Assembly: GCF_002896855.1 (NCBI RefSeq)
Contig: NZ_CP021850.1
Span: forward strand, 1,513,665-1,577,664
Source of the DNA: Clostridium thermosuccinogenes
GTDB taxonomy: Bacteria; Bacillota; Clostridia; Acetivibrionales; DSM-5807
Length of the DNA: 64,000 bases
Reading direction: 5' to 3'
Below, one piece after another: positions 1-64,000 of this stretch (position 1 is its first letter; every line of letters starts with the position of its first letter). A model generated the notes under the pieces. It saw nothing but the letters and a program-made list of their open reading frames with translations. It did no database searches and was not told the origin of the DNA. Position numbers and translations under genes: made by a program.

Positions 1-387
1 TTTACGGGTACTATAAGAGAGAATCTGTCCCTGGATAGATTTTACGATGATGATACACTTTGGAATGTTCTAAAAGTCGTCAACCTATATGAATACATAC
101 ACTCATTACCAAACGGCCTGGATACGGAAATTGGAAGATCAGGTTTGGAGCTTTCACAAGGCCAAACACACCGTTTGGGAATTGCAAGAACTTTGCTTAG
201 AGATACACCTGTAATTATTTTGGACGAGCCTACGGCAAGTCTTGATGATATGGCTAAAAAAGTAGTCTTTAATGAACTTAATAATTTCTGCAAGGACAAG
301 ATTTTGCTTTATGTAATGCATGATTATGAAAAAGATTTATCGGACACAGAAGTTAATGTGATTAGTTGGGATAGGTTAATATCATAA
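1..387 (+). CDS. ABC transporter ATP-binding domain, C-terminal part (5' end outside window)
   Basis: The reading frame is open from base 1, so this is the last 128 codons of a longer gene. It contains the ABC signature LSQGQ (residues about 53-57), then Walker B VIILDEPTA with the catalytic glutamate, and the H-loop histidine in YVMHDYEK. The Walker A motif lies upstream of the window. The opening residues TGTIRENLSLD are typical of exporter-type ATPase domains fused behind a membrane domain, which is an inference because no membrane segment is visible. The signature is LSQGQ rather than LSGGQ, a common variant. Substrate cannot be judged. About 225 bases without a gene follow. Confidence 0.85.
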   Translation, partial: FTGTIRENLSLDRFYDDDTLWNVLKVVNLYEYIHSLPNGLDTEIGRSGLELSQGQTHRLGIARTLLRDTPVIILDEPTASLDDMAKKVVFNELNNFCKDKILLYVMHDYEKDLSDTEVNVISWDRLIS

Positions 388-612
388 ATTTGCAGTAATA
401 ACCTTTGCATCTTATGATTTACTTATTATTATAGAACTAATTTTGGTAAAATAGCTAATTAACTAATGCAACTTATTTCTTTTTTTTAGAGGTAAATTAT
501 AGATTTAAGTTAATATGGGGAAATAGCCTGAAAAGTAAATAAAATCAAAGGCTAAAAGAAAAGATTGCATCAAAGCTTATGACACTGCTATTATATAGAG
601 GGGAGTAGTAAA

Positions 613-1147
613 ATGATTTGTCAGATGCCGGAAGAAGCAATTAAAAGTGCGCTTGACGTCTCTGATTTCAATATTGTTGAAATTCGTGGCGGAATGTCCA
701 AACAGGTGTATAAAATCAAAACACCTGCTGACAACTTTATCCTCTATATATGGCGTCGTCCCTTTGACAACAAATTGACTGAAAATCAAACCAAGGGAAT
801 AGAATACTTATTTCCCGACTTCATGCATAACACAAAATTGCTGGCTGATTTAGGTATTCGTGTACCCTATGTTCTTGCAGCCGGGCACCATGAAGAGGGC
901 GATTTTGACTACGCAATTGTTGAGTGCTTTAAAGGCCAAAGCTTGGGCGATTATTAACTTAATATATGGGGATATAATACCTTTACCGAAATCTATCAAT
1001 GCTGCAAAGCTTGAGTTCTATAAACTATGCTGGAAAATAGAATATGTTTCGGTGGCCGTAGATTATCTTATGCATGTAGACAGCAGCAATGAATGGTTCA
1101 AAAACAGCCGTGAAAGCAATTTGCGTGATTTGAAAAAGATGCTGTAG
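613..1147 (+). pseudogene. Aminoglycoside phosphotransferase (APH) family kinase, internally deleted
   Basis: The first part, 613-957, encodes 114 residues resembling the N-lobe of an APH-like small-molecule kinase. It has a glycine loop (IRGGMSKQVYKI), a following beta strand and the hinge (AIVECFKGQSLGDY), with a good ribosome site (GGGGAG) before the ATG. It then stops. From about 960 another frame continues with C-lobe-like sequence (KLEFYKLCWKIEYVSVAVDYL...) to a stop at 1147. The catalytic loop (HxDxxxxN) and the metal-binding DxD that should lie between are absent. This looks like an internal deletion of roughly 100 codons plus a frame change. It cannot encode a working kinase. The substrate of the parent enzyme is unknown. 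Confidence 0.7.
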
Positions 1148-1292
1148 AAAGGAGAAAATACGATAAAAAGCTTATGGAGAATGCTTTCATCGGATACTGA
1201 AGGCTGGATGACTGTGGGTCGAATGTTTGAAAGATATGAAAAAGCTTAAAAAACGGTTTGAGTACATACTAAAGAGTAAAAGGAGTAATGAC

Positions 1293-1847
1293 ATGATAGA
1301 CTTAAAATATAAACCAACCATAATAGGCAATAAAGTGATACTTCGTCCCTTTGAGACTGGAGATATTGATTACATGGAAGAATGCTTAAAAGATCCGGAA
1401 GTGCTTAAATTCACAGGGAGTATAGATGATTTTGACAGGGATTTCATCACCAGATGGTATAGTACAAGAAATGATCAAACTGATCGCCTGGATCTTGCCA
1501 TAGTTGATAAATGCAATAATATCGCTGTTGGAGAGGTAGTTGTAAATGAGTATGACGAAACCAGGCACAGCATGAATTTCAGAATCCTAATTGGCCCCAG
1601 GGGAAGAGATCGTGGATTGGGAACAGAGGCTACAACTCTTTTCGTGGATTATATATTCACAAACACAGATTTGAAGCAGTTGACATTAGGTGTTTATTCA
1701 TTTAATCCAAGAGCGCAAAGAGTATATGAGAAGGTGGGTTTCATTCTGGAGAGCATTGATAAGGATGAACTGGAGTATGAGGGTGTTATGATTGACTCAC
1801 TTAACATGGTATTAACGCGTGAAAATTGGGAAAGGATGCACAAATAG
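1293..1847 (+). CDS. GNAT family N-acetyltransferase
   Basis: This 184-residue protein resembles the RimJ/RimL-type GNAT branch. It opens with IIGNKVILRPFETGDIDYMEE, has the acetyl-CoA pyrophosphate loop GPRGRDRGLGTEA (about residue 100), and ends with NPRAQRVYEKVGF, the typical GNAT motif B. The ATG at 1293 is chosen because AAAGGAG lies 8 bases upstream. An in-frame ATG at 1227 would add 22 lysine-rich residues but has no ribosome site and lies in decayed sequence. GNAT enzymes transfer acetyl from acetyl-CoA to an amine; the acceptor here is unknown. It sits downstream of the broken phosphotransferase in an accessory-looking region. Confidence 0.85.
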   Translation: MIDLKYKPTIIGNKVILRPFETGDIDYMEECLKDPEVLKFTGSIDDFDRDFITRWYSTRNDQTDRLDLAIVDKCNNIAVGEVVVNEYDETRHSMNFRILIGPRGRDRGLGTEATTLFVDYIFTNTDLKQLTLGVYSFNPRAQRVYEKVGFILESIDKDELEYEGVMIDSLNMVLTRENWERMHK

Positions 1848-2187
1848 CATATAATAATAAAGCATTTGATTTTAGAAAATGAAATTATTAAACTTATCAG
1901 TCGTAGCAACAAGTAATTTTCAGGTGGAATGGACTGCTATTTGCCAGTGCAAGTAACTTAAAAGCAGACTCAACCATACCGTAGGAAGGGGTTTCATGAT
2001 CTAACATTATATAAAATGAAACCCCTGATAAACAACATATTTTTAAGTAGAAGGCAATTTTGGAACCATATTGTTACACTTAAAAATGGTTTCTGGTCTG
2101 CCTTAACTTCCCTGATGATGCTTAAATCAACCTGTTTAATGAACGGAACTCAGGTAAAAATCAAGGGCTTTTATGAGCCCCTGAAAT
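1848..2187. other. Gene-free stretch with three inverted repeats
   Basis: No convincing gene is seen. There are three inverted repeats. A perfect 10-base stem, GGGGTTTCAT (1988-1997) with ATGAAACCCC (2016-2025). A second perfect pair, ATTTTTAAGT (2039-2048) with ACTTAAAAAT (2078-2087), which overlaps a nested pair GGAACCAT/ATGGTTTC. A third at about 2164-2183 (GGGCTTTTATGAGCCC) lies just past the stop of the minus-strand gene ending at 2188. It may help terminate that gene, though no clear U-run follows. An open frame at 2016-2234 has no ribosome site and is rejected. The stretch may be a decayed mobile or regulatory element. Confidence 0.5.
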
Positions 2188-2406
2188 TCACATTACCCTT
2201 CTTTTCATTATACAGCCGAGAATTAACCCGTTAAGAAAAGCCGCTGCCAGTATTCCGGCTGCCGCTCCCATGCTGAGCACAATGCTTCTTTCTTCCTTTT
2301 TCGCAAGCTGAGCAGCCTGGGTGTTATCCGGCTGAACGCCTTGTGCTGTGCATCCGGCGGTTTTGTTATATGAACGCGGGTATTTCCTGTTTCTTGGTGC
2401 AATCAT
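2188..2406 (-). CDS. Small hypothetical single-pass membrane protein
   Basis: This 72-residue protein was not recognised. The start is well supported: AGGAGG lies 7 bases before the ATG. The N-terminal 40 residues are polar and basic (APRNRKYPRSYNK...). A lysine/glutamate patch follows, then one hydrophobic segment of about 20 residues (VLSMGAAAGILAAAFLNGLI), then a short basic tail KRRVM. Such a layout fits a single membrane helix. It is transcribed opposite to both neighbours, so it is probably its own unit. No function is proposed. Confidence 0.6.
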   Translation of the reverse strand: MIAPRNRKYPRSYNKTAGCTAQGVQPDNTQAAQLAKKEERSIVLSMGAAAGILAAAFLNGLILGCIMKRRVM

Positions 2407-2612
2407 GCCTCTTCCTCCTATCAGATAACCAAATATGGATATAAATATTTCTGGTTCATATTATTTACATGTTATCCTTTTATTATTTAACCTATATGAA
2501 TTTAGCCTGTATACTACGTTCGGAAAGGTGCTAAAATCTTTCTTCCATATATTGAATATTATAGCTGAATTTTATTATACTATAAGTATTAAAATATGGA
2601 AGGAAGGTACAG

Positions 2613-3905
2613 ATGCTGGATAAACGTTCAAATGAGAAATTAAATAAAGTCGGTTCCTTTGACGGAATAGATATTTACACCATCAAAAGCGATAAGTTCA
2701 AAACCAACACCATCAATATATTTTTCCATGACAATCTGTCCAGGGAAAACGCGGCAAAAAACGCTCTGCTGCCTGCAGTACTTAGAAGAGGATGCAGCAG
2801 GTTTCCCACGTTTCAAGACATCGCCCTCTATTTGGAAGAGCTTTATGGCGCAGCCTTTGACTGTGGGGTGACAAAGAAGGGTGAGATGCAGATAATCCAG
2901 TTTTACATAGACTATGTTTCCGACAGGTATACGGGGGAAAACACAAGGCTTTTTGAAAAGGCTTTTGATCTTTTGTATGAGATCATCACATCTCCGGTTC
3001 TGGAAGAGGGCAGCTTCAAAAAGGAGTATGTTGAGCAGGAAAAGGAAAATTTAAGGAAGCTCATAGAGAGCAGAGTTAACGACAAGATGCAGTATGCCAT
3101 TGAAAAATGCCTGGAGGAGATGTGTCGGGAGGAACCCTTTGGAATTTATGATTATGGCTCGGTAGAGGATCTGAAACCCATTGATGATAAAATTTTATAT
3201 GATCATTATACCAATTTCCTCCGGACGCTTCCCATCAGCGTATATATTACCGGAAACGTAGATGAGTCCGAGGTTGACTATGCTGTTAAAAAGTTGTCGG
3301 GAATAAAGCGTGCTTCCATCAAGAAAATTGAGACCTGCAATGTTGAAAAGGAAGTGGTTGAAGTCCGCAATATTACTGAGAATATGCCGGTCAACCAATC
3401 AAAGCTTTCATTGGGATTCAGGACAAATACATCGCCTTGCGATGTGGATTACTATTCGCTGGTGGTATATAACGGCATACTGGGAGGCGGTGTCCATTCC
3501 AAGCTGTTCCAAAATGTCAGGGAGAAGGAAAGCCTGGCTTATTACGCTTTTTCACGGCTGGAGAAGTTCAAGGGTCTTATGGTCATAAGCAGCGGAATCC
3601 TGAGTGAAAACAAGGATAAGACCATAAGAATCATTAAAGAACAGCTGGAGGACATAAGCAAGGGAAATATTTCCGATTATGAATTCGACTCTACAATAAA
3701 AACTATTGAGACCGGTATGAGATCCCTTATGGACAGCCAGCTCCAGATAGTTGACTTTTATCTCAGCCAGTCCATTGTGAACACCCATGACGACTTTGAA
3801 AGCTTTATAGAGAAGGTTAAAAAAGTCACCAAAGACGATGTGGTCAGGGTTGCAGGAAAAATAAAGCTGGATACTATTTATTTCCTGACAGGAATGGAAG
3901 CTTAG
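2613..3905 (+). CDS. yfmF: M16-family peptidase-like protein, YfmF type (EF-P modification associated)
   Basis: The 430-residue protein has the two-domain M16 (insulinase/processing peptidase) fold signature but no HxxEH zinc motif near its N-terminus, so it is expected to be the non-catalytic partner. The C-terminal half shows the M16 substrate-groove region GGGVHSKLFQNVREKESLAYY. The next gene encodes the HxxEH-bearing partner 52 bases downstream, the usual pairing. In Bacillus subtilis the equivalent pair (YmfF/YmfH) was linked to 5-aminopentanol modification of elongation factor P, hence the family name; that role here is transferred by homology. AAGGAAGG lies before the ATG. An efp gene is present at 52.6 kb. 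Confidence 0.88.
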   Translation: MLDKRSNEKLNKVGSFDGIDIYTIKSDKFKTNTINIFFHDNLSRENAAKNALLPAVLRRGCSRFPTFQDIALYLEELYGAAFDCGVTKKGEMQIIQFYIDYVSDRYTGENTRLFEKAFDLLYEIITSPVLEEGSFKKEYVEQEKENLRKLIESRVNDKMQYAIEKCLEEMCREEPFGIYDYGSVEDLKPIDDKILYDHYTNFLRTLPISVYITGNVDESEVDYAVKKLSGIKRASIKKIETCNVEKEVVEVRNITENMPVNQSKLSLGFRTNTSPCDVDYYSLVVYNGILGGGVHSKLFQNVREKESLAYYAFSRLEKFKGLMVISSGILSENKDKTIRIIKEQLEDISKGNISDYEFDSTIKTIETGMRSLMDSQLQIVDFYLSQSIVNTHDDFESFIEKVKKVTKDDVVRVAGKIKLDTIYFLTGMEA

Positions 3906-3957
3906 ACTAAAAAAGTGTTCTGCCAAAATGATGACGGAAGGAAGGTGTCCTTAAATA

Positions 3958-5241
3958 ATGGATATTAAGACAATCAGATTTGAAAAGATAAATGAAATAA
4001 TGCATATGCATGAACATTCCAGCGGCCTTAAGGCCTTCGTAATACCGAAAAAAGGCTATTCAAAAAAATATGCCACTTTTGCCACCCATTACGGTTCCAT
4101 AAACAATGAGTTTGTCGTACCCGGCGAAAAAGAAGCTATACGGGTTCCGGATGGGATAGCCCATTTCCTTGAGCACAAGCTGTTTGAACAGAAGGACGGC
4201 AGCGTAATGGACAAATTCTCTGCCCTGGGTTCAAGCCCCAATGCTTATACTTCTTTTAACCAAACCGTATATCTGTTTTCCTGCACGGAAAAATTCGATG
4301 AAAACTTCCAGCTGCTTTTGAATTACGTGCAAAATCCATATATTACCGATGAAAGCGTTGAGAAGGAAAAAGGCATAATCGGGCAGGAGATACAGATGTA
4401 TCAGGATGACCCGGAATGGAGGGTGTTCTTTAATCTTCTTCAGGCTTTTTACAGGGAAAATCCTGTAAGAATCGATATCGCTGGAACCATAGAGTCCATA
4501 AGCCAGATAAATAAAGAGGTGTTATACAAATGCTATAATACTTTCTACCACCCTTCCAACATGGTGATACTGGTAGTCGGGGACGTGGACCACGAAAAGG
4601 TCTTTGAACAGGTGGAGGAAAGCATAAAGATCAAGCAGGAAAAGCCGGAAATCAAAAGAATATTCCCGGAAGAACCCGATACGGTATTCAAAAACTATGT
4701 GGAAGCAAAGCTGGCAGTGGCAACACCAATTTTCCAGGCGGGTTTTAGGGATAATATATCTGAAGTGAAGGGTATTGAGGCTCTAAGGCGTGAGGTGGCG
4801 GTAAAGATACTGCTCAACATGATAATGGGGCGCAGCTCGGCTCTTTATAACGAGTTATACAACGAAGGATTGATAAACAGCACCTTTGACTATGATTATA
4901 CAATAGAGGAAAGCTATGCCTATTCCATGTTTGGAGGGGAATCGCCGGACCCTGAAAAAGTAAGGGACAGAATTGTGCAGGCCATAAAAGATATCCAAAG
5001 AAACGGTCTGGACAGAAACAGCTATGACAGGATTAGAAAGGCTATGACAGGAAGGTTCCTTAAGCAGCTTAACTCTGTGGAAAGGATTTCCCATACTTTC
5101 ATGTCGGTATATTTTAAAGGAGTTACCATATTTGACTATTTCGATGTTTATGATAAAATTACGTTTGAATATGTAAATAGCACATTTGCCGAACATTTTA
5201 ACCTTGATAACCTGGCGTTATCGGTTATAAAACCGGCTTAG
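3958..5241 (+). CDS. yfmH: M16-family zinc metallopeptidase, YfmH type (EF-P modification associated)
   Basis: This 427-residue protein carries the inverted zinc motif HFLEH (within IAHFLEHKLFEQ, about residue 67), and the distal zinc-ligand glutamate is likely in the EKEKGIIGQEIQMYQDDPEW stretch. This is the catalytic M16 subunit expected to pair with the YfmF-type protein just upstream. In B. subtilis the pair was genetically linked to EF-P modification; the exact step is not settled as far as I know. The ribosome site AAGGAAGGTG is about 13 bases before the ATG, slightly long. The stop is 13 bases before lgt, suggesting one operon. Confidence 0.9.
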   Translation: MDIKTIRFEKINEIMHMHEHSSGLKAFVIPKKGYSKKYATFATHYGSINNEFVVPGEKEAIRVPDGIAHFLEHKLFEQKDGSVMDKFSALGSSPNAYTSFNQTVYLFSCTEKFDENFQLLLNYVQNPYITDESVEKEKGIIGQEIQMYQDDPEWRVFFNLLQAFYRENPVRIDIAGTIESISQINKEVLYKCYNTFYHPSNMVILVVGDVDHEKVFEQVEESIKIKQEKPEIKRIFPEEPDTVFKNYVEAKLAVATPIFQAGFRDNISEVKGIEALRREVAVKILLNMIMGRSSALYNELYNEGLINSTFDYDYTIEESYAYSMFGGESPDPEKVRDRIVQAIKDIQRNGLDRNSYDRIRKAMTGRFLKQLNSVERISHTFMSVYFKGVTIFDYFDVYDKITFEYVNSTFAEHFNLDNLALSVIKPA

Positions 5242-5254
5242 GGGGACTGTAGGA

Positions 5255-6358
5255 ATGATAGAATTTCCAAAGCTTGGCCTGAGGTTCGAAATTGATAGAG
5301 TTGCTTTCGTAATATTTGAACAGGAAATTTACTGGTATGGGATTTTAATTGCGGCAGCGTTTATGACAGCTATTCTGCTCGCGTTGAGGGAGTGCAGCAA
5401 ATTTGGGATTGAGCAGGATACTATAATAGACCTGGTGTTGTTCATAGTGCCTTCGGCAATAGTCGGAGCGAGACTGTATTATGTCATATTTGCATGGGAC
5501 GAGTTTAAAGATAACATCTGGTCTGTTTTCAACACCCGCCGGGGAGGCCTGGCGCTGTACGGAGGAGTTATAGCTTCGCTTCTGGTGGCATATCTCTTTG
5601 CCCGGTGGAAGAAGATAAAAGTATGGAAGCTGATGGATTTCGGCGTGGTCTATATACCAATTGGACAGGCAATAGGGCGCTGGGGAAACTTTGTCAACCA
5701 GGAGGCATTCGGTACCAATACCACGCTCCCCTGGGGCATGACCGGAGATGAAATCAGAGAACAGCTTTCGTATATGAAGCTGGACGGAATGAATGTAAAC
5801 CCGGATTTGCCGGTACATCCTACATTTTTGTATGAGTCCTTGTGGAATATAGGAGTGTTTATATTCCTGCACTGGTACAGAAATAGGAAAAAAGCGGACG
5901 GTGAGGTTATATTCCTCTATTTGATACTATACGGCCTTGGGAGGTTCTGGATAGAAGGCTTGCGTACCGATAGCCTTATGTTGGGAAATATCAGGATATC
6001 TCAACTTCTATCCCTGATATTCGTAGTTGTATTCAGCTTCCTGCTTTACTTTAGAAGAAAAAAAGCTTCTGACATCAATGATGACGGTGCAGTTGCGTAT
6101 TCCAGCGAATACGGGAATATTCTTAAGAAAATGAAGGAAGAAGAAGAGATGGAAGCTGCTAGAGCTGAAGGAGCAGCACAATCATCCGACGGGGAGGGAC
6201 CGGCCATGATGACGGAATCCGCCGCGGAGGGAGAGTCTTCGGATACTGTGCAGGAAGATGGTGGCATGGAGGATAATTCCGAGATTAATGATATCGAAGA
6301 CCAAATGACCAGCATAAATAATTCCGGCAGTGGAGATGATAAGAAAACAGAGGTATAG
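5255..6358 (+). CDS. lgt: Prolipoprotein diacylglyceryl transferase with acidic C-terminal extension
   Basis: Lgt is an integral membrane enzyme that transfers diacylglycerol from phosphatidylglycerol to the lipobox cysteine of prolipoproteins. Signature segments seen are GRWGNFVNQEAFG (about residue 141), HPTFLYESLWNIG (about 188) and GRFWIEGLRTDSL, with several hydrophobic spans. Family members are usually about 260-290 residues; this one has 367. The extra roughly 95 residues after the last membrane span (SFLLYFRRKKAS...) are hydrophilic and rich in Glu, Ser, Gly and Met, ending in KKTEV. The tail looks disordered and of unknown role. The ribosome site GGGGGA precedes the ATG. Confidence 0.93.
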   Translation: MIEFPKLGLRFEIDRVAFVIFEQEIYWYGILIAAAFMTAILLALRECSKFGIEQDTIIDLVLFIVPSAIVGARLYYVIFAWDEFKDNIWSVFNTRRGGLALYGGVIASLLVAYLFARWKKIKVWKLMDFGVVYIPIGQAIGRWGNFVNQEAFGTNTTLPWGMTGDEIREQLSYMKLDGMNVNPDLPVHPTFLYESLWNIGVFIFLHWYRNRKKADGEVIFLYLILYGLGRFWIEGLRTDSLMLGNIRISQLLSLIFVVVFSFLLYFRRKKASDINDDGAVAYSSEYGNILKKMKEEEEMEAARAEGAAQSSDGEGPAMMTESAAEGESSDTVQEDGGMEDNSEINDIEDQMTSINNSGSGDDKKTEV

Positions 6359-6398
6359 AAACTTTTTACAAAAGATAATAATGGTGGTGGTACAGAAT

Positions 6399-6554
6399 AT
6401 GATCAAATCTGAGATTGAGGCACTGAAACGTGAGTTGAACTGCAGAATCAACGAGGGGGCAGATTTCAACGACGTGTATGAGCTCAGTGTGAAGCTGGAC
6501 AAATTGATCCTGCAATACTATAAGGAGCGTGGCATCAACAGGCAGCTAATCTGA
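6399..6554 (+). CDS. Spo0E-family aspartyl-phosphate phosphatase-like protein
   Basis: This small protein of 51 residues has the Spo0E-family core SVKLDKLILQYY, matching the SxxLDxLI motif that contacts Spo0A in characterised members. Spo0E proteins dephosphorylate Spo0A~P and so delay sporulation. The start at 6399 is chosen because the product then has family length; a weak GGTGGTGG is the only upstream purine-rich stretch. An in-frame ATG at 6330 overlaps the end of lgt and would add 23 unlike residues. It lies 40 bases after lgt and is followed by a hairpin terminator, so it probably shares the lgt transcript. Confidence 0.75.
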   Translation: MIKSEIEALKRELNCRINEGADFNDVYELSVKLDKLILQYYKERGINRQLI

Positions 6555-6645
6555 GTTTGCCCACCAACCCTGACCTTTGCCAAAAGCCAACATCAAGTTG
6601 ACATAGGCAGAAGGTACACATATAATTAAGTTAAATGTATTAATC

Positions 6646-6674
6646 AACAGGCTCTTTTATTAAAGAGCCTGTTT
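6646..6674 (+). terminator. Hairpin terminator after the lgt/spo0E-like operon
   Basis: AACAGGCTCTTTTA is followed directly by TAAAGAGCCTGTT, a perfect inverted repeat, with a short T-rich tail. It separates the upstream operon from rodA. Confidence 0.7.
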
Positions 6675-6708
6675 GATATTTGGATGAGTTGAAGCATAGG
6701 AGAGATTT

Positions 6709-7848
6709 ATGTATTTTGTTGAAAAGACCAAGGGAATGAATATTTTCAAGCAGTATGATTACCTGCTGTTTATAACTGTTTTGCTGCTATCCGCCATGGG
6801 ACTGGTTATACTGCGAAGTGCCACCCTTACGATGAACGGTGGGGACAAAATGGTGATTAAGCAAGCTTTGTTCATAGTTGTCGGAGTGGTAGCAGCGGTA
6901 ATAATCAGCATTATTGATTATAAGGATTTGAAGGTATTGGGAATACCCCTTTATATATTAAGTGTGGCACTGCTCGTTTATACGTATTTTAGAGGTGTAG
7001 GAAAGGAAACCTGGGGAAGCAACAGCTGGATAGATATAGGTGGTTTTTTCAGTTTCCAGCCTTCGGAGATAGCCAAAATAAGCGTAATTATTATGGCATC
7101 CATATTTCTGGAGAGGATCAAGGAAGGACAGGATGTCGGGAAGAACATAGCCAAGCTTATTTTCTATTTCTCAGTTCCGGTGGGCTTGGTAGTCATTCAG
7201 CCTGACTACGGAACAACAATAGTCTTCATGTTTATTATTTTTGTGATGATATTTGTGTGTGGGTTTCCATACAAATATATATTGGGTGCAATTGTCGCAC
7301 TAATTCCCACAAGCCTGTTTACATGGTTTTTCCTGCTCAATGACAACCGGCGGGAAAGAATCCTTGTGTTTCTGGACCCCAGCAGAGATCCCCAGGGAGC
7401 AGGATGGCAGGTAAGATACGCCATCAGAGCTGTAGGATCGGGGCAGATCTTTGGCAAAGGCTTGTTCAAAGGCGTACTTAACCGCAGGAACATGGTTCCG
7501 GTTAAGGAATCCGACTCAATTTTTGCTGTTGTGGGGGAAGAGCTTGGTTTTGTAGGCTCAATGATCTTGCTGATACTTATATTTATTATCCTCATGCGGT
7601 GTATATATATTGCAAAGAATTCCCGGGATTTGTTTGGTTCGTTTTTAACCATAGGTATAATGGGAATGCTGGGATTCCACTTTATTCAGAATATCGGCAT
7701 GAATATAGGACTTCTGCCTTTGACAGGCATACCTCTTCCTTTTGTTAGTCAGGGGGGAAGCGCCATGCTGACCAACTTTGCCGCAGTAGGCATTCTATTA
7801 AGCGTATCGATGCGAAGGAAAAAAGCTATATTCAACAGCTCACAATAA
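6709..7848 (+). CDS. rodA: RodA-type SEDS peptidoglycan polymerase
   Basis: The 379-residue protein is a SEDS-family membrane protein with about ten hydrophobic segments. SEDS hallmarks seen are FSFQPSEIAKI, the cytoplasmic loop DPSRDPQGAGWQV (about residue 225), VGEELGFVGS with the conserved glutamates, and the C-terminal PLTGIPLPFVSQGGSAML. SEDS proteins polymerise lipid II with a class B penicillin-binding protein. RodA rather than FtsW is proposed because it lies outside the division cluster and a second SEDS gene (17.2 kb) sits in the FtsW position. AGGAGAG precedes the ATG. A hairpin terminator follows. Confidence 0.88.
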   Translation: MYFVEKTKGMNIFKQYDYLLFITVLLLSAMGLVILRSATLTMNGGDKMVIKQALFIVVGVVAAVIISIIDYKDLKVLGIPLYILSVALLVYTYFRGVGKETWGSNSWIDIGGFFSFQPSEIAKISVIIMASIFLERIKEGQDVGKNIAKLIFYFSVPVGLVVIQPDYGTTIVFMFIIFVMIFVCGFPYKYILGAIVALIPTSLFTWFFLLNDNRRERILVFLDPSRDPQGAGWQVRYAIRAVGSGQIFGKGLFKGVLNRRNMVPVKESDSIFAVVGEELGFVGSMILLILIFIILMRCIYIAKNSRDLFGSFLTIGIMGMLGFHFIQNIGMNIGLLPLTGIPLPFVSQGGSAMLTNFAAVGILLSVSMRRKKAIFNSSQ

Positions 7849-7862
7849 AGAATAGGGAATGA

Positions 7863-7889
7863 AGAGGCGTTTATGATGCCTCTTTTTTT
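7863..7889 (+). terminator. Intrinsic terminator after rodA
   Basis: AGAGGC, a nine-base loop, GCCTCT and seven or more T residues form a short classical terminator between rodA and the mraZ promoter. Confidence 0.8.
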
Positions 7890-7965
7890 ATCTCCAAAAT
7901 ACATATCCCCTATAGGTCTTATTACCTATCTTAGAAAATTTATGCCCAAAAATAGTAAATTAATC

Positions 7966-7994
7966 TTGATTATTTCTAGGATATACAATAAAAT
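7966..7994 (+). promoter_or_regulatory. Candidate vegetative promoter of the mraZ-headed cluster
   Basis: TTGATT (7966-7971) and TAAAAT (7989-7994) are separated by exactly 17 bases. This would place the start of transcription near 8001, directly at the GTGG repeat array, a sensible arrangement for repression by MraZ. Confidence 0.5.
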
Positions 7995-8003
7995 AACAAT
8001 TAG

Positions 8004-8032
8004 AAGTGGGACAAAGTGGAGGAAAGTGGTGG
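8004..8032 (+). promoter_or_regulatory. MraZ operator: three GTGG repeats at 10-base spacing
   Basis: AAGTGG occurs three times with identical phase: GTGGG at 8006, GTGGA at 8016 and GTGGT at 8026. The exact 10-base period puts each unit on the same DNA face. MraZ in E. coli and Mycoplasma is known to bind tandem GTGG-type repeats upstream of its own gene, so this is read as the autoregulatory site of the mraZ gene that begins 29 bases later. Confidence 0.8.
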
Positions 8033-8060
8033 TAAAAATATAAGATGTGGGGTGAAATAG

Positions 8061-8492
8061 TTGTTCTATGGTGAATACCAGCATGCGGTTGACCCTAAAG
8101 GACGGGTGATCATACCTTCAAAATTTAGGGAAGGCCTTGGTGAGAAGTTCATAGTGACCAAGGGCTTGGATAACTGTCTGTTTGCGTATTCCACCGAAGA
8201 ATGGAGCAACTTGGAAGCCAAACTAAAAGCACTACCCTTCACGGATAAGGATGTAAGAGCCTTCGTCAGATTTTTCTTTGCCGGAGCCTGCGAGTGTGAG
8301 CTGGACAAGCAGGGAAGAATTCTGATACCACAAAATTTGCGGGAATATGCCGGTTTGGAAAAGGATGTTTATATCATAGGCGTTTCGACAAGAGTGGAGA
8401 TTTGGGATAAGAATAAATGGGAAAGCTATAGTGGGGATGATAATATGAGCGCCGACAAAATAGCGGAGAAGATGGCTATGCTGGGAATATGA
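8061..8492 (+). CDS. mraZ: Transcriptional regulator MraZ
   Basis: This 143-residue protein has the two tandem AbrB-like swapped-hairpin domains of Mra[24 protein letters not shown] at the N-terminus, and [23 protein letters not shown] in the second half. The start is TTG at 8061, supported by a GTGGGG ribosome site and by the family N-terminus MFYGEYQH. MraZ binds the repeat operator just upstream and regulates the division and cell wall cluster. It is the first gene of the cluster, as usual. Confidence 0.95.
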
Positions 8493-8581
8493 TTTTCCCG
8501 GCCGGTGTTATGAATCCTGTGAAGGCGAAAATTCTAGCTTTCACCATGAAATTCGAATTTTAGTCTTGTATGAGGTGCCCG

Positions 8582-9538
8582 ATGGAATTTAATCACAAAC
8601 CGGTTTTACTGGAAGAATGTATTGAAAATCTGAATATCAAACAGGATGGAATTTATATAGATGGTACTCTGGGTGGCGCAGGCCATTCCAGTGAAATTTA
8701 TAAAAGGTTAGGCAAGGATGGCGTATTGATAGGCATAGATCAGGACTCATACGCCATAGAAGCTTCAAGGGAAAGACTGAGCAGCATTGGCGGACAAGCA
8801 AGGATAATCCTTGAAAATACCAACTTTAAGAACATTAAGGAAGTCTGCCGGAAACACAATATCGAATATGTTGATGGTATACTCTTTGATTTGGGTGTTT
8901 CATCCTACCAGTTGGACGAAGGAGAAAGAGGATTCAGCTACCAGAAGGATGCTCCTTTGGATATGAGGATGGACCGTCGCCAGGCTCTGGATGCCGGAAC
9001 TGTTGTAAACGAATATGATGAGGACGCCATAAAGAGAATAATCCGGGATTACGGAGAAGAACGCTGGGCTGCAAGGATAGCTTCGTTTATAGTAAAGGCC
9101 AGGAAGGAAAAGAGGATAGAAACCACCGGGGAACTGGTGGACATAATTAAAGCAGCCATTCCGAGCTCTGCTCGAAGGGAAGGCCCACATCCGGCAAAGA
9201 GAACTTTCCAGGCGATAAGAATTGAGGTAAACAACGAGCTGGGAATTTTAAGGCAGGCAATCGACGACGCCATATCATTGCTGAGGCCGGAAGGAAGGCT
9301 ATGTATAATAACCTTTCATTCCCTGGAAGACAGGATTGTAAAGGAAGAGTTTCAAAGAAAAGTGAAGCCATGCACCTGCCCTCCGAGTTTTCCGGTATGT
9401 GTGTGTGGCAAAGTTCCTGAGGCGGAGTTGGTTTTCAGAAAGCCGATATTGCCGTCCATCAGGGAATTGGAAGATAATCCAAGGGCAAGAAGTGCAAAGC
9501 TTAGGGTCATAAAAAAGATCAATAATCCAAAACAGTAG
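8582..9538 (+). CDS. rsmH: 16S rRNA (cytosine-1402 N4) methyltransferase RsmH
   Basis: RsmH uses S-adenosylmethionine to methylate N4 of C1402 in 16S rRNA. Motifs seen are the SAM loop [10 protein letters not shown], the segment [15 protein letters not shown] with the catalytic-region aspartate, [16 protein letters not shown], and [15 protein letters not shown]. The product has 318 residues, normal for the family. ATG 8582 ([12 protein letters not shown]) is preferred over ATG 8570 because GAGGTG lies 4 bases upstream and the N-terminus matches the family. It is the second gene of the cluster. Confidence 0.95.
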
Positions 9539-9683
9539 TTTTGGTTATTTATACAAAAGAATTTGATATACAGAAGACAAATGCGCATATACGGCTGCGC
9601 AAGGGAAAGCAAAAGAAAAAGACAAAGTAGGATTTACCAAAGAAAAGCAGAGAAACAATAAACTCAGGAAGAAAAACTGCAGT

Positions 9684-9788
9684 GTGTTTACCGAGGACTT
9701 GCTCTTGCCGGTCCTCGGGTTTATTGTCTTTGTTTCAATGCTTCAATTCGGGGATGGAATATTAAAGCATTGGGGTGAATATAATTGA
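9684..9788 (+). CDS. Candidate 34-residue membrane peptide overlapping the ftsL start
   Basis: A GTG-initiated frame of 34 codons encodes a short acidic start, one hydrophobic run (LLLPVLGFIVFVSML) and a polar tail. Its stop codon TGA overlaps the TTG start of the next gene, and the next gene's ribosome site lies inside it, an arrangement typical of translational coupling. An AGGAAG lies about 12 bases before the GTG. A hairpin (CCGAGGAC with GTCCTCGG, 9692-9719) lies within the frame, so the sequence may instead be an untranslated leader. No homologue is recognised. Confidence 0.3.
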   Translation: MFTEDLLLPVLGFIVFVSMLQFGDGILKHWGEYN

Positions 9789-10273
9789 CTAGAACAAGCG
9801 ATAAGTATGTACATGGAACATTGGCGGAAAAAATCGAATACGACGTATATGAAGAGAACAAGGTACTAAAAGCCAAGAAAATACATAAGCAGAACAGAAA
9901 AATCAAGTTTAGGATGATACTGAATACAGCTTTTATATTTTCCTTATGCTTTATCATTATATACAGGTATGCTCTGGTGACGGAGCTGAATTATGAAATC
10001 GACAAGCTGGGAAGGCAGTATGAAGAGCTATTGGAAGAAAAGACCACTCTCGAATTTGAGCTGGAGAAGGGTATGAACCTGGCCAAGATTGAAGAAATAG
10101 CCAGGAATAAGCTGGGTATGGTAAGACCTGACAAAAACCAGATCGTCAATGTCAGCGTGCCCAAAGACGACTACACTGTTGCAGCTGCTGAAGAAAAGAC
10201 TAAATCTGAAGCGCAGGGATTATTCGACGCCCTTGTTTATAAAATCAATAGTTTTGCAAGTTTGCTGTATTAG
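9785..10273 (+). CDS. ftsL: FtsL/DivIC-like septum formation initiator protein
   Basis: The 162-residue bitopic protein has a basic cytoplasmic head, one membrane helix (ILNTAFIFSLCFIIIYRYALV, about residues 45-65), then a coiled coil (YEIDKLGRQYEELLEEKTTLEFELEK), and the motif IEEIARNKLGMVRPDKNQIV characteristic of the FtsL/DivIC family. These proteins hold divisome proteins, including the SEDS-PBP pair, at the septum. The start is TTG at 9785 with GGGGTG 6 bases upstream. Its position between rsmH and the penicillin-binding protein is the classic ftsL position. A poorly conserved 40-residue tail follows. Confidence 0.85.
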   Translation: MTRTSDKYVHGTLAEKIEYDVYEENKVLKAKKIHKQNRKIKFRMILNTAFIFSLCFIIIYRYALVTELNYEIDKLGRQYEELLEEKTTLEFELEKGMNLAKIEEIARNKLGMVRPDKNQIVNVSVPKDDYTVAAAEEKTKSEAQGLFDALVYKINSFASLLY

Positions 10274-10318
10274 AATAAACCAACTTAATACTCTTATATT
10301 GGAATTCCTCAGTACCAG

Positions 10319-10365
10319 TAGACTGTGGATGGTATAAAATTTGATTTTATACAGTCTACAGTCTA
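10319..10365 (+). other. Strong hairpin between ftsL and the penicillin-binding protein gene
   Basis: TAGACTGT (10319-10326) pairs with ACAGTCTA (10358-10365), enclosing GTATAAAAT (10332-10340) paired with ATTTTATAC (10344-10352). ACAGTCTA is also present at 10351-10358, giving an alternative register. No T-run follows, so it is not a plain terminator. It may be an RNA stability or processing element; the function is unknown. Confidence 0.5.
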
Positions 10366-10407
10366 TTTGCTATATTGGCAAGAAAATCTGCATTAGGGGG
10401 ATGTATT

Positions 10408-12591
10408 TTGGCGGGAACGAGTTTGTCCGTAAAAAAACGCTTACTGGTCATGTTGATAGCTTTTACCGTCTTTCTCATAGCTTTGACATGCAGAGTAGGA
10501 TGGTTGCAGATTGTAAAAGGCAGCGAGTACCAGAAGCTGGCATTTGAACAGCAAAACACCAACAGACAAATCCCACCTAAGAGAGGCACCATATATGACA
10601 GAAACGGAAAAAAACTGGCGATAAGCGCATCGGTTGAACAGGTTGTGATAAATCCCCGACAGGTCAGGGAATCCAGCAAGGATATAGAGAAGACGGCTGA
10701 AGAATTGGCTGAGATACTGGACCTGAAGGTTGAAAATGTACTTAAAAAAATACGGAAAAATACCGGTTATGAAATCATAAAAAGAAGGATAGACAAGGAA
10801 ATTGGAGACCAGGTGAGAAAGTGGGCAAAAGATAATAAACTGTCAGGCGTTTTTGTTGATGAGGATACCAAGAGGTACTATCCCAACAACAATCTCGCAG
10901 CCCATGTAATCGGATTTACGGGTGCCGATAATCAGGGACTTAACGGCATTGAAGCCATCTTTGACGATTATTTGAAAGGCGTCCCCGGGAAGATATTGAC
11001 AGGCTCGGACGCAGTAGGAAACAAACTGCCCTTTGGTGAGGAAAAGCGTATTGATGTGCAGAACGGCCTGGACATAGTGCTCACAATAGATGAATCCATA
11101 CAGTATTTTGCTCAGAAAGCCCTTGAAAAAGCCATAGCCGATAATACGGTCTTAAACGGTGCTGCAGCCATTGTAACGGACCCACGGACAGGGGAGATTC
11201 TGGCAATGGTTTCCAAACCTGATTTCGATCTGAATGCACCCTTTGCTGCTCCGGAAGGGATAACCGACGAGGAATGGGCCAGGATGACCGAGGATGAAAG
11301 AATGGAAACTCTCTATAAAAAAATATGGAGAAACAAGGCTGTAGTAGATACCTATGAACCGGGTTCCACCTTTAAGGCAATAACCGCTGCGGCAGCAATT
11401 GAAGAGGGGATAATGACACCCGATACACCTGTTAACGACTTTCCTGTCATTGTGCAGGGACATAAGATAAACTGCTGGAGAAGTTATAGACTGCATGGTG
11501 AAGAGACTTTCAAGGAAGGGGTATATAATTCGTGCAACCCTGTATTTGTCAGGGCTGCACAGGCGATGGGCATAGAAACGTTCTACAAATATGTGAAAGC
11601 TTTTGGTTTCATGAACAGAACTGGGGTGGAAATCGTCGGAGAAGCGAAGAGCATATTCCACGAAAAGCCTGTGGAGGTCGATATGGCGGTTGCGTCCTTC
11701 GGACAGAGATTTCAGATAACTCCCCTGCAGCTGATAAACGCATATGGAGCCCTGGCTAACGGCGGCAAGCTTATGAAACCCCTCATAGTGAAAGAAATAA
11801 AGGACAGCGAGGGAAATATTGTTAAAAAGTATGAACCTGAGGTCGTAAGGAATGTCATTTCCGAGGAGACTTCGAGGCAAATAAGGGAAATTCTTGAGGG
11901 AGTAGTGTCCATAGGTACCGGAAAGAATGCATATATCAGCGGTTACAGGGTAGCAGGCAAAACCGGTACTTCGGAAACGACGGAAACCAAGAAAAACAAC
12001 AGGTATATAGCTTCCTTTTCATCCTTTGCACCGGCTGATAATCCGGTGGTTTGCGTGCTGGTAATACTGGATTTTCCTACAGGGCCTTTTGGACATCAGG
12101 GAGGTGTCATAGCCGCTCCTGTAGCCCGGGAAATCCTCGAAGATACCCTCGAATATCTGGGGGTGGAAAGAAGATATACGGAAAAAGACGAAGCGTCCAT
12201 GGAACAAGAAGTATATGTTCCGGATGTAAGGGAAAAGACTATAGCGGAAGCAAGAAAAATTCTTGCGCAATATGATCTCAGATTTAAAGTGGACGGAGAA
12301 GGGAATAATAACGACATGAAGGTTTTAGACCAGACCCCTAAACCGGATGTCAGCGTTCCCAAAAAGTCCGTAGTTGTCTTGTACACGGTAGAACAACAGA
12401 ATCAGACGGTGAAAATGCCTGATGTGCTTAACATGACGGTGGAAGAAGCCACCAATGAGCTTAACAAACGGGGACTTAACATAAAAGTTATAGGCAGCGG
12501 TATAGCTGTGAGACAGGAATTCAATCCCGGAACGCAGGTTGATAAAGGAAAACCTGTAGAGGTGGAATTCAGGCATCTGGATACGGAGTAA
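10408..12591 (+). CDS. SpoVD/PbpB-type class B penicillin-binding protein with two PASTA domains
   Basis: This 727-residue bitopic transpeptidase has a short cytoplasmic start, one membrane helix (LLVMLIAFTVFLIALTCRV) and a pedestal domain (RGTIYDRNGKKLAIS). Its transpeptidase domain has the catalytic SxxK as STFK (Ser about 320), SxN as SCN (in VYNSCNPVF) and KTGT (about 518). Two C-terminal PASTA domains begin near YVPDVREKTIAEA and KMPDVLNMTVEEA. Class B PBPs crosslink glycan strands made by SEDS partners. SpoVD works in spore cortex and PbpB in division; with one such gene in the cluster the two roles cannot be separated here. The TTG at 10408 is chosen because AGGGGG lies 7 bases upstream. 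Confidence 0.92.
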   Translation: MAGTSLSVKKRLLVMLIAFTVFLIALTCRVGWLQIVKGSEYQKLAFEQQNTNRQIPPKRGTIYDRNGKKLAISASVEQVVINPRQVRESSKDIEKTAEELAEILDLKVENVLKKIRKNTGYEIIKRRIDKEIGDQVRKWAKDNKLSGVFVDEDTKRYYPNNNLAAHVIGFTGADNQGLNGIEAIFDDYLKGVPGKILTGSDAVGNKLPFGEEKRIDVQNGLDIVLTIDESIQYFAQKALEKAIADNTVLNGAAAIVTDPRTGEILAMVSKPDFDLNAPFAAPEGITDEEWARMTEDERMETLYKKIWRNKAVVDTYEPGSTFKAITAAAAIEEGIMTPDTPVNDFPVIVQGHKINCWRSYRLHGEETFKEGVYNSCNPVFVRAAQAMGIETFYKYVKAFGFMNRTGVEIVGEAKSIFHEKPVEVDMAVASFGQRFQITPLQLINAYGALANGGKLMKPLIVKEIKDSEGNIVKKYEPEVVRNVISEETSRQIREILEGVVSIGTGKNAYISGYRVAGKTGTSETTETKKNNRYIASFSSFAPADNPVVCVLVILDFPTGPFGHQGGVIAAPVAREILEDTLEYLGVERRYTEKDEASMEQEVYVPDVREKTIAEARKILAQYDLRFKVDGEGNNNDMKVLDQTPKPDVSVPKKSVVVLYTVEQQNQTVKMPDVLNMTVEEATNELNKRGLNIKVIGSGIAVRQEFNPGTQVDKGKPVEVEFRHLDTE

Positions 12592-12786
12592 GCGGATGAA
12601 AACTCGGTAAGGGTACAGCTCGAAATCCATTGTAAGGCAAGCGGTAGCTAGTGCTTTGATGCTTTACACTTAATTGATTTCCATCCCTCTATAAATATAA
12701 CATGGTATCATCAGCTTGCTCACATAAGCCGGCGGACGGATGGATTTCAAAAAAGCAGGAAAGCTGTGAAAAAGGAAGGAAAAAAC

Positions 12787-12840
12787 ATGGTACCAGGGGC
12801 ATTCCGCATAAAACGTATAAAGCGCGGCGTGTCCCTGTAA
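12787..12840 (+). CDS. Candidate 17-residue basic peptide upstream of murE
   Basis: ATG at 12787 follows AAGGAAGGA by 6-7 bases and opens 17 codons, with arginines and lysines making up about a third of residues (FRIKRIKRG). The stop lies 26 bases before murE, which has its own AAAGGAGG. It could be a leader peptide or a chance frame. No homologue is recognised. Confidence 0.25.
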   Translation: MVPGAFRIKRIKRGVSL

Positions 12841-12866
12841 ATATTGTTAAACAAAGGAGGATATAA

Positions 12867-14330
12867 ATGTTTCTCAGAGATTTGGTAAAGGGATTGAAGG
12901 TATTGGATGTAAAAGGCAATTTGGATATTGATATCAGCGATATTGCGTATGATTCCAGAAAGGTAAAAAAAGGTTCCCTTTTTGTATGCATAGATGGCAT
13001 GACTACCGATGGACATAAATACATACCGTCGGCTCTGGAAAACGGAGCAGCCGCTCTTCTCGTTCAAAAGGATGTGACGGTAGAAGACGGTGTCACCGTG
13101 GTGAAGATAGAGGATACCCGATTTGGACTAGCATTCGTGTCCGACGCTTTCTTTGGCCATCCTTCCCAAAAACTGCATTTGATCGGGGTCACCGGTACAA
13201 AGGGAAAAACTACCACCACATATATGATTAAGTCGATACTTGAGCATTCCGGACAGAAGGTGGGGTTAGTAGGAACTATTGCCAACATGATTGGTGATGA
13301 AGTCCTGTATGCCCAGAGAACTACACCTGAGTCCTATGATCTCCAGTCGCTTTTTGAAGAGATGCTGGAAAAGGGCGTGACAAGCGCAACCATGGAAGTT
13401 TCATCCCAAGGACTGGCTCTGGACAGAGTGGGATGCTGCGACTTTGATATTGGAATATTCACCAACATAACCAGTGATCACATAGGACCCAGAGAGCACA
13501 AGGACTTTGATGATTATCTTGAAGCAAAGGCCAAGCTTTTCCGCATGTGCAAAAAAGGAGTCATAAACATCGACGATCCCCATGCCCAGAGGATCATGGA
13601 AAAGGCAGAATGTGAAATAACCACCTTTGGCATAGAAAAGGATGCGGATATCAAGGCATATGATGTGGTAAAGCACTCCACCGGAGTGGATTTTAAAATC
13701 ACTTCCCCATGGGGAAATGAGCCCATCAGCGTCAGCATACCGGGTAAATTCAATGTATATAATGCTCTGGCAGCTATTGGAGCATGTGCCCTTTCAGGAA
13801 TTTCCATGGAAAGCATAAAAGCTGGCCTGGCCAATGTCAAGGTTAAAGGCAGGGCTGAAGTGGTGGAAACAGGAAGAGACTTTACAGTCATGATTGATTA
13901 TGCCCATAACGCCATAAGCCTTGAAAATATACTGACGACCATAAAAGATTATGCTCCCGGAAGGGTAGTTTGCCTGTTTGGATGCGGCGGAGACAGAGAC
14001 AAGGCCAGAAGGTTTGAAATGGGAGAGGTTTCGGGCAGGCTTGCCGATTTTACTATTATAACATCGGACAATCCACGCACGGAGGACCCGGATGCGATTA
14101 TAAATGATATTGAGACCGGAATCAAAAGAACTACAGGAAAGTACATAAAAATTACCGAACGCCGTGAGGCCATCAAGTATGCGATAGATAATGCACAGCC
14201 AAAAGATATTATACTGCTGGCAGGTAAAGGTCATGAAACCTACCAGGAGTTTAAGGATAAGACCATTCATTTTGATGAAAGGGAAGTAGTTGCAGAAATA
14301 CTGGAGAAGAAACAGGCAGCCGGCTGTTGA
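12867..14330 (+). CDS. murE: UDP-MurNAc-tripeptide ligase MurE, meso-diaminopimelate type
   Basis: MurE adds the third residue of the peptidoglycan stem peptide in the cytoplasm. The 487-residue protein shows the Mur-ligase ATP loop GVTGTKGKTTTTYM (about residue 108), TTPESYDLQ, the carbamylated-lysine region EAKAKLFRM, and VMIDYAHNAISLENIL. The specificity motif is DNPRTEDP, which selects meso-diaminopimelate; lysine-type enzymes lack DNPR. AAAGGAGG sits 6 bases before the ATG. A 275-base gap separates it from the PBP gene, wide for this cluster. Confidence 0.95.
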   Translation: MFLRDLVKGLKVLDVKGNLDIDISDIAYDSRKVKKGSLFVCIDGMTTDGHKYIPSALENGAAALLVQKDVTVEDGVTVVKIEDTRFGLAFVSDAFFGHPSQKLHLIGVTGTKGKTTTTYMIKSILEHSGQKVGLVGTIANMIGDEVLYAQRTTPESYDLQSLFEEMLEKGVTSATMEVSSQGLALDRVGCCDFDIGIFTNITSDHIGPREHKDFDDYLEAKAKLFRMCKKGVINIDDPHAQRIMEKAECEITTFGIEKDADIKAYDVVKHSTGVDFKITSPWGNEPISVSIPGKFNVYNALAAIGACALSGISMESIKAGLANVKVKGRAEVVETGRDFTVMIDYAHNAISLENILTTIKDYAPGRVVCLFGCGGDRDKARRFEMGEVSGRLADFTIITSDNPRTEDPDAIINDIETGIKRTTGKYIKITERREAIKYAIDNAQPKDIILLAGKGHETYQEFKDKTIHFDEREVVAEILEKKQAAGC

Positions 14331-14383
14331 TAGTAAATAGTTTGCCGTAAATTTCAACCGCAGGAGCGCCGCAGGAGGAAAGT

Positions 14384-14425
14384 ATGGCTTACGGGGCATA
14401 CCCGGCGGAGAAAGACCTGGCATAG
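14384..14425 (+). CDS. Candidate 13-residue peptide in the murE-murF gap
   Basis: ATG at 14384 lies 5 bases after a near-perfect AGGAGGAAA ribosome site and opens a 13-codon frame (MAYGAYPAEKDLA). The ribosome site quality is better than that of murF itself. It may be a leader peptide or a start left from a deleted gene. No homologue can be claimed for so short a product. Confidence 0.25.
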   Translation: MAYGAYPAEKDLA

Positions 14426-14555
14426 GACATGGATGTGCTGAAACGGCTTTCATAAAAGCAAATTGTTCTGCGGTGCGTCAAGCTAAAAGGCGGATTATGG
14501 TTTTACCGGCAATTTGCCGGCAGTGCCCGGCGATAAAAGGGGTGATGATGGAAAT

Positions 14556-15938
14556 ATGCAAAAAATTACATGCAGGGACATATTGGAAGCTACCAAAGGA
14601 AAGCTCATTTCAGGTGAAGCTGATACAGAAGTTTTAAGAGTGTCTACCGATTCTAGAAAAATAATAGATGGGGATTTGTTTATTCCCTTGAAGGGCGAAC
14701 GTTTTGACGGGCATGATTATATCCCGGCTGCCCTGGAGGCAGGAGCCCGGGCTGTTCTTACCCACAAGGATATCGGCCCGGTTTATAGCAAATGCGTCAT
14801 CAGGGTTGATAACACGTCGACGGCGCTGCTGGATCTGGCCGGGTGGTACCGGAGAAAGTTTGATATACCCTTTGTGGGAATAACCGGCAGTGTAGGAAAA
14901 ACCAGCACGAAAGATATGGTGGCCGGAGTTCTTTCCCGGAAATTTCGGGTGCTGAAAACCGAGGGGAATTTTAACAACGAAATTGGTCTCCCCCTTACAA
15001 TTTTCAATCTTGACAGCTCTCACCAGGCAGCAGTCATTGAAATGGGCATGAGCGGATTTGGGGAGATAAGCAGGCTTACAGCCGTCGCAAGGCCTGATAT
15101 AGCCATAATAACCAACATAGGAGTCTCCCATATTGAGAAACTGGGCTCGAGGCAAAATATACTGAAGGCTAAGATGGAGATACTGGAGGGGCTTAGTGAA
15201 AAAGGCCTGGTGGTATTAAACGGCGACGACAAGTTATTATACGGGCTAAAGGACCTTTTGAATTTCAGGACGGTATTTTACGGCATAGACGAATGCTGTG
15301 ACTATCAGGCGTATAACATCCATACAGCAGGAGAGCAGGGCACATCCTTTGAAATAACCGTCGGCGCTGAGGATTACAAAGTTCATGTTCCGGCTCCGGG
15401 AGTGCATAATGTCTATAATGCGCTGGCCGCAATTGCCGTGGGATTGGAACTGGGACTAACTATGAATGAAATAATCGACGGCATAGCATCTTTTGCTCCG
15501 GGAAATATGAGGATGAACATAATAAACCGGGGAGATATAAAGATAATCGATGATACCTATAATGCAAGCCCGCAGTCCATGGAGGCAGCCATTACCGTGC
15601 TTAAGGACATTTCAGCGGGCAACCGCCGTACGGTGGCAGTGCTGGGTGATATGCTGGAGATGGGTGAATGGGCGTATGATGCCCACTATAATGTTGGAAA
15701 ATTCGCTGCTTCCAAAAAGATAGATTACATAATAACGGTGGGCGATAATGGAAGGGTAATAGCAAAAGGAGCGTTAGAATCGGGATTTGACGCCAATTGT
15801 GCTTTTTCTTTCAATAACAATGCTGAAGTCAACCGTTTTTTGAAGGATTTCGTAAAAAGCGGCGATGTTATATTGGTTAAAGGTTCCCGGGGAATGAAGA
15901 TGGAGGAAATAATCCGTCAGTTGACAGGCGGTGCCTGA
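14556..15938 (+). CDS. murF: UDP-MurNAc-pentapeptide synthetase MurF
   Basis: MurF adds D-Ala-D-Ala to the UDP-MurNAc-tripeptide using ATP. The protein of 460 residues carries the P-loop GITGSVGKTSTKDM (about 105), EGNFNNEIGLPLT, IEMGMSGFGEISRL, the carbamylated-lysine region ILKAKMEIL, and DDTYNASPQSMEAAI. The ATG at 14556 is chosen from the family N-terminus; GGGGTG lies about 12 bases upstream, longer than ideal, and no better in-frame start exists. An inverted repeat CCGGCAATTTGCCGG lies just before it (14507-14521). Confidence 0.94.
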   Translation: MQKITCRDILEATKGKLISGEADTEVLRVSTDSRKIIDGDLFIPLKGERFDGHDYIPAALEAGARAVLTHKDIGPVYSKCVIRVDNTSTALLDLAGWYRRKFDIPFVGITGSVGKTSTKDMVAGVLSRKFRVLKTEGNFNNEIGLPLTIFNLDSSHQAAVIEMGMSGFGEISRLTAVARPDIAIITNIGVSHIEKLGSRQNILKAKMEILEGLSEKGLVVLNGDDKLLYGLKDLLNFRTVFYGIDECCDYQAYNIHTAGEQGTSFEITVGAEDYKVHVPAPGVHNVYNALAAIAVGLELGLTMNEIIDGIASFAPGNMRMNIINRGDIKIIDDTYNASPQSMEAAITVLKDISAGNRRTVAVLGDMLEMGEWAYDAHYNVGKFAASKKIDYIITVGDNGRVIAKGALESGFDANCAFSFNNNAEVNRFLKDFVKSGDVILVKGSRGMKMEEIIRQLTGGA

Positions 15939-16011
15939 CGGTTTAAAATTTGTTTGGTAACCAATGGGGCTGTGCCCCTTGGAATATTTAATTTACAAGA
16001 GGTGAAAATAA

Positions 16012-16995
16012 TTGGATGCACTTTTTACCGGATCAGTGCAAGTTACAGTATTTGTAATTACGTTTGTATTAGCATTAATTGCCGGACCAATTCTTATACC
16101 GATACTGACAAAGCTGAAATTCGGGCAGACAGTCAGAGACGACGGGCCGAAGACACATTTTAAAAAGATGGGCACACCCACCATCGGAGGCTTGATATTT
16201 CTTATACCCATCACCCTGGTGCTGATGTATTTTTCTTTAAGCTACCCCAAGATATTGCCCATGCTATTGGTTACACTGGGGTTTGGGGTCGTAGGCCTTA
16301 TCGATGACCTCATTAAGGTCTTAAAAAAAAGCAAGGACGGTTTGTTTGCCGGACAAAAGATGTTGGGACTGCTTCTGATTGCTGCTGCGTTTGCATTTTA
16401 TATTGCGTATTTCACTGATCTGGGAGTGGATGTAACAATACCTTTTGTGGGAACTGTAAATTCGGCATGGTTTTTTATTTTGTTCACCATTTTCGTTTTC
16501 ATTGCCACTACCAACGGGGTTAACCTGACAGATGGTCTTGACGGCCTTGCTACAGGAGTTACTCTGATTGTAATGGTGTTTTTTACCGTAGTGGCTATGA
16601 CGAGAGCGGAATGGGATTACATAAAGGTGTTTACAGCTTCCGTAGCCGGAGGCTGTTTGGGCTTTTTGGTTTTTAACATCCATCCTGCCCGCGTCTTTAT
16701 GGGTGATTCAGGGTCTCTGGCCTTGGGAGGAGCTGTAGCCAGTACGGCTATAATGCTGAAAATGCCCTTTATCCTCCTTTTAGTTGGAGGAATATATGTG
16801 GTAGAAGTCCTTTCGGACATAATCCAGGTGACTTCTTTCAAATTGAGGCGCAAAAGGGTATTTAAAATGGCTCCCCTTCATCATCATTTTGAGCTGTCGG
16901 GATGGAAGGAAACAAAAGTTGTTGCAGTGTTCTGGACCACAACCTTGGTATTGTGCATAATCGCACTTTTGCTATTGGGAGTGCGGTTTGTCTAG
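16012..16995 (+). CDS. mraY: Phospho-MurNAc-pentapeptide transferase MraY
   Basis: MraY transfers phospho-MurNAc-pentapeptide to undecaprenyl phosphate, giving lipid I. The 327-residue polytopic protein shows the expected aspartate-rich motifs: GLIDDLIKV, NLTDGLDGLATG, and FMGDSGSLALGG, plus the HHHFELSGW loop. The start is TTG at 16012 with GAGGTG 7 bases upstream; the nearby ATG at 16016 is in another frame. The next gene in most clusters would be murD, which is missing here. Confidence 0.95.
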   Translation: MDALFTGSVQVTVFVITFVLALIAGPILIPILTKLKFGQTVRDDGPKTHFKKMGTPTIGGLIFLIPITLVLMYFSLSYPKILPMLLVTLGFGVVGLIDDLIKVLKKSKDGLFAGQKMLGLLLIAAAFAFYIAYFTDLGVDVTIPFVGTVNSAWFFILFTIFVFIATTNGVNLTDGLDGLATGVTLIVMVFFTVVAMTRAEWDYIKVFTASVAGGCLGFLVFNIHPARVFMGDSGSLALGGAVASTAIMLKMPFILLLVGGIYVVEVLSDIIQVTSFKLRRKRVFKMAPLHHHFELSGWKETKVVAVFWTTTLVLCIIALLLLGVRFV

Positions 16996-17166
16996 GTTAA
17001 GCCGTTGTACCGGAGGACTGGAGATGGCTTGTGGAGAGTTGTTGGAGATAAAACCCTTAAAAAGTCTCCGGCTTTGCTATCGAATATGCTGATATAGTAT
17101 GTTAGTTATTTAATTGTTGTAATGCTCATATAATTATATGAACAACAAACTTTAAAGAGGTTGATG

Positions 17167-18273
17167 ATGAAATCAAGAAAGCCTGTGGATTTCTGGATAT
17201 TGATAACAACTTTTATATTGCTTGCTTTAGGTACAATAATGGTGTTTAGTGCCAGTGCTGCTTATGCATATAACTATTATCATGATACTTATTATTTTCT
17301 GAAAAAACAGCTTACAATGCTTCCTATCGCTTTTACGGCAATGCTTTTCACAATGAATATCGATTACAGGAAGCTGGGAAAATGGTCTCCGATATTTGTT
17401 GTGGTGAGCATTTTCCTGTTGATCCTTGTTTTCGTACCAGGGATCGGAACGGCTACAAAAGGGGCGCGGAGGTGGCTGGATTTGAAAGTTACCAGTTTCC
17501 AGCCGTCGGAGTTTGCCAAAATGGCAGTTATATTGTTTTTTTCTTATAGCCTTTCTAAAAGAAAAAACCAACTGCACAGCTTTTTTAAAGGCTTGCTCCC
17601 TTACCTGGTTCTTATAGGCATATATGCGGCACTTTTGCTTTTGGAACCTCACTTGAGCGGCACGATGATCATAGCCATGGTAGCATGCATCATACTTTTC
17701 TGTGCAGGAGCGAGAATAAAACACTTTGTGATACTGGCACTGCCTGCTGTGGCAGGACTTGCGGCTGCCATAGCTTTTTCCGACTACAGGCGTGAAAGAT
17801 TTCTTTCCTTTCTAAATCCACTGGAAGATGCACAAGGGTCGGGATGGCAGATCATCAACTCTCTGTATGCCATAGGATCGGGAGGCTTATTCGGCAGGGG
17901 GTTGGGCAAAAGCCTGCAGAAGTTCCTTTACATACCGGAACCCCATAATGACTTCATTCTGGCGGTTCTTGCCGAGGAGTTGGGATTTGTCGGTGTACTG
18001 CTGGTAATGATCCTGTTTTCAATATTTATCTGGCGAGGCATCAAAATATCGATAAATGCGCCGGATACCTTTGGGAGTCTTACGGCTGTGGGAATAACTT
18101 CCTTGATAGCAGTCCAGGTCATAATAAATGTTGCGGTTGTAACTGCATCAATGCCCGTAACAGGGATGCCACTGCCTTTCTTCAGTTATGGAGGAACCTC
18201 CCTGGTATTCCTTATGAGCGAGGTCGGCATTCTGCTTAACATATCGAGATATGCCAATTATGAGAGAATCTGA
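17167..18273 (+). CDS. FtsW/SpoVE-type SEDS peptidoglycan polymerase
   Basis: This second SEDS protein in the window has 368 residues. It shows VTSFQPSEFAKM, NPLEDAQGSGWQI, AVLAEELGFVGV and PVTGMPLPFFSYGGTSLV, with about ten membrane spans. Placement between mraY and murG is the FtsW/SpoVE position. In B. subtilis SpoVE sits there and works with SpoVD in spore cortex synthesis, and the cluster here has a SpoVD-type PBP, so a combined division and sporulation role is likely. ATG 17167 is chosen over TTG 17161 because AAAGAGG ends at 17160, immediately before the TTG. Confidence 0.9.
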   Translation: MKSRKPVDFWILITTFILLALGTIMVFSASAAYAYNYYHDTYYFLKKQLTMLPIAFTAMLFTMNIDYRKLGKWSPIFVVVSIFLLILVFVPGIGTATKGARRWLDLKVTSFQPSEFAKMAVILFFSYSLSKRKNQLHSFFKGLLPYLVLIGIYAALLLLEPHLSGTMIIAMVACIILFCAGARIKHFVILALPAVAGLAAAIAFSDYRRERFLSFLNPLEDAQGSGWQIINSLYAIGSGGLFGRGLGKSLQKFLYIPEPHNDFILAVLAEELGFVGVLLVMILFSIFIWRGIKISINAPDTFGSLTAVGITSLIAVQVIINVAVVTASMPVTGMPLPFFSYGGTSLVFLMSEVGILLNISRYANYERI

Positions 18274-18310
18274 TGTATATAATGTGTAAATCGTTTTGGA
18301 GGTGGAACTT

Positions 18311-19420
18311 TTGAAAGTTCTAATGGCTGGTGGCGGAACTGCGGGTCATATCAATCCGGGTCTGGCCATCGCAAATTATTTGAAGCAAAAACATCCTGAT
18401 GCACAGATAAAATTCGTTGGTACCGAAAGAGGTTTGGAGACCCGGCTTGTAACAAGGGAAGGCTATGAGCTCGAGCTGATAAAAGTAAGAGGTTTCAAGC
18501 GCAAGCTGTCCTTTGACACGATTATAGCCATAAAAGAGCTTTTTCAGGGAATGGTTGAGGCAAGGAAAATTATAAAAAGATATAAACCGGACATCGTTAT
18601 AGGTACAGGGGGATATGTATGTGGTCCTGTGCTTTTTAATGCGGCAATGATGAAAATACCTACCCTGATCCATGAACAGAACGCATACCCGGGGGTTACC
18701 AACAAGATCCTTTCGAGATATGCTGACGCAGTGGCCATAAGCTTTAAGGAATCAGAAAAATATTTCAAATCTGCAAAAAAAATTGCACTTACCGGCAATC
18801 CTGTAAGGGATGAGATTTTGCATACCGATAAGGTGAGTGCAAGGAAAAGGCTTGGTATAAGCTCAAATTCCCGTGTGGTCGTGGTGGTAGGAGGCAGCCG
18901 GGGGGCACAGAACATAAATAATTCGGTAGTGGATATGCTGAAAAAATATTATAACAGCAATGACTTCAATATTATTTTTGCTACCGGCGAAGCCCAGTAC
19001 GACAGAACTATGGAAAGCCTGGGAAAAGATATTGCACCGACGGTGGAGGTAGTACCGTATATTTATAATGCTGCTGATGTATATGCAGCCGCAGATTTGA
19101 TGGTATGCAGAGCTGGGGCGATAACCTTAAGTGAACTTACCGCCATGGGAATACCCGCCATATTGATTCCGTCACCTTTTGTGACAGCCAATCACCAGGA
19201 GTATAATGCGAGGTCGTTGGAAAAGAATGGAGCAGCGGTGGTGATATTGGAGAAGGAACTAAGCGGCAATGTGTTGTATAATCAGATAATGAGTCTTTTA
19301 AAAAACAGGGAGCAGCTTTCCAGGATGGCTAGTAACTCAAAAAAAATGGGCATAACAAATGCCACAGAGAAAATATATTCGATGATAAGAGAAGTGATGA
19401 AGCAAAAAGGAAAGCTCTGA
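18311..19420 (+). CDS. murG: MurG, lipid II-forming N-acetylglucosaminyltransferase
   Basis: MurG transfers GlcNAc from UDP-GlcNAc to lipid I on the inner membrane face. The 369-residue GT28 protein has the N-terminal loop MAGGGTAGHINPGLAIA, IGTGGYVCGPV, HEQNAYPGVTNKILS, GGSRGAQNIN at the start of the C domain, and CRAGAITLSELTAMG with PSPFVTANHQEYNA near the donor site. The start is TTG at 18311 with GGAGGTG upstream. It ends the intact part of the wall cluster; a terminator follows. Confidence 0.95.
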   Translation: MKVLMAGGGTAGHINPGLAIANYLKQKHPDAQIKFVGTERGLETRLVTREGYELELIKVRGFKRKLSFDTIIAIKELFQGMVEARKIIKRYKPDIVIGTGGYVCGPVLFNAAMMKIPTLIHEQNAYPGVTNKILSRYADAVAISFKESEKYFKSAKKIALTGNPVRDEILHTDKVSARKRLGISSNSRVVVVVGGSRGAQNINNSVVDMLKKYYNSNDFNIIFATGEAQYDRTMESLGKDIAPTVEVVPYIYNAADVYAAADLMVCRAGAITLSELTAMGIPAILIPSPFVTANHQEYNARSLEKNGAAVVILEKELSGNVLYNQIMSLLKNREQLSRMASNSKKMGITNATEKIYSMIREVMKQKGKL

Positions 19421-19488
19421 GTTGCGGAATAAGAGGGAAATTTTATGACCCTTTGACATATTATACAGACTGAGACCTAAGAATAAGG

Positions 19489-19525
19489 AGCGGCAGGCTA
19501 GGAAAGCCTGAACCGCTTTTTTTTA
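19489..19525 (+). terminator. Intrinsic terminator after murG
   Basis: AGCGG-AGGCT pairs with AGCCT-CCGCT around a short loop with one or two bulged bases, followed by eight T residues. It ends the murG transcript, so the truncated murA downstream must have its own promoter. Confidence 0.85.
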
Positions 19526-19627
19526 CAGCCGACTGCACATCAACGTTCAGAAGCAATTTTTATTACCTCCGAATTAAGTCAATATCAAAAAATGAAGTTT
19601 TTTATAACAAAATCACACTTTGGCAAC

Positions 19628-19656
19628 CTACGCATAGTATATACTATGGTGCGTAG
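19628..19656. promoter_or_regulatory. Dyad upstream of the truncated murA
   Basis: A perfect 16-base palindrome, CATAGTATATACTATG (19633-19648), is flanked by a second pair of arms, CTACG (19628-19632) and CGTAG (19652-19656). It lies about 30 bases before the murA start codon and overlaps AT-rich sequence that could serve as a -10 element. It may be an operator or, in RNA, a long hairpin in the leader. Confidence 0.5.
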
Positions 19657-19686
19657 TAGCTACGGACTTTATTGGAGGTGTTATTA

Positions 19687-20115
19687 TTGAGTAAAATTGC
19701 TGTAGTAGGCGGACGAAAACTGAAAGGTGAAGTGATGATCGAAGGTGCAAAAAATGCAGTATTGCCTATATTAGCCGCAACTGTTTTAAATAGTGGGATT
19801 AACGTAATAAAGAACTGCCCCAAACTAAGGGATGTGGATATCATGCTGGAAATATTGAGAAAGCTGGGGTGTCTCGTAAGTGTCGAGGGCAGCACAATTA
19901 TCGTTGACTCGTCAACCTTAAACAGCACAGAAGTACCTGAAGATCTGGCGGCAGAGATGAGGTCGTCGATCATTTTTATGGGGCCTCTCCTCGCACGAGG
20001 AGGAAATGTGACTATAAGCTATCCGGGTGGGTGTGTAATATCATTGGCTATAAAGATGGCTGATGTTAAAAACATCTGTTTCTCTGAAGTAAAAAATGTC
20101 AGGAGCAGTATATAA
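19687..20115 (+). pseudogene. murA: Truncated murA (UDP-GlcNAc enolpyruvyl transferase), N-terminal quarter only
   Basis: The 142-residue frame matches the first part of MurA. SKIAVVGGRKLKGEVMIEGAKNAVLPILAAT carries the UDP-GlcNAc-binding lysine and asparagine, then RSSIIFMGPLLAR follows, and then ISYPGGC, the loop bearing the catalytic cysteine (Cys115 in E. coli). Beyond the cysteine the sequence departs from the family and stops after 25 unrelated residues. Full MurA is about 418 residues. The ribosome site (GGAGGTG) and TTG start are intact, so it may still be expressed. It cannot fold as the two-domain enzyme, and a complete murA must exist elsewhere. The position after murG is where several Clostridia keep murA. 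Confidence 0.85.
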
Positions 20116-20171
20116 AATTATTAGTTTTCGGTGTTTAAAAAGTTGATAAAAACATGTATAATGGTTTCGTA

Positions 20172-20202
20172 GATGATGGTAATATCCATCATCTTTTGTT
20201 TT
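20172..20202 (+). terminator. Hairpin terminator or attenuator just before the sigma factor gene
   Basis: GATGATGG (20172-20179), a six-base loop, CCATCATC (20186-20193) and TTTTGTTTT form a terminator that ends only a few bases before the sigma factor ribosome site. A TATAAT at 20157-20162 with TTTAAA 17 bases upstream would start transcription right at the hairpin. It may end murA-fragment transcripts or attenuate sigma factor expression. Confidence 0.6.
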
Positions 20203-20224
20203 ACAAAGGAGGATGGCATACACT

Positions 20225-20821
20225 GTGAGCGATAGGGAAAAAGACCTTCTTAAGAAGGCTCGCAATGGGGATATAGAAGCCTTTGAACAGTTGATTGAAG
20301 ACTACCAGAAAAGAGTATTCAATATAGCTTTGCGCATGATTGGCAATTATGATGACGCCAATGAGCTGGCGCAGGAAGTTTTTATCCGCATATTTAAATC
20401 TATCAAGGATTTCAAGGAGGAATCTTCTCTTTCCACATGGATATACAGAATTACCACTAATGTATGCCTGGATGAAATAAGAAAAAGGAAAAATAAAAAT
20501 GTGGTTTCTCTGGATGAAGAAGTCAAACTGGAAGAAGGAGATCTCCAGCGGCAGGTAGAAGATACCAGGCCGACACCCGATGTAATTGCGGAAAAGAACG
20601 AAGTCCGAAAGTTGGTGAAGGATGCAATTATGTCGCTGCCTGAAGAGCAAAGGACGGTTATAATATTGAGAGACATTCAGGGCTTCAGTTATGAAGAAAT
20701 CGCAAAGATTATGAAATGCCCCGAAGGAACGGTAAAATCAAGGATAAACAGATCCAGACAAATTTTGAGGGATCGGCTTAAACCAAAAATGGAACTTTTA
20801 AAGGGAGATTACGTCAAATAA
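20225..20821 (+). CDS. ECF-type RNA polymerase sigma factor (SigW-like)
   Basis: The 198-residue protein has sigma region 2 (DYQKRVFNIALRMIGNYDDANELAQEVFIRIFKSI, followed by STWIYRITTNVCLDEIRKRK) and region 4 (LPEEQRTVIILRDIQGFSYEEIAKIMKCPEGTVKSRINRSR), with no region 1 or 3, the ECF layout. The acidic linker resembles that of SigW-group factors. GTG at 20225 is preferred because the AAAGGAGG site overlaps the ATG at 20213. It is followed 20 bases later by a zinc-finger anti-sigma gene, so the two form a regulatory pair. A terminator-like hairpin immediately upstream may limit expression. Confidence 0.92.
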   Translation: MSDREKDLLKKARNGDIEAFEQLIEDYQKRVFNIALRMIGNYDDANELAQEVFIRIFKSIKDFKEESSLSTWIYRITTNVCLDEIRKRKNKNVVSLDEEVKLEEGDLQRQVEDTRPTPDVIAEKNEVRKLVKDAIMSLPEEQRTVIILRDIQGFSYEEIAKIMKCPEGTVKSRINRSRQILRDRLKPKMELLKGDYVK

Positions 20822-20841
20822 CGTGAAAGAAGGGTCTGGAT

Positions 20842-21963
20842 ATGATGATGAATTGTAATGAAGCAAGAGATTTAATAACTTTATATATTGATAATGAACT
20901 GCAAGGAGAAAAGCTGGAAAAATTCAAAGAACATGTTGAAAGCTGTGAGGCTTGCAGAATCGAACTTGCAGAAATCACCCGAGTGGTAGAGCTTTGTGCC
21001 GATATGCCTGAGGAGGAGCTCCCGGAGACGTTTAAGGAGCAGCTCCATAGCAAGCTTGTTGATGTCAGCAGGCAGGATAACAACAATAGAAAGGTCATTT
21101 TCTTTAAAAACAGTTATTTGAAAGTTATTACCACTGTTGCAGCCGTTTTCCTTGTCTTTGTTGCTCTAAGCGGCATTTATGGCAATGATCTTCTAAAAGG
21201 CAGATTTTTGAATCTAAAGGACATGAACAAGACGGCTCAAATGGATGAAAAGAAAATGGAAAGCAGTGAAGCCGAAATTGATGCCGGAATGGCAGAAGAT
21301 CAGAGCGAAGCTCAACTCAGGATAGCCAGTGGAGAAGCTGGAGCTTCTTCAGCATTGGAGTCTGATGCAAGTAAGAGTGCTCAGCCGCGGGAAGCGTGGG
21401 ATTCGGACGGAACAGCCAAGGATGTTACCAGGGGCACTATGGAAGGAAGAAGCTTTATGATGATGGCCCTGCCTGAGCTAAGAGAGATAAGGATAGCTGC
21501 AAACACCGATGATATAGAAAAAGTGATTGGTAAAATAGAGGAATATGCTGATGAGTTAGGTTTGGAAGCGGCTAAAAAAGACGACACAAACCAAAACCTA
21601 AGCATCGAGCCCACGGCTAAGTTTGCAGGGGAGAAGGCAGAAATGCAGCTAATTGTTCCCAATGCATCCTATGAGGGTTTTATCCAGAATTTAAAAAGCG
21701 ATCCGGAACTGTCAAAGATTTTGAGCTTTGGTGAAATGCAAAAATTAAATGCCGATGATTATATAAATAAGTTAAACAGTGAGCTGGATCAGATAATACA
21801 ATTGATAGACAAAACCGAAAACATCGGAAGTACAGCGGAAAAATCTAAGGAAACGCTGAAACAGTTAAAGGAGAAAAGGGACAGCATACAAGCAGAGATA
21901 GAAAGCATAACCATTAATCCTGATTGCACAATAGTAAAATTCGAGATTCTAAAAGAAGGATGA
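20842..21963 (+). CDS. Zinc-finger anti-sigma factor with large extracytoplasmic DUF4349-like domain
   Basis: The N-terminus has the ZAS zinc-binding pattern (NCNEARDLITLYIDNEL...HVESCEACR, giving His-x3-Cys-x2-Cys), which in RsiW-type proteins binds the cognate ECF sigma factor. One membrane helix follows (VITTVAAVFLVFVALSGIYG, about residues 94-113). The remaining roughly 260 residues are outside: a low-complexity Glu/Ser/Ala linker, then a domain with a coiled coil (DQIIQLIDKTENIG...LKQLKEKRDSIQAEIESI) resembling DUF4349. At 373 residues it is longer than RsiW (about 208). The external domain could sense envelope stress. Confidence is high for the ZAS part, lower for DUF4349. Confidence 0.85.
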   Translation: MMMNCNEARDLITLYIDNELQGEKLEKFKEHVESCEACRIELAEITRVVELCADMPEEELPETFKEQLHSKLVDVSRQDNNNRKVIFFKNSYLKVITTVAAVFLVFVALSGIYGNDLLKGRFLNLKDMNKTAQMDEKKMESSEAEIDAGMAEDQSEAQLRIASGEAGASSALESDASKSAQPREAWDSDGTAKDVTRGTMEGRSFMMMALPELREIRIAANTDDIEKVIGKIEEYADELGLEAAKKDDTNQNLSIEPTAKFAGEKAEMQLIVPNASYEGFIQNLKSDPELSKILSFGEMQKLNADDYINKLNSELDQIIQLIDKTENIGSTAEKSKETLKQLKEKRDSIQAEIESITINPDCTIVKFEILKEG

Positions 21964-21974
21964 AATAAATCAAA

Positions 21975-22001
21975 GCAACCGTTTACGGTTGCCTTTTTTT
22001 T
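21975..22001 (+). terminator. Intrinsic terminator after the anti-sigma gene
   Basis: GCAACCG, a four-base loop, CGGTTGC and a run of eight T residues. Confidence 0.9.
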
Positions 22002-22078
22002 GTGTAAAATTAATACATGGGATAAATGAGGAAAAATGAGAGATTATTATAATCATAGGCATAAAAAATATAAATATC

Positions 22079-22165
22079 CGGCGTCATACTGGCAAGCTTT
22101 AAATCGGGGCTTAGGTGGGACGCCGTAAAATGTGGCGGAGAGCAATGTGCGGCATTTTTATTAGG
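22079..22165 (+). promoter_or_regulatory. Structured leader before polA, second hairpin terminator-like
   Basis: CGGCGTC (from 22080) pairs with GACGCCG (to about 22126), enclosing a smaller GCAAGC/GGCTT pairing. Directly after it, AAAATGTGGC (from about 22129) pairs imperfectly with GCGGCATTTT and runs into a short U-tract. A perfect TATAAT at 22048-22053 could be the -10 element, though no good -35 is seen. The arrangement recalls a riboswitch or attenuator, but no known class is recognised. Confidence 0.35.
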
Positions 22166-22256
22166 ATGAAATATGGCATCCGTCAAATTGCTGAAGCATC
22201 CGCTGCATAAACATATAAATCGCATTGCTTTTAAATATATCAGGATGAGGTATAAA

Positions 22257-24956
22257 ATGAACAAGGAAAAATTGATGATAATCGATGGAAACAGCATTTT
22301 AAACAGAGCTTTTTACGGACTTCAGGGAAAACAACTTCTTTCCACCTCCGATGGCTTGTATACCAATGCTGTTTACGGTTTTTTGAACATACTTCATAAA
22401 TATGTAGAAGAAGAAAAGCCCCAGTACTTATGTGTTGCTTTTGACTTAAAAGCGCCAACCTTCAGGCACAAAGAGTTTGAGGGATATAAGGCCAACAGAA
22501 AGGGAATGCCGCCTGAACTGGCTGTCCAGCTTCCGGTCATAAAGGAAGTTCTGGATGCCATGAACATAAAAAGACTTGAATGTGAAGGTTATGAAGCGGA
22601 TGATATCATCGGATCGGTTTCCCTGTGTGCAGAAAAACAGGGAATGGATGTGATCATCATTACGGGGGACAGGGACTCCTTACAGCTGGCAACGGAGACC
22701 ACCAGAATAAAAATACCCACCACCCGGGGCGGTAAAACCGAGACGGATGAATATGACAAAAACAGGGTTATGGAGAAGTATGGAGTCACTCCGTTGGAGT
22801 TTATCGATGTAAAGGGTCTGATGGGAGATACTTCCGATAATATCCCCGGAGTTCCGGGAATAGGGGAGAAGACAGCTATAAGCCTTATAAAGGAGTTTGG
22901 CAGTATTGAGAACCTGTATGAAAACCTGGATAAGATAGATAAAAAAAGCGTGCGGGAGAAGCTGGCTGCCAACAGGGAACAGGCTTTCTTAAGCAAAAGG
23001 CTTGCCACCATAGACAGGCATATGAGCGAGTTGTGCAGCATCGAGGATTTAAAAAGGAACGATTTCAACAAAGAAAAGCTCTATGAGCTGTTTAAGCGCT
23101 TGGAATTCAAGAGCTTTATAGATAAGTTCGGGCTTGACGAGGTCCAAAGCAGTGCACATTCGACGCTGCAAACGGTAAAGGTGGAATGCCTGGAGAGTTC
23201 CGAAGGACTGAAAAAGCTCAAGGAAGATATTGCTTCACAAGGCAAATTCGGGTTTTATTGCCTTATTGATAAAATTGACAACTTTGACAACAAACTGGTG
23301 GGAATAGGCTTTTCCCTTGGTGAAAAATCAGGAACTTATGTAAATCTTAACGGGTGCGTTGACGAGGATGAGTTTTTAAAAGAGTTCAAAGATGTTTTTG
23401 AAAATGGAGACATTAAAAAGTATGGTCATGATGTTAAGAATTTCATAGTATATTTGAAAAATAAGGGCATATCGCTGGAAGGACTGGCCTTTGATACCAT
23501 GATAGGCGCTTACCTCATCAACTCGACAAGGGCCACATATACTGTATCGGAGCTGGCGAGGGAGTACCTGGGTTTTGAGATCAAACCCATTGAGGAATTA
23601 TCCGGAAAGGGAAAAAATTTCGTAGCCTTTGGTGATATGCAGGAGGATGTTATTTCCCAGGCAGCGTGTGATCATGCCTGTGCAGTTATGGGCATCGCCA
23701 GGGCTTTGGATGAAAAGCTGAAGGAATATGATCAGGAAAGCCTTTATTATGACATAGAGCTGCCTTTGATAAAGGTTCTTGCCTCCATGGAATACTGGGG
23801 CTTTAAAGTGAACGTGGAGGAACTGAAAAAGTTCTCGGAGGAGCTTGAAGGGAAGATTGAGCTTCTGACCCGGGAAATATACAGCATTGCCGGAGAAGAA
23901 TTCAACATAAATTCTACAAAGCAGCTGGGGACAATTTTATTTGAGAAGCTGCAGCTCCCGGTGATCAAGAAAACCAAGACAGGATATTCCACCGATGCGG
24001 AGGTCCTTGAGGAGCTTTCCGACCGCCATGAAATAATAAGAAAAATATTGGATTACAGGCAGTTGGTGAAGCTGCAATCCACATATGCAGAAGGCTTGCA
24101 GCATGTGATTAACCCCAGAACGGGCAAGATACACTCCAGCTTTAACCAGACAGTCACAGCTACCGGGAGGATAAGCAGTACTGAGCCTAATCTTCAGAAT
24201 ATACCCATCAAGCTGGAGATGGGTAGAAAGATCCGAAAGGTTTTTGTGCCCAGCAGCAGTGAATTCATGCTTCTGGATGCCGACTATTCCCAGATTGAAC
24301 TCAGGGTTCTCGCCCATATTACCAATGACCAGAACATGATTGCGGCATTCAACAACAATGAAGATATCCATACTACCACCGCATCCCAGGTTTTTGGAGT
24401 GCCTATGGAGGAGGTTACACCTCTGATGAGAAGCAGGGCAAAGGCCGTAAACTTCGGCATAGTGTATGGAATCGGAGATTTCAGTCTGGCAAAGGATCTG
24501 GGAATAACAAGAAAGGAAGCCCGCCGGTATATAGACAGCTATTTGGACAAATATCCCGGGGTTAAGCAGTATATGCATGATATCGTGGAGTTTGGCAAGC
24601 AAAACGGATATGTGGCTACCCTGTTCCACCGAAGAAGGTATCTGCCGGAATTGCAATCCAAAAACCACAATATACGATCCTTTGGGGAACGTGTAGCCAT
24701 GAACACTCCTATACAGGGAAGTGCGGCGGACATCATCAAGATTGCCATGGTGAAAGTATACGAAGAACTGCAAAAAAGGAACTTGAGATCGAGACTGATA
24801 CTGCAGGTGCATGATGAATTGATCATAGAAATGCATGTGGATGAAAAGGAAGAAGTGACAAAACTTCTCAAGGACAGCATGGAAAATGCGGTAAAACTCC
24901 GGGTGGCTTTAAATGTAGACATTAACAGCGGAAACAGCTGGTATGATACAAAATGA
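22257..24956 (+). CDS. polA: DNA polymerase I
   Basis: The 899-residue enzyme has three parts. The first is the 5'-3' exonuclease/flap domain (MIIDGNSILNRAFYG, YEADDIIGS, ITGDRDSLQL, GVPGIGEKTA). The second is a 3'-5' exonuclease-like domain whose DEDD residues appear lost (GFYCLIDKI where active enzymes have FDTET). The third is the polymerase domain with motif A LLDADYSQIELRVLAH, motif B RSRAKAVNFGIVYG and motif C VHDELIIE. It fills gaps and removes primers; proofreading is probably absent, as in many Bacillota and Taq. ATG 22257 is chosen for the AGGATGAGG site upstream and the family N-terminus; in-frame ATG 22173 lacks both. Confidence 0.96.
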   Translation: MNKEKLMIIDGNSILNRAFYGLQGKQLLSTSDGLYTNAVYGFLNILHKYVEEEKPQYLCVAFDLKAPTFRHKEFEGYKANRKGMPPELAVQLPVIKEVLDAMNIKRLECEGYEADDIIGSVSLCAEKQGMDVIIITGDRDSLQLATETTRIKIPTTRGGKTETDEYDKNRVMEKYGVTPLEFIDVKGLMGDTSDNIPGVPGIGEKTAISLIKEFGSIENLYENLDKIDKKSVREKLAANREQAFLSKRLATIDRHMSELCSIEDLKRNDFNKEKLYELFKRLEFKSFIDKFGLDEVQSSAHSTLQTVKVECLESSEGLKKLKEDIASQGKFGFYCLIDKIDNFDNKLVGIGFSLGEKSGTYVNLNGCVDEDEFLKEFKDVFENGDIKKYGHDVKNFIVYLKNKGISLEGLAFDTMIGAYLINSTRATYTVSELAREYLGFEIKPIEELSGKGKNFVAFGDMQEDVISQAACDHACAVMGIARALDEKLKEYDQESLYYDIELPLIKVLASMEYWGFKVNVEELKKFSEELEGKIELLTREIYSIAGEEFNINSTKQLGTILFEKLQLPVIKKTKTGYSTDAEVLEELSDRHEIIRKILDYRQLVKLQSTYAEGLQHVINPRTGKIHSSFNQTVTATGRISSTEPNLQNIPIKLEMGRKIRKVFVPSSSEFMLLDADYSQIELRVLAHITNDQNMIAAFNNNEDIHTTTASQVFGVPMEEVTPLMRSRAKAVNFGIVYGIGDFSLAKDLGITRKEARRYIDSYLDKYPGVKQYMHDIVEFGKQNGYVATLFHRRRYLPELQSKNHNIRSFGERVAMNTPIQGSAADIIKIAMVKVYEELQKRNLRSRLILQVHDELIIEMHVDEKEEVTKLLKDSMENAVKLRVALNVDINSGNSWYDTK

Positions 24957-24991
24957 TGCTTTACCGGAGCGACAATTTGAGGAAGACAAGG

Positions 24992-25597
24992 ATGGGTAAA
25001 GTGAAAATAATTGGAGTAACAGGACCTATAGGAAGTGGTAAAAGCACTGTTTCCGGCATTTTGCATGATGAATGGAAGGCCAGGGTTATCGATGCCGATC
25101 AGATAGCCAGGGAAGTAGTGCGAAAGGGTGAAAAAGCCCTCAGTGAAATGGTGGACTATTTTGGACCAGAGATATTGGATGAAAAGGGAGAACTGATAAG
25201 AAGCAAACTGGCGGAAATGGTGTTTGGAAATGAAGAAAAGGTAAAGGTGCTGAATGCTATAACTCATAAGCATATAATGGAGCGCCTGTTAAACCGGCTG
25301 GAACAGGCCAAATCCGAGGCTTGGCCGGAGGGAGTTATTGTAGTTGATGTTCCCTTGCCTGTAAAACATGGTTTTCTGGATACGGTGGATGAGGTTTGGG
25401 TGGTATATGCCGATCCGGAGACCAGAATAGGCAGGGTTATGGAAAGAAGCGGACTGTCCCGACAGGAAGTGATAGCCAGAATGAATTCCCAAATGAGCGA
25501 TGAGGAATACCTTAAACTGGCAGATAAAGTAATTCTTAACAACGAGAGCAAGGAAAAGCTGAAAGAGCAAATTATAAGATTAATGAGATCCGGGTGA
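24992..25597 (+). CDS. coaE: Dephospho-CoA kinase
   Basis: CoaE phosphorylates the 3' hydroxyl of dephospho-CoA, the last step of coenzyme A synthesis. The 201-residue P-loop kinase shows GVTGPIGSGKSTVS, VIDADQIAREVV, the lid region VMERSGLSRQEVIARMNSQM and a C-terminal VILNN. ATG 24992 has TGAGGAAG 6-7 bases upstream. It starts 35 bases after polA and ends 4 bases before the transglycosylase gene, so polA, coaE and the next gene probably form one operon. coaD, the preceding enzyme of the pathway, is at 42.5 kb. Confidence 0.94.
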   Translation: MGKVKIIGVTGPIGSGKSTVSGILHDEWKARVIDADQIAREVVRKGEKALSEMVDYFGPEILDEKGELIRSKLAEMVFGNEEKVKVLNAITHKHIMERLLNRLEQAKSEAWPEGVIVVDVPLPVKHGFLDTVDEVWVVYADPETRIGRVMERSGLSRQEVIARMNSQMSDEEYLKLADKVILNNESKEKLKEQIIRLMRSG

Positions 25598-25601
25598 TGA
25601 A

Positions 25602-26183
25602 GTGCAAGCAAAGAGAAAAAAACGTTCTAAAATTCCCTTTTTTTTAATATTAGTTTTGCTTTTGACCGCATTTTTAGCCGTCAGACCTGAACCGGTCCTA
25701 AAGCTGATATACCCTTTAAAGTATGATGAACTGGTTTTTATGTATGCCAAGGAGAATGGAATAGATCCCTATCTTGTTTTTTCGATAATAAAAGCAGAAA
25801 GCAACTTCGATCCGGATGCCACCTCCAGCAGGAATGCCCGGGGGCTTATGCAGGTAACCGACAAAACTGGAGCTTGGGCTGCTGAAAAGCTAGGCATGGA
25901 TGACTTTGTTACCGATGATCTCTATCGTCCGGATGCAAATATTAAAATAGGCTGCTGGTATATCCGCCAGTTGATGAGAGAGTTCGGAAGCAATATCAAT
26001 CTGGTAATTGCAGCATACAATGCCGGCAGCGGCAATGTCAGCTCCTGGCTGAAGGACGAAGAGCTGAGCAGGAACGGGGAGGAACTGGTGAGAATTCCGT
26101 TTAAGGAGACGGACAACTATTTGAAAAGGGTAATCAAATATTATAAAATGTATCAAAAGCTATATGCAAAAAGAGGCAATTAG
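25602..26183 (+). CDS. Lytic transglycosylase (SLT family), membrane-anchored
   Basis: The 193-residue protein has a basic N-terminus and one hydrophobic segment (IPFFLILVLLLTAFLAV), followed directly by an SLT domain: the catalytic glutamate lies in FSIIKAESNFDPDATSS, then ARGLMQVTDKTGAWAA, NIKIGCWYIRQL and VIAAYNAGSGNV. These enzymes cleave glycan strands between MurNAc and GlcNAc, forming anhydro ends. The start is GTG at 25602, four bases after coaE. No wall-binding domain is present. Related proteins act in cell wall turnover or spore germination; its precise role is open. Confidence 0.92.
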   Translation: MQAKRKKRSKIPFFLILVLLLTAFLAVRPEPVLKLIYPLKYDELVFMYAKENGIDPYLVFSIIKAESNFDPDATSSRNARGLMQVTDKTGAWAAEKLGMDDFVTDDLYRPDANIKIGCWYIRQLMREFGSNINLVIAAYNAGSGNVSSWLKDEELSRNGEELVRIPFKETDNYLKRVIKYYKMYQKLYAKRGN

Positions 26184-26212
26184 TTCAAAAGGGCAAGGTT
26201 TAATAGTTTATA

Positions 26213-27349
26213 TTGAACGATGCCAGAGGCTTTTATCAATTTATGAAACGAATGGGATTGTTTATGGAAGACTTTATGAAAAACGCTTCTTATATTATCG
26301 ACCAACATGGGTCTTACTGGAAGGGCTTTGATTTTCGCTTAAGGTGCATAATCCTTGCTGTTTCGGTGATATGCTCTTTTACTTCAGAAGTCAGGATATT
26401 CACCGGATACGGCACATTCATATTATCGGCAGTTTTTTTCCTGTATTGGTTGCTGAGCGTACTGTATTTGACGAAGTCAAAGGGCAATTTTAAAAAAGCG
26501 CTGAGAGTAGTCTCGTACTTTGATATTGCGATGATTTCCTTCCTATGCTACTGCACCGGTGGAATAGGTTCCGACGGTTATGTGGTGTACTTTTTTATCA
26601 TAGGCATCATAGGCATTCAAAACAGCCCTGCTCCGACTATAAAAGCAAGTATTTTTGCGGCTGTGACTTATACGCTCGCAGCATTGTTGTCCAAAAGCGT
26701 TATGGGGATGAAGGATTTCTGGAGGTTGGGCTTAAGGGTCTTCTATATCTTTGCCTTATGTGCTGCAGTTTTGAGGATTTATCGAGAAATAAGGAAATAT
26801 GAAGAACTGCACAAAAGAGAATTTAAGCTGGCCAGAACGGACAAGCTGACAGGCCTCGCAAACCGGCGCTATTTTGAGCAGAAGCTGGCCGAAGAGGCAA
26901 GATATTCCGATGCATCCGGCAAGCCAGTGAACATATTGATCTTTGATATAGACAATTTCAAGAAATTCAACGACACTTATGGTCATATTTTTGGAGATAA
27001 ACTCCTGGAATTGTTTGCGGATATCATCAAGAAGAATATAAGAAAATCAGATATCCCCATAAGATATGGGGGAGAAGAATTTTTGATACTGATCCGGGAC
27101 CTTGATAAAAAAACCGCCCGTAATGTTGCTGAAAGGATTAGAAGCCAGCTGGAAAAGCAGTGCATAGTTTTAGTGGATTCTACCAACGAAAGCAAAATGA
27201 TGACGGTAAGCTGCGGATTATCCCAGTATCCTGAGGATTCAAAAGACATCAGTGAAGTGGTTAAGTTTGCCGATATGGCTCTTTACAGGGCAAAACAGAC
27301 AGGTAAGAACACAGTGGTAAGTTATGATGAGATTAATAACAAAGTGTGA
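26213..27349 (+). CDS. Membrane-bound diguanylate cyclase (GGDEF domain)
   Basis: The first about 200 residues contain five to six hydrophobic spans with no recognised sensor family. The C-terminal half is a GGDEF domain: KLARTDKLTGLANRRYFEQ, ILIFDIDNFKKFNDTYGH, and the active-site RYGGEEF (286-290). An RxxD inhibitory I-site is present as RKSD five residues before GGEEF, so product feedback is expected. The protein should make cyclic di-GMP from two GTP. The start is uncertain: TTG 26213 and ATGs at 26243 and 26264 are possible, none with a strong ribosome site. An HD-GYP phosphodiesterase and a c-di-GMP riboswitch lie 18 kb away. Confidence 0.92.
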   Translation: MNDARGFYQFMKRMGLFMEDFMKNASYIIDQHGSYWKGFDFRLRCIILAVSVICSFTSEVRIFTGYGTFILSAVFFLYWLLSVLYLTKSKGNFKKALRVVSYFDIAMISFLCYCTGGIGSDGYVVYFFIIGIIGIQNSPAPTIKASIFAAVTYTLAALLSKSVMGMKDFWRLGLRVFYIFALCAAVLRIYREIRKYEELHKREFKLARTDKLTGLANRRYFEQKLAEEARYSDASGKPVNILIFDIDNFKKFNDTYGHIFGDKLLELFADIIKKNIRKSDIPIRYGGEEFLILIRDLDKKTARNVAERIRSQLEKQCIVLVDSTNESKMMTVSCGLSQYPEDSKDISEVVKFADMALYRAKQTGKNTVVSYDEINNKV

Positions 27350-27763
27350 CTGGGGTAATGCAGGGTAAACCTCCGGGGTATGCTGCCCGTACTCGATCCA
27401 ATCTGTAATCATGTAGATTGGCACTGTTTGACACCAAATTACCGATATCAAATTCGAATTACTGATATGTTAAATTCTAAGAAAAAAGGCCTGTTAATAT
27501 ACTGTCAGGCCTTTTTCTTATGTATTAAATAAGGTGTAAAATCTTCTTTTTAGTTAATGAGCAAATTCATTTTTTAAATGGATGTATTGATTGCTATGGG
27601 CTTTGAATAATACCATAGCAATCAACTATTTTAATCAGCTGAACTCAAACCGGCTTTATACAGCCATAAGGAAATAATTCCTTAAGCGGTTACCCATGTC
27701 CAGTACACACCTTTGGTATATGTTAGCACCGTGAGTTTTGCTGATTTGTCATCATGGTTGCCG
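27350..27763. other. Gap between convergent genes, with terminator and a perfect 13-base hairpin
   Basis: No gene is seen. CCAATCT/AGATTGG forms a small stem at 27399-27422. A terminator lies at 27482-27516. TTGATTGCTATGG (27587-27599) pairs perfectly with CCATAGCAATCAA (27613-27625) but has no T-run on either side. The stretch separates the diguanylate cyclase gene from the opposed DAHP synthase gene. Confidence 0.6.
27482..27516 (+). terminator. Terminator after the diguanylate cyclase gene, possibly bidirectional
   Basis: AAAAAAGGCCTG pairs with CAGGCCTTTTT around a 12-base loop. A-run and T-run flank it, so it can act on both strands. Confidence 0.8.
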
Positions 27764-28777
27764 TCATATTTCCCGACCTACAGCGTGGGCTACAGGTTCC
27801 AGTTCTTTCATTAACTGCGTGAAGTGGACGGGTTTCAAGGACTGTGGACCGTCGCTCAACGCAGTGCTGGGATCGAAATGCACTTCTATAATAAGGCCGT
27901 CAGCTCCGGCAGCGACTGCTCCCTTGGACAGGGAGTTTACATATTTCCAGGTACCGGCCGCATGGCTTGGGTCTACCACCACGGGGAGATGGGAGAGCTC
28001 TTTTATCACAGGTATCGCGCTAATATCCAGAGTATTCCTTGTGGCTGTTTCGAAGGTGCGTATGCCTCTTTCACAGAGTATGATATTGGGGTTTCCTTCG
28101 GCAATGATATATTCCGCAGCCATCAGCCATTCCTCTATGGTGGCGGACAATCCCCTTTTTAGAAGCACCGGTTTTCCGATCATGCCAACTTCCTTAAGCA
28201 GCCGGAAATTTTGCATGTTTCTGGCCCCTATCTGGAGTATATCCGCATAGGATGCTACGGTTTCCACATCCCGGGTATCCACTACTTCTGTTACGATTTT
28301 CAATCCCGTAGCCTCTCGAGCCCTTGACAGTATTTTCAGTCCTTCCTCTTCAAGGCCCTGGAAAGAGTAAGGTGAGGTCCTTGGCTTATATGCCCCTCCC
28401 CGGAGGATTTTTGCCCCGGCTTTTTTTACTTCCAGCGCGGTGCTCATATAGATATCTTCATTTTCAATAGCGCAAGGCCCTGCCATGACAATGATTTCCC
28501 GGCCTCCGATTTTTACATCCCCCACTTCAACTATCGTAGGGTCCTGTTTTAGTTCCCGGCCGGCAAGCTTGTATGGTTTCATTATGGGTACTATGGTTTC
28601 CACACCGGGCATATGGCTTAGTGACTGCATGTTTACCTGGCGTTTATCTCCTATGGCACCAATAACGGTTTTAACTTCTCCGGTGATGGGATGTGTTTTG
28701 AAACCGAGATCGGATAACATTTTTTCTACATTGCTTATTTCTTCCTTGGTAGCTGATTTTTTCATTACAACTATCAT
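27764..28777 (-). CDS. aroF: 3-deoxy-7-phosphoheptulonate (DAHP) synthase, type I-beta with N-terminal regulatory domain
   Basis: The enzyme condenses phosphoenolpyruvate and erythrose 4-phosphate, the first step of aromatic amino acid synthesis. The 337-residue protein has a ferredoxin-like N-terminal domain ([18 protein letters not shown]..., residues 1-75) that gives allosteric control in the Thermotoga enzyme. The catalytic barrel follows: [63 protein letters not shown], and [14 protein letters not shown] 28777 has GAGAGGT upstream. A T-box leader upstream should control it by tRNA charging. aroE and aroQ of the same pathway lie at 48.5 and 51.5 kb. Confidence 0.95.
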
Positions 28778-28882
28778 AATAATACCTCTCTTTCCCAATT
28801 GATATCGTTAAATCGCATTTCCCAAAAACTATTACTTTGCCTTCATATGGCGAATTTGGATAGGTTTCTTTATAAGCTCATC

Positions 28883-29160
28883 AAAAAACTCCTCATCCAC
28901 AAGGGACGAGGAGTTATAATCCACGCGGTACCACCCAACTTGGCAAAAGCCCACTTTGATGTACGAGACTTTCGTCTGATACATTCTTTCTTGTAACGGT
29001 GAAAGTGTCCGGCGCAGCCTACTGCAATTTCAGCCTGCAGCTCAAAGGAGAACTTCAATTATATGGCTTTTACAGGCTTTCACCCTTTCCTGCTCGCTTT
29101 TAAAAGCCGGGTATAATCTACTTTTCCTTTTCATCGCTTTTGAATATCATACTTTTTAAT
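28883..29160 (-). promoter_or_regulatory. T-box leader controlling the DAHP synthase gene
   Basis: Read on the minus strand, the leader has a stem I base (AAAGGA with TCCTTT), a loop-E-like AGTA opposite GAA, AG-bulge-type sequences in the apical part, then the conserved T-box GGGTGGTACCGCGTGG (complement of 28921-28936). An intrinsic terminator follows, ACTCCTC/GAGGAGT with six T (28883-28915). Uncharged tRNA pairing with the UGGN bulge should stabilise the antiterminator. The specifier side strand reads GAAGTTC. TTC (Phe) is the only aromatic codon available there and fits the downstream pathway; that assignment is inference. Confidence 0.92.
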
Positions 29161-29167
29161 TTTTCTC

Positions 29168-29196
29168 ATATTAACATGATAGATTCCTATTGTCAA
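29168..29196 (-). promoter_or_regulatory. Promoter of the T-box/DAHP synthase transcript
   Basis: On the minus strand TTGACA (complement of 29191-29196) and TAATAT (complement of 29168-29173) are separated by exactly 17 bases. Transcription would start near 29161, just before the T-box stem I. Confidence 0.8.
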
Positions 29197-29325
29197 TAGT
29201 GCTACAGATTCTGGATAAAAAACATTAAAAATATTTGTTGCTTGTACAATAAACAGAAAACCGGCAACCATTAGAACACACAATATGTTAATCATCTGTC
29301 GATTTTGATTATTATATGTAAAAAG

Positions 29326-29355
29326 TTGCAATCATATGCAAAAACATGGTATATT
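29326..29355 (+). promoter_or_regulatory. Candidate promoter for the CheW-like gene
   Basis: TTGCAA (29326-29331) and TATATT (29350-29355) are separated by 18 bases. It lies about 200 bases before the gene; the leader between them shows no recognised riboswitch. Nothing else is seen in the 29200-29564 gap. Confidence 0.4.
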
Positions 29356-29564
29356 TATTTTAATAAGAAAATACGGAGAAGGGTTTGAATTATTGCCGGT
29401 TTCGTTTGCAAGCACAGGTATTGGTTATGCCGGCAAGTTCGATGATGCTGAGGTTATTTGATCTGCCGTTTCTTTAGTTTGGTATTGGGGCTTTTGATTC
29501 AGGTGCGGCAGGACGGCTTGATTATTACTATCTCATATTACGATACTAATATGGAGGGATTGGA

Positions 29565-30023
29565 ATGTCCGAGATACAACTGGCTGTAGTCAAGGTGAAG
29601 GATGAAGTTTTTGGTGTGGATTCTTCTTGTATCAAGCAAATTGTTAAATACCAGGATGTTAAAAAAGCGAAGAACATGCCGGATTTTATAGAAGGATTTG
29701 TGAGACATCAGGATGAAGATATTCCGGTGGTAGGCCTTGCCGGAAAGCTTGGGCTGGGTGAAACTGAAGCCACCAAGAAAACCAAGATACTGCTGACCAG
29801 GGCAGGGGAATTCTCGTTAGGTTTTACGGTCGATGATGTAACCGAACTTGTGAAATATGAAGATAGAGAAATCGTACCAATTCCTGATGTAATACGCAGA
29901 GCCGGAAACTCACATATAAAATACATCGGCAGGAAAGATGATGACATATTATGCATACTGGATTTGAATGGTATCCTCTCTAAGGAGGAAGCAGACAAGC
30001 TGAAAGAAAAAAGCGGCAGTTAA
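29565..30023 (+). CDS. CheW-like chemotaxis coupling protein
   Basis: This 152-residue single-domain protein has the CheW fold pattern: MSEIQLAVVKVKDEVFGVDSSCIKQIVKYQDVKKAKNMPDFIEGFVRHQDEDIPVVGL at the start, then LGFTVDDVTELVKYEDREIVPIPDVIR and DDDILCILDLNGILSKEE. CheW links chemoreceptors to CheA. No CheA, receptor or flagellar gene is nearby, so it may serve a distant array or be one of several orphan CheW proteins. ATGGAGGG lies before the ATG. A terminator overlaps the stop codon, so it is monocistronic. Confidence 0.88.
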   Translation: MSEIQLAVVKVKDEVFGVDSSCIKQIVKYQDVKKAKNMPDFIEGFVRHQDEDIPVVGLAGKLGLGETEATKKTKILLTRAGEFSLGFTVDDVTELVKYEDREIVPIPDVIRRAGNSHIKYIGRKDDDILCILDLNGILSKEEADKLKEKSGS

Positions 30024-30034
30024 AGCCGCTTTTT
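30007..30034 (+). terminator. Terminator overlapping the end of the CheW-like gene
   Basis: AAAAAGCGGC pairs with GCCGCTTTTT around a short loop; the stop codon lies inside the hairpin. Confidence 0.88.
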
Positions 30035-30054
30035 CCATAGCTTCGGGTTGCTAT

Positions 30055-30163
30055 TTAAGATTGATTTTATTAGTTTATTTTCTTAAGAAATATTTTTTTA
30101 AGATTACTTTTACTTAAGATCTTACTATTTCTCAAGACTTCTTAAGACTGCCTTTCCTCAAGA
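30055..30163. repeat. Seven TTAAGA/TCAAGA units in the gap between convergent genes
   Basis: TTAAGA occurs at 30055, 30083, 30098, 30114 and 30142, and TCAAGA at 30132 and 30158. Spacings are 28, 15, 16, 18, 10 and 16 bases, close to a 15-16 base period. The flanks are also alike (CTTAAGA, CTCAAGACT). It looks like a decayed tandem array. No function is assigned. Confidence 0.55.
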
Positions 30164-30228
30164 CTGGCCTTACGGATTACTTTGCATTCAGTTGATTTTT
30201 TTCTGCCTTTTACCGGATAAAGACGGGA

Positions 30229-31323
30229 TTATACGTTAAACCTGAACAGAGTGACATCTCCATCCTGCATTACATAGTCCTTTCCTTCGGAGCGCACCAA
30301 TCCCTTTTCCTTGGCTGCGTTATAAGAACCGCATTCTATGAGGTCCTTGTAAGCAACAACTTCAGCTCTGATAAATCCCCGTTCAAAGTCGCTGTGGATT
30401 TTTCCTGCTGCCTGGGGTGCCTTGGTGCCTTTAACAATGGTCCAGGCTCTTACCTCCTGGGGACCTGCCGTCAGGAAACTGATAAGTCCCAGAAGCTTGT
30501 AGCTGGCTTTTATAAGCCTGTCCAGGCCGGATTCCGACAGCCCGAGTTCTGAAAGAAATTCCTTCTTTTCATCCTCATCCAGTTGGGCTATCTCTTCTTC
30601 AATTTTAGCACATATTACCATTACTTCGGCATTTTCCTTTGCAGCATGGGCTTTTAGCTCGGCAACATAAGGATTATCCTCTTGGGACTGTAGGTCCTTT
30701 TCAGATATATTGGCAGCGTACAGAACCGGCTTCGAAGTAAGGAGGAACAGCTGATCCACCAAGGATTGCTGCTCTGCGTCAAATTTCATGGAACGCACCG
30801 GCATTCCTTTTTCCAGGGTTTCTTTAATGCTCTCATACAGATCCAGCTCGATCTGGAATTTTTTATCTCCGGACTTGAGCATTTTGCGGGTTTTATCTAT
30901 CCTTTTTTCCATGACTTCCAAGTCCGCAAAAATGAGCTCCAGCTGGATGGTTTCAATATCCCTCACAGGGCCTATTGAACCGTCAACATGCACAATGTTG
31001 CCATCCTCAAAGCATCTTACAACATGAACTATTGCATCCACTTCCCGTATATGTGAAAGGAACTTGTTTCCAAGACCTTCACCCTTGCTTGCGCCTTTTA
31101 CCAGTCCGGCTATGTCAACGAACTCTACCACTGCGGGGGTAACCTTTTCCGGATTATACATTTCGGCCAGCTTGTCCAGTCTTTCATCAGGAACAGCCAC
31201 TGTACCCACATTAGGCTCAATCGTACAGAAGGGATAGTTTGCACACTCAGCTCCGGCTTTGGTTATTGCATTGAAAAGAGTGCTTTTCCCTACGTTTGGT
31301 AAACCAACGATACCCAACTTCAT
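30229..31323 (-). CDS. ychF: Redox-regulated ATPase/GTPase YchF (Obg family)
   Basis: The 364-residue protein begins with the P-loop [26 protein letters not shown], followed by [12 protein letters not shown] (switch I), [40 protein letters not shown] (switch II region), a helical coiled insertion, and a C-terminal TGS domain ([36 protein letters not shown]). YchF members prefer ATP, associate with ribosomes and influence stress responses. ATG 31323 is chosen over 31332 because AAAGGA ends only about three bases before the upstream ATG. Confidence 0.96.
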
Positions 31324-31504
31324 ATATATCATCTGTCCTTTCGTTTTCTACAAAATATTCTTCGTGCCCTTAAGCCATTCTAAATTATATATTATCCGAC
31401 AATTATATGCAATAAAAATGCTTTGCCTCAAAATTTCTGGCAATCTGTGTTATAATTAAGTATACTTGCATTATAGTTACGGAAGTTAGTGGGGGGTACA
31501 ACTT

Positions 31505-32293
31505 ATGCGAAAACCTGGGAAATTTACCGTGCCGCTAGTGGCATTACTGGTACTGGTATCGGCTGCTGTTACGGTGAAGCTCGTCTTGAGCAAAGCAAAA
31601 ACCGCAGTTCTGCCTGCCGAATATGTAGCCCATGGAGGCGGAGGAGTGAACGAAGAGAGGATAACCAACTCCCTGGAGGCTTTTAATGAGAATTATGCTC
31701 AAGGTTTCCGGTTTTTTGAAGCGGATATAGAGAAAACAACCGACGGCCACTACATACTGATCCATGATTGGGGAAGGCTGAAATGGCTTTTTAATTCAGA
31801 GCCTGAGCCTTGCGACCTCGAAACTTTTCTTGGGCTGAAGATGGTTAAAGGGCTTACCCAGATGACTCTGGATGATTTGATGCGCTGGCTTAAGGATCAT
31901 CCCGATGCATATATCATCACCGACGCCAAGAGTGACAATATAGGGCTTCACAAGTACATAAAGGAGAAATACCCGAAGGAAAGCCGCCAGGTTATTCCCC
32001 AGGCCATGAGCTTTGAAGAATATCCGGAGATTAAAGCCCTTGGCTATGAAAACATTATACTCACTCTCTATAAAGTGAAATATACCCCGGAAATGATTAT
32101 TGAGTTTGCGGAGAATAATGAGCTATTTGCGGTAACCATGCACAGCAGCACCGCAAAAACCGATTTTCCTTCGAAGCTCAAGGAAAAGGGAATATTTATG
32201 TACGCTCACACAATAAATGATGCATCGGAGGAAGAACTGATGAGAAATGCCGGTATAGGAGGCATTTACACCGATTTTTTGCAGCCGGACTGA
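31505..32293 (+). CDS. Membrane-anchored glycerophosphodiester phosphodiesterase-family protein
   Basis: A 262-residue protein with an N-terminal hydrophobic anchor (VPLVALLVLVSAAVTVKLVL) and a GDPD-type barrel. The metal and catalytic residues are visible: the histidine in VAHGGGGVNEERITNSLEAF, Glu and Asp in FFEADIEKTTDGHYILIHD, and the second histidine in LIHD. GDPD enzymes cleave glycerophosphodiesters to glycerol 3-phosphate and an alcohol. The usual HRG is HGG here, seen in some GDPD subfamilies, so the substrate could differ. GGGGGGT precedes the ATG. It stands alone between ychF and the two-component genes. Confidence 0.85.
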   Translation: MRKPGKFTVPLVALLVLVSAAVTVKLVLSKAKTAVLPAEYVAHGGGGVNEERITNSLEAFNENYAQGFRFFEADIEKTTDGHYILIHDWGRLKWLFNSEPEPCDLETFLGLKMVKGLTQMTLDDLMRWLKDHPDAYIITDAKSDNIGLHKYIKEKYPKESRQVIPQAMSFEEYPEIKALGYENIILTLYKVKYTPEMIIEFAENNELFAVTMHSSTAKTDFPSKLKEKGIFMYAHTINDASEEELMRNAGIGGIYTDFLQPD

Positions 32294-32479
32294 TATTTCG
32301 GTAAATATTAAGGCTATCATTATTTGTTCATGAATTGTTTACATCTCCTGCATTGTTGTTAAAATATATAAATGCTATTATATGAATAGATATGAAAAGA
32401 AAGGTCTGTGAATATTTTTCGGCACAGGCACGGATAGATTTGAAAGCATTGTTGCCAAACAGAGGGAAGGGAAGCGGTG

Positions 32480-33166
32480 ATGGCTACAAAATCAAAAGTG
32501 CTGATAGTGGATGATGATGTAAATATTTGCGAGCTGGTCAGGCTTTATCTCGAAAAGGACGGCTATGAAACACAAACAGTATACAATGGAATCAAAGCTC
32601 TGGAAGTTTTTAAGGAGTTTACCCCCAGCCTGGTGATACTGGACATTATGCTGCCGGGAATTGACGGTTGGCAGGTATGCAGGGAAATCAGAAAAATCAG
32701 TTCCATACCCATAATTATGCTGACAGCAAAGGGAGAGACCTTTGATAAGGTATTGGGACTGGAGCTGGGTGCCGATGATTATATGGTGAAGCCTTTCGAG
32801 CCTAAAGAGCTGGTTGCAAGAGTAAAAGCCGTGCTTAGAAGATATGAGCACAAGGAAGTGGATGTCCAGGAGGTAGTATATCCTAATCTTGTTGTCAACA
32901 GGACAAACTACACCGTAAAAGTAAACGGAAAAGATCTGGAGCTCCCGCCAAAGGAACTGGAGCTTTTGTTTTTCCTTGCCTCAAACCCCAACAAGGTTTT
33001 TACCCGGGAGCAGCTTCTTGAGCATGTGTGGGGCTTTGACTTTTACGGGGATTCGAGGACGGTGGATGTCCACATAAAAAGACTCAGGGAGAAAATAGAG
33101 TCGGAGGATCAGAAATGGCAGTTAAAGACAGTGTGGGGCGTGGGCTACAAATTTGAGGTGAAATAA
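32480..33166 (+). CDS. OmpR/PhoB-type response regulator
   Basis: The 228-residue protein has a receiver domain with the acidic pocket VDDD (11-13), phosphoacceptor Asp55 in VILDIMLPG, the conserved Thr/Ala in MLTAKG and Lys in DYMVKPFEP. A winged-helix DNA-binding domain follows (LELLFFLASNPNKVFTREQLLEHVWGFDFYGDSRTVDVHIKRLREKI). The ATG at 32480 fits the AGGGAAGGGAAG site; an in-frame GTG directly precedes it. Its stop overlaps the start of the histidine kinase gene by one base, so they are a cognate pair. Confidence 0.95.
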   Translation: MATKSKVLIVDDDVNICELVRLYLEKDGYETQTVYNGIKALEVFKEFTPSLVILDIMLPGIDGWQVCREIRKISSIPIIMLTAKGETFDKVLGLELGADDYMVKPFEPKELVARVKAVLRRYEHKEVDVQEVVYPNLVVNRTNYTVKVNGKDLELPPKELELLFFLASNPNKVFTREQLLEHVWGFDFYGDSRTVDVHIKRLREKIESEDQKWQLKTVWGVGYKFEVK

Positions 33167-34674
33167 TGTTCAGATCGATATTCAGCAGGCTGATTTTCCT
33201 TTTTATTTCCCTGCTCACCATCAGCTTTCTTATAACCGGAGCTATCCTTTATTTTTTTCTGGGAGATTTCCTTTCCGACAAAAAAGTTGATTTGCTTGAG
33301 CGCGGCAGTGAAGAGGTCAGTGAAGCTTTTGAGGATTTCCTGCAAAATCCGGACAGCATTTTAGTGCAGATATATCTCGAAAGGATCATTAATATGTCCA
33401 GCGCCTATACCGATTCAATAGTCTGGATTGTATCCAAAGATGGGCATATTTATTTCAGCAGCTACATGCCCCAAAGGATAAAAATGAAATATGTTGATGA
33501 AAAAAACGGTTTTGTGAAGCTGCCGGATGAAAGGCAATACAAGAAAATCGTATCAGGACAGGAACAACTTATGAAGCTGATAGGCGGCGATTTTTATGGC
33601 TTTTTCAGGGATGAGGCTTTTAGCAGCTTCGGATACTCCTGGCTTACCGTGGCAAGACCGTTAAGATATACCGATACCAACGGAAATACCAGCATTTTCG
33701 GGGCCGTATATTTTCATACTCCGATTCCGGAAGTCCAGAAGGCGCGCAGTACGGTGATCGGATATTTTACAATAGCAGTGGCAATTTCAGCCCTGGTTTC
33801 CATAGTGCTGGCTTATTTATTCTCTCTGCGCATCACCAGGCCTCTTAAGCAGATAAAGGACGCAGCCAGGATAATAGCCGGAGGAGAATTTCAAAAACGT
33901 CTGGATATAGATACAAAGGATGAAATAGGTCAGCTGGCCACCAGCTTCAATCAGATGGCTTTTGAACTGGAGCATCTGGAGGAAATGCGCAGGGGCTTTA
34001 TAGCCAATGTCTCCCATGAACTGAGGACTCCGATGACTTCCATAAGAGGTTTTATCGAAGGAATTCTTGATGGTACCATACCTCCGGAAAAGCAAAAGGA
34101 CTATCTGGTCATAGTGAGAGATGAAACATTAAGGCTCAATCGTCTTGTGAATGATCTGCTGGATTTGGCAAAAATGCAGTCCGGAGAAATAAAGCTGAAT
34201 TTTAAAACCTTTAATGTGAATGAGCTGGTAAGAAGAAGCATCATAAAGCTGGAAAATCAGATTATAGAGAAGGATCTGGAAATCCACGCGGATTTTGAAT
34301 CGGAGGATATTCTGGTATATGCCGACCCCGATGCTATAGAAAGAGTCATGATGAATCTGCTTCATAATGCTATCAAATTCACCGGGGAAAAAGGAAAAAT
34401 CAATATAAGGATTTTCCGGCAGAAGGACAAGGTATTGGTCTCGGTTCAGGATAACGGAGTAGGTATAGAAAGGGATGAATTGGACCTAATCTGGGAGAGA
34501 TTCTACAAGTCCGATAAATCCAGGGGCATGGATAAGACGGGTACAGGGCTTGGACTGGCTATAATCAAAAACATCATAAACGAGCACAATCAGGATATCT
34601 GGGTGGAAAGCGAGATCGGAAAAGGTACAAAGTTCACTTTCACCCTGGAAAAAAGCCGTGGTTCAGAAAGTTAA
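33166..34674 (+). CDS. Sensor histidine kinase with extracytoplasmic sensor and HAMP domain
   Basis: A 502-residue membrane kinase. Order: membrane helix 1 (residues about 8-32), an outside domain of about 160 residues, helix 2 (about 200-222), HAMP (RITRPLKQIKDAARIIAGGEF), HisKA with the phosphoaccepting His284 in FIANVSHELRTPMTS, and HATPase_c (N-box MMNLLHNAIKFTGEKG, G1 VQDNGVGIERDEL, G2 TGLGLAIIKNI). It should phosphorylate the response regulator encoded just upstream. The signal is unknown. An HtrA protease gene follows 325 bases later, so envelope stress is a reasonable guess by analogy with CssRS-HtrA. Confidence 0.94.
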   Translation: MFRSIFSRLIFLFISLLTISFLITGAILYFFLGDFLSDKKVDLLERGSEEVSEAFEDFLQNPDSILVQIYLERIINMSSAYTDSIVWIVSKDGHIYFSSYMPQRIKMKYVDEKNGFVKLPDERQYKKIVSGQEQLMKLIGGDFYGFFRDEAFSSFGYSWLTVARPLRYTDTNGNTSIFGAVYFHTPIPEVQKARSTVIGYFTIAVAISALVSIVLAYLFSLRITRPLKQIKDAARIIAGGEFQKRLDIDTKDEIGQLATSFNQMAFELEHLEEMRRGFIANVSHELRTPMTSIRGFIEGILDGTIPPEKQKDYLVIVRDETLRLNRLVNDLLDLAKMQSGEIKLNFKTFNVNELVRRSIIKLENQIIEKDLEIHADFESEDILVYADPDAIERVMMNLLHNAIKFTGEKGKINIRIFRQKDKVLVSVQDNGVGIERDELDLIWERFYKSDKSRGMDKTGTGLGLAIIKNIINEHNQDIWVESEIGKGTKFTFTLEKSRGSES

Positions 34675-34999
34675 TGTTCACAGATTATTCATACATTTTT
34701 AAAACTAATCATATAAAATATAATTACTAACAGATGGTTTGTTGAAAGCTTTGTTTCAAGCAGGTTTAAATTAAGGCTGCAAGATTGACTTCATGAAGTG
34801 GTATCACAGCTTGGGTTTATCAACAAGCGGTATAACGCTGGACGGTAATTTTGATACGGAATAAAAGATGGTCTTTGTGATAAAGCTGTAGGTGGCAAAA
34901 ACCGGGAAAGGGATGGAAGCCGCTTTTAAGGATTTCGAGGAGCAGGTTTATGCACCAGGACCAGCTTATTTTCAATATTTTGAAGGAGGATTTGTGTGC
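34675..34999. other. Gap before htrA
   Basis: Nothing conclusive is seen. The stretch is AT-rich at its start and could hold the htrA promoter. An open frame running into htrA from 34892 lacks a ribosome site at its start. No clear terminator follows the kinase gene, so read-through into htrA is possible. Confidence 0.5.
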
Positions 35000-36700
35000 A
35001 TGGATAACTTTGATTTTTTGGGCAATGAATTGGATAACAACAGCAATAAAATAGACCGGAATGACAATGTCTCAGGCGGCACTCCACCGGCAGAAGAAAT
35101 TGCAAGGGAGAGCACCGATAAGAAGGGCTTGGACGAGGAAGTTGGCTCCTTTTCCACGATTGACGGACAATACGGTATCGGCAGTGATACACAAAGCAAT
35201 GCCGGCAGCGGTATAGATTACAATGCCGCAAGTAGCGCACAATATAATTCCGGTAGCGGTGCAAACTACAATGCCGATGGTAATGCACAAATTAATGCCG
35301 ACAGCAAAATGAACTATAATTCTGGCAGCGACGCTAAAGAGAAGCCAACCTCAAGTTATCAGAGCAATCCTCAGAATTATTTTTACAGCAGCAATTATAG
35401 CTCCGGGTCCAACGCCAGCGGTGCTCAATACACCAATCCGGGAAGCCGTTATCAGGGAAATGCGTCCGGAGATTTTGATAATACTAATAAAACACCTTAT
35501 TATTATACGGAAAATTACAAGAAAAAGAAGAAAAAGGGCATCGGACTGGTGCACATAACAGCTGTGGCTCTTATCAGCTCAATACTGGGTGGAGCTGTTG
35601 TGGGATCTTTTCTGTTGTTTGTTGCTCCGACCATACCGGCCTTCAGCAAATACCTTCCTACCCAGACAGCTGCAAGTTCCAATACCACTACGAAGGTGGA
35701 GTATAAGATAGCCGAGGTTAATTCCCAGGTTACGGCAATCGCAGAAAAAGCCAGCCCCTCCATTGTGGGTATAAGAGTTACGGCATTCCGTCAGAATTTC
35801 CTGTTCGGAAGCATGCAACCGTCGGAAGGTTCCGGCATTATCATCAGAGAGGACGGATACATTCTGACAAACAACCATGTCATTGAGGACGCTGTAAACA
35901 CTGAAACGGGCAAAATCAGCGATGCCGCCAAGATAGAAGTGATCCTCCCCAACCAGCAGGATAAGCCCTATACCGCTCAGATAGTAGGCAGGGATGCAAG
36001 GACCGACATGGCAGTAATCAAGATTGACGCAACAGGTCTTCCGGTGGCAGAACTGGGTGACTCCGACAAAGTCAAAGTCGGTGAGATGGCTGTCGCTATT
36101 GGAAACCCGGGAGGACTGGAATTCATGGGCTCGGTTACAGTGGGTGTTATCAGCGGTATCAACAGAACAGTACAGATTGATGAAAAGAAGCAGTTAAAAG
36201 TTATTCAAACCGATGCTTCCATAAACCCGGGAAACAGCGGCGGAGCATTGCTAAACTCCCAAGGCCAGGTAATAGGCATTAATACTTTGAAAGCCCAAAC
36301 CCAGCTGGGATATGAAGGTATAGGTTTTGCAGTGCCGATTAACGAGGCTAAAGCAATAGCCGATAGCCTGATAGCCTCCGGATATGTAAAAGGAAGGCCG
36401 AAATTAGGCGTAACCATTGATTTGACATATACCGAAGATATAGCGAACAAAAACAATATGCCTGTAGGACTCCTTGTATCAGCAGTTGAACCGTTTAGCG
36501 CAGCTTTCAAGGCAGGTATTCAGAAAAATGATATAATCACGAAGTTCGACGGCAAACCGGTGAAGACTTTTGATGAACTGGAAGAGATAAAGAATTCCCA
36601 TAAACCCGGAGATGTTGTAAGCATTGAAGTGTACAGGTATCAGGAAGACAAGACATTAAAACTGGAAATCACCATAGGAGAAGACAAGTCGGGGAATTAA
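35000..36700 (+). CDS. htrA: HtrA/DegP-type membrane-anchored serine protease with PDZ domain
   Basis: The 566-residue protein has a long cytoplasmic N-terminal tail (about 175 residues) rich in Asn, Ser, Gly and Tyr, ending in a lysine cluster (KKKKKKG). Next come one membrane helix (LVHITAVALISSILGGAVVGSFLLFV), a trypsin domain with His in TNNHVI, Asp in RTDMAVI and Ser in GNSGGALLNSQGQVIG, and a C-terminal PDZ domain. HtrA proteins degrade misfolded envelope proteins. The tail contains six octapeptide repeats. ATG 35000 follows GAAGGAGGA by 10 bases; GTG 34994 is an alternative two codons earlier. Confidence 0.93.
   Translation: MDNFDFLGNELDNNSNKIDRNDNVSGGTPPAEEIARESTDKKGLDEEVGSFSTIDGQYGIGSDTQSNAGSGIDYNAASSAQYNSGSGANYNADGNAQINADSKMNYNSGSDAKEKPTSSYQSNPQNYFYSSNYSSGSNASGAQYTNPGSRYQGNASGDFDNTNKTPYYYTENYKKKKKKGIGLVHITAVALISSILGGAVVGSFLLFVAPTIPAFSKYLPTQTAASSNTTTKVEYKIAEVNSQVTAIAEKASPSIVGIRVTAFRQNFLFGSMQPSEGSGIIIREDGYILTNNHVIEDAVNTETGKISDAAKIEVILPNQQDKPYTAQIVGRDARTDMAVIKIDATGLPVAELGDSDKVKVGEMAVAIGNPGGLEFMGSVTVGVISGINRTVQIDEKKQLKVIQTDASINPGNSGGALLNSQGQVIGINTLKAQTQLGYEGIGFAVPINEAKAIADSLIASGYVKGRPKLGVTIDLTYTEDIANKNNMPVGLLVSAVEPFSAAFKAGIQKNDIITKFDGKPVKTFDELEEIKNSHKPGDVVSIEVYRYQEDKTLKLEITIGEDKSGN
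35198..35341 (+). repeat. Six 24-bp repeats encoding an Asn-rich octapeptide in htrA
   Basis: Residues about 67-114 of HtrA are six in-frame 8-residue units: NAGSGIDY, NAASSAQY, NSGSGANY, NADGNAQI, NADSKMNY, NSGSDAKE. The consensus is N-[AS]-x-[SG]-x-A-x-[YI]. At DNA level units begin AATGCCG or AATTCCG/AATTCTG, showing they arose by 24-bp duplication. They lie on the cytoplasmic side of the membrane helix. Confidence 0.9.
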
Positions 36701-36778
36701 CCGGTTCGGTGTATGGGCAGAAAGCTTCTACCCCAAATAATGATGGTGCAATTCACCGTGGCATGAACGAGATTTTGA

Positions 36779-36813
36779 ACAAGGCAGGCATCATTGCCTG
36801 TCTTGTTTTTTTT
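36779..36813 (+). terminator. Intrinsic terminator after htrA
   Basis: ACAAGGCAGGCA, a TCAT loop, TGCCTGTCTTGT and eight T residues form a strong terminator. Confidence 0.92.
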
Positions 36814-36907
36814 CTCAGGAATTAATACAATATAATACAGAAATATTATTAAAAGCCTACAAAAAACGAAGACACAGGATTTGATTTTTTCCATATAGGA
36901 GGAACTG

Positions 36908-37555
36908 ATGCTAAAGAAAAAGGAAATAGAAAAAACACTGGAACTTCTTGAAAAAACTCATCCTACAGCCCACTGCGAACTGAATTTCAGGACGCCGTTC
37001 CAGCTTTTGGTGGCGACAATGCTAAGCGCCCAGTCCACCGATAAAACCGTCAATAAGGTTACGGATAGATTGTTTGAAAAATACCCTGCCCTGGAGGATT
37101 TTTTGAAGCTTGGGCAGGAAGAGTTGGAACAGGAGATCAAAGAAATCGGCTTATACAGAAATAAAGCAAAAAACATACTGGCTATGTGCAGCAAGCTGGT
37201 GAAGAAATTTAACGGTGAAGTGCCTGCGAACATGGAGGATCTGGTTTCGCTGCCGGGGGTAGGCAGAAAGACTGCCAATGTGGTATTGAGCAATGCCTTC
37301 GGAGTACCTGCGATTGCGGTAGATACCCATGTCTTCAGGGTTTCAAACCGCATCGGACTGGCTGAGGCAGATAATGTTGAGAAAACGGAAGAGCAGCTCA
37401 TGAAAAACATACCCAGGGAAAAGTGGTCAAAAGCCCACCACTGGCTTATATGGCATGGGAGGCGCATATGCGAGGCCCGTAAGCCTAAATGCGAGATATG
37501 CCCTCTGACAGAATACTGTAAATACTATAAAAGTATAGCAGCAAAGGGCAAATAA
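36908..37555 (+). CDS. nth: Endonuclease III (DNA glycosylase/AP lyase)
   Basis: Nth removes oxidised pyrimidines and nicks abasic sites. The 215-residue protein shows the helix-hairpin-helix LPGVGRKTANVVL with the catalytic lysine, the catalytic aspartate in AVDTHVFRVSNR, and the C-terminal iron-sulfur motif C-x6-C-x2-C-x5-C (CEARKPKCEICPLTEYC). ATATAGGAGGAACTG gives a good ribosome site before the ATG. It converges with the minus-strand gene that ends 6 bases away. Confidence 0.96.
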   Translation: MLKKKEIEKTLELLEKTHPTAHCELNFRTPFQLLVATMLSAQSTDKTVNKVTDRLFEKYPALEDFLKLGQEELEQEIKEIGLYRNKAKNILAMCSKLVKKFNGEVPANMEDLVSLPGVGRKTANVVLSNAFGVPAIAVDTHVFRVSNRIGLAEADNVEKTEEQLMKNIPREKWSKAHHWLIWHGRRICEARKPKCEICPLTEYCKYYKSIAAKGK

Positions 37556-37560
37556 GGTTA

Positions 37561-38256
37561 TCAGCTTTCCACTTTAAAAGAGTTTACTATGTTCTGAAAG
37601 GTGTCGGACTGAGCTTTATTCCACTGGTTTTCCGGGAGGAAATAGCTTATTCTGTACATCCTTTCGTCCTTTTTCAGGAACACCTCGGAACCCTTGTAAT
37701 ACTTTCCGTCATTTCCGAGCACGGAATAATCCCAGTAGTAACCCGGGATACCATTTACCTGTATGGATTTTGTGTTAAAAAACTTGTAGCTCTGTGCGAA
37801 AGAAGCCTTTGATGCTTCCAGAAAATCCTCCAGAGGGTAAGGCATTTCCCAAACCTGCACGAATCCGTGGGAAGCCGTCGTGCTGTCTTCGAAGTCAATA
37901 TGGTAGAGTATATCACTGCCTTCAAAATCTTTACGGCTGAGAGTGAAGGATGAGGGGTACAGGAAGCTGAATTTTCCTTCCGGTATCCTGAAATTCTTTA
38001 GCTTCCGGGAAAGGGGCTTCTTAAGTGAGAAGCCGGTTTCTATCACTTCACTGACCATTTCATTGCCAACAAAGACATTGTTTATCTTAAATCTCAATGG
38101 ATAGGAGAAGGTCAGGCAGTTGTCTATTGTGATATTGAAAAACAAGCCTTTGTTGAACAAAGCATTAGAGGCTGCAAACATCACGACCCACAGCCCGATT
38201 ACCATTAAAGCCATCAATATTTTGATCCTGGGGTTTTTCACAATAATTACGAACAA
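37561..38256 (-). CDS. Hypothetical membrane-anchored protein
   Basis: This 231-residue protein was not recognised with confidence. It has an N-terminal membrane helix (ILMALMVIGLWVVMFAAS) and about 200 residues outside. The outer part has two sections, the second opening with KFSFLYPSSFTLSRKDFEG and ending with NQWNKAQSDTFQNIVNSFKV. That pattern (a short YPSSF start, a closing DTFQNIVNSF) recalls PsbP-like lipoproteins of Bacillota, a weak impression only. TTG 38256 is proposed because AAGGTGG lies 7-8 bases upstream; GTG codons nearer the site are too close. It is convergent with nth. Confidence 0.6.
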   Translation of the reverse strand: MFVIIVKNPRIKILMALMVIGLWVVMFAASNALFNKGLFFNITIDNCLTFSYPLRFKINNVFVGNEMVSEVIETGFSLKKPLSRKLKNFRIPEGKFSFLYPSSFTLSRKDFEGSDILYHIDFEDSTTASHGFVQVWEMPYPLEDFLEASKASFAQSYKFFNTKSIQVNGIPGYYWDYSVLGNDGKYYKGSEVFLKKDERMYRISYFLPENQWNKAQSDTFQNIVNSFKVES

Positions 38257-38596
38257 GAGACACACCACCTTAAAAATCAGAAATGATTACAACGAACAAA
38301 AGAGAATATTCTTATCAATATATACTTATTCAGTACAACGGGATTAAAGAATTGATAATCATCCCATTGCTAAATAAATTTTAATCGGCAGTGAAATCCG
38401 TAGAATCAGATGATGGCACCTAAATAAATGTTCGGAGCCTTTGGACAGGAGCCTGCGGTTAAAATATAAAAAATAGTCAATTATATTAAAGAGAAGATGG
38501 GATACTGCATGAGATAAATTTTAGCAACCACATAAAAAGCAGGACTTTTGTCATTAATGCAGGTTTATTTGCAGAAAAGGCTGGGAGGATAAGAGA
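38257..38596. other. Gap between divergent genes
   Basis: Intergenic stretch of 340 bases between a minus-strand gene and the plus-strand GlsB-like gene. It should hold promoters for both. It is AT-rich; no riboswitch, terminator or repeat was recognised. Confidence 0.5.
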
Positions 38597-38860
38597 ATGA
38601 TAGGATTTCTACTCACACTGTTTTTTGCTGCAGTTGCAGGCTTGTCCGGCAACCGGCTAGCGAAGCGTGAAATGCCCGGGGGTAATTTTATTGCCATACT
38701 GTCCGGTTTGGTTGGGGCATGGGTCGGAGGCTATATGCCTGTTTTCGCTGCCTTTGGTCCTTCGGTGGACAGCCTTGCACTATTTCCCTCCATAATCGGA
38801 GCAGCTGTATTCGTGTTTTTTCTTGGGATATCAAAAAGCGTTTTAAAGCAGGCAAAATAG
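38597..38860 (+). CDS. Small GlsB/YeaQ/YmgE-like membrane protein
   Basis: The 87-residue protein has three hydrophobic segments with a glycine-rich pattern (FAAVAGLSGNRLAKREMPGGNFIAILSGLVGAWVGGY... SIIGAAVFVFFLGIS), as in the GlsB/YeaQ/YmgE (transglycosylase-associated) family of small membrane proteins linked to stress responses. The PGGN...GLVGAWVGG section is the best match. GGGAGG lies before the ATG. Molecular function is unknown in the family as far as I know. Confidence 0.75.
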   Translation: MIGFLLTLFFAAVAGLSGNRLAKREMPGGNFIAILSGLVGAWVGGYMPVFAAFGPSVDSLALFPSIIGAAVFVFFLGISKSVLKQAK

Positions 38861-38965
38861 CAATCCTTGCTGCATATGTTCCGATATTTTTGCAAAGGGA
38901 CAATCACAAAAAAATTCCTGCTGAATATATTGTTGGTATCCATACCTTTTGAAGGGGGCGTAATT

Positions 38966-39037
38966 ATGCGGATACTGGTACTCAAGATGCCTAAGTTCCT
39001 GGGGAATTTTTTAAAGAGAGTTTTAAGAATGAATTAA
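38966..39037 (+). CDS. spoVM: Stage V sporulation protein SpoVM (23-residue amphipathic peptide)
   Basis: A GAAGGGGGCG ribosome site precedes an ATG opening 23 codons. The core KMPKFLGNFLKRVLR aligns with B. subtilis SpoVM (KLPKFLGGIVRAML) without gaps, including Pro9, the residue needed there for curved-membrane recognition. SpoVM lies on the forespore outer membrane, recruits SpoIVA and so starts coat assembly. Synteny supports the call: rpmB lies directly downstream on the opposite strand, and recG follows, as in the B. subtilis spoVM-rpmB-recG region. A stem-loop terminator follows 20 bases later. The gene is short enough to be missed by routine annotation. Confidence 0.9.
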   Translation: MRILVLKMPKFLGNFLKRVLRMN

Positions 39038-39056
39038 TAAAAAGACACTATAGTAA

Positions 39057-39105
39057 GCGGAGTTTATCCAGCAAATATAATGCCGCTGAAACTCCGCGGT
39101 TTTTA
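39057..39105 (+). terminator. Terminator after spoVM
   Basis: GCGGAGTTT (39057-39065) pairs with AAACTCCGC (39089-39097), followed by GGTTTTTATTT. The loop is 23 bases, longer than usual. Confidence 0.75.
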
Positions 39106-39151
39106 TTTATAACCGCATTTATCCGATAGCTTCCAATTTAATATCAATATT

Positions 39152-39193
39152 TTCAACATAAAAAAAGCGTATCGACGCTTTTTTTATGTTGAA
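39152..39193. terminator. Bidirectional terminator between spoVM and rpmB
   Basis: A 17-19 base perfect stem closes on an ATCG tetraloop: CAACATAAAAAAAGCGT (39154-39170) with its exact complement at 39175-39191. A-run and T-run arms let it stop transcription from both sides. It lies just past the rpmB stop. Confidence 0.92.
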
Positions 39194-39206
39194 TAGTTTT
39201 TTTCTT

Positions 39207-39395
39207 TTATACTGCTCTTGTTACCTTATTTGAACGCAAGCATCTCGTACAAACATAAGCTGTCTTTACAGTTCCGTTATCAACAACCTTAACTCTCTTT
39301 ACGTTAGGTTTCCAAGCTCTATTTGTCTTTCTATTTGAGTGGCTTACCTTCAAACCAAAACTCATGGATTTACTGCATACATCACATTTTGCCAT
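39207..39395 (-). CDS. rpmB: 50S ribosomal protein L28, zinc-ribbon form
   Basis: The 62-residue protein has the L28 sequence: MAKCDVCSKSMSFGLKVSHSNRKTNRAWKPNV, followed by KVVDNGTVKTAYVCTRCLRSNKV. Two CxxC pairs (CDVC and CTRC) mark the zinc-binding version; organisms with a zinc-free paralogue use it under zinc starvation. AAAGGAGGTG lies before the ATG. It is transcribed towards spoVM and ends at a bidirectional terminator. Confidence 0.97.
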   Translation of the reverse strand: MAKCDVCSKSMSFGLKVSHSNRKTNRAWKPNVKRVKVVDNGTVKTAYVCTRCLRSNKVTRAV

Positions 39396-39656
39396 TTATA
39401 CCTACACCTCCTTTTAAACCGGAGAAATACTATACTTTAATTGCTCTTTAACTCCGTAATAAAAACATATTAATTTTATCATATAACCCGGAACAACTGC
39501 AAGTTTTTTTGTTAACAAACAGGAAAAGTATTAGCAAAAGATTGTACTATATATTAAAATATTGTATAGGACATCGCAATATAAAGTTATAAATCGGTTC
39601 CGGAAAGCTTTGTCCATGCTTATTATGCAACATTAATGATGAGGTTATTAAGCATT

Positions 39657-41738
39657 ATGGGTACAGATGCGAAGGATATTTTAAAAAGGTCTGTAAAGAC
39701 GCTTAAGGGTATTGGAGATTCAAGAGCAAAGCTTTTTTACAGGCTGGGAATATATACAATTGAAGACTTGATTACATATTTCCCCAGGGAGTATGAAAAC
39801 AGGAGCAATGTGAAAAAAATAATTGACCTGGAGGATGGCGAGTCCTGCACTTTTGAAGGAACGATAGCATCCGGTGTTTCCGAGTTTCGCCCGAGGAGAG
39901 GACTTACCATTTACAAGCTGCTTGTAAGGGATGAAACAGGGACAATTGCGGTTACCTGGTTTAACCAGCACTATGTCAAGAACATCTTTCATGTGGGGGA
40001 GAGGTATTTATTCTTTGGAAAGGTGAGCAGAAAATTCAGGAGCTTCGAAGTGCAAAACCCTGTTTATGAAAAATCCGGAACCGGGGAAAGAAAAAATACC
40101 TGCAGGATAGTACCCGTATATCCTTCAACGGCAAACCTTACGCAGAATATGATCAGAAATGCGGTGAGCAGCGCGCTGGAGTTGGTTTCAGGGAACATGG
40201 AGGAGATACTGCCCCAGACTGTACGAAGCAAATATCATCTGGCAGAGATAAACTATTCTCTCAGAAATATACATTTCCCCAATACCGAAGAGGATTTTAA
40301 AATAGCCAGATACCGCTTGGTTTTCGAAGAGCTTTTGCTTTTGCAGATGGGCTTGCTGAGCATTAAAAATTCTTTTGGGGAGGACCGGGAAGGAATTCAA
40401 TTTAAGCCTGTAGATTCCATGGAGGAATTTATAAAGAATCTGCCTTTCCAGCTTACCAACGCCCAACGGAAGGTTTTTAAGGAAATAGAAAAGGATATGG
40501 AGTCGAAAAGGGTAATGAACCGGTTGGTGCAGGGTGACGTGGGCTCAGGAAAAACAATAGTGGCGGTGATGGCACTTTATAAAGCAGTTAAAAACGGTTA
40601 TCAGGCTACTATGATGGTCCCGACGGAAATACTGGCAGAACAGCATTACAGGAGCGTCAACAGCCTTTTGGAAAAATATGGAATAAAAGTGGAGCTGCTG
40701 ACGGGAAGCCTGACCAAGAAGCAGAAAAGCGAGATTTTGTCCAGGGTTGCATCGGGGGAAGCAGATATTGTAATAGGTACCCATGCATTGATCGAAGATG
40801 ACGTCCGTTACAACAACCTGGGGCTGGTAGTGACGGATGAACAGCATAGGTTTGGAGTACGCCAAAGAGCAGCGCTGTCCAAAAAAGGTGAAAATCCTGA
40901 TGTGCTGGTTATGACGGCAACACCGATACCCAGGACCCTGGCTCTCATATTATACGGAGATCTGGATATATCTATAATAGATGAGCTTCCTCCTGGCAGA
41001 AAACCGGTTAAAACATATGCTGTGGATGAGAGCATGCGGGAGAGAATCAATAATTTCATAAGAAAAAAGGTGGCAGAAGGGCGGCAAGTGTACATAGTCT
41101 GTCCACTGGTGGAAGAATCCGAGGAAATTGAGGCCCAATCTGCAACCGAACTGGCTGACCGGATTGCAAGGCAGGATTTCAGCGACCTTAAGGTAGGCCT
41201 TATCCACGGTAAAATGAAGCCGAAGGATAAGGATGCGGTTATGAGGAGCTTTGTCGAAGGTGAAACAGATATACTGGTTTCCACAACAGTCATTGAAGTG
41301 GGAGTCAATGTGCCCAATGCGACAATAATGGTCATTGAAAATGCCGAAAGATTTGGTCTGGCACAGCTTCATCAGTTAAGAGGAAGAGTAGGGAGAGGAG
41401 AACATCAGTCTTACTGTATTTTATACAATAACGGAAAGACCCAGGTGGCTTCAGAAAGAATGAAGGTTATGGAAAAGACCAACGATGGCTTTGTGATATC
41501 GGAAAAGGATCTGGAGCTGAGAGGTCCGGGGGAATTTTTCGGAACCATGCAGCATGGAATACCGGACCTTAAAATCGCTAACCTCTATAAGGATGTGGAT
41601 ATACTAAAAAAGGCCCAGGAAGCTGCCATTAACATACTGAAAGAGGACAAGCTCCTTAAGAAAGAAGAAAACAGGCTCCTTAGAGAGACGCTTATATGCA
41701 AGTTTAAGAACAAGCTGGATGAATTAAGCCTAAACTAA
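39657..41738 (+). CDS. recG: ATP-dependent DNA helicase RecG
   Basis: RecG remodels stalled replication forks and branched DNA. The roughly 693-residue protein has a wedge/OB domain (TLKGIGDSRAKLFYRLGIYTIEDLITYFPREYE at the start), then superfamily 2 helicase motifs: RLVQGDVGSGKTIVA (Walker A), DEQHRFGVRQR (DEQH box), TATPIPRTLAL, and VSTTVIEVGVNVPNAT with HQLRGRVGRGEHQSYC at the end. ATG 39657 is preferred; ATG 39636 is in frame but lacks a ribosome site, while TGAGG lies about 13 bases before 39657, so the start is uncertain. Confidence 0.95.
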   Translation: MGTDAKDILKRSVKTLKGIGDSRAKLFYRLGIYTIEDLITYFPREYENRSNVKKIIDLEDGESCTFEGTIASGVSEFRPRRGLTIYKLLVRDETGTIAVTWFNQHYVKNIFHVGERYLFFGKVSRKFRSFEVQNPVYEKSGTGERKNTCRIVPVYPSTANLTQNMIRNAVSSALELVSGNMEEILPQTVRSKYHLAEINYSLRNIHFPNTEEDFKIARYRLVFEELLLLQMGLLSIKNSFGEDREGIQFKPVDSMEEFIKNLPFQLTNAQRKVFKEIEKDMESKRVMNRLVQGDVGSGKTIVAVMALYKAVKNGYQATMMVPTEILAEQHYRSVNSLLEKYGIKVELLTGSLTKKQKSEILSRVASGEADIVIGTHALIEDDVRYNNLGLVVTDEQHRFGVRQRAALSKKGENPDVLVMTATPIPRTLALILYGDLDISIIDELPPGRKPVKTYAVDESMRERINNFIRKKVAEGRQVYIVCPLVEESEEIEAQSATELADRIARQDFSDLKVGLIHGKMKPKDKDAVMRSFVEGETDILVSTTVIEVGVNVPNATIMVIENAERFGLAQLHQLRGRVGRGEHQSYCILYNNGKTQVASERMKVMEKTNDGFVISEKDLELRGPGEFFGTMQHGIPDLKIANLYKDVDILKKAQEAAINILKEDKLLKKEENRLLRETLICKFKNKLDELSLN

Positions 41739-41805
41739 TTTGTCGTGCCATCGACTTAAGGCTGTTAAATAAAGAGTAAGACATGTTTTTATGGTAAACT
41801 TTATG

Positions 41806-41833
41806 TTGACATTTATTTACTATAGTATAAAAT
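41806..41833 (+). promoter_or_regulatory. Candidate promoter for rsmD-coaD
   Basis: TTGACA (41806-41811) and TAAAAT (41828-41833) are separated by 16 bases, 31 bases before the rsmD start. Confidence 0.6.
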
Positions 41834-41864
41834 AACATATATTAAATACTGTGAGGAAATTTGC

Positions 41865-42449
41865 TTGAAAATTGGAGGAATGGCTATTTTAAGGGTTATT
41901 TCAGGCAGTGCCAGAGGCCATAAGCTGAAAACTCCCGAAGGAGACTCAACCAGGCCTACTTCAGACCGAGTAAAGGAATCTTTGTTTAATATTTTGACAC
42001 CTTATATTGCCGGCGCCCATGTTCTGGACCTGTTTGCCGGAACAGGGAATTTGGGCATAGAAGCTTTAAGCAGGGGAGCGGAACATGTTGTTTTCGTAGA
42101 CAGAAGCCATGTATGCTTCAGGATTATAAATGAAAACCTTGAGCATACAAAGCTGAAGGATAAAGCTACTGTGATTGCCGGTGATGTGGCAGGCTCCATA
42201 AAAAAATTGCATGACCAATCCAAAAAGTTCGATATTATATTTATGGATCCTCCATACAACAAAAATCTGGTGGATGATACTATAAACATTTTGACTAAAA
42301 ATGATATAATGAAAGCTGATGGCATAATAGTTGCAGAAATGGATATAGACGATAAGGTTTCGGAAAGGTACGGACCTTTTAAGCTCACGAGGAGCAGGAA
42401 ATACGGAGATACCGTACTGGCATTTTACGTGAAAACCGACGATATTTGA
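41865..42449 (+). CDS. rsmD: 16S rRNA (guanine-966 N2) methyltransferase RsmD
   Basis: The 194-residue SAM-dependent methyltransferase shows [30 protein letters not shown], the SAM loop [20 protein letters not shown] and the catalytic DPPYNK. It methylates N2 of G966 in 16S rRNA. TTG 41865 is chosen since TGAGGA lies 7 bases upstream; the ATG at 41880 has a GGAGG too close to use. Order rsmD-coaD-ylbJ matches the ylbH-coaD-ylbJ order of B. subtilis. Confidence 0.93.
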
Positions 42450-42469
42450 CACAAGGAAGGAAGATATTA

Positions 42470-42949
42470 TTGAAGATATGTGTATATCCGGGGAGCTTTG
42501 ACCCGGTGACAAACGGACATTTGGATATCATACACAGAGCGTCGAAAATATGTGATAAATTGATTGTGGCAGTTCTTGTAAATCATAGCAAAACGCCTGT
42601 ATTTTCGCTGGAAGAACGTGTTGATCTTTTAAAATGCGCTCTGAAAGACAGGCCTGATATAGAAGTGGATAGTTTTTCCGGCCTTTTGGTCAACTATATG
42701 AAAAAGAGGAATGCTACTGCCATTATAAAAGGCTTAAGGGCTATATCCGATTATGAGTACGAGCTTCAGATGGCGCTTACTAATAAGACACAGAACCCGG
42801 AAATTGAAACCCTTTTTATGATGGCAAGTGTTAATTATTCCTTTTTAAGTTCAAGCATTGTTCGTGAGCTGGCAAAAAACGGCGGGGACATCGACGGACT
42901 GGTACCGGATTGCATAAAGGATGCGGTGCTCAGAAAATTTAGAACTTAG
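42470..42949 (+). CDS. coaD: Phosphopantetheine adenylyltransferase
   Basis: CoaD transfers AMP from ATP to 4'-phosphopantetheine, giving dephospho-CoA, the substrate of CoaE at 25 kb. The 159-residue nucleotidyltransferase has [20 protein letters not shown] (T-x-G-H motif), [19 protein letters not shown] and the C-terminal [16 protein letters not shown] that matches the ISSTxxR region. The start is TTG at 42470 with AAGGAAGG upstream. It begins 20 bases after rsmD. Confidence 0.95.
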
Positions 42950-43000
42950 GATAAAACATCATCAATTACCTGAAGCAATTCTATTCCTGGGGGGAGAAAG

Positions 43001-43438
43001 ATGGAGATACTGGCTATTTTAGAGACACTTGAGGATTTGATAGAAAAAAGCGTAAATGTTCCGGTATTAGGAAAATGCCTGGTTGACAAGGAAGAAGTTC
43101 TTGAAATCATCAAGGAGATAAGGCTTAAGCTGCCTGATGACATCAAACAGGCGAAATGGGTCAAGGAAGAGCGTCAAAGGATACTGCTGGAGGCACAAAA
43201 GGAAGCCAACAATATAGTCAAGGAAGCGGAAAACAAGATAGCAGCTTTGGTTGATGAGCACGAAATAACAAAAAGGGCTTATGAACAGGCCAATGAAATT
43301 ATTGCCAATGCCCAGAAGAATGCCAGAGATATACGTTTGGGAACCAGAGAATATGCCGACAGCATCCTGAATAAGGTGGAAGAAATTTTAAGAGATACTA
43401 TAGATGTTATAAAGAGCGACAGAGAAGAGCTGAAATAG
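43001..43438 (+). CDS. Coiled-coil protein resembling ATP synthase subunit B/DivIVA-type helices
   Basis: A 145-residue soluble protein of almost pure helical character. After an N-terminal segment (EILAILETLEDLIEKSVNVPVLGKCLVDKEEVLEII), residues 50-145 form a long charged coiled coil with regular Ala (RQRILLEAQKEANNIVKEAENKIAALVDE... IIANAQKNARDI). Clostridial genomes often have such a gene between coaD and ylbJ, frequently labelled ATPase by similarity of the coiled coil to F-type subunit B. The start motif VxGK.LVDKEEVLEII resembles DivIVA-domain style heads. GGGGGGAG precedes the ATG. Function unknown. Confidence 0.75.
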   Translation: MEILAILETLEDLIEKSVNVPVLGKCLVDKEEVLEIIKEIRLKLPDDIKQAKWVKEERQRILLEAQKEANNIVKEAENKIAALVDEHEITKRAYEQANEIIANAQKNARDIRLGTREYADSILNKVEEILRDTIDVIKSDREELK

Positions 43439-43471
43439 CCTATCGAAGTTTTGGCACATAAAACGGCTGAT

Positions 43472-44770
43472 TTATAAGCCGGAGTATCCGGTTTTTCTAT
43501 TTCTCCGCTTTTCTTTTTTGCGGGCAGCTATAAAAGATATCAGAAAAAGGACTGCCATCAAGAAGACCGACAAAACCAGGTACCTTACGGAGTTAAAGAA
43601 ATTTCCCTGAAGCCGGACCAGAGCATCAGGATGCTCTGCTATAAATGCCGGATGAGTTTCAAGAAGATCCGGCCAGACTATATTTAATAATATGTTGGAA
43701 TAAACTCCTGCAAATACGCCTTGAAGGAATTTTCCCAACAGATATGGCTTTATGCTGATGTCGGTGCCGCCAACCATGCTGATAACCTGGGAGTGAACCG
43801 ACAATCCTGCCCATCCCATTATGAAGCTGGCGGCTGTCAGACGGTGGATTAATGGAGAATACTCCGCATTAGCAGCCATGTTTACCCCTGTGGTTATTTC
43901 AAAGAATCCGCTTATTATTGAAGCCGATATTTCCTGGTTTATTCCCAAAGGCCGAAGAATGGCGGATACAGCATCCGATAGACTTTTTATAAATCCGGTC
44001 TCCAGCAGCAGATTGATGATAACTGAGAAAAATATTATAAAACCGCCGATAGCCAGCAGTAAATTTACCGAGTTTCGCACGGCATCTCCGAATAGCTTGC
44101 CCGGATTAAGGGCGGCATGGGAAGGTGCCAGCTCATTTTTCAGTCTTTTCAACAAATTACCTTTAAAATTGTATCCGGAACTTTCTTTTTTTCTGCCGTA
44201 AAATCTGAAAATGATTCCCACCGTAGTGGAGGCAAGTACATGGCATCCCAGTAAAAACAAACCTAATCGGGGCATTTTAAACATACCTACGGAAACAGCC
44301 CCAATTATAAAAAGAGGTCCGGAATTATTGGTAAAGGTAAGAAGCCTTTCTGCCTCAACTTTGGTCAATAGTCCTTCTTTTCGCATTTCTGATGTAATTT
44401 TTGCTCCGACGGGATATCCGCTGGTAATACCCATGGCAAAAGCAAAGGAACCGCATCCCGGCACATTAAACAAAGGGCGCATTACCGGCTCCAGTAGAAT
44501 TCCGACTGCTTTTACAAGCCCTGTTTTGTTCAACAGTTCCGATGCCACAAAAAACGGGAACAGGGACGGAAAAACTATCTCAATCCACAGTTTTATCCCT
44601 TTATAAGCTGAAGCAACTGCAGTTTTCGAGAATATGACAAGGCATATAATAAAAAGGACACACAGGGAAGGTAGAACCAGATTCTTAAGGTAAATAACCT
44701 TGAAGGACCGGCAACTGAATGCCAGTGATATGATGATTAAAGCAATAATAATGTAAAAATACCAGCTCAT
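43472..44770 (-). CDS. ylbJ: Sporulation integral membrane protein YlbJ
   Basis: The 432-residue protein has about eight to ten hydrophobic segments and the nucleoside-recognition (Gate) type motifs ELLNKTGLVKAVG...PGCGSFAFAMGITSGYPVGAK, LTFTNNSGPLFIIGAV and SGFFEITTGVNMAA. YlbJ is a sigma-E-controlled protein in B. subtilis needed for heat-resistant spores. Here it is convergent to the coaD side genes rather than co-directional. The C-terminus is strongly basic (RKKEKRRNRKTG). No convincing promoter was identified in its upstream gap. Confidence 0.93.
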   Translation of the reverse strand: MSWYFYIIIALIIISLAFSCRSFKVIYLKNLVLPSLCVLFIICLVIFSKTAVASAYKGIKLWIEIVFPSLFPFFVASELLNKTGLVKAVGILLEPVMRPLFNVPGCGSFAFAMGITSGYPVGAKITSEMRKEGLLTKVEAERLLTFTNNSGPLFIIGAVSVGMFKMPRLGLFLLGCHVLASTTVGIIFRFYGRKKESSGYNFKGNLLKRLKNELAPSHAALNPGKLFGDAVRNSVNLLLAIGGFIIFFSVIINLLLETGFIKSLSDAVSAILRPLGINQEISASIISGFFEITTGVNMAANAEYSPLIHRLTAASFIMGWAGLSVHSQVISMVGGTDISIKPYLLGKFLQGVFAGVYSNILLNIVWPDLLETHPAFIAEHPDALVRLQGNFFNSVRYLVLSVFLMAVLFLISFIAARKKEKRRNRKTGYSGL

Positions 44771-44912
44771 GTGCTACCTCCCATAACAGCATCTATCAAA
44801 TCTTATTACGACTTTTTAAAAATATGCATACCATATAAACTGTTGTTTTTCATAATATTGACATTCCTATATGTTATATGATAAGCTAATGCCGGTGTAG
44901 GTCTATAGGATT

Positions 44913-44965
44913 ATCCATGTAGTGCTCAATACTCACAAATCCGATAGTACTACAGGATTTTTTTT
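44913..44965 (+). terminator. Terminator-like hairpin upstream of the riboswitch
   Basis: ATCC-GTAGTGCT (44913-44926) pairs with AGTACTAC-GGAT (44946-44958) with a small internal bulge and one mismatch, followed by eight T. It lies on the plus strand ahead of the riboswitch, so it would end a short transcript of about 80 nt from a start near 44880. Confidence 0.6.
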
Positions 44966-44984
44966 CCATGATCTATTTAAAATG

Positions 44985-45124
44985 CTTATGAAAAGGGTAA
45001 ACCTGCCGAAAGGCAGGGGCACAAAGCTGCGGGTCTAAGGTGTTGCACTATGACAGCCGGGCTACCATAGCATGACATGCATGTATATACTATTGTCATG
45101 GCTTTGGTTTAGCCATGACTTTTT
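44985..45124 (+). promoter_or_regulatory. Class I cyclic-di-GMP riboswitch (GEMM-I) with terminator
   Basis: The aptamer core matches the GEMM-I consensus in order: AAAGGGTAAACC (about 44992-45003), a stem capped by a GAAA tetraloop (CCTGCCGAAAGGCAGG, 45002-45017), GGCACAAAGC, GGGTCTAAGG, and TGACAGCCGGGCTACC (about 45050-45065). The expression platform is GTCATGGCT (45095-45103) paired with AGCCATGAC (45111-45119) and five T. CATGAC at 45071-45076 can compete for GTCATG, giving a plausible ligand-dependent switch. The downstream gene encodes an HD-GYP c-di-GMP phosphodiesterase. The on/off direction cannot be told from sequence alone. Confidence 0.92.
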
Positions 45125-45247
45125 GTTTAACGTTGGGATAACGGGGTAATTAAATTTAGCAAAAGCATATGCAATAGCTAAAGCTTACAGTCTAACCAAC
45201 TATGGGCTATCATTCATGATATACGACATAACAGGGAGTGTAGGAAT

Positions 45248-46405
45248 TTGCGTCTGGTACCAATTAATAGTGTAAAAGAAGGATATTTTCTGGGAAAGAC
45301 ATTGTATGATACCAGCGGCAGGGTACTGCTCAAGCAGGGTACCCGCTTTAATAAAATGCTGATTGAAAGCGTTAAGAAGGCTGGAATTCAAAAGATTTAT
45401 ATAAACGATGAGTTTAGTGACAGTGAGATTGAAGACATAATAAAACCGGAAATAAAAATCAAAGCAGTAAAATCTGTTAAGGATTTATTCAGCCACGTAA
45501 AGAAAAAGGAAAAGGCATATAGGACAAAAGCAGGCAGTCTAGGAAGCAGTTCTCTGCTTAGAATCCAGGATGAGCAGATAGAAGATGTGCAGGAGGTTTC
45601 CAAGTCGATAGTTGAGGATGTTTTGTCCAACAGCAATACATTGATCAATCTTGTGGACATAAAAACTGCCGATAATTACACCTACGAGCATTGTGTAAAT
45701 GTAGCGGTGCTGTCTCTGGTGCTGGGTATCGAAATGGGTCTTAATCAAAAGCAGCTCAGCGACCTTTGTGTCGGAGCACTTTTGCACGATATAGGAAAGG
45801 CGTTTACACCTACCGAAATACTGACAAAACCTGACACCCTGGATGATGCGGAGTTTAACATCATTAAGAAGCATCCCGTGGACGGATATGAATACATAAA
45901 AGATGATAATAACTTAGCTTCCGCCGTTAAGGTTATTGTGCTGGAACATCACGAAAAGGTGGATGGAACAGGTTACCCCAGGGGCTTAAAAGGCGATCAG
46001 ATACACAAGCTGGCAAAGATCATTTCCGTCGTTGACGTATACGATGCGTTGACATCTGACAGACCATACAGAAAAGCGGTTTCTCCCAGTGAAGCATTGG
46101 AGTTGATAATGGGAAGCGCCGGAAGGCATTTTGATTTTGAAACAGCTCAGGCCTTTGTTAGAAGGGTGGTACCTTATCCGATAGGGACTTTGGTCAGGCT
46201 CAGCAATGGAGATGTCGGAGTGGTGGAAAGCATAAAACCTAATTTCCCACTGCGTCCTACCGTAAAAGTAATAAGACAGAATGCGGTAGATGTGGATATT
46301 GAGGTGATTGATCTCATGAAGGAGAACAGCTTGGTTATTGAAGGCATACAATATGATTATCCGAACCTGTCGATTCCTTATTATCTGAAACATGCGAAAG
46401 CATAA
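45248..46405 (+). CDS. HD-GYP domain cyclic-di-GMP phosphodiesterase
   Basis: The 385-residue soluble protein has an N-terminal region (RLVPINSVKEGYFLGKTLYDTSGRVLLKQGT) common in HD-GYP proteins with DUF3391-like heads, then an HD-GYP domain: His180-Asp181 in ALLHDIGKAFTP, KKHPVDGYEYI, LEHHEKVDGTGYPRGL with GYP at 242-244, and DVYDALTSDRPYRKAV. A C-terminal extension (PIGTLVRLSNGDVGVVESI) follows. Such enzymes hydrolyse cyclic di-GMP. The start is TTG at 45248 with GGGAGTG 8 bases upstream. A c-di-GMP riboswitch precedes the gene, so its substrate should control its expression. Confidence 0.93.
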   Translation: MRLVPINSVKEGYFLGKTLYDTSGRVLLKQGTRFNKMLIESVKKAGIQKIYINDEFSDSEIEDIIKPEIKIKAVKSVKDLFSHVKKKEKAYRTKAGSLGSSSLLRIQDEQIEDVQEVSKSIVEDVLSNSNTLINLVDIKTADNYTYEHCVNVAVLSLVLGIEMGLNQKQLSDLCVGALLHDIGKAFTPTEILTKPDTLDDAEFNIIKKHPVDGYEYIKDDNNLASAVKVIVLEHHEKVDGTGYPRGLKGDQIHKLAKIISVVDVYDALTSDRPYRKAVSPSEALELIMGSAGRHFDFETAQAFVRRVVPYPIGTLVRLSNGDVGVVESIKPNFPLRPTVKVIRQNAVDVDIEVIDLMKENSLVIEGIQYDYPNLSIPYYLKHAKA

Positions 46406-46439
46406 AAGACCGCCTGTATTGGAAAACAGACGGTCTTTT
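46404..46439. terminator. Bidirectional terminator between the HD-GYP gene and ilvE
   Basis: AAAAGACCG-CTGT pairs with ACAG-CGGTCTTTT around a short loop with a bulged base on each arm. It serves both convergent genes. Confidence 0.9.
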
Positions 46440-46460
46440 CTCATACTCTAATTATCCTTT

Positions 46461-47531
46461 TTATTTCACCTCTAAGGTCCAGCCGAATTCATCCTTAAGC
46501 CTGCCGTTTTGAATTCCGGTGATGGTGTCATAGATTTTCTGGGAAAGCTCTCCGATTTTACCGTTGTTAATGATCATTTTTTTGCCTTCCCAGCTAAGCT
46601 CGCCTATGGGTGAAATTACAGCGGCGGTGCCGGTTCCAAAGGCTTCTTCCAGGGTACCGTTCTCAGAGGCTTCGTACAACTCCTGTATGCTCAGCCGTCT
46701 TTCGGTTACTTTTACTCCCCAATGATTCAGAAGGTCTATGGTTGATGCCCTGGTTATTCCCGGAAGTATACTGCCTTCGAGAGCCGGAGTGATTACTTCT
46801 CCGTTGATTTTAAAGAAGACATTCATAGAACCTACTTCTTCGACATATTTCTTTTCAACTCCGTCCAGCCACAAAACCTGGACATAACCTTCATTATGGG
46901 CTTCGTCCTGAGCTTTCAGGCTTGCTGCATAGTTTCCTGGAGTCTTAGCGTAGCCTGTTCCGCCTCTGACAGCTCTTACATACCGGGGCTCCACATATAT
47001 CTTAACCGGGTTGATGCCTCCTGGGTAATATGCTCCGCTGGGAGAAAGAATTATCATAAACATATAGGTTTTTGAGTTTCTGACTCCGAGATACGGGTCT
47101 GTTGCGATGATAAAAGGCCTTATGTAAAGGGATGTCCCTTCGGCTTCGGGAATCCAATCCTTGTCGATGTTGACCAGGGTTTTTAGCGCTTCAACGCAAA
47201 AATCAGGATCTACAGGAGGTATGCAAAGCCTGTCGTTGGAAATGTTTATGCGTTCCATGTTTTTTCTCGGCCTGAAAAGAAGAACCCTTCCGTCTGTGGT
47301 TTTATATGCCTTCAGTCCCTCAAAAACTGCTTGCCCGTAATGAAATACCATGGTGGACGGCTCGAAGGGAATAGGACCATATGGTACTATTCTTGGATCA
47401 TGCCAGCCTTTGCCTTCCGTGTAGTTCATTATAAACATGTGGTCTGTAAAATACTGGCCGAAACCCAAATTGTCCTGATTTGGCTTCGGCTTCGGAAATT
47501 TGGTTTTTTCAATCTTAATTTGAAGTGACAT
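46461..47531 (-). CDS. ilvE: Branched-chain amino acid aminotransferase
   Basis: The 356-residue PLP enzyme of fold type IV shows FGQYFTDHMFIMNYTEGKGWHDPRIVPYGP, AVFEGLKAYKTTDGRVLLFRP, SLYIRPFIIATDPYLGV, the PLP-lysine segment GGTGYAKTPGNYAASL and EEVGSMNVFF, and EEAFGTGTAAVISPIGEL near the cofactor phosphate. It interconverts leucine, isoleucine and valine with their keto acids. AAAGGAGA lies before the ATG. The gene is monocistronic. Confidence 0.95.
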   Translation of the reverse strand: MSLQIKIEKTKFPKPKPNQDNLGFGQYFTDHMFIMNYTEGKGWHDPRIVPYGPIPFEPSTMVFHYGQAVFEGLKAYKTTDGRVLLFRPRKNMERINISNDRLCIPPVDPDFCVEALKTLVNIDKDWIPEAEGTSLYIRPFIIATDPYLGVRNSKTYMFMIILSPSGAYYPGGINPVKIYVEPRYVRAVRGGTGYAKTPGNYAASLKAQDEAHNEGYVQVLWLDGVEKKYVEEVGSMNVFFKINGEVITPALEGSILPGITRASTIDLLNHWGVKVTERRLSIQELYEASENGTLEEAFGTGTAAVISPIGELSWEGKKMIINNGKIGELSQKIYDTITGIQNGRLKDEFGWTLEVK

Positions 47532-47988
47532 ATCTATTCTCTCCTTTCAAGTAATTGCAGACTTCAATGCGAATGAAATAATACATAAAAAAGCATTCAA
47601 TTGTGTATAATTATGCATTGTATAAGCAACACAATCGATGTTATGTTATCAATTTAATCTTTACCTAAAGGGAGCTTGCTGAAGCAAGTTTTCGGATTTT
47701 ACATCCCCGAAGGCCTTCTTATAACGCTGCGAAGCCCTTGGCAGGCATAGCGCGGAAAATATAGAGCATAAGCCGGAAAAAGGTAATTTTCCATTAATGC
47801 TTCATGCTTTGCCAAAGCTTACATATATTATGCTACTTTTCTGTTTAAAAATCCAGTATTTTTTCATAATAATAAATGCGCCTGTATTGATATGATTATT
47901 TTTATCTGCTATGATATTCATAGTTTTATGGATAATTTGCCCTTTTGGCAGCTATGTTGTTTTTAAATTTTGATCCGGAGGAATGGAA
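47532..47988. other. Gap between divergent ilvE and yqeG
   Basis: No gene is seen. An AT-rich stretch around 47590-47640 should hold the ilvE promoter; no T-box motif is present. A small stem AGCTTGCTGAAGCAAGTT lies at about 47672-47690. The yqeG promoter lies at 47887-47915. Confidence 0.6.
47887..47915 (+). promoter_or_regulatory. Promoter of yqeG-aroE
   Basis: TTGATA (47887-47892) and TATGAT (47910-47915) are separated by exactly 17 bases; the yqeG start is 73 bases downstream. Confidence 0.7.
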
Positions 47989-48507
47989 ATGCTGCAGAAA
48001 TTCTATCCTGAAATGATTGTAGACAGGGTGCAGGATATAGATCTGGAAGTTCTGAGAAATAGAAATATAAAAGGGCTCATTCTGGATATAGATAATACTC
48101 TTGTACCAAACCATGTAAAAGATGCGGATGAAAATGCCGTCAAATGGATTGAACGGGTCAAGTCCAGCGGCTTTAAGACATGTATTGTTTCTAACGCTTC
48201 CAGGAAAAGGGTTGTAAGGTTTAATGAAAGGCTTAAAATATTTGCTCTCCACAGAGCCTCAAAGCCTGGAACTGCCGCGTTTAAAAAGGCACTCAGGCTT
48301 ATGGAGCTGAAAGAGAACGAAACTGCTGTAATTGGAGACCAGATATTTACGGATATATATGGAGGCAACAAATTAGGAGCATTTACAATATTGGTAAAGC
48401 CCATAGATAGCAAGACGGAGTTTATTTTTGTCAGGCTTAAAAGGATTTTTGAGAAGGTTGTGCTGAAAAGCTATTATAAAAATATTAAAAGGACTAATTT
48501 GAAATAA
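47989..48507 (+). CDS. yqeG: YqeG family HAD-IIIA phosphatase
   Basis: The 172-residue HAD protein has motif I LILDIDNTLVPNH (nucleophile Asp and acid Asp), motif II CIVSNASRKR, the lysine in SKPGTAAF and motif III AVIGDQIFTDIYGGN. The C-terminal helix region follows the YqeG family. The Bacillus protein begins similarly (MLKKF). ATG 47989 is favoured because CCGGAGG lies about 8 bases upstream; ATG 47983 is too close. The physiological substrate is not established to my knowledge. aroE follows, resembling the yqeG-yqeH-aroE order of B. subtilis, but yqeH is missing. Confidence 0.92.
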   Translation: MLQKFYPEMIVDRVQDIDLEVLRNRNIKGLILDIDNTLVPNHVKDADENAVKWIERVKSSGFKTCIVSNASRKRVVRFNERLKIFALHRASKPGTAAFKKALRLMELKENETAVIGDQIFTDIYGGNKLGAFTILVKPIDSKTEFIFVRLKRIFEKVVLKSYYKNIKRTNLK

Positions 48508-48518
48508 GAAGGGTTGAA

Positions 48519-49406
48519 ATGAATATCGATAGCAGAGTTTCAGGGAAAACAAAGCTTGTGGGACTTATAGGGAACCCGGTGGAACACACTGTTTCTCCGC
48601 TGCTTCACAATACGATAAGCTCAAAACTCGGGATAGACATGATATATGTGCCCATGAAGGTGGAAAAGGATGGGCTCATGGATGCGGTCAGCGGATTGAA
48701 AGCGCTGAATTTCACCGGCTTTAACGTTACGGTTCCATATAAAAATGAAGTGATGAAGTTTATTGATGACATCTCAAAGGATGCTTTGCTTATGGGAGCT
48801 GTAAACACCGTAAAGATAATGAACGGCAGATTGTACGGTTATAATACCGATGGAGAAGGCTTTTCCAGATCTTTTAAAGAAGAGTCGGGCACTACACTCA
48901 AAGATAAAAAAGTGGTAATGCTGGGCGCCGGAGGAGCTGCCAGAGCGATAGCCGTAAAGCTGGCTCTTGAAGGAGCTAAAAAAATAACCGTGATAAACCG
49001 TACTGTTTCAAAGGCAGAGGAAATATGCCAGCTGGTGAACAATAATTTGCATCCGGTGGCGGAGCATTACGGCTGGGACGATGTAGAAGCCGACGTTTCT
49101 CTGGAGGAGAGCGATGTAATAATAAACACAACTTCGTCGGGAATGTTTCCCGATGTTAATGGTTATCCCTATCCAAAGCCCATCAACTTTTCAGCAAGGC
49201 AGATCGTGTACGATGTGATATACAACCCGTCAAAAACCAGATTTCTTGAAGAAGCTGAGAGATGTGGATGCACTGTTATAAACGGTCTCGGCATGCTCTT
49301 CTATCAAGGTATATATGCCTATGAAATCTGGACGGAAGTAAAGCTTGGAGAAGAACTCCTTAAGGATATTTTCAGCCAATTCAGATGTATAACGGAAAGC
49401 ACATAG
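48519..49406 (+). CDS. aroE: Shikimate dehydrogenase
   Basis: AroE reduces 3-dehydroshikimate to shikimate with NADPH. The 295-residue protein has LIGNPVEHTVSPLLHN, the catalytic lysine in GFNVTVPYKNEV, GAVNTVKIMNGRLYGYNTDGEGF with the catalytic Asp, the nucleotide loop MLGAGGAARAIAVKLALEG, and NRTVSKAEE. It sits 12 bases after yqeG. Two other shikimate-pathway genes, aroQ and aroF, are in the window. Confidence 0.95.
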   Translation: MNIDSRVSGKTKLVGLIGNPVEHTVSPLLHNTISSKLGIDMIYVPMKVEKDGLMDAVSGLKALNFTGFNVTVPYKNEVMKFIDDISKDALLMGAVNTVKIMNGRLYGYNTDGEGFSRSFKEESGTTLKDKKVVMLGAGGAARAIAVKLALEGAKKITVINRTVSKAEEICQLVNNNLHPVAEHYGWDDVEADVSLEESDVIINTTSSGMFPDVNGYPYPKPINFSARQIVYDVIYNPSKTRFLEEAERCGCTVINGLGMLFYQGIYAYEIWTEVKLGEELLKDIFSQFRCITEST

Positions 49407-49613
49407 GCGTAGCCGGAAGCATCAATGGTGGCCACTGGCAGGAGATTAAGGCATAAAAGCAAAAGCAGCAAGCCCCTGTCAGGGGCTAGAACACAAAAAA
49501 TAGAATAATTTACAGAAAATAAAGGATTTTTTCACCTTTTGGCGAATATGCAATAATATTCGTAAAAAAGGTATAGCTCTGTGCTTTACAGTGATAGAGG
49601 ATAAGGTAACGAT

Positions 49614-50312
49614 ATGATGGCATATTACATATTCTTTTGTGTTGTCGGTCTTGCTGCGGGTATGTTTCTGGATGTATGGATTGAATGCCTGATTGCGGAA
49701 ACATCCATAAAGGAAGGATTAAAAAAGCGCCGACGCCTGCCAAATCCGCTGGTTATGTTTTTAACGGCAATTATCTTCATGCTTTTATTAAAAAGATATT
49801 CCATATCAATTGAATATTTTGCAGCCATATTTCTGATGGCCTTATTGATTGCTGTTTTTTATGTAGATTCAAAGCGCAGGATAATACCCAATGAACTTGT
49901 GCTGGCGGGTCTCCTGGGGTCGGTGCTGCTTCTTGCAAGCAACCTGTTCGGCTGCAAGTACATATTTGGAGAAGGATGGCAAGAGCATCTTCTGGGGCTT
50001 TTGCCCGGCTCAGGATTTCTGATGCTGGTGGCTCTTATGGGAAAGGTTTTATACAAAACCGATAATGCCATGGGCATGGGGGATATAAAGATATATGCGC
50101 CTATTGGACTAATCCTGGGATGGAAGCTGTGCATGGTGTCCGTTTTCATTGCCATGGCTGCAGCAGCTTTTACAAGCATCGGGCTTCTGGTGGCGGGAAA
50201 GAAAAAAAGAAAGGATTCAGTGCCTTTTGGACCGTTTATTGCTGTCGGAACTCTGGTGGCTCTGTTGTGGGGCCATGATATGATCAAAGGATACATGATA
50301 TGGGGGTTGTAG
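49614..50312 (+). CDS. A24-family prepilin peptidase (short form)
   Basis: The 232-residue polytopic protein shows the two active-site aspartates of type IV prepilin peptidases: FYVDSKRRIIPNELV (about residue 83) and the GxGD-type motif AMGMGDIKIYAPIGL (about 156). Its N-terminal part lacks the CxxC pairs of the methyltransferase domain seen in PilD/ComC, so it may cleave without methylating. Such enzymes process pseudopilins for type IV pili or competence. It is followed directly by a comFB gene, consistent with a pilus or competence setting. No pilin genes are in the window. Confidence 0.88.
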   Translation: MMAYYIFFCVVGLAAGMFLDVWIECLIAETSIKEGLKKRRRLPNPLVMFLTAIIFMLLLKRYSISIEYFAAIFLMALLIAVFYVDSKRRIIPNELVLAGLLGSVLLLASNLFGCKYIFGEGWQEHLLGLLPGSGFLMLVALMGKVLYKTDNAMGMGDIKIYAPIGLILGWKLCMVSVFIAMAAAAFTSIGLLVAGKKKRKDSVPFGPFIAVGTLVALLWGHDMIKGYMIWGL

Positions 50313-50313
50313 C

Positions 50314-50595
50314 ATGTTTCATATTAAAAATTACATGGAAGAAGCCGTTTTTCAACGGCTTGAGGAGATCCTCGACGATATAAGCATATGCCAATGTGAA
50401 AAGTGCAGGATGGATGTTGCCGCTATAGCATTGAACAGCCTTCCGCCCAAATATGTTGTCAGTGAAAAGGGAGAACTGTACTCAAAGGTGGACTCTCTGA
50501 TGCAGCAGTTTGAAGTGGATATAATAGCTGCCATCACCAAGGCTGCGGTTATCGTAAAGCGAAACCCGAGGCACGACGGCAATCATATATGTTAA
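50314..50595 (+). CDS. comFB: ComFB-family protein
   Basis: The 93-residue protein matches ComFB: HIKNYMEEAVFQRLEEIL, then the cysteine cluster ICQCEKCRMDVAAIALNSLPPKYVVS, and a helical C-terminus. In B. subtilis comFB lies between comFA and comFC in the late competence operon; neither partner is here. Recent work, as I recall, describes ComFB proteins as cyclic-dinucleotide receptors, which would fit the c-di-GMP genes in this window; that link needs checking. It starts one base after the prepilin peptidase stop, so the two are probably co-translated. Confidence 0.85.
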   Translation: MFHIKNYMEEAVFQRLEEILDDISICQCEKCRMDVAAIALNSLPPKYVVSEKGELYSKVDSLMQQFEVDIIAAITKAAVIVKRNPRHDGNHIC

Positions 50596-50680
50596 CGGGT
50601 TCCAAGAGGATGAAGCTTGTAAAATTCAAAGAGGCTGCATATACTATTAGAAGTTTCTTAAACGGACAAAGGAGTGCAAT

Positions 50681-51577
50681 ATGATAAGGTTTGGACCATC
50701 CGGCAATTCGGACAGCTTTTACGAACAGGGGTACAAGTCATCGGTGGATATGCCTGAATGGCTTGCCAATATGGGCCTCAGTGCTTACGAATATCAGTGC
50801 TCAAGGGGAGTTAACATAAGTGAATCTACAGCCAGGAAGCTGGGGGAGAATGCCTGGGCAAAGGATATCTTTTTAAGCGTGCATGCCCCATATTATATAA
50901 ATATGGCCAGTGAAGAAAAGGAAAAAAGGGAAAAATCCATCGGGTATGTGCTGGACACCCTTATGGCAGCGAAATGGATGGGGGCCAAAAGGGTTGTGAT
51001 CCACACCGGATCAGTCGGCAAGGGGAACCGGGACAGGGCGTTTAAAACGGCGGTATCCACCCTTTTGGAGACCATCAGACAAGCCGATGCCATGGGTTAC
51101 GGAGATATTACCCTATGTCCTGAGGTGTTGGGGAAGATGAACCAGCTGGGCTCCCTTGAAGAAATACTGGAAATGTGCAAGCTGGATGAGAGGCTTATAC
51201 CGACGATTGATTTTGGACACTTGCATGCCAGGGGATTGGGGGCCTTAAATTCGATAGACGATTTTGAAAAGGTAATAATAACGATTGAAAATGCCATAGG
51301 CTACGACAGGCTTAAAAACCTGCACTGCCATTTCAGCCGTGTTGAGTTTACTGCCGGGGGAGAAAAAAAGCACTGGAGGATTTTCGATGACCAGTATGGC
51401 CCGGAGTTTGAATACCTGGCCGAGGTTCTGATAAAGAAAGCCATGGAGCCGGTGATAATCTGTGAATCCAGAAACTATATGGCAGAGGATGCGCTAGAAC
51501 TGAAAAACATTTACGAAAATGCTTTGACGGGGGTAAAAAAGAATGGTAAAGAGAGTATTGGTCATAAACGGGCCTAA
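50681..51577 (+). CDS. Apurinic endonuclease IV-like TIM-barrel protein
   Basis: The 298-residue protein belongs to the xylose isomerase-like TIM-barrel group. It shows metal-ligand-type residues at strand ends: [48 protein letters not shown] and ICESRN. These match the pattern of deoxyribonuclease IV (Nfo), which cleaves abasic sites, though conservation is partial and some relatives are isomerases. ACAAAGGAG lies before the ATG. Its last 35 bases overlap the start of aroQ in another frame. Confidence 0.78.
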
Positions 51578-51974
51578 TCTGAATCTTTTAGGTATGCGGG
51601 AAAAGGATATTTATGGCGTCGAAACGCTGGAAGATATAGCAAGAAGAGTGGTCGCTGAAGCGGAAGCCCTGAATATGGACGTCGATTTTGTGCAGTCCAA
51701 TCACGAGGGGGAGATAATAGATAAAATCCATTTTGCCAGGGGAAGGTATGATGCAATCATAATAAACCCCGGTGCATATACCCATTACAGCATAGCAATA
51801 AGAGATGCGATAAAGGCTGTGGAAATCCCGACCGTTGAAGTGCATCTGTCCAATATCCATGCTCGGGAGGAGTTCCGCAGCAAATCGGTAATAGCTCCTG
51901 TATGCATAGGACAGATTTGCGGCTTTGGCGGCAACGGATATATCCTGGCCTTGTCTGCGGTATCCATGCTGTAG
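51543..51974 (+). CDS. aroQ: Type II 3-dehydroquinate dehydratase
   Basis: AroQ converts 3-dehydroquinate to 3-dehydroshikimate, the step before AroE. The 143-residue protein has [19 protein letters not shown] with the catalytic tyrosine, [30 protein letters not shown] and [20 protein letters not shown] lies before the ATG at 51543, inside the preceding gene, a 35-base overlap suggesting translational coupling. Type II enzymes are small dodecamers; the length is normal. Confidence 0.95.
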
Positions 51975-52344
51975 CATTAGTAAAAATGCTGTAACAGCAA
52001 TGTCAATGATAGATATCAATGCTGCAGTGTCCTTTTTACCTGGTTTTTCTTTACTATTTGGGCGTGAATTCAGCTAATAGTGGATGTATTGTCTGCCATG
52101 TGCTCTGAATCTTTCCGGAACAACCACCCTTTTCAATAAGATGAATTCAAACCAATTTTATATAGTGATAAAATGATTAAGTTAGCACAAAGGTTTCAAT
52201 TATACACGAAGGTTATATTTTAATCAAAAAGACTTAATCTATAAAAGTAATAAGCTTTTAATAAAAATTGCTGTGCCGAAGAATACTAGGGAGGGAGACC
52301 ACATCTTTGTTAAATATGTGGTATTGCCGTAAACAAAATTTTTC

Positions 52345-52373
52345 TTGAAATAAGTAGAAATTTATTTTAATAT
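52345..52373 (+). promoter_or_regulatory. Candidate promoter 280 bases upstream of efp
   Basis: TTGAAA (52345-52350) and TAATAT (52368-52373) are 17 bases apart. If it drives efp, the leader would be about 270 nt, long for this gene. Confidence 0.5.
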
Positions 52374-52382
52374 AGACTAGTA

Positions 52383-52574
52383 CTACATTGTTATACTGGA
52401 AAACAATGGCTTTATGGCTCCTTCAATTTCCTGGCGGCCATCAGATCCACCTGTCGAAGCCGCAAGAACATGATGGGTATATTTTTGAGCCAATTTACCG
52501 GACATCGGGTAAGGCTGACCTTCCACCAATTGTTTTCCACTTAAATGCCGGAATAACAAAGTAGGACCAGTATA
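52383..52574 (-). pseudogene. Possible gene remnant, protein-like frame of 63 codons
   Basis: On the minus strand an open frame reads ...LSGKQLVEGQPYPMSGKLAQ, then KYTHHVLAASTGGSDGRQEI, ending EGAIKPLFSSITM. The composition is protein-like, unlike the AT-rich surroundings, but there is no ribosome site or obvious start, and the family is not recognised. It may be the 3' end of a deleted gene. Confidence 0.3.
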
Positions 52575-52651
52575 TCAAACATATTGCCGGATAAATGCAA
52601 AGAGAAAGAAATAATTTTACTAATATATATAAAACATGGAGGTAGATATTA

Positions 52652-53209
52652 ATGATATCAGCTGGAGATTTTAGAAATGGAGTAACCTTTGACATTGATG
52701 GACAGGTATTTCAGATAGTAGAATTCCAACACGTTAAGCCAGGCAAAGGTGCAGCCTTCGTCAGGACAAAGCTGAAAAACGTGATCACCGGCGCTACTGT
52801 AGAAAGAACTTTCAGCCCGACGGACAAATTTCCGGAAGCATATATCGAAAGAAGAGAGATGCAGTACTTGTATAATGACGGAGATTTGTACTATTTCATG
52901 GATGTGGAAACCTATGAGCAGACCCCTCTTAGCAAGGACACCTTGGGAGATTCACTGAAATTTGTCAAGGAGAACATGACAGTTAAAATTCTTTCATACA
53001 AGGGCAATGTTTTCGGCGTTGAGCCTCCGACCTTTGTTGAGCTTCAGGTAACTCATACCGAACCCGGATTCAAGGGCGATACTGCAACAGGTGCCACCAA
53101 ACCTGCTACTGTTGAAACCGGTGCTGTGATTAAGGTTCCGCTCTTCGTAAATGAAGGTGATATAGTAAGGATAGATACAAGGACCGGAGAATATATGGAA
53201 AGGGCATAA
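52652..53209 (+). CDS. efp: Elongation factor P
   Basis: EF-P relieves ribosome stalling at polyproline stretches. The 185-residue protein has the KOW domain ([42 protein letters not shown]) with Lys32 at the tip, the position modified with 5-aminopentanol in B. subtilis, and two OB domains ending [20 protein letters not shown]. The presence of yfmF/yfmH at 2.6-5.2 kb supports the same modification here. GGAGGT precedes the ATG. Confidence 0.97.
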
Positions 53210-53257
53210 TGCCCTTTTTCATTAACAATCTTTTTAAAAAGGGGTTATTAATTCTAT

Positions 53258-53286
53258 TTGATTTGTTAATAATAACTACATATGAT
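53258..53286 (+). promoter_or_regulatory. Candidate promoter for the CD1247-type gene
   Basis: TTGATT (53258-53263) and TATGAT (53281-53286) are separated by exactly 17 bases and end 30 bases before the GTG start. Confidence 0.6.
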
Positions 53287-53316
53287 TGAATATATAAGGT
53301 TAATGGAGGTGTACCT

Positions 53317-53727
53317 GTGAGCTACTTAAAGGAAAAGGTTGCTTATTTAAAAGGCCTTGCCGAGGGAATGCAGATAAACGATGCTTCTAATGAGGGGAAA
53401 CTGCTGAAAGCCATCATCGACGTGTTGGACGATATAGCACTGGAAGTGGATGATATCAGAGAAGTACAGGAACAGTTGAATGAACAGGTTGATAATATTG
53501 ATGAAGATTTGGCTGAAGTGGAAAGGATAATTTTTGATGATGAAGAGGATTATCCGGCTTTGGTGGAATGTCCGTACTGTCACAAAGAGTTTGAAGTTGA
53601 TGAAGATCTGATTGATGATGAGGGGGATACGATAGAGTGTCCTCATTGCCATAAGAAGGTTGACATCGACTGGGATTGTGAATGTGAAGAGTGCGGAGAC
53701 GACGATCATGATCATGATGCTGAATGA
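53317..53727 (+). CDS. CD1247-type protein with C-terminal zinc ribbon
   Basis: The 136-residue acidic protein has an N-terminal helical domain (SYLKEKVAYLKGLAEGMQINDASNEGKLLKAIIDVLDDIALEVDDI), conserved in Clostridia and named after CD1247 of C. difficile. It is followed by a very acidic linker and a zinc ribbon with four cysteines (VECPYCHKEFEVD, IECPHCHKKVDID), then a further CECEEC and a His/Asp tail (DDHDHD). Function is unknown. The start is GTG with GGAGGTG upstream. It lies between efp and spoIIIA as in many Clostridia. Confidence 0.85.
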   Translation: MSYLKEKVAYLKGLAEGMQINDASNEGKLLKAIIDVLDDIALEVDDIREVQEQLNEQVDNIDEDLAEVERIIFDDEEDYPALVECPYCHKEFEVDEDLIDDEGDTIECPHCHKKVDIDWDCECEECGDDDHDHDAE

Positions 53728-53751
53728 GTGAACAATCTTAGAATGGAAAAG

Positions 53752-53781
53752 GAATGGTTAAAAATTAACCATTCTTTTTTT
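53752..53781 (+). terminator. Intrinsic terminator before the spoIIIA operon
   Basis: GAATGGTTA, a short A-rich loop, TAACCATTC and seven T residues. Confidence 0.92.
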
Positions 53782-53973
53782 ATTGTCATAAATTTGGACA
53801 AAGCTAAATATCTATATTAATAACATAACATGTTGTCCGGCATTTCCAGATCAGGCACCGGGTCAAAATCCTGCTGCGGCGCTTCTTTTGGACAGCCGGC
53901 GAAGCCTTAAGCATATGATTTTGCAACAGATAAAATTTCTGCCTCTATGGCAATAACGGAGGGATGAAAGTTG

Positions 53974-54987
53974 ATGACTGAAGATAAGCCAAGGGATAAG
54001 AAAAGCACACTGGAAAAAGAAATTCTAAGGTATTTTCCGCAAACCATCAGGGATGTTTTATTAAAAGCAGATCCTGCGGTATTATCGGATATTGAGGAGA
54101 TAAGGTTGAGAGCAGGAAAACCTGTTACCCTGCTTAATTCGGATGGGGATTGGTTTGTCAATAAAGAAGGCAAGCTGACCTGCCGCAAGGAGAATGCATA
54201 CATAGCAGATCCTATGGAAATAACCAGGACGCTGGAATTGATGAGCGAGAAATCAGTATATGCCTACCAGGACGAAGTACGAAACGGTTTTATAACCTTA
54301 AGGGGAGGGCACAGAGTAGGAATAGCAGGCAGGGTGGTCCTGGAAAACGGAATGGTAAAAAACATAAAGGACATATCCGGCCTGAACATAAGGATATCCA
54401 GGGAAGTTCCCGGATGCTCAGGGGATATAATCCGGTATATCATCCACAACAGCAGCGATATTTACAATACGCTGATCATATCGCCGCCCCAATGCGGCAA
54501 GACCACCCTTTTAAGAGATATAGCACGTATCATAAGTGACGGAACAGACAGATACAATTTCAAAGGCGTAAAGGTGGGGGTGGTGGATGAAAGGTCTGAA
54601 ATAGCAGCATGTTTCAAAGGTGTGCCTCAGAACAATGTAGGGATAAGGACGGATGTTCTGGACGGCTGCCCAAAAACTGTCGGTATGGATATGATGCTGA
54701 GATCCATGTCCCCCAGGGTGATAATTACCGATGAAATAGGCAACCAAGGTGACCGGGATGCGATTTTAAGGGTTGTAAATGCCGGCGTGAAAATCATTGC
54801 CACCGCTCATGGTTACGGCATATCCGATCTGAAAACGCGGCGAGAGGTATTAAACTTGATGGAAGATAAAATATTTGAAAGATATATAGTGCTGAGTAAT
54901 GCCAAGGGACCGGGTACGCTGGAAGAGGTTGTGGATGGGTTGACCATGAGGCAGCTTGTTGCCGGCAGGCAGAGACTTACCGGCTGA
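53974..54987 (+). CDS. spoIIIAA: Stage III sporulation protein AA (ATPase)
   Basis: SpoIIIAA is the cytoplasmic secretion-type ATPase of the mother cell-forespore channel (feeding tube). The 337-residue protein has an N-terminal domain (LSDIEEIRLRAGKPVTLL) and an ATPase domain with Walker A ISPPQCGKTTLLRDIA, VGVVDERSEIA, Walker B-like VIITDEIGNQGDRDA and ATAHGYGISDL. ATG 53974 fits the GGAGGGA site upstream. It opens the operon; the eight genes follow without interruption. Confidence 0.95.
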   Translation: MTEDKPRDKKSTLEKEILRYFPQTIRDVLLKADPAVLSDIEEIRLRAGKPVTLLNSDGDWFVNKEGKLTCRKENAYIADPMEITRTLELMSEKSVYAYQDEVRNGFITLRGGHRVGIAGRVVLENGMVKNIKDISGLNIRISREVPGCSGDIIRYIIHNSSDIYNTLIISPPQCGKTTLLRDIARIISDGTDRYNFKGVKVGVVDERSEIAACFKGVPQNNVGIRTDVLDGCPKTVGMDMMLRSMSPRVIITDEIGNQGDRDAILRVVNAGVKIIATAHGYGISDLKTRREVLNLMEDKIFERYIVLSNAKGPGTLEEVVDGLTMRQLVAGRQRLTG

Positions 54988-55014
54988 ACGTCCGTAAGTC
55001 AGGAGGTGGTCGCA

Positions 55015-55536
55015 ATGCTGCTGAAAATAATAGGAAGCATACTTATAATATCAGCATCCGGTTTTATAGGGTTTCTATATTCCAAGGACTGTTCAGCAAG
55101 GCCGCAACAGCTTAGGGAAATTCAGAGCATGCTGCAAATGCTGGAAAACGAGATCAGCTTTTTGTCCACTCCACTGTCGGAAGCCTTTGAAAGAATATAT
55201 AAAAGCAGCAATAATTCAATTTCGGCCATATTCAAATCAGCCCACGAATATCTCATCGACAATCTTAACTATAATGCCTCAGAGGCATGGGCGCTGGCAG
55301 TAAGGGATAACATTAAAAAGACTTCCTTGAAGGAAGAGGATGAGGAAATACTTGTTTCGTTTGGGAAAATTCTAGGAAGCTCGGATGTGGAAGGTCAGAT
55401 AGGAAATATAAGGCTTACTGTAAACCAACTGAAAATGCAGGAACACAAGGCCGAGGAGATCAGAAAAAAGAACGAAAACATGTACAGGACTTTAGGAGTG
55501 TTGGGCGGTATAGCAATTGTAATATTGCTTTTATGA
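55015..55536 (+). CDS. spoIIIAB: Stage III sporulation protein AB
   Basis: A 173-residue protein with membrane helices at both ends (LLKIIGSILIISASGFIGFLYSK and TLGVLGGIAIVILLL) and the typical ARPQQLREIQSMLQMLENEISFLSTPLSEAF segment. It resembles type II secretion protein GspF in layout and is a platform part of the SpoIIIA channel. ATG 55015 follows AGGAGGTGG. It begins 27 bases after spoIIIAA. Confidence 0.93.
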   Translation: MLLKIIGSILIISASGFIGFLYSKDCSARPQQLREIQSMLQMLENEISFLSTPLSEAFERIYKSSNNSISAIFKSAHEYLIDNLNYNASEAWALAVRDNIKKTSLKEEDEEILVSFGKILGSSDVEGQIGNIRLTVNQLKMQEHKAEEIRKKNENMYRTLGVLGGIAIVILLL

Positions 55537-55626
55537 CAATTTTAATCGTTTCTGAGGTTGTAAAAGCGTATATAATGCTTGTATCCCTCGACACCAACAA
55601 CAATTTATACCAGTGAGGAGAAAAGT

Positions 55627-55821
55627 ATGGGAGTAGACTTGATTTTCAAAATTGCTGCCATAGGTATTCTGGTGGCTATACTGCACACGCTGCTGGACCA
55701 GTCCGGACGCAAGGAAATCGCGCTGATGACATCAATTATAGGCTTGGTGGTGGTGCTGGCTGTGGTGGCAAGGGAAATTTTCAAACTCTTTGAATCTATA
55801 AAAACAATGTTCCAGTTTTGA
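55627..55821 (+). CDS. spoIIIAC: Stage III sporulation protein AC
   Basis: A 64-residue membrane protein with two helices, sequence VDLIFKIAAIGILVAILHTLLDQSGRKEIALMTSIIGLVVVL, matching SpoIIIAC in length and in the DQSGRKE loop. It is part of the SpoIIIA channel membrane complex. GAGGAGAAA precedes the ATG at 55627. Confidence 0.95.
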   Translation: MGVDLIFKIAAIGILVAILHTLLDQSGRKEIALMTSIIGLVVVLAVVAREIFKLFESIKTMFQF

Positions 55822-55844
55822 TTTCGAATTATAGGAGGTTCCCG

Positions 55845-56231
55845 GTGGAAATATTTCAGATAGTGGGTCTGGGATTGATCTCGACCATACTGATAGTAGT
55901 TTTAAAAGCGCAAAAACCTGAGATGGCAATGCAGGTGGGAATTATAACAGGCATTGTGATATTCATGCTCCTGGCTGGCAAACTGTCGGCTGTGATAAGC
56001 CTGTTTTATGACTATATGTCCAGAGCTGATATTGATACTTCATATATCGCAACGCTCCTTAAAATAATAGGAATTGCATATGTAGCCGAGTTTGGGGCGG
56101 AGATATGCAAGGACGCCGGGGAAAGCGCAATAGCGTCAAAAATTGAGCTGGCCGGAAAAGCTATCATTATTGTTATTGCCGTGCCCATATTTGCATCGCT
56201 TCTTGACCTGATTATCGACCTAATGCCCTAA
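55845..56231 (+). CDS. spoIIIAD: Stage III sporulation protein AD
   Basis: The 128-residue membrane protein has four hydrophobic segments (IFQIVGLGLISTILIVVLKAQKPEMAMQV, GIVIFMLLAGKLSAVISLF, IGIAYVAEFGAEICKDAGESAIASKIELAGKAIIIVIAVPI). The GESAIASKIELAGK loop is typical of SpoIIIAD. The start is GTG at 55845 with AGGAGG 9 bases upstream. It follows spoIIIAC by 23 bases. Confidence 0.94.
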   Translation: MEIFQIVGLGLISTILIVVLKAQKPEMAMQVGIITGIVIFMLLAGKLSAVISLFYDYMSRADIDTSYIATLLKIIGIAYVAEFGAEICKDAGESAIASKIELAGKAIIIVIAVPIFASLLDLIIDLMP

Positions 56232-56271
56232 CTAAAGTATAAGCCTGACTAAAAAATAGGAGAGAAAGAAC

Positions 56272-57477
56272 ATGCTCGCAAGACACAAAAGATATGCCAG
56301 GTGTATAATGCTCATCATATTTGCTTTCATTATTCTCCAAACACTAATACCTTTAAAGGCTTATGCAGCACCGGAGGATGGCAGTGACGCAATTTTAGAA
56401 CGCCAGATAGATTCCGAAGAAGTGCGGAGCCTTGAGGAGGGTCTGGAAAAGTATGCCGGGGAAAGCCTGGAGGAGATTTTTCCTGAATTTGATCCCCATG
56501 CTATAATAAGCGATGCGGCAAAAGGCAATATGGAAGTAAATGCCTCCGGCTTAATTAACAGGCTGGGAAATTATCTTTTCCGTGAGTTATACCAAAATCT
56601 TCACCTTTTAATCAAGCTTGTGATTTTAGCCGTCATTTGCGCGGTACTGAAAAACCTTCAAACCTCTTTCATGAGCGAAGGTGCCGGAGAAATTGCGTTC
56701 TATGCCTGCTATATTGTCATGGTGTCAGTGATGATGATCAGCCTGAATATAGCCTTGGAGTATGGCAAGCAGGTGATTGGAAACATGGTTGATTTCATGC
56801 AGTCATCCATACCGGTCTTGATCACGCTGCTGATATCGGGAGGCAATATAACATCAGCAGGTATATTCCAGCCGATACTGTTCATGATCGTTGAAATAAC
56901 GGCGACCATCATGAAAGATGTGTTCATACCTCTCACATTTTTGTCCGCAGTGCTTTCGATAGTGGACAATATCTCAGAAAAGGTCCAGATATCAAGGCTT
57001 TCCAAATTTCTGAACCATATCAGCGGATGGGTTCTCGGATTGGTCATGACAGTGTTTATTGGTATTGTATCGATACAAGGCTCCATGGGCGCCGTTGTAG
57101 ACGGAGTTGCCAGCAAAACCGTAAAGTTTGCTGTGGGCGCTACGATACCCGTGGCAGGAAAATACCTTGCAGACGCGGCCGATGCTGTCATAGGCTGCAC
57201 CCTTCTTATAAAAAATGCTGCCGGGCTGGCTGCCATGATCGGAGTAATCGGTATATGCCTTGTTCCGCTTCTTAAGATGACTGCTATCATGCTTATGTAC
57301 CGACTGGTTTGCATTCTTGTGGAACCAATATCAGAAAACAGGATCACCAATTCCATCAGCGCAATAGCCAACTCCATGACTTTCATCATCGGCATTACGG
57401 CTTCGGTAGGCTTTATGTTCCTCATTTCTATAACAACAATAATCGGTGCCGGAAACATTTCGGCAATGATAAGGTAG
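56272..57477 (+). CDS. spoIIIAE: Stage III sporulation protein AE
   Basis: The 401-residue protein begins with a signal peptide (CIMLIIFAFIILQTLIPLKAYA, cleavage after AYA likely) and an outside domain (LEEGLEKYAGESLEEIFPEFDPHAIISDAAKG). A membrane part with seven to eight helices follows, including QSSIPVLITLLISGGNITSAGIFQP and NHISGWVLGLVMTVFIGIVSIQG. It is the largest membrane component of the SpoIIIA channel. AGGAGAGAAA lies before the ATG. Confidence 0.95.
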   Translation: MLARHKRYARCIMLIIFAFIILQTLIPLKAYAAPEDGSDAILERQIDSEEVRSLEEGLEKYAGESLEEIFPEFDPHAIISDAAKGNMEVNASGLINRLGNYLFRELYQNLHLLIKLVILAVICAVLKNLQTSFMSEGAGEIAFYACYIVMVSVMMISLNIALEYGKQVIGNMVDFMQSSIPVLITLLISGGNITSAGIFQPILFMIVEITATIMKDVFIPLTFLSAVLSIVDNISEKVQISRLSKFLNHISGWVLGLVMTVFIGIVSIQGSMGAVVDGVASKTVKFAVGATIPVAGKYLADAADAVIGCTLLIKNAAGLAAMIGVIGICLVPLLKMTAIMLMYRLVCILVEPISENRITNSISAIANSMTFIIGITASVGFMFLISITTIIGAGNISAMIR

Positions 57478-57486
57478 GGGTCATTA

Positions 57487-58158
57487 ATGCTGGCTTTTTT
57501 GGAAAATTGGGTTTTTAACATAGTAATTCTCACAATTCTTATAATCCTGCTGGAAATAATCCTTCCGTCAGGGAAAACGAGGAAGTTTGTGAAGCTCATT
57601 TCAGGCTTCATCCTGATAATAGCCCTTATAAATCCGGTACTTGCCCTTTTTGGGAAGAATTTTGATTTCCATGGATTCGAGATTGCCGGAAGCAACTATC
57701 TGGACCGGAAGGAGATCGTGGAAAAAAGCAGGATGCTTAAGGAAAGCCAGATGAAGGAGATTGCTGAGGTTTACAGACAAAAGCTGATAAAGCAGTTGGA
57801 AGACAGGTCAGAGATGCTGGCCGGGGAAGGAAGGGTGACGGCAGATGTGATAATTAATGAGGATTATACTTCAGAGAGTTTCGGAGAAATAAAGAGAATA
57901 TATCTTTATATAGGTGAAGCTGCAAAGAAAGACAGGATAGAACCTGTAGCCAAAGTAGAAAAGATTGAGATATCAAAAGGGAGCACCACGGATTTGGATG
58001 GAGCAGAAAATGACAAAAATGCTGTCAAAGATGGAAGCAGCAGTGGCAGTGGCATCACCGGTGCGGAAGTGGACCGGGAGCTAAAAAAAAGCCTGGAGGA
58101 AGAAATCAGCCGGGTGTTCCATGTGGACAGTGAAAATATCATCATTTCGGCCCAATAA
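57487..58158 (+). CDS. spoIIIAF: Stage III sporulation protein AF
   Basis: The 223-residue protein has two N-terminal helices (VFNIVILTILIILLEIILPSGKTRKFVKLISGFILIIALINPVLALF) and a soluble domain ending VDRELKKSLEEEISRVFHVDSENIIISAQ, with the YQxxI/EEIxxxFxV ring-building type pattern seen in SpoIIIAF. It starts 9 bases after spoIIIAE. Confidence 0.93.
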   Translation: MLAFLENWVFNIVILTILIILLEIILPSGKTRKFVKLISGFILIIALINPVLALFGKNFDFHGFEIAGSNYLDRKEIVEKSRMLKESQMKEIAEVYRQKLIKQLEDRSEMLAGEGRVTADVIINEDYTSESFGEIKRIYLYIGEAAKKDRIEPVAKVEKIEISKGSTTDLDGAENDKNAVKDGSSSGSGITGAEVDRELKKSLEEEISRVFHVDSENIIISAQ

Positions 58159-58244
58159 ATATGTGCGGAAAGTATGGTCAACAGGTCAAATATGCAAGGT
58201 AAAGAAGCTTAATTGTGAAAGCATACCTGAGGAGGGAGGATAAA

Positions 58245-58865
58245 ATGAAGTTTATCCATAAGGCGGTGGATATTGTTAAGGCTTTGCTTGACGGCAAAGA
58301 TAGGAAAAAATTGGTGGAATCTGCGTTGATGGTCCTGATTGCCGGAATTATCATAGTGCTTGCAGGGAGCATGTTTTTGGACCACGGGGAAAACAGCGGC
58401 AAGGACGTAAAAAAGAATGCTGCAGTTCCGGAGGCCATGGAGGCAGCAAGCAGAAATGTAGAAAAGGACGATTCCGGGGATATTGCCCGTGAAATCGGAA
58501 GGGTGTTGTCGGAGATAGAGGGAGCAGGGAAGGTAACCGTTATGATTACATATGTTTCCGGTGAGGAAATCGTACCGGCACAGGATATAAGAAAAATTCA
58601 GAACAACACTCAGGAACGGGATAGTGGAGGTGGTACCAGAACCATAAGCGAGGATGAATATGAAAGCAGCATTGTTTTTGTGGATGGGGAAGGAGGGGAT
58701 AAAAAACCGATAATATTGAAAACCAAGATGCCTGAAGTTAAAGGTGTGGTAATAGTGGCAGAAGGGGCCGGAGATTCTGTTGTTAAGGAAAATCTGGTAC
58801 GGGCTGCCCAGGTTTTAATGGATGTGCCTGTTCACAAGATACAGGTGTTCAAGAAAAGCAAATAG
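58245..58865 (+). CDS. spoIIIAG: Stage III sporulation protein AG
   Basis: The 206-residue single-pass protein has one helix (SALMVLIAGIIIVLAGSMFL) and an outside domain with the AG/AH-type ring-building motif: LSEIEGAGKVTVMITYVSG, an insert of charged residues (ERDSGGGTRTISEDEYESS), then VKGVVIVAEGAGDSVVKENLVRAAQVLMDVPVHKIQVF. SpoIIIAG forms the large multimeric ring in the intermembrane space. ATG 58245 follows GGGAGGAT. Confidence 0.94.
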   Translation: MKFIHKAVDIVKALLDGKDRKKLVESALMVLIAGIIIVLAGSMFLDHGENSGKDVKKNAAVPEAMEAASRNVEKDDSGDIAREIGRVLSEIEGAGKVTVMITYVSGEEIVPAQDIRKIQNNTQERDSGGGTRTISEDEYESSIVFVDGEGGDKKPIILKTKMPEVKGVVIVAEGAGDSVVKENLVRAAQVLMDVPVHKIQVFKKSK

Positions 58866-58972
58866 TTTTTCTTAAAAGATTTTTATTATAAAAATGAAAT
58901 AAACGTTTGGACAATTGAATATATATTTATTAAGTACAAAATATCAAAAATGTTTGGGGAGGGCATTCCAAT

Positions 58973-59548
58973 ATGACAGTATTTAAAAGAAAGCAGGTTG
59001 TAGCATTAGCTTTAGTTTTGCTGATAATTGTAGCTGGTTATTTGCAGTACAGCTATAAGAAGAGCAGCACGGCCAGCGCCGACAAGGATGCCGGCAAGAT
59101 AGGCGAGGCCGTATATGTTGAAAACTCTGATTCTGAAGATCCCGACTTTGTTGCGCTGGATGAAGAAGGAGATGCTGCGGCGGCTTCTAAAGAAGCAAAT
59201 GATCTGTTTGCCGAAGCGAAGCTGAACCGGGATATGACCAGAAGCAAAAGTGAGAGCGCATTAAAGGAGATCATTGAGGACGAAAACGCCAGCCAGGAAT
59301 CAAGAGATGAAGCCAATAAAAAAATGATAGAAATGGTAGAGAGGACCGACTGTGAAGTGAGAATTGAAACCTTGATAAAAAACAAAGGTTTTGAGGATGC
59401 ACTTGCAGTATTCGCCGACGACGGCACTCTTGATATATGTGTAAAAGCACCGACTCTTACAGCTTCTGATGTTGCCAAAATTGCAGATATCGCATCAAGA
59501 CAAGCCAATATAGAAATCAGCGACATTACGGTCAAGAATATTTATTGA
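58973..59548 (+). CDS. spoIIIAH: Stage III sporulation protein AH
   Basis: The 191-residue single-pass protein has one helix (VVALALVLLIIVAGYLQY), an acidic linker and the YscJ/FliF-type C-terminal domain (EVRIETLIKNKGFEDALAVFADDGTLDICVKAPTLTASDVAKIADIASRQANIEISDITV). It binds forespore SpoIIQ across the intermembrane space, joining both halves of the channel. GGGAGG precedes the ATG. It closes the spoIIIA operon. Confidence 0.95.
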   Translation: MTVFKRKQVVALALVLLIIVAGYLQYSYKKSSTASADKDAGKIGEAVYVENSDSEDPDFVALDEEGDAAAASKEANDLFAEAKLNRDMTRSKSESALKEIIEDENASQESRDEANKKMIEMVERTDCEVRIETLIKNKGFEDALAVFADDGTLDICVKAPTLTASDVAKIADIASRQANIEISDITVKNIY

Positions 59549-59723
59549 TGGTTATAGCTTAAAATGCAGGCCTTCCTGCTAAATAATATGGGGACAAAAG
59601 TCAGAAAGCCAACAAAGGATTGATATTGCCCACATATGATGATATAATGGTTTTACCTGTTTATAGAAAAGATCACATCAGGTATGTAGTGGATTCAGAA
59701 TATTTCGGCAGGGAGGGATTTGA

Positions 59724-60131
59724 ATGGATGATAGTAATCAGAGTGTTGTCAACGAGTCTGGTGCAGTTAAGATATCCGAGGAGGTTGTTGCCATAATTGC
59801 CGGCATCGCAGCCATGGAAGTTCCCGGTGTGGCTGGTATGAGCGGCGGCATAGCCGGTGGAATAGCCGAAATGCTGGGAAGGAAAAATTTATCCAAGGGA
59901 GTAAAAGTCGAAGTTGGCGAAAAAGAAGCAGCTATTGACCTTTATATTATTGTAGAATATGGCTGCAGGATACCTGATGTAGCTTGGGAAATACAGGAAA
60001 AGGTTAAAAAAGCCGTGGAAACAATGGCAGGTCTACATGTAGTTGAGGTAAATATACATATTCAGGGCGTTAACATAGAAAAGGACCACAAGAAGGACAA
60101 AAATGAGGATGATGGATCAAAGCTAAGATAA
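59724..60131 (+). CDS. Asp23/Gls24 family protein (YqhY-like)
   Basis: The 135-residue cytosolic protein has the Asp23/Gls24 core: GAVKISEEVVAIIAGIAAMEVPGVAGMSGG, VEVGEKEAAIDLYIIVEYGCRIPDVAWEIQEKVKKAVETMAGLHVVEVNIHIQGV. The C-terminus is highly charged. In B. subtilis the homologue YqhY lies between accC and nusB and influences fatty acid synthesis. Here accB/accC are absent and an AmaP gene follows. In staphylococci Asp23 is held at the membrane by AmaP. Confidence 0.92.
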   Translation: MDDSNQSVVNESGAVKISEEVVAIIAGIAAMEVPGVAGMSGGIAGGIAEMLGRKNLSKGVKVEVGEKEAAIDLYIIVEYGCRIPDVAWEIQEKVKKAVETMAGLHVVEVNIHIQGVNIEKDHKKDKNEDDGSKLR

Positions 60132-60376
60132 GCATGCTGCAATCTTCATGTCGTTTTATATGTTTGTCCTGCAAAAATATTAAATTTTTATTAAATATGG
60201 AGATAAAATAATATAAACCCCATGAAAAACCGCTACCTGTACGAGTTATATCCGGTTACCGGACTGGTATGTTTTTCACCTAAAGGGTTTATTTTTTCTA
60301 TAAAATAGAATATAATGTAAAAGGATGAACATACGTGAAGATAAAGTACAACAGGTACAAAAGAGGAGGTTTTGGT

Positions 60377-60928
60377 ATGAATCTATTTTTCAGGGTTTTG
60401 CTCACTATCTATGCCATTATCCTGGCAGTAATTTCCGTTCTTTCTATGATAGTCACAATTAAACCTGATGTTTTTCTGGATATATCGAGTTATATGTATT
60501 ATAATATATTGACGGCAGGCCGCGGGGCCTCTTTTGCGATGTTTTTTCTATCGCTGGTTATTTTTGGGTTGAACATAACATATTTATTTTCGGGCATCAG
60601 AATGAGCAAGGATAAAAAGGGTGTAAGCAAGTATACTAATATTGGAGAGATTAAGATTTCATTGAACTCAATAGAGAACATTGCACTGAATGCCTCCAGA
60701 AGGTTAAACGGTGTAAAGGATACGAAAGCTCATGTTTCAAAATCGGAAGATGGTGTTTCCGTCACGATTAAGGCAGTTGTACTGGCTGACATCAACATAC
60801 CGGATGTTTCCAGCGATATTCAGGTGAAAGTGAAGAATTCGATTGAGTCGGCAACAGGTGTAAGAGTTAATGATGTAAAAGTTATGGTGGAAAACATTTA
60901 TGCCGGATATAAACCTAGACTAGAGTGA
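60377..60928 (+). CDS. amaP: Alkaline shock response membrane anchor protein AmaP
   Basis: The 183-residue protein has two N-terminal membrane helices (VLLTIYAIILAVISVLSMIV and SFAMFFLSLVIFGLNITYLFSG) and a C-terminal Asp23-like domain (IKISLNSIENIALNASRRLNGVKDTKAHV... VKNSIESATGVRVNDVKVMVENI). AmaP anchors Asp23 to the membrane in S. aureus. ATG 60377 is chosen for the AGAGGAGG site 8 bases upstream; a GTG at 60335 is in frame but unsupported. Confidence 0.9.
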   Translation: MNLFFRVLLTIYAIILAVISVLSMIVTIKPDVFLDISSYMYYNILTAGRGASFAMFFLSLVIFGLNITYLFSGIRMSKDKKGVSKYTNIGEIKISLNSIENIALNASRRLNGVKDTKAHVSKSEDGVSVTIKAVVLADINIPDVSSDIQVKVKNSIESATGVRVNDVKVMVENIYAGYKPRLE

Positions 60929-60945
60929 AGTTGGGGGTATTCATA

Positions 60946-61176
60946 ATGGATAAGGAAAAGCTTATTCAGTTTTATATGACACATCGTGGAGGTATCAATG
61001 GCGCTCTGACAGGTTTTGTAATATCTGTGCTTGTGCTGACTATTGGCCTTTTCAGGACTTTATTTATTGTGATTTTTGTGGCGTTAGGGTACTTTCTGGG
61101 AAAAAAGCTTACAGAGGACTCAGATTACATAAAGAATCTTTTGGACAAAATATTACCACCAGGTATGTACAGGTAG
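60946..61176 (+). CDS. DUF2273 small membrane protein
   Basis: The 76-residue protein has two membrane helices (INGALTGFVISVLVLTIGLFRTLFIVIFVALGYFLGKKL) and matches the DUF2273 family found beside asp23 and amaP in staphylococci and other Bacillota. ATG 60946 has GGGGG about 7 bases upstream. It begins 17 bases after amaP and completes the alkaline-shock set. Confidence 0.9.
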   Translation: MDKEKLIQFYMTHRGGINGALTGFVISVLVLTIGLFRTLFIVIFVALGYFLGKKLTEDSDYIKNLLDKILPPGMYR

Positions 61177-61223
61177 ATGCAGATTGTAAGTTGCAGTAGA
61201 TTTAGTTGGGAGGTAGAACTTGA

Positions 61224-61634
61224 ATGGGAAGACGTGCATCCAGGGAGATTGCAATGAAATTGCTTTATCAACTGGAGTTTCAGAAGGAAGACCGGGATGA
61301 ACAGCTAAATGCAGTTTTGGAAGATAATAGCCTCACGGAATCGGACAGGGAGTATATAAAGGATGTGGTTTATGGAGTCTTGAATAATATAAGTGATATA
61401 GACAAGACGATAGAGACCAATGCAAAAGGCTGGAAAATCAACAGGATTTCCAAAGTTGATCTTGCAATCCTGAGGCTGGGCATATATGAGATAGGTTTCA
61501 GGGAGGATATCCCTTACTCGGTGTCTGTCAATGAAGCAGTGGAACTGGCTAAAAAATACAGCGGAGAGGATGCAGGGTCGTTTGTTAACGGCATTCTCGG
61601 AAAAGTGCCAAAATCAAAGGAGTTATTATTGTAA
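61224..61634 (+). CDS. nusB: Transcription antitermination factor NusB
   Basis: NusB with NusE binds boxA RNA and supports rRNA antitermination. The 136-residue helical protein shows GRRASREIAMKLLYQLEFQ at the start, DREYIKDVVYGVLNNISDIDKTIETNAKGWKINRISKVDLAILRLGIYEI, and DIPYSVSVNEAVELAKKYSGEDAGSFVNGILGKV at the end. GGGAGGT precedes the ATG. Confidence 0.96.
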   Translation: MGRRASREIAMKLLYQLEFQKEDRDEQLNAVLEDNSLTESDREYIKDVVYGVLNNISDIDKTIETNAKGWKINRISKVDLAILRLGIYEIGFREDIPYSVSVNEAVELAKKYSGEDAGSFVNGILGKVPKSKELLL

Positions 61635-61775
61635 ATCTTGGAAGAAAAGGGGTAAAATGCTATTAGTGGTCTGAATCAGAAGTGTGCGATGAAGAATGGG
61701 GAAATAGTTTCTTTGTTCTTCATTTTTATTATTTACGGGACTTTGCTTAAGAGCATCCTGGTTTGAGGTGGAATC

Positions 61776-62996
61776 ATGCGGTATATATTGTCGGTATCGG
61801 AAATAAACAGTTACATAAAAGATGTGATATCAAGGGATCTTATCCTGTCCAATCTCTGGGTAAGAGGTGAGATATCAAATTATAAGTATCATTATTCGGG
61901 GCATATGTATTTTACCTTGAAGGATGAGAGCAGTGTCCTCAAGTGCGTTATGTTTAAATCCTATGCTTCAGCCTTGAAATTTCAGCCGGAAAATGGTATG
62001 AAAGTTATAATAAAGGGATATGTTTCGGTTTTTGAGAGAGATGGACAATACCAGCTATATGTGGAAGAAATGCAGGCAGATGGCCTGGGAAATCTTCACC
62101 TGGCCTTTGAACAGCTCAAGAAAAAGCTCCAGGAAGAGGGCTTGTTTGATCCATCCCACAAAAAAAAGATTCCTCTTATGCCGGAAAGGATAGGAGTTGT
62201 TACATCTTCCACCGGAGCTGTTATCCGTGATATTATTAATGTGGTAAGCCGCAGGTTCCGGAATGTGGAAATCAAAATCTTTCCCACGGCAGTACAGGGT
62301 GAGCAGGCGGCAGGACAGATATCCAGGGCCATACGCAAGCTGAATGAGCTGAATTGTGTGGATGTGATCATCGTTGCCAGGGGAGGAGGTTCCCTTGAAG
62401 AATTGTGGCCGTTTAATGAGGAAATTGTCGCCAGAAGCATTTATGAATCCAAAATACCGGTAATATCGGCCGTAGGTCATGAAACCGATTTTACCATAGC
62501 CGATTTTGTAGCAGATCTTCGAGCGCCAACTCCTTCAGCGGCAGCAGAGATAGTAGTCCCCGAAAAGTACATGATGGTGGACAGAATACAGAATTTGAAT
62601 TCAAGGCTCAAAAATTCTTTGATAAACAGCATGAAAATGAATAAAATGAGGTATATAAAAGTAATGAACCGGTTGCCTTTCCGCCAACCCTATGATAGGG
62701 TGTATCAGGAGCGCATGAGGTTGGATGTTTTGGGGAAATCCATGTACAAATCCCTGCTGCTCATCAAGAGAAAAGCTGCTTCCGACTTCGGACTGCTGGC
62801 CGGGAAGCTTGACTCCCTCAGCCCTTTGAGCATACTGGCAAGAGGCTACAGCATAGCAAAGCAAGAAGGCAAGGGCAAAATCATAAAATCGGTAAAGGAT
62901 GTGAACACAGGCGACAGGGTAAGGCTGGAAGTAAGCGACGGGGAGATTAGCTGCGTGGTTGACGGTATAAGTGATAAAAATGCTTTTTTTAAATAA
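61776..62996 (+). CDS. xseA: Exodeoxyribonuclease VII large subunit
   Basis: The 406-residue protein has the OB domain (ISNYKYHYSGHMYFTLKDESSVLKCVMFKSYA) and the catalytic domain (RIGVVTSSTGAVIRDIINVVSRRF, VIIVARGGGSLEELWPFNEEIVARSIYESKIPVISAVGHETDFTIADFVADLRAPTPSAAAEIVVP). With XseB it degrades single-stranded DNA. TGAGGTGG lies before the ATG. The gap to xseB is 291 bases, unusual because these genes normally touch or overlap. Confidence 0.96.
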   Translation: MRYILSVSEINSYIKDVISRDLILSNLWVRGEISNYKYHYSGHMYFTLKDESSVLKCVMFKSYASALKFQPENGMKVIIKGYVSVFERDGQYQLYVEEMQADGLGNLHLAFEQLKKKLQEEGLFDPSHKKKIPLMPERIGVVTSSTGAVIRDIINVVSRRFRNVEIKIFPTAVQGEQAAGQISRAIRKLNELNCVDVIIVARGGGSLEELWPFNEEIVARSIYESKIPVISAVGHETDFTIADFVADLRAPTPSAAAEIVVPEKYMMVDRIQNLNSRLKNSLINSMKMNKMRYIKVMNRLPFRQPYDRVYQERMRLDVLGKSMYKSLLLIKRKAASDFGLLAGKLDSLSPLSILARGYSIAKQEGKGKIIKSVKDVNTGDRVRLEVSDGEISCVVDGISDKNAFFK

Positions 62997-63187
62997 GTGC
63001 GTAAATTTATTGCGATAGAGATTTGAAAGCTGTGTAAAATTGATGCGGCGGTCTATTTGTTTGATGCATTGCTGCGAAGCTCTTTGTTATTTTATTGTTA
63101 TTTTATTAATAAAGAGAGAATAAAAGTGAGCTGGAACATGAATACATCGCAGACCAATATGGGGACTGTATCAAAAAAGGTGAAAGG

Positions 63188-63283
63188 ATGGAATTGAAGC
63201 TTGCCGGAGGAACAGGTTTGCATTCGATGGACATATGGCCTCTGTCGCAGCATAATACAAGATTCGAACGATTGAGAGGGTAA
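63188..63283 (+). CDS. Candidate 31-residue peptide upstream of xseB
   Basis: ATG 63188 follows AAAAAGGTGAAAGG and opens 31 codons (MELKLAGGTGLHSMDIWPLS, then QHNTRFERLRG). Its stop lies four bases before the xseB ATG, and the xseB ribosome site lies inside its last codons. It may be a leader or chance frame. No family is recognised. Confidence 0.3.
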   Translation: MELKLAGGTGLHSMDIWPLSQHNTRFERLRG

Positions 63284-63287
63284 TATT

Positions 63288-63524
63288 ATGAGCAAGAAGG
63301 AAAAGAAGTTTGAAGAAGCAATAAAGGAATTGGAAGAAATTGTTGAAAAACTGGAAAAGGGTGATTTGTCTCTGGATGAATCCATTGAGTTTTTTCAGAA
63401 AGGTATAGAGTTATCAAAATACTGCAGTAAAAGGCTCGATGAGATAGAAAGGAAAATCAGCCTGCTGGTGGAAGACGAAAAAGGCCGGATAATCGAGGAA
63501 CCCTTTAATGTGACGGAGGTTTGA
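63288..63524 (+). CDS. xseB: Exodeoxyribonuclease VII small subunit
   Basis: The 78-residue helical protein matches XseB: KKFEEAIKELEEIVEKLEKGDLSLDESIEFFQKGIELSKYCSKRLDEIERKISLLV. Several XseB chains bind each XseA. GAGAGGG precedes the ATG. ispA begins one base after the stop. Confidence 0.96.
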   Translation: MSKKEKKFEEAIKELEEIVEKLEKGDLSLDESIEFFQKGIELSKYCSKRLDEIERKISLLVEDEKGRIIEEPFNVTEV

Positions 63525-63525
63525 G

Positions 63526-64000
63526 ATGGATTTCAAGGAAAAACTGAATTGCTATACAAACATTATTAACAACGAATTGGACAAACTCTTATATATTGAC
63601 GGTTCCGAGCAAAGAAAAATCCGGGAAGCTATGAGATACAGCCTTATGGCCGGAGGAAAACGCTTGAGACCGGTACTTTCTCTGGCTGTCTGTGAAGCTT
63701 TGGATGGCGATAGAGATCAGGTGCTGCCTTTTGCGTGCGCTTTGGAAATGATACATACTTATTCCCTTATCCATGATGACTTACCGGCGATGGACGATGA
63801 TGATTATAGAAGAGGAAGGCTTACAAACCACAAGGTTTTTGGTGAAGCCATGGCGATTCTGGCCGGAGATGGGTTGCTTAATTATGCTTTTGAAGTTATG
63901 CTGGATCATGTCCGCAAGGATAGCAGCAATATATCAGCAAAGTTAGAGGCAATGCATATTATAGCCCGGTCTTCGGGAATAGACGGCATGATTGGCGGCC
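63526..64000 (+). CDS. ispA: Farnesyl/geranyl diphosphate synthase (3' end outside window)
   Basis: The first 158 codons are present. They show a helical polyprenyl synthetase start, MRYSLMAGGKRLRPVLSLAVCEA with substrate-binding Lys/Arg, then the first aspartate-rich motif LIHDDLPAMDDDDYRRGR and NHKVFGEAMAILAGDGLL. Such enzymes chain isopentenyl diphosphate units, giving farnesyl diphosphate for undecaprenyl phosphate and other isoprenoids. The second aspartate motif lies beyond the window. ACGGAGG lies upstream, inside the xseB end. The xseA-xseB-ispA order is standard in Bacillota. Confidence 0.94.
   Translation, partial: MDFKEKLNCYTNIINNELDKLLYIDGSEQRKIREAMRYSLMAGGKRLRPVLSLAVCEALDGDRDQVLPFACALEMIHTYSLIHDDLPAMDDDDYRRGRLTNHKVFGEAMAILAGDGLLNYAFEVMLDHVRKDSSNISAKLEAMHIIARSSGIDGMIGG

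Follow-up and report, generated by a model that had tools for sequence, protein, structure and literature searches.

A GEMM-I riboswitch ahead of an HD-GYP gene in Clostridium thermosuccinogenes: a probable OFF switch on a predicted c-di-GMP phosphodiesterase

Introduction

In Clostridium thermosuccinogenes, a single gene for a predicted HD-GYP phosphodiesterase is probably under the control of a Cd1-type transcriptional OFF riboswitch. GEMM-I RNAs bind c-di-GMP and HD-GYP enzymes degrade it. Most riboswitches serve to hold the level of a metabolite steady. At this locus the messenger would repress its own destroyer, which would make a self-reinforcing loop out of one RNA and one gene. The locus lies within a stretch of 64,000 nt of genomic DNA (the window). 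It was compared with a survey of 58 genomes of the order, which covered 134 strong GEMM-I loci; 130 further GEMM-I regions came from the other genomes, and four strong loci belong to the own genome.

The aptamer and its ligand

The window holds only two Rfam matches, the GEMM-I aptamer and a T-box leader (28899-29143, minus strand, 113.6 bits). The initial annotation had named a GEMM-I aptamer core with a GAAA-capped stem at this place and had proposed a covariance search with the Rfam model as a check. That search returned a full-length match (model positions 1-87) that scored 83.1 bits (cut-off 35, E 7e-15), and RF01051 scored above its own clan relatives.

44986-45069 (+): c-di-GMP-I (GEMM-I) riboswitch aptamer, RF01051, with G44997, A45024 and C45065 at the predicted contact positions

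Both the GAAA-capped stem and the CAAAG linker are there. The contact positions were mapped by hand onto the Vc2 structure, which makes G44997 the equivalent of G20, A45024 that of A47 and C45065 that of C92. On this mapping the contact nucleotides (G/A/C) are of the c-di-GMP type and not of the A20 cGAMP type or the GGC/UAU variants, and the ligand is presumably c-di-GMP. A sigma-70 promoter scan 5' of the aptamer gave no convincing candidate. Two features of the same flank were spotted by eye only: a TTGACA at about 44858, and a weak hairpin (AATCC...GGATT, 44942-44967, plus strand) followed by a T run just 5' of the aptamer, which might terminate a short transcript or be a product of chance.

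Competing hairpins in the leader

Four strands of the leader are named here after those of the published Cd1 riboswitch. P and A form P1, A and T form the antiterminator, and T and H form the terminator.

44982-44990 (+): P, the P1 5' strand (AUGC-U-UAUG), pairing with 45066-45073 (8 bp, one bulge, -7.0 kcal/mol)
45064-45077 (+): A (ACCAUAGCAUGACA), the P1 3' strand and also the antiterminator 5' strand
45094-45108 (+): T, the antiterminator 3' strand, which includes the terminator 5' arm 45095-45103
45111-45119 (+): H, the terminator partner of T
45095-45119 (+): intrinsic terminator hairpin (9 bp, -14.8 kcal/mol, z -5.7), followed by TTTTTGTTT

The terminator reads GTCATGGCT-TTGGTTT-AGCCATGAC-TTTTT, and none of 200 shuffles was equally stable. 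It starts 25 nt past the end of the aptamer, so the two can coexist; they do not overlap and both form in one fold. The antiterminator hairpin (45064-45108, 13 bp, -13.5 kcal/mol) shares one strand with P1 and another with the terminator 5' arm, and the A strand accordingly has two partners, 44982-44990 in the bound fold and 45094-45108 in the free fold. Taken alone, the antiterminator of the window is only modestly better than chance, with 241 of 5000 shuffled linkers (about 5%) as good, and 9 of 200 in a second test.

P1 lies outside the Rfam model and was therefore tested on 114 single-copy GEMM-I loci. The 5' flanks of these loci pair with their own 3' flanks better than with those of other loci (p 4e-9), and the P1 of the window ranks 2 of 113 against the 3' flanks of other GEMM-I loci. 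Ensemble folding by transcript length gave a ligand-free leader with the antiterminator formed at about 0.9 between 45108 and 45118. When P1 was given a hand-set ligand bonus, the terminator displaced the antiterminator (0.93 at 45118 and about 1.0 beyond). The two hairpins are near balance when the free leader is folded at full length, so that the order of folding would have to set the free state.

Direction of control

The locus had initially been annotated as a feedback loop of undecided sign. Its parts, including the terminator hairpin and an HD-GYP gene with intact HD and GYP residues, prove to be real and correctly named, and the coordinates and the read-through point at 45124 are accurate. 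The loop is the natural reading of these parts. As to its sign, the compatibility of aptamer and terminator and the strand shared by P1 and the antiterminator point to OFF, a direction in which we have fairly good confidence at this locus. Because the aptamer tolerates the terminator and the antiterminator uses the P1 3' strand, the ligand would induce termination, and the feedback would therefore be positive (double-negative) rather than homeostatic.

At low c-di-GMP, the nascent leader would fold the antiterminator and capture the terminator 5' arm; RNA polymerase would read through, the hydrolase would be made and c-di-GMP would stay low. At high c-di-GMP, the ligand would bind the aptamer ahead of antiterminator transcription and lock P1 (44982-44990 with 45066-45073). 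The terminator would then form, the hydrolase gene would be off and c-di-GMP would stay high. From this double-negative loop we infer bistability, as such a loop tends towards two stable states, or towards sharp switching, more than towards homeostasis. If the OFF direction is confirmed, the locus would offer a compact and testable model of how cells commit themselves to either a biofilm or a motile way of life, along with a bistable part ready for use.

The direction was also scored across the order. In all seven leaders of turnover genes that have a clear terminator, the aptamer fold frees the terminator 5' arm, which is the OFF direction. With the bound state imposed through pairing penalties, each of the seven exceeded the shuffled-leader average, and together they gave a combined Z of 4.1. 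The window's own score is weak (z 0.34) because its pairing is mostly in the linker.

The opposite sign, an ON riboswitch in which c-di-GMP prevents termination and induces the hydrolase in a homeostatic negative feedback, is the intuitive arrangement. It has precedents among class I riboswitches in Bc2 of B. thuringiensis and Vc2 of V. cholerae (PMC6366702, PMC12564702), and at several loci of the order the terminator 3' arm could pair with the 3' end of the aptamer. We nevertheless consider it rather unlikely in the window, where terminator and aptamer share no nucleotides. The two structures are mutually exclusive in the published ON example, pilM, whereas here they are compatible; moreover, the antiterminator uses the P1 strand, so ligand binding removes the antiterminator. 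A comparison of terminator 5' and 3' arms against aptamer 3' ends at 56 loci gave no common direction, and the OFF reading is therefore not extended to the GEMM-I riboswitches of the order as a whole. Loci L004, L095, L117, L131, L141, L142, L170 and L187 carry a CCTGCC-type terminator in an ON-like layout; at these loci the terminator 3' arm, not the 5' arm, is the better complement of the aptamer 3' end.

The HD-GYP gene and its product

The gene under the predicted control starts 178 nt 3' of the aptamer on the same strand, with no gene between. A terminator lies behind it, and the transcript is therefore probably monocistronic.

45248-46405 (+): predicted HD-GYP domain c-di-GMP phosphodiesterase, TTG start, 385 aa; Pfam HD_5 116 bits, HD 77.5 bits
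46405-46438 (+): terminator behind the HD-GYP gene, hairpin of -14.7 kcal/mol, z -5.0, none of 200 shuffles as stable

The nearest solved relatives of the protein are HD-GYP enzymes, with 4mcw the best (E 1e-34) and 5z7c next. Of these, 4mcw is a c-di-GMP hydrolase and 5z7c a cGAMP phosphodiesterase. Aligned to 4mcw, the motifs are H148, H180-D181 (LLHDIGK), H209, H234-H235 (HHEKVDGTGYP) and D263, and the core HD and HHExxDGxGYP residues are all intact. The third-metal glutamate, a subtype feature, is absent: the residue aligned to E185 of PmGH is Y144. A two-metal site is likely for this reason, and since two-metal HD-GYPs exist, Y144 bears on the subtype and not on the family. The product is predicted from its residues to hydrolyse c-di-GMP.

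We know of no way to read the substrate specificity of an HD-GYP domain from sequence. With 5z7c among the nearest solved relatives, Y144 at the metal-ligand position, and five other HD-GYP matches and three EAL genes in the genome, an intact riboswitch might stand before a protein that is not a cellular c-di-GMP hydrolase, be it a cGAMP- or pGpG-specific enzyme or a non-enzymatic effector, and there would then be no feedback loop, just conventional regulation by a riboswitch. We regard this as unlikely: the catalytic core is complete, the best solved relative is a c-di-GMP enzyme, the aptamer contact positions appear to be of the c-di-GMP type, and GEMM-I switches of the order adjoin hydrolase genes of several unrelated lineages.

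GEMM-I riboswitches on turnover genes across the order

Of the 134 strong GEMM-I loci, nine lie ahead of a gene for c-di-GMP turnover, and all nine of these genes encode a hydrolase domain (HD-GYP or EAL).

HD-GYP-linked loci (7): L003 (the window locus), L069, L089, L101, L104, L124, L185
EAL-linked locus: L001
GGDEF-EAL-linked locus: L092

A cyclase-only gene follows GEMM-I at none of the 134 loci, for which about 1.7 kb downstream was covered (L147 extends beyond the end of its region). About 0.2% of genes are HD-GYP genes, and seven in 134 loci is about 25 times the expectation (P about 2e-8 when loci are treated as independent). A tree of the HD-GYPs requires about six label changes to account for the riboswitch-linked ones. 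At least two of these changes are forced by well-supported branches, and the placement of the long rows is uncertain. The best-matching relatives of the L104 protein are that of L185 and the second HD-GYP of the C. thermosuccinogenes genome, at 46-47% identity, so that association may date far back within a single lineage. A search of the genome contigs for orthologs of the window's HD-GYP protein found one distant HD-GYP only; the C. thermosuccinogenes genome is the only member of its family among those compared. We give roughly even chances to the broader proposal that GEMM-I OFF switches of the order were placed repeatedly, and largely independently, on hydrolase genes of different lineages (HD-GYP, GGDEF-EAL and possibly EAL). 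If true, such repeated placement would amount to a positive-feedback module that relies on RNA alone and fixes cells in a high or a low c-di-GMP state.

The own genome measures 4.73 Mb and carries four strong GEMM-I loci: that of the window, L001, one before a LytTR regulator and one without a clear gene. L001 (C1:2211010-2214109, minus strand) precedes a gene for a 243-aa EAL protein, directly downstream of which a GGDEF-EAL gene lies on the same strand. It has no clear T-run terminator, so its control may be translational. About 9 kb before the start of the window, a GEMM-I-like element below the cut-off (34.7 bits; L005, 1501-1596; C1:1504645-1504728) sits between metG and the second HD-GYP gene, 590 nt upstream of the latter. 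It retains the GAAA-capped stem and CAAAG, is altered in P2 and at the 3' end, and is either a decayed copy or a variant. Although this degenerate copy stands 5' of an HD-GYP gene in the same genome, and five class I copies without a downstream gene are described as non-functional in C. difficile (PMC6200980), it is very improbable that the window's aptamer is a relic or yields only a terminated small RNA with the gene unregulated, given its 83.1 bits, conserved contacts, good P1, terminator with competing hairpin and sense-strand gene 178 nt downstream with none intervening.

Other c-di-GMP elements were noted as well. The window contains a GGDEF (diguanylate cyclase) domain at 26831-27310 on the plus strand (G000:C1:1540495-1540974). 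A search for c-di-GMP-II gave no matches in the own genome, and none in the control genomes either. In other genomes of the order, 37 GEMM-I loci have aptamers that begin TATGAAACAGGGCAAA (L106, L110, L118-L120, L128, L134, L137-L140, L144-L146 and others). They share a common tail (AAAGTTCTGTTTATACTCTT ... GGAAATAGGTC...ATTTCCTTATACC, then a T run), and their largest nearby ORF is on the opposite strand in 31 of 37 and on the same strand in 2 of 37. This family resembles a free-standing small RNA that binds c-di-GMP.

Comparison with known systems

The arrangement is of a kind already known from reviews (PMC12564702, PMC6366702), and its loop sign is known from PdeL (PMC5052742). No experimental work on a GEMM-I riboswitch placed before an HD-GYP gene turned up in a literature search that included few subscription journals. 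The new element may be that such riboswitches are used repeatedly on hydrolase genes, and with a predicted OFF sign.

A close mechanistic parallel is Cd1, in the flgB leader of C. difficile. Its aptamer and terminator can form together, in competition with an antiterminator, through strands P, A, T and H (PMC9262584), and it is an OFF switch (PMC9262584, PMC6366702). All functional class I switches of C. difficile are OFF (PMC6200980, PMC6366702). Like Cd1, the window's leader has a GEMM-I aptamer, a compatible intrinsic terminator downstream and an antiterminator that competes for a P1 strand, and folding order would decide its ligand-free state. Cd1 controls a flagellar operon, whereas the product of the gene here is an enzyme that is predicted to break the ligand down.

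GEMM RNAs upstream of some diguanylate cyclase and phosphodiesterase genes go back to Weinberg and Sudarsan, as cited in a 2025 review (PMC12564702). Those cases share with ours a c-di-GMP-I aptamer ahead of a turnover gene, and they are described as a genomic association. GEMM control of c-di-GMP turnover genes is rare according to a 2019 review (PMC6366702), a view that contrasts with the approximately 25-fold excess of HD-GYP genes in this order. In C. difficile, the transcript of the GGDEF-EAL phosphodiesterase CD630_07570 falls 5-fold as c-di-GMP rises; unlike the window locus, it is not reported as riboswitch-controlled in the excerpt that describes it (PMC6200980). The sign of the predicted loop is that of E. 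coli PdeL, where c-di-GMP lowers the expression of a phosphodiesterase and the resulting positive feedback gives a steep switch (PMC5052742). PdeL is an EAL-domain protein that itself works as a transcription factor, whereas at the window locus the sensor would be an RNA and the enzyme an HD-GYP protein.
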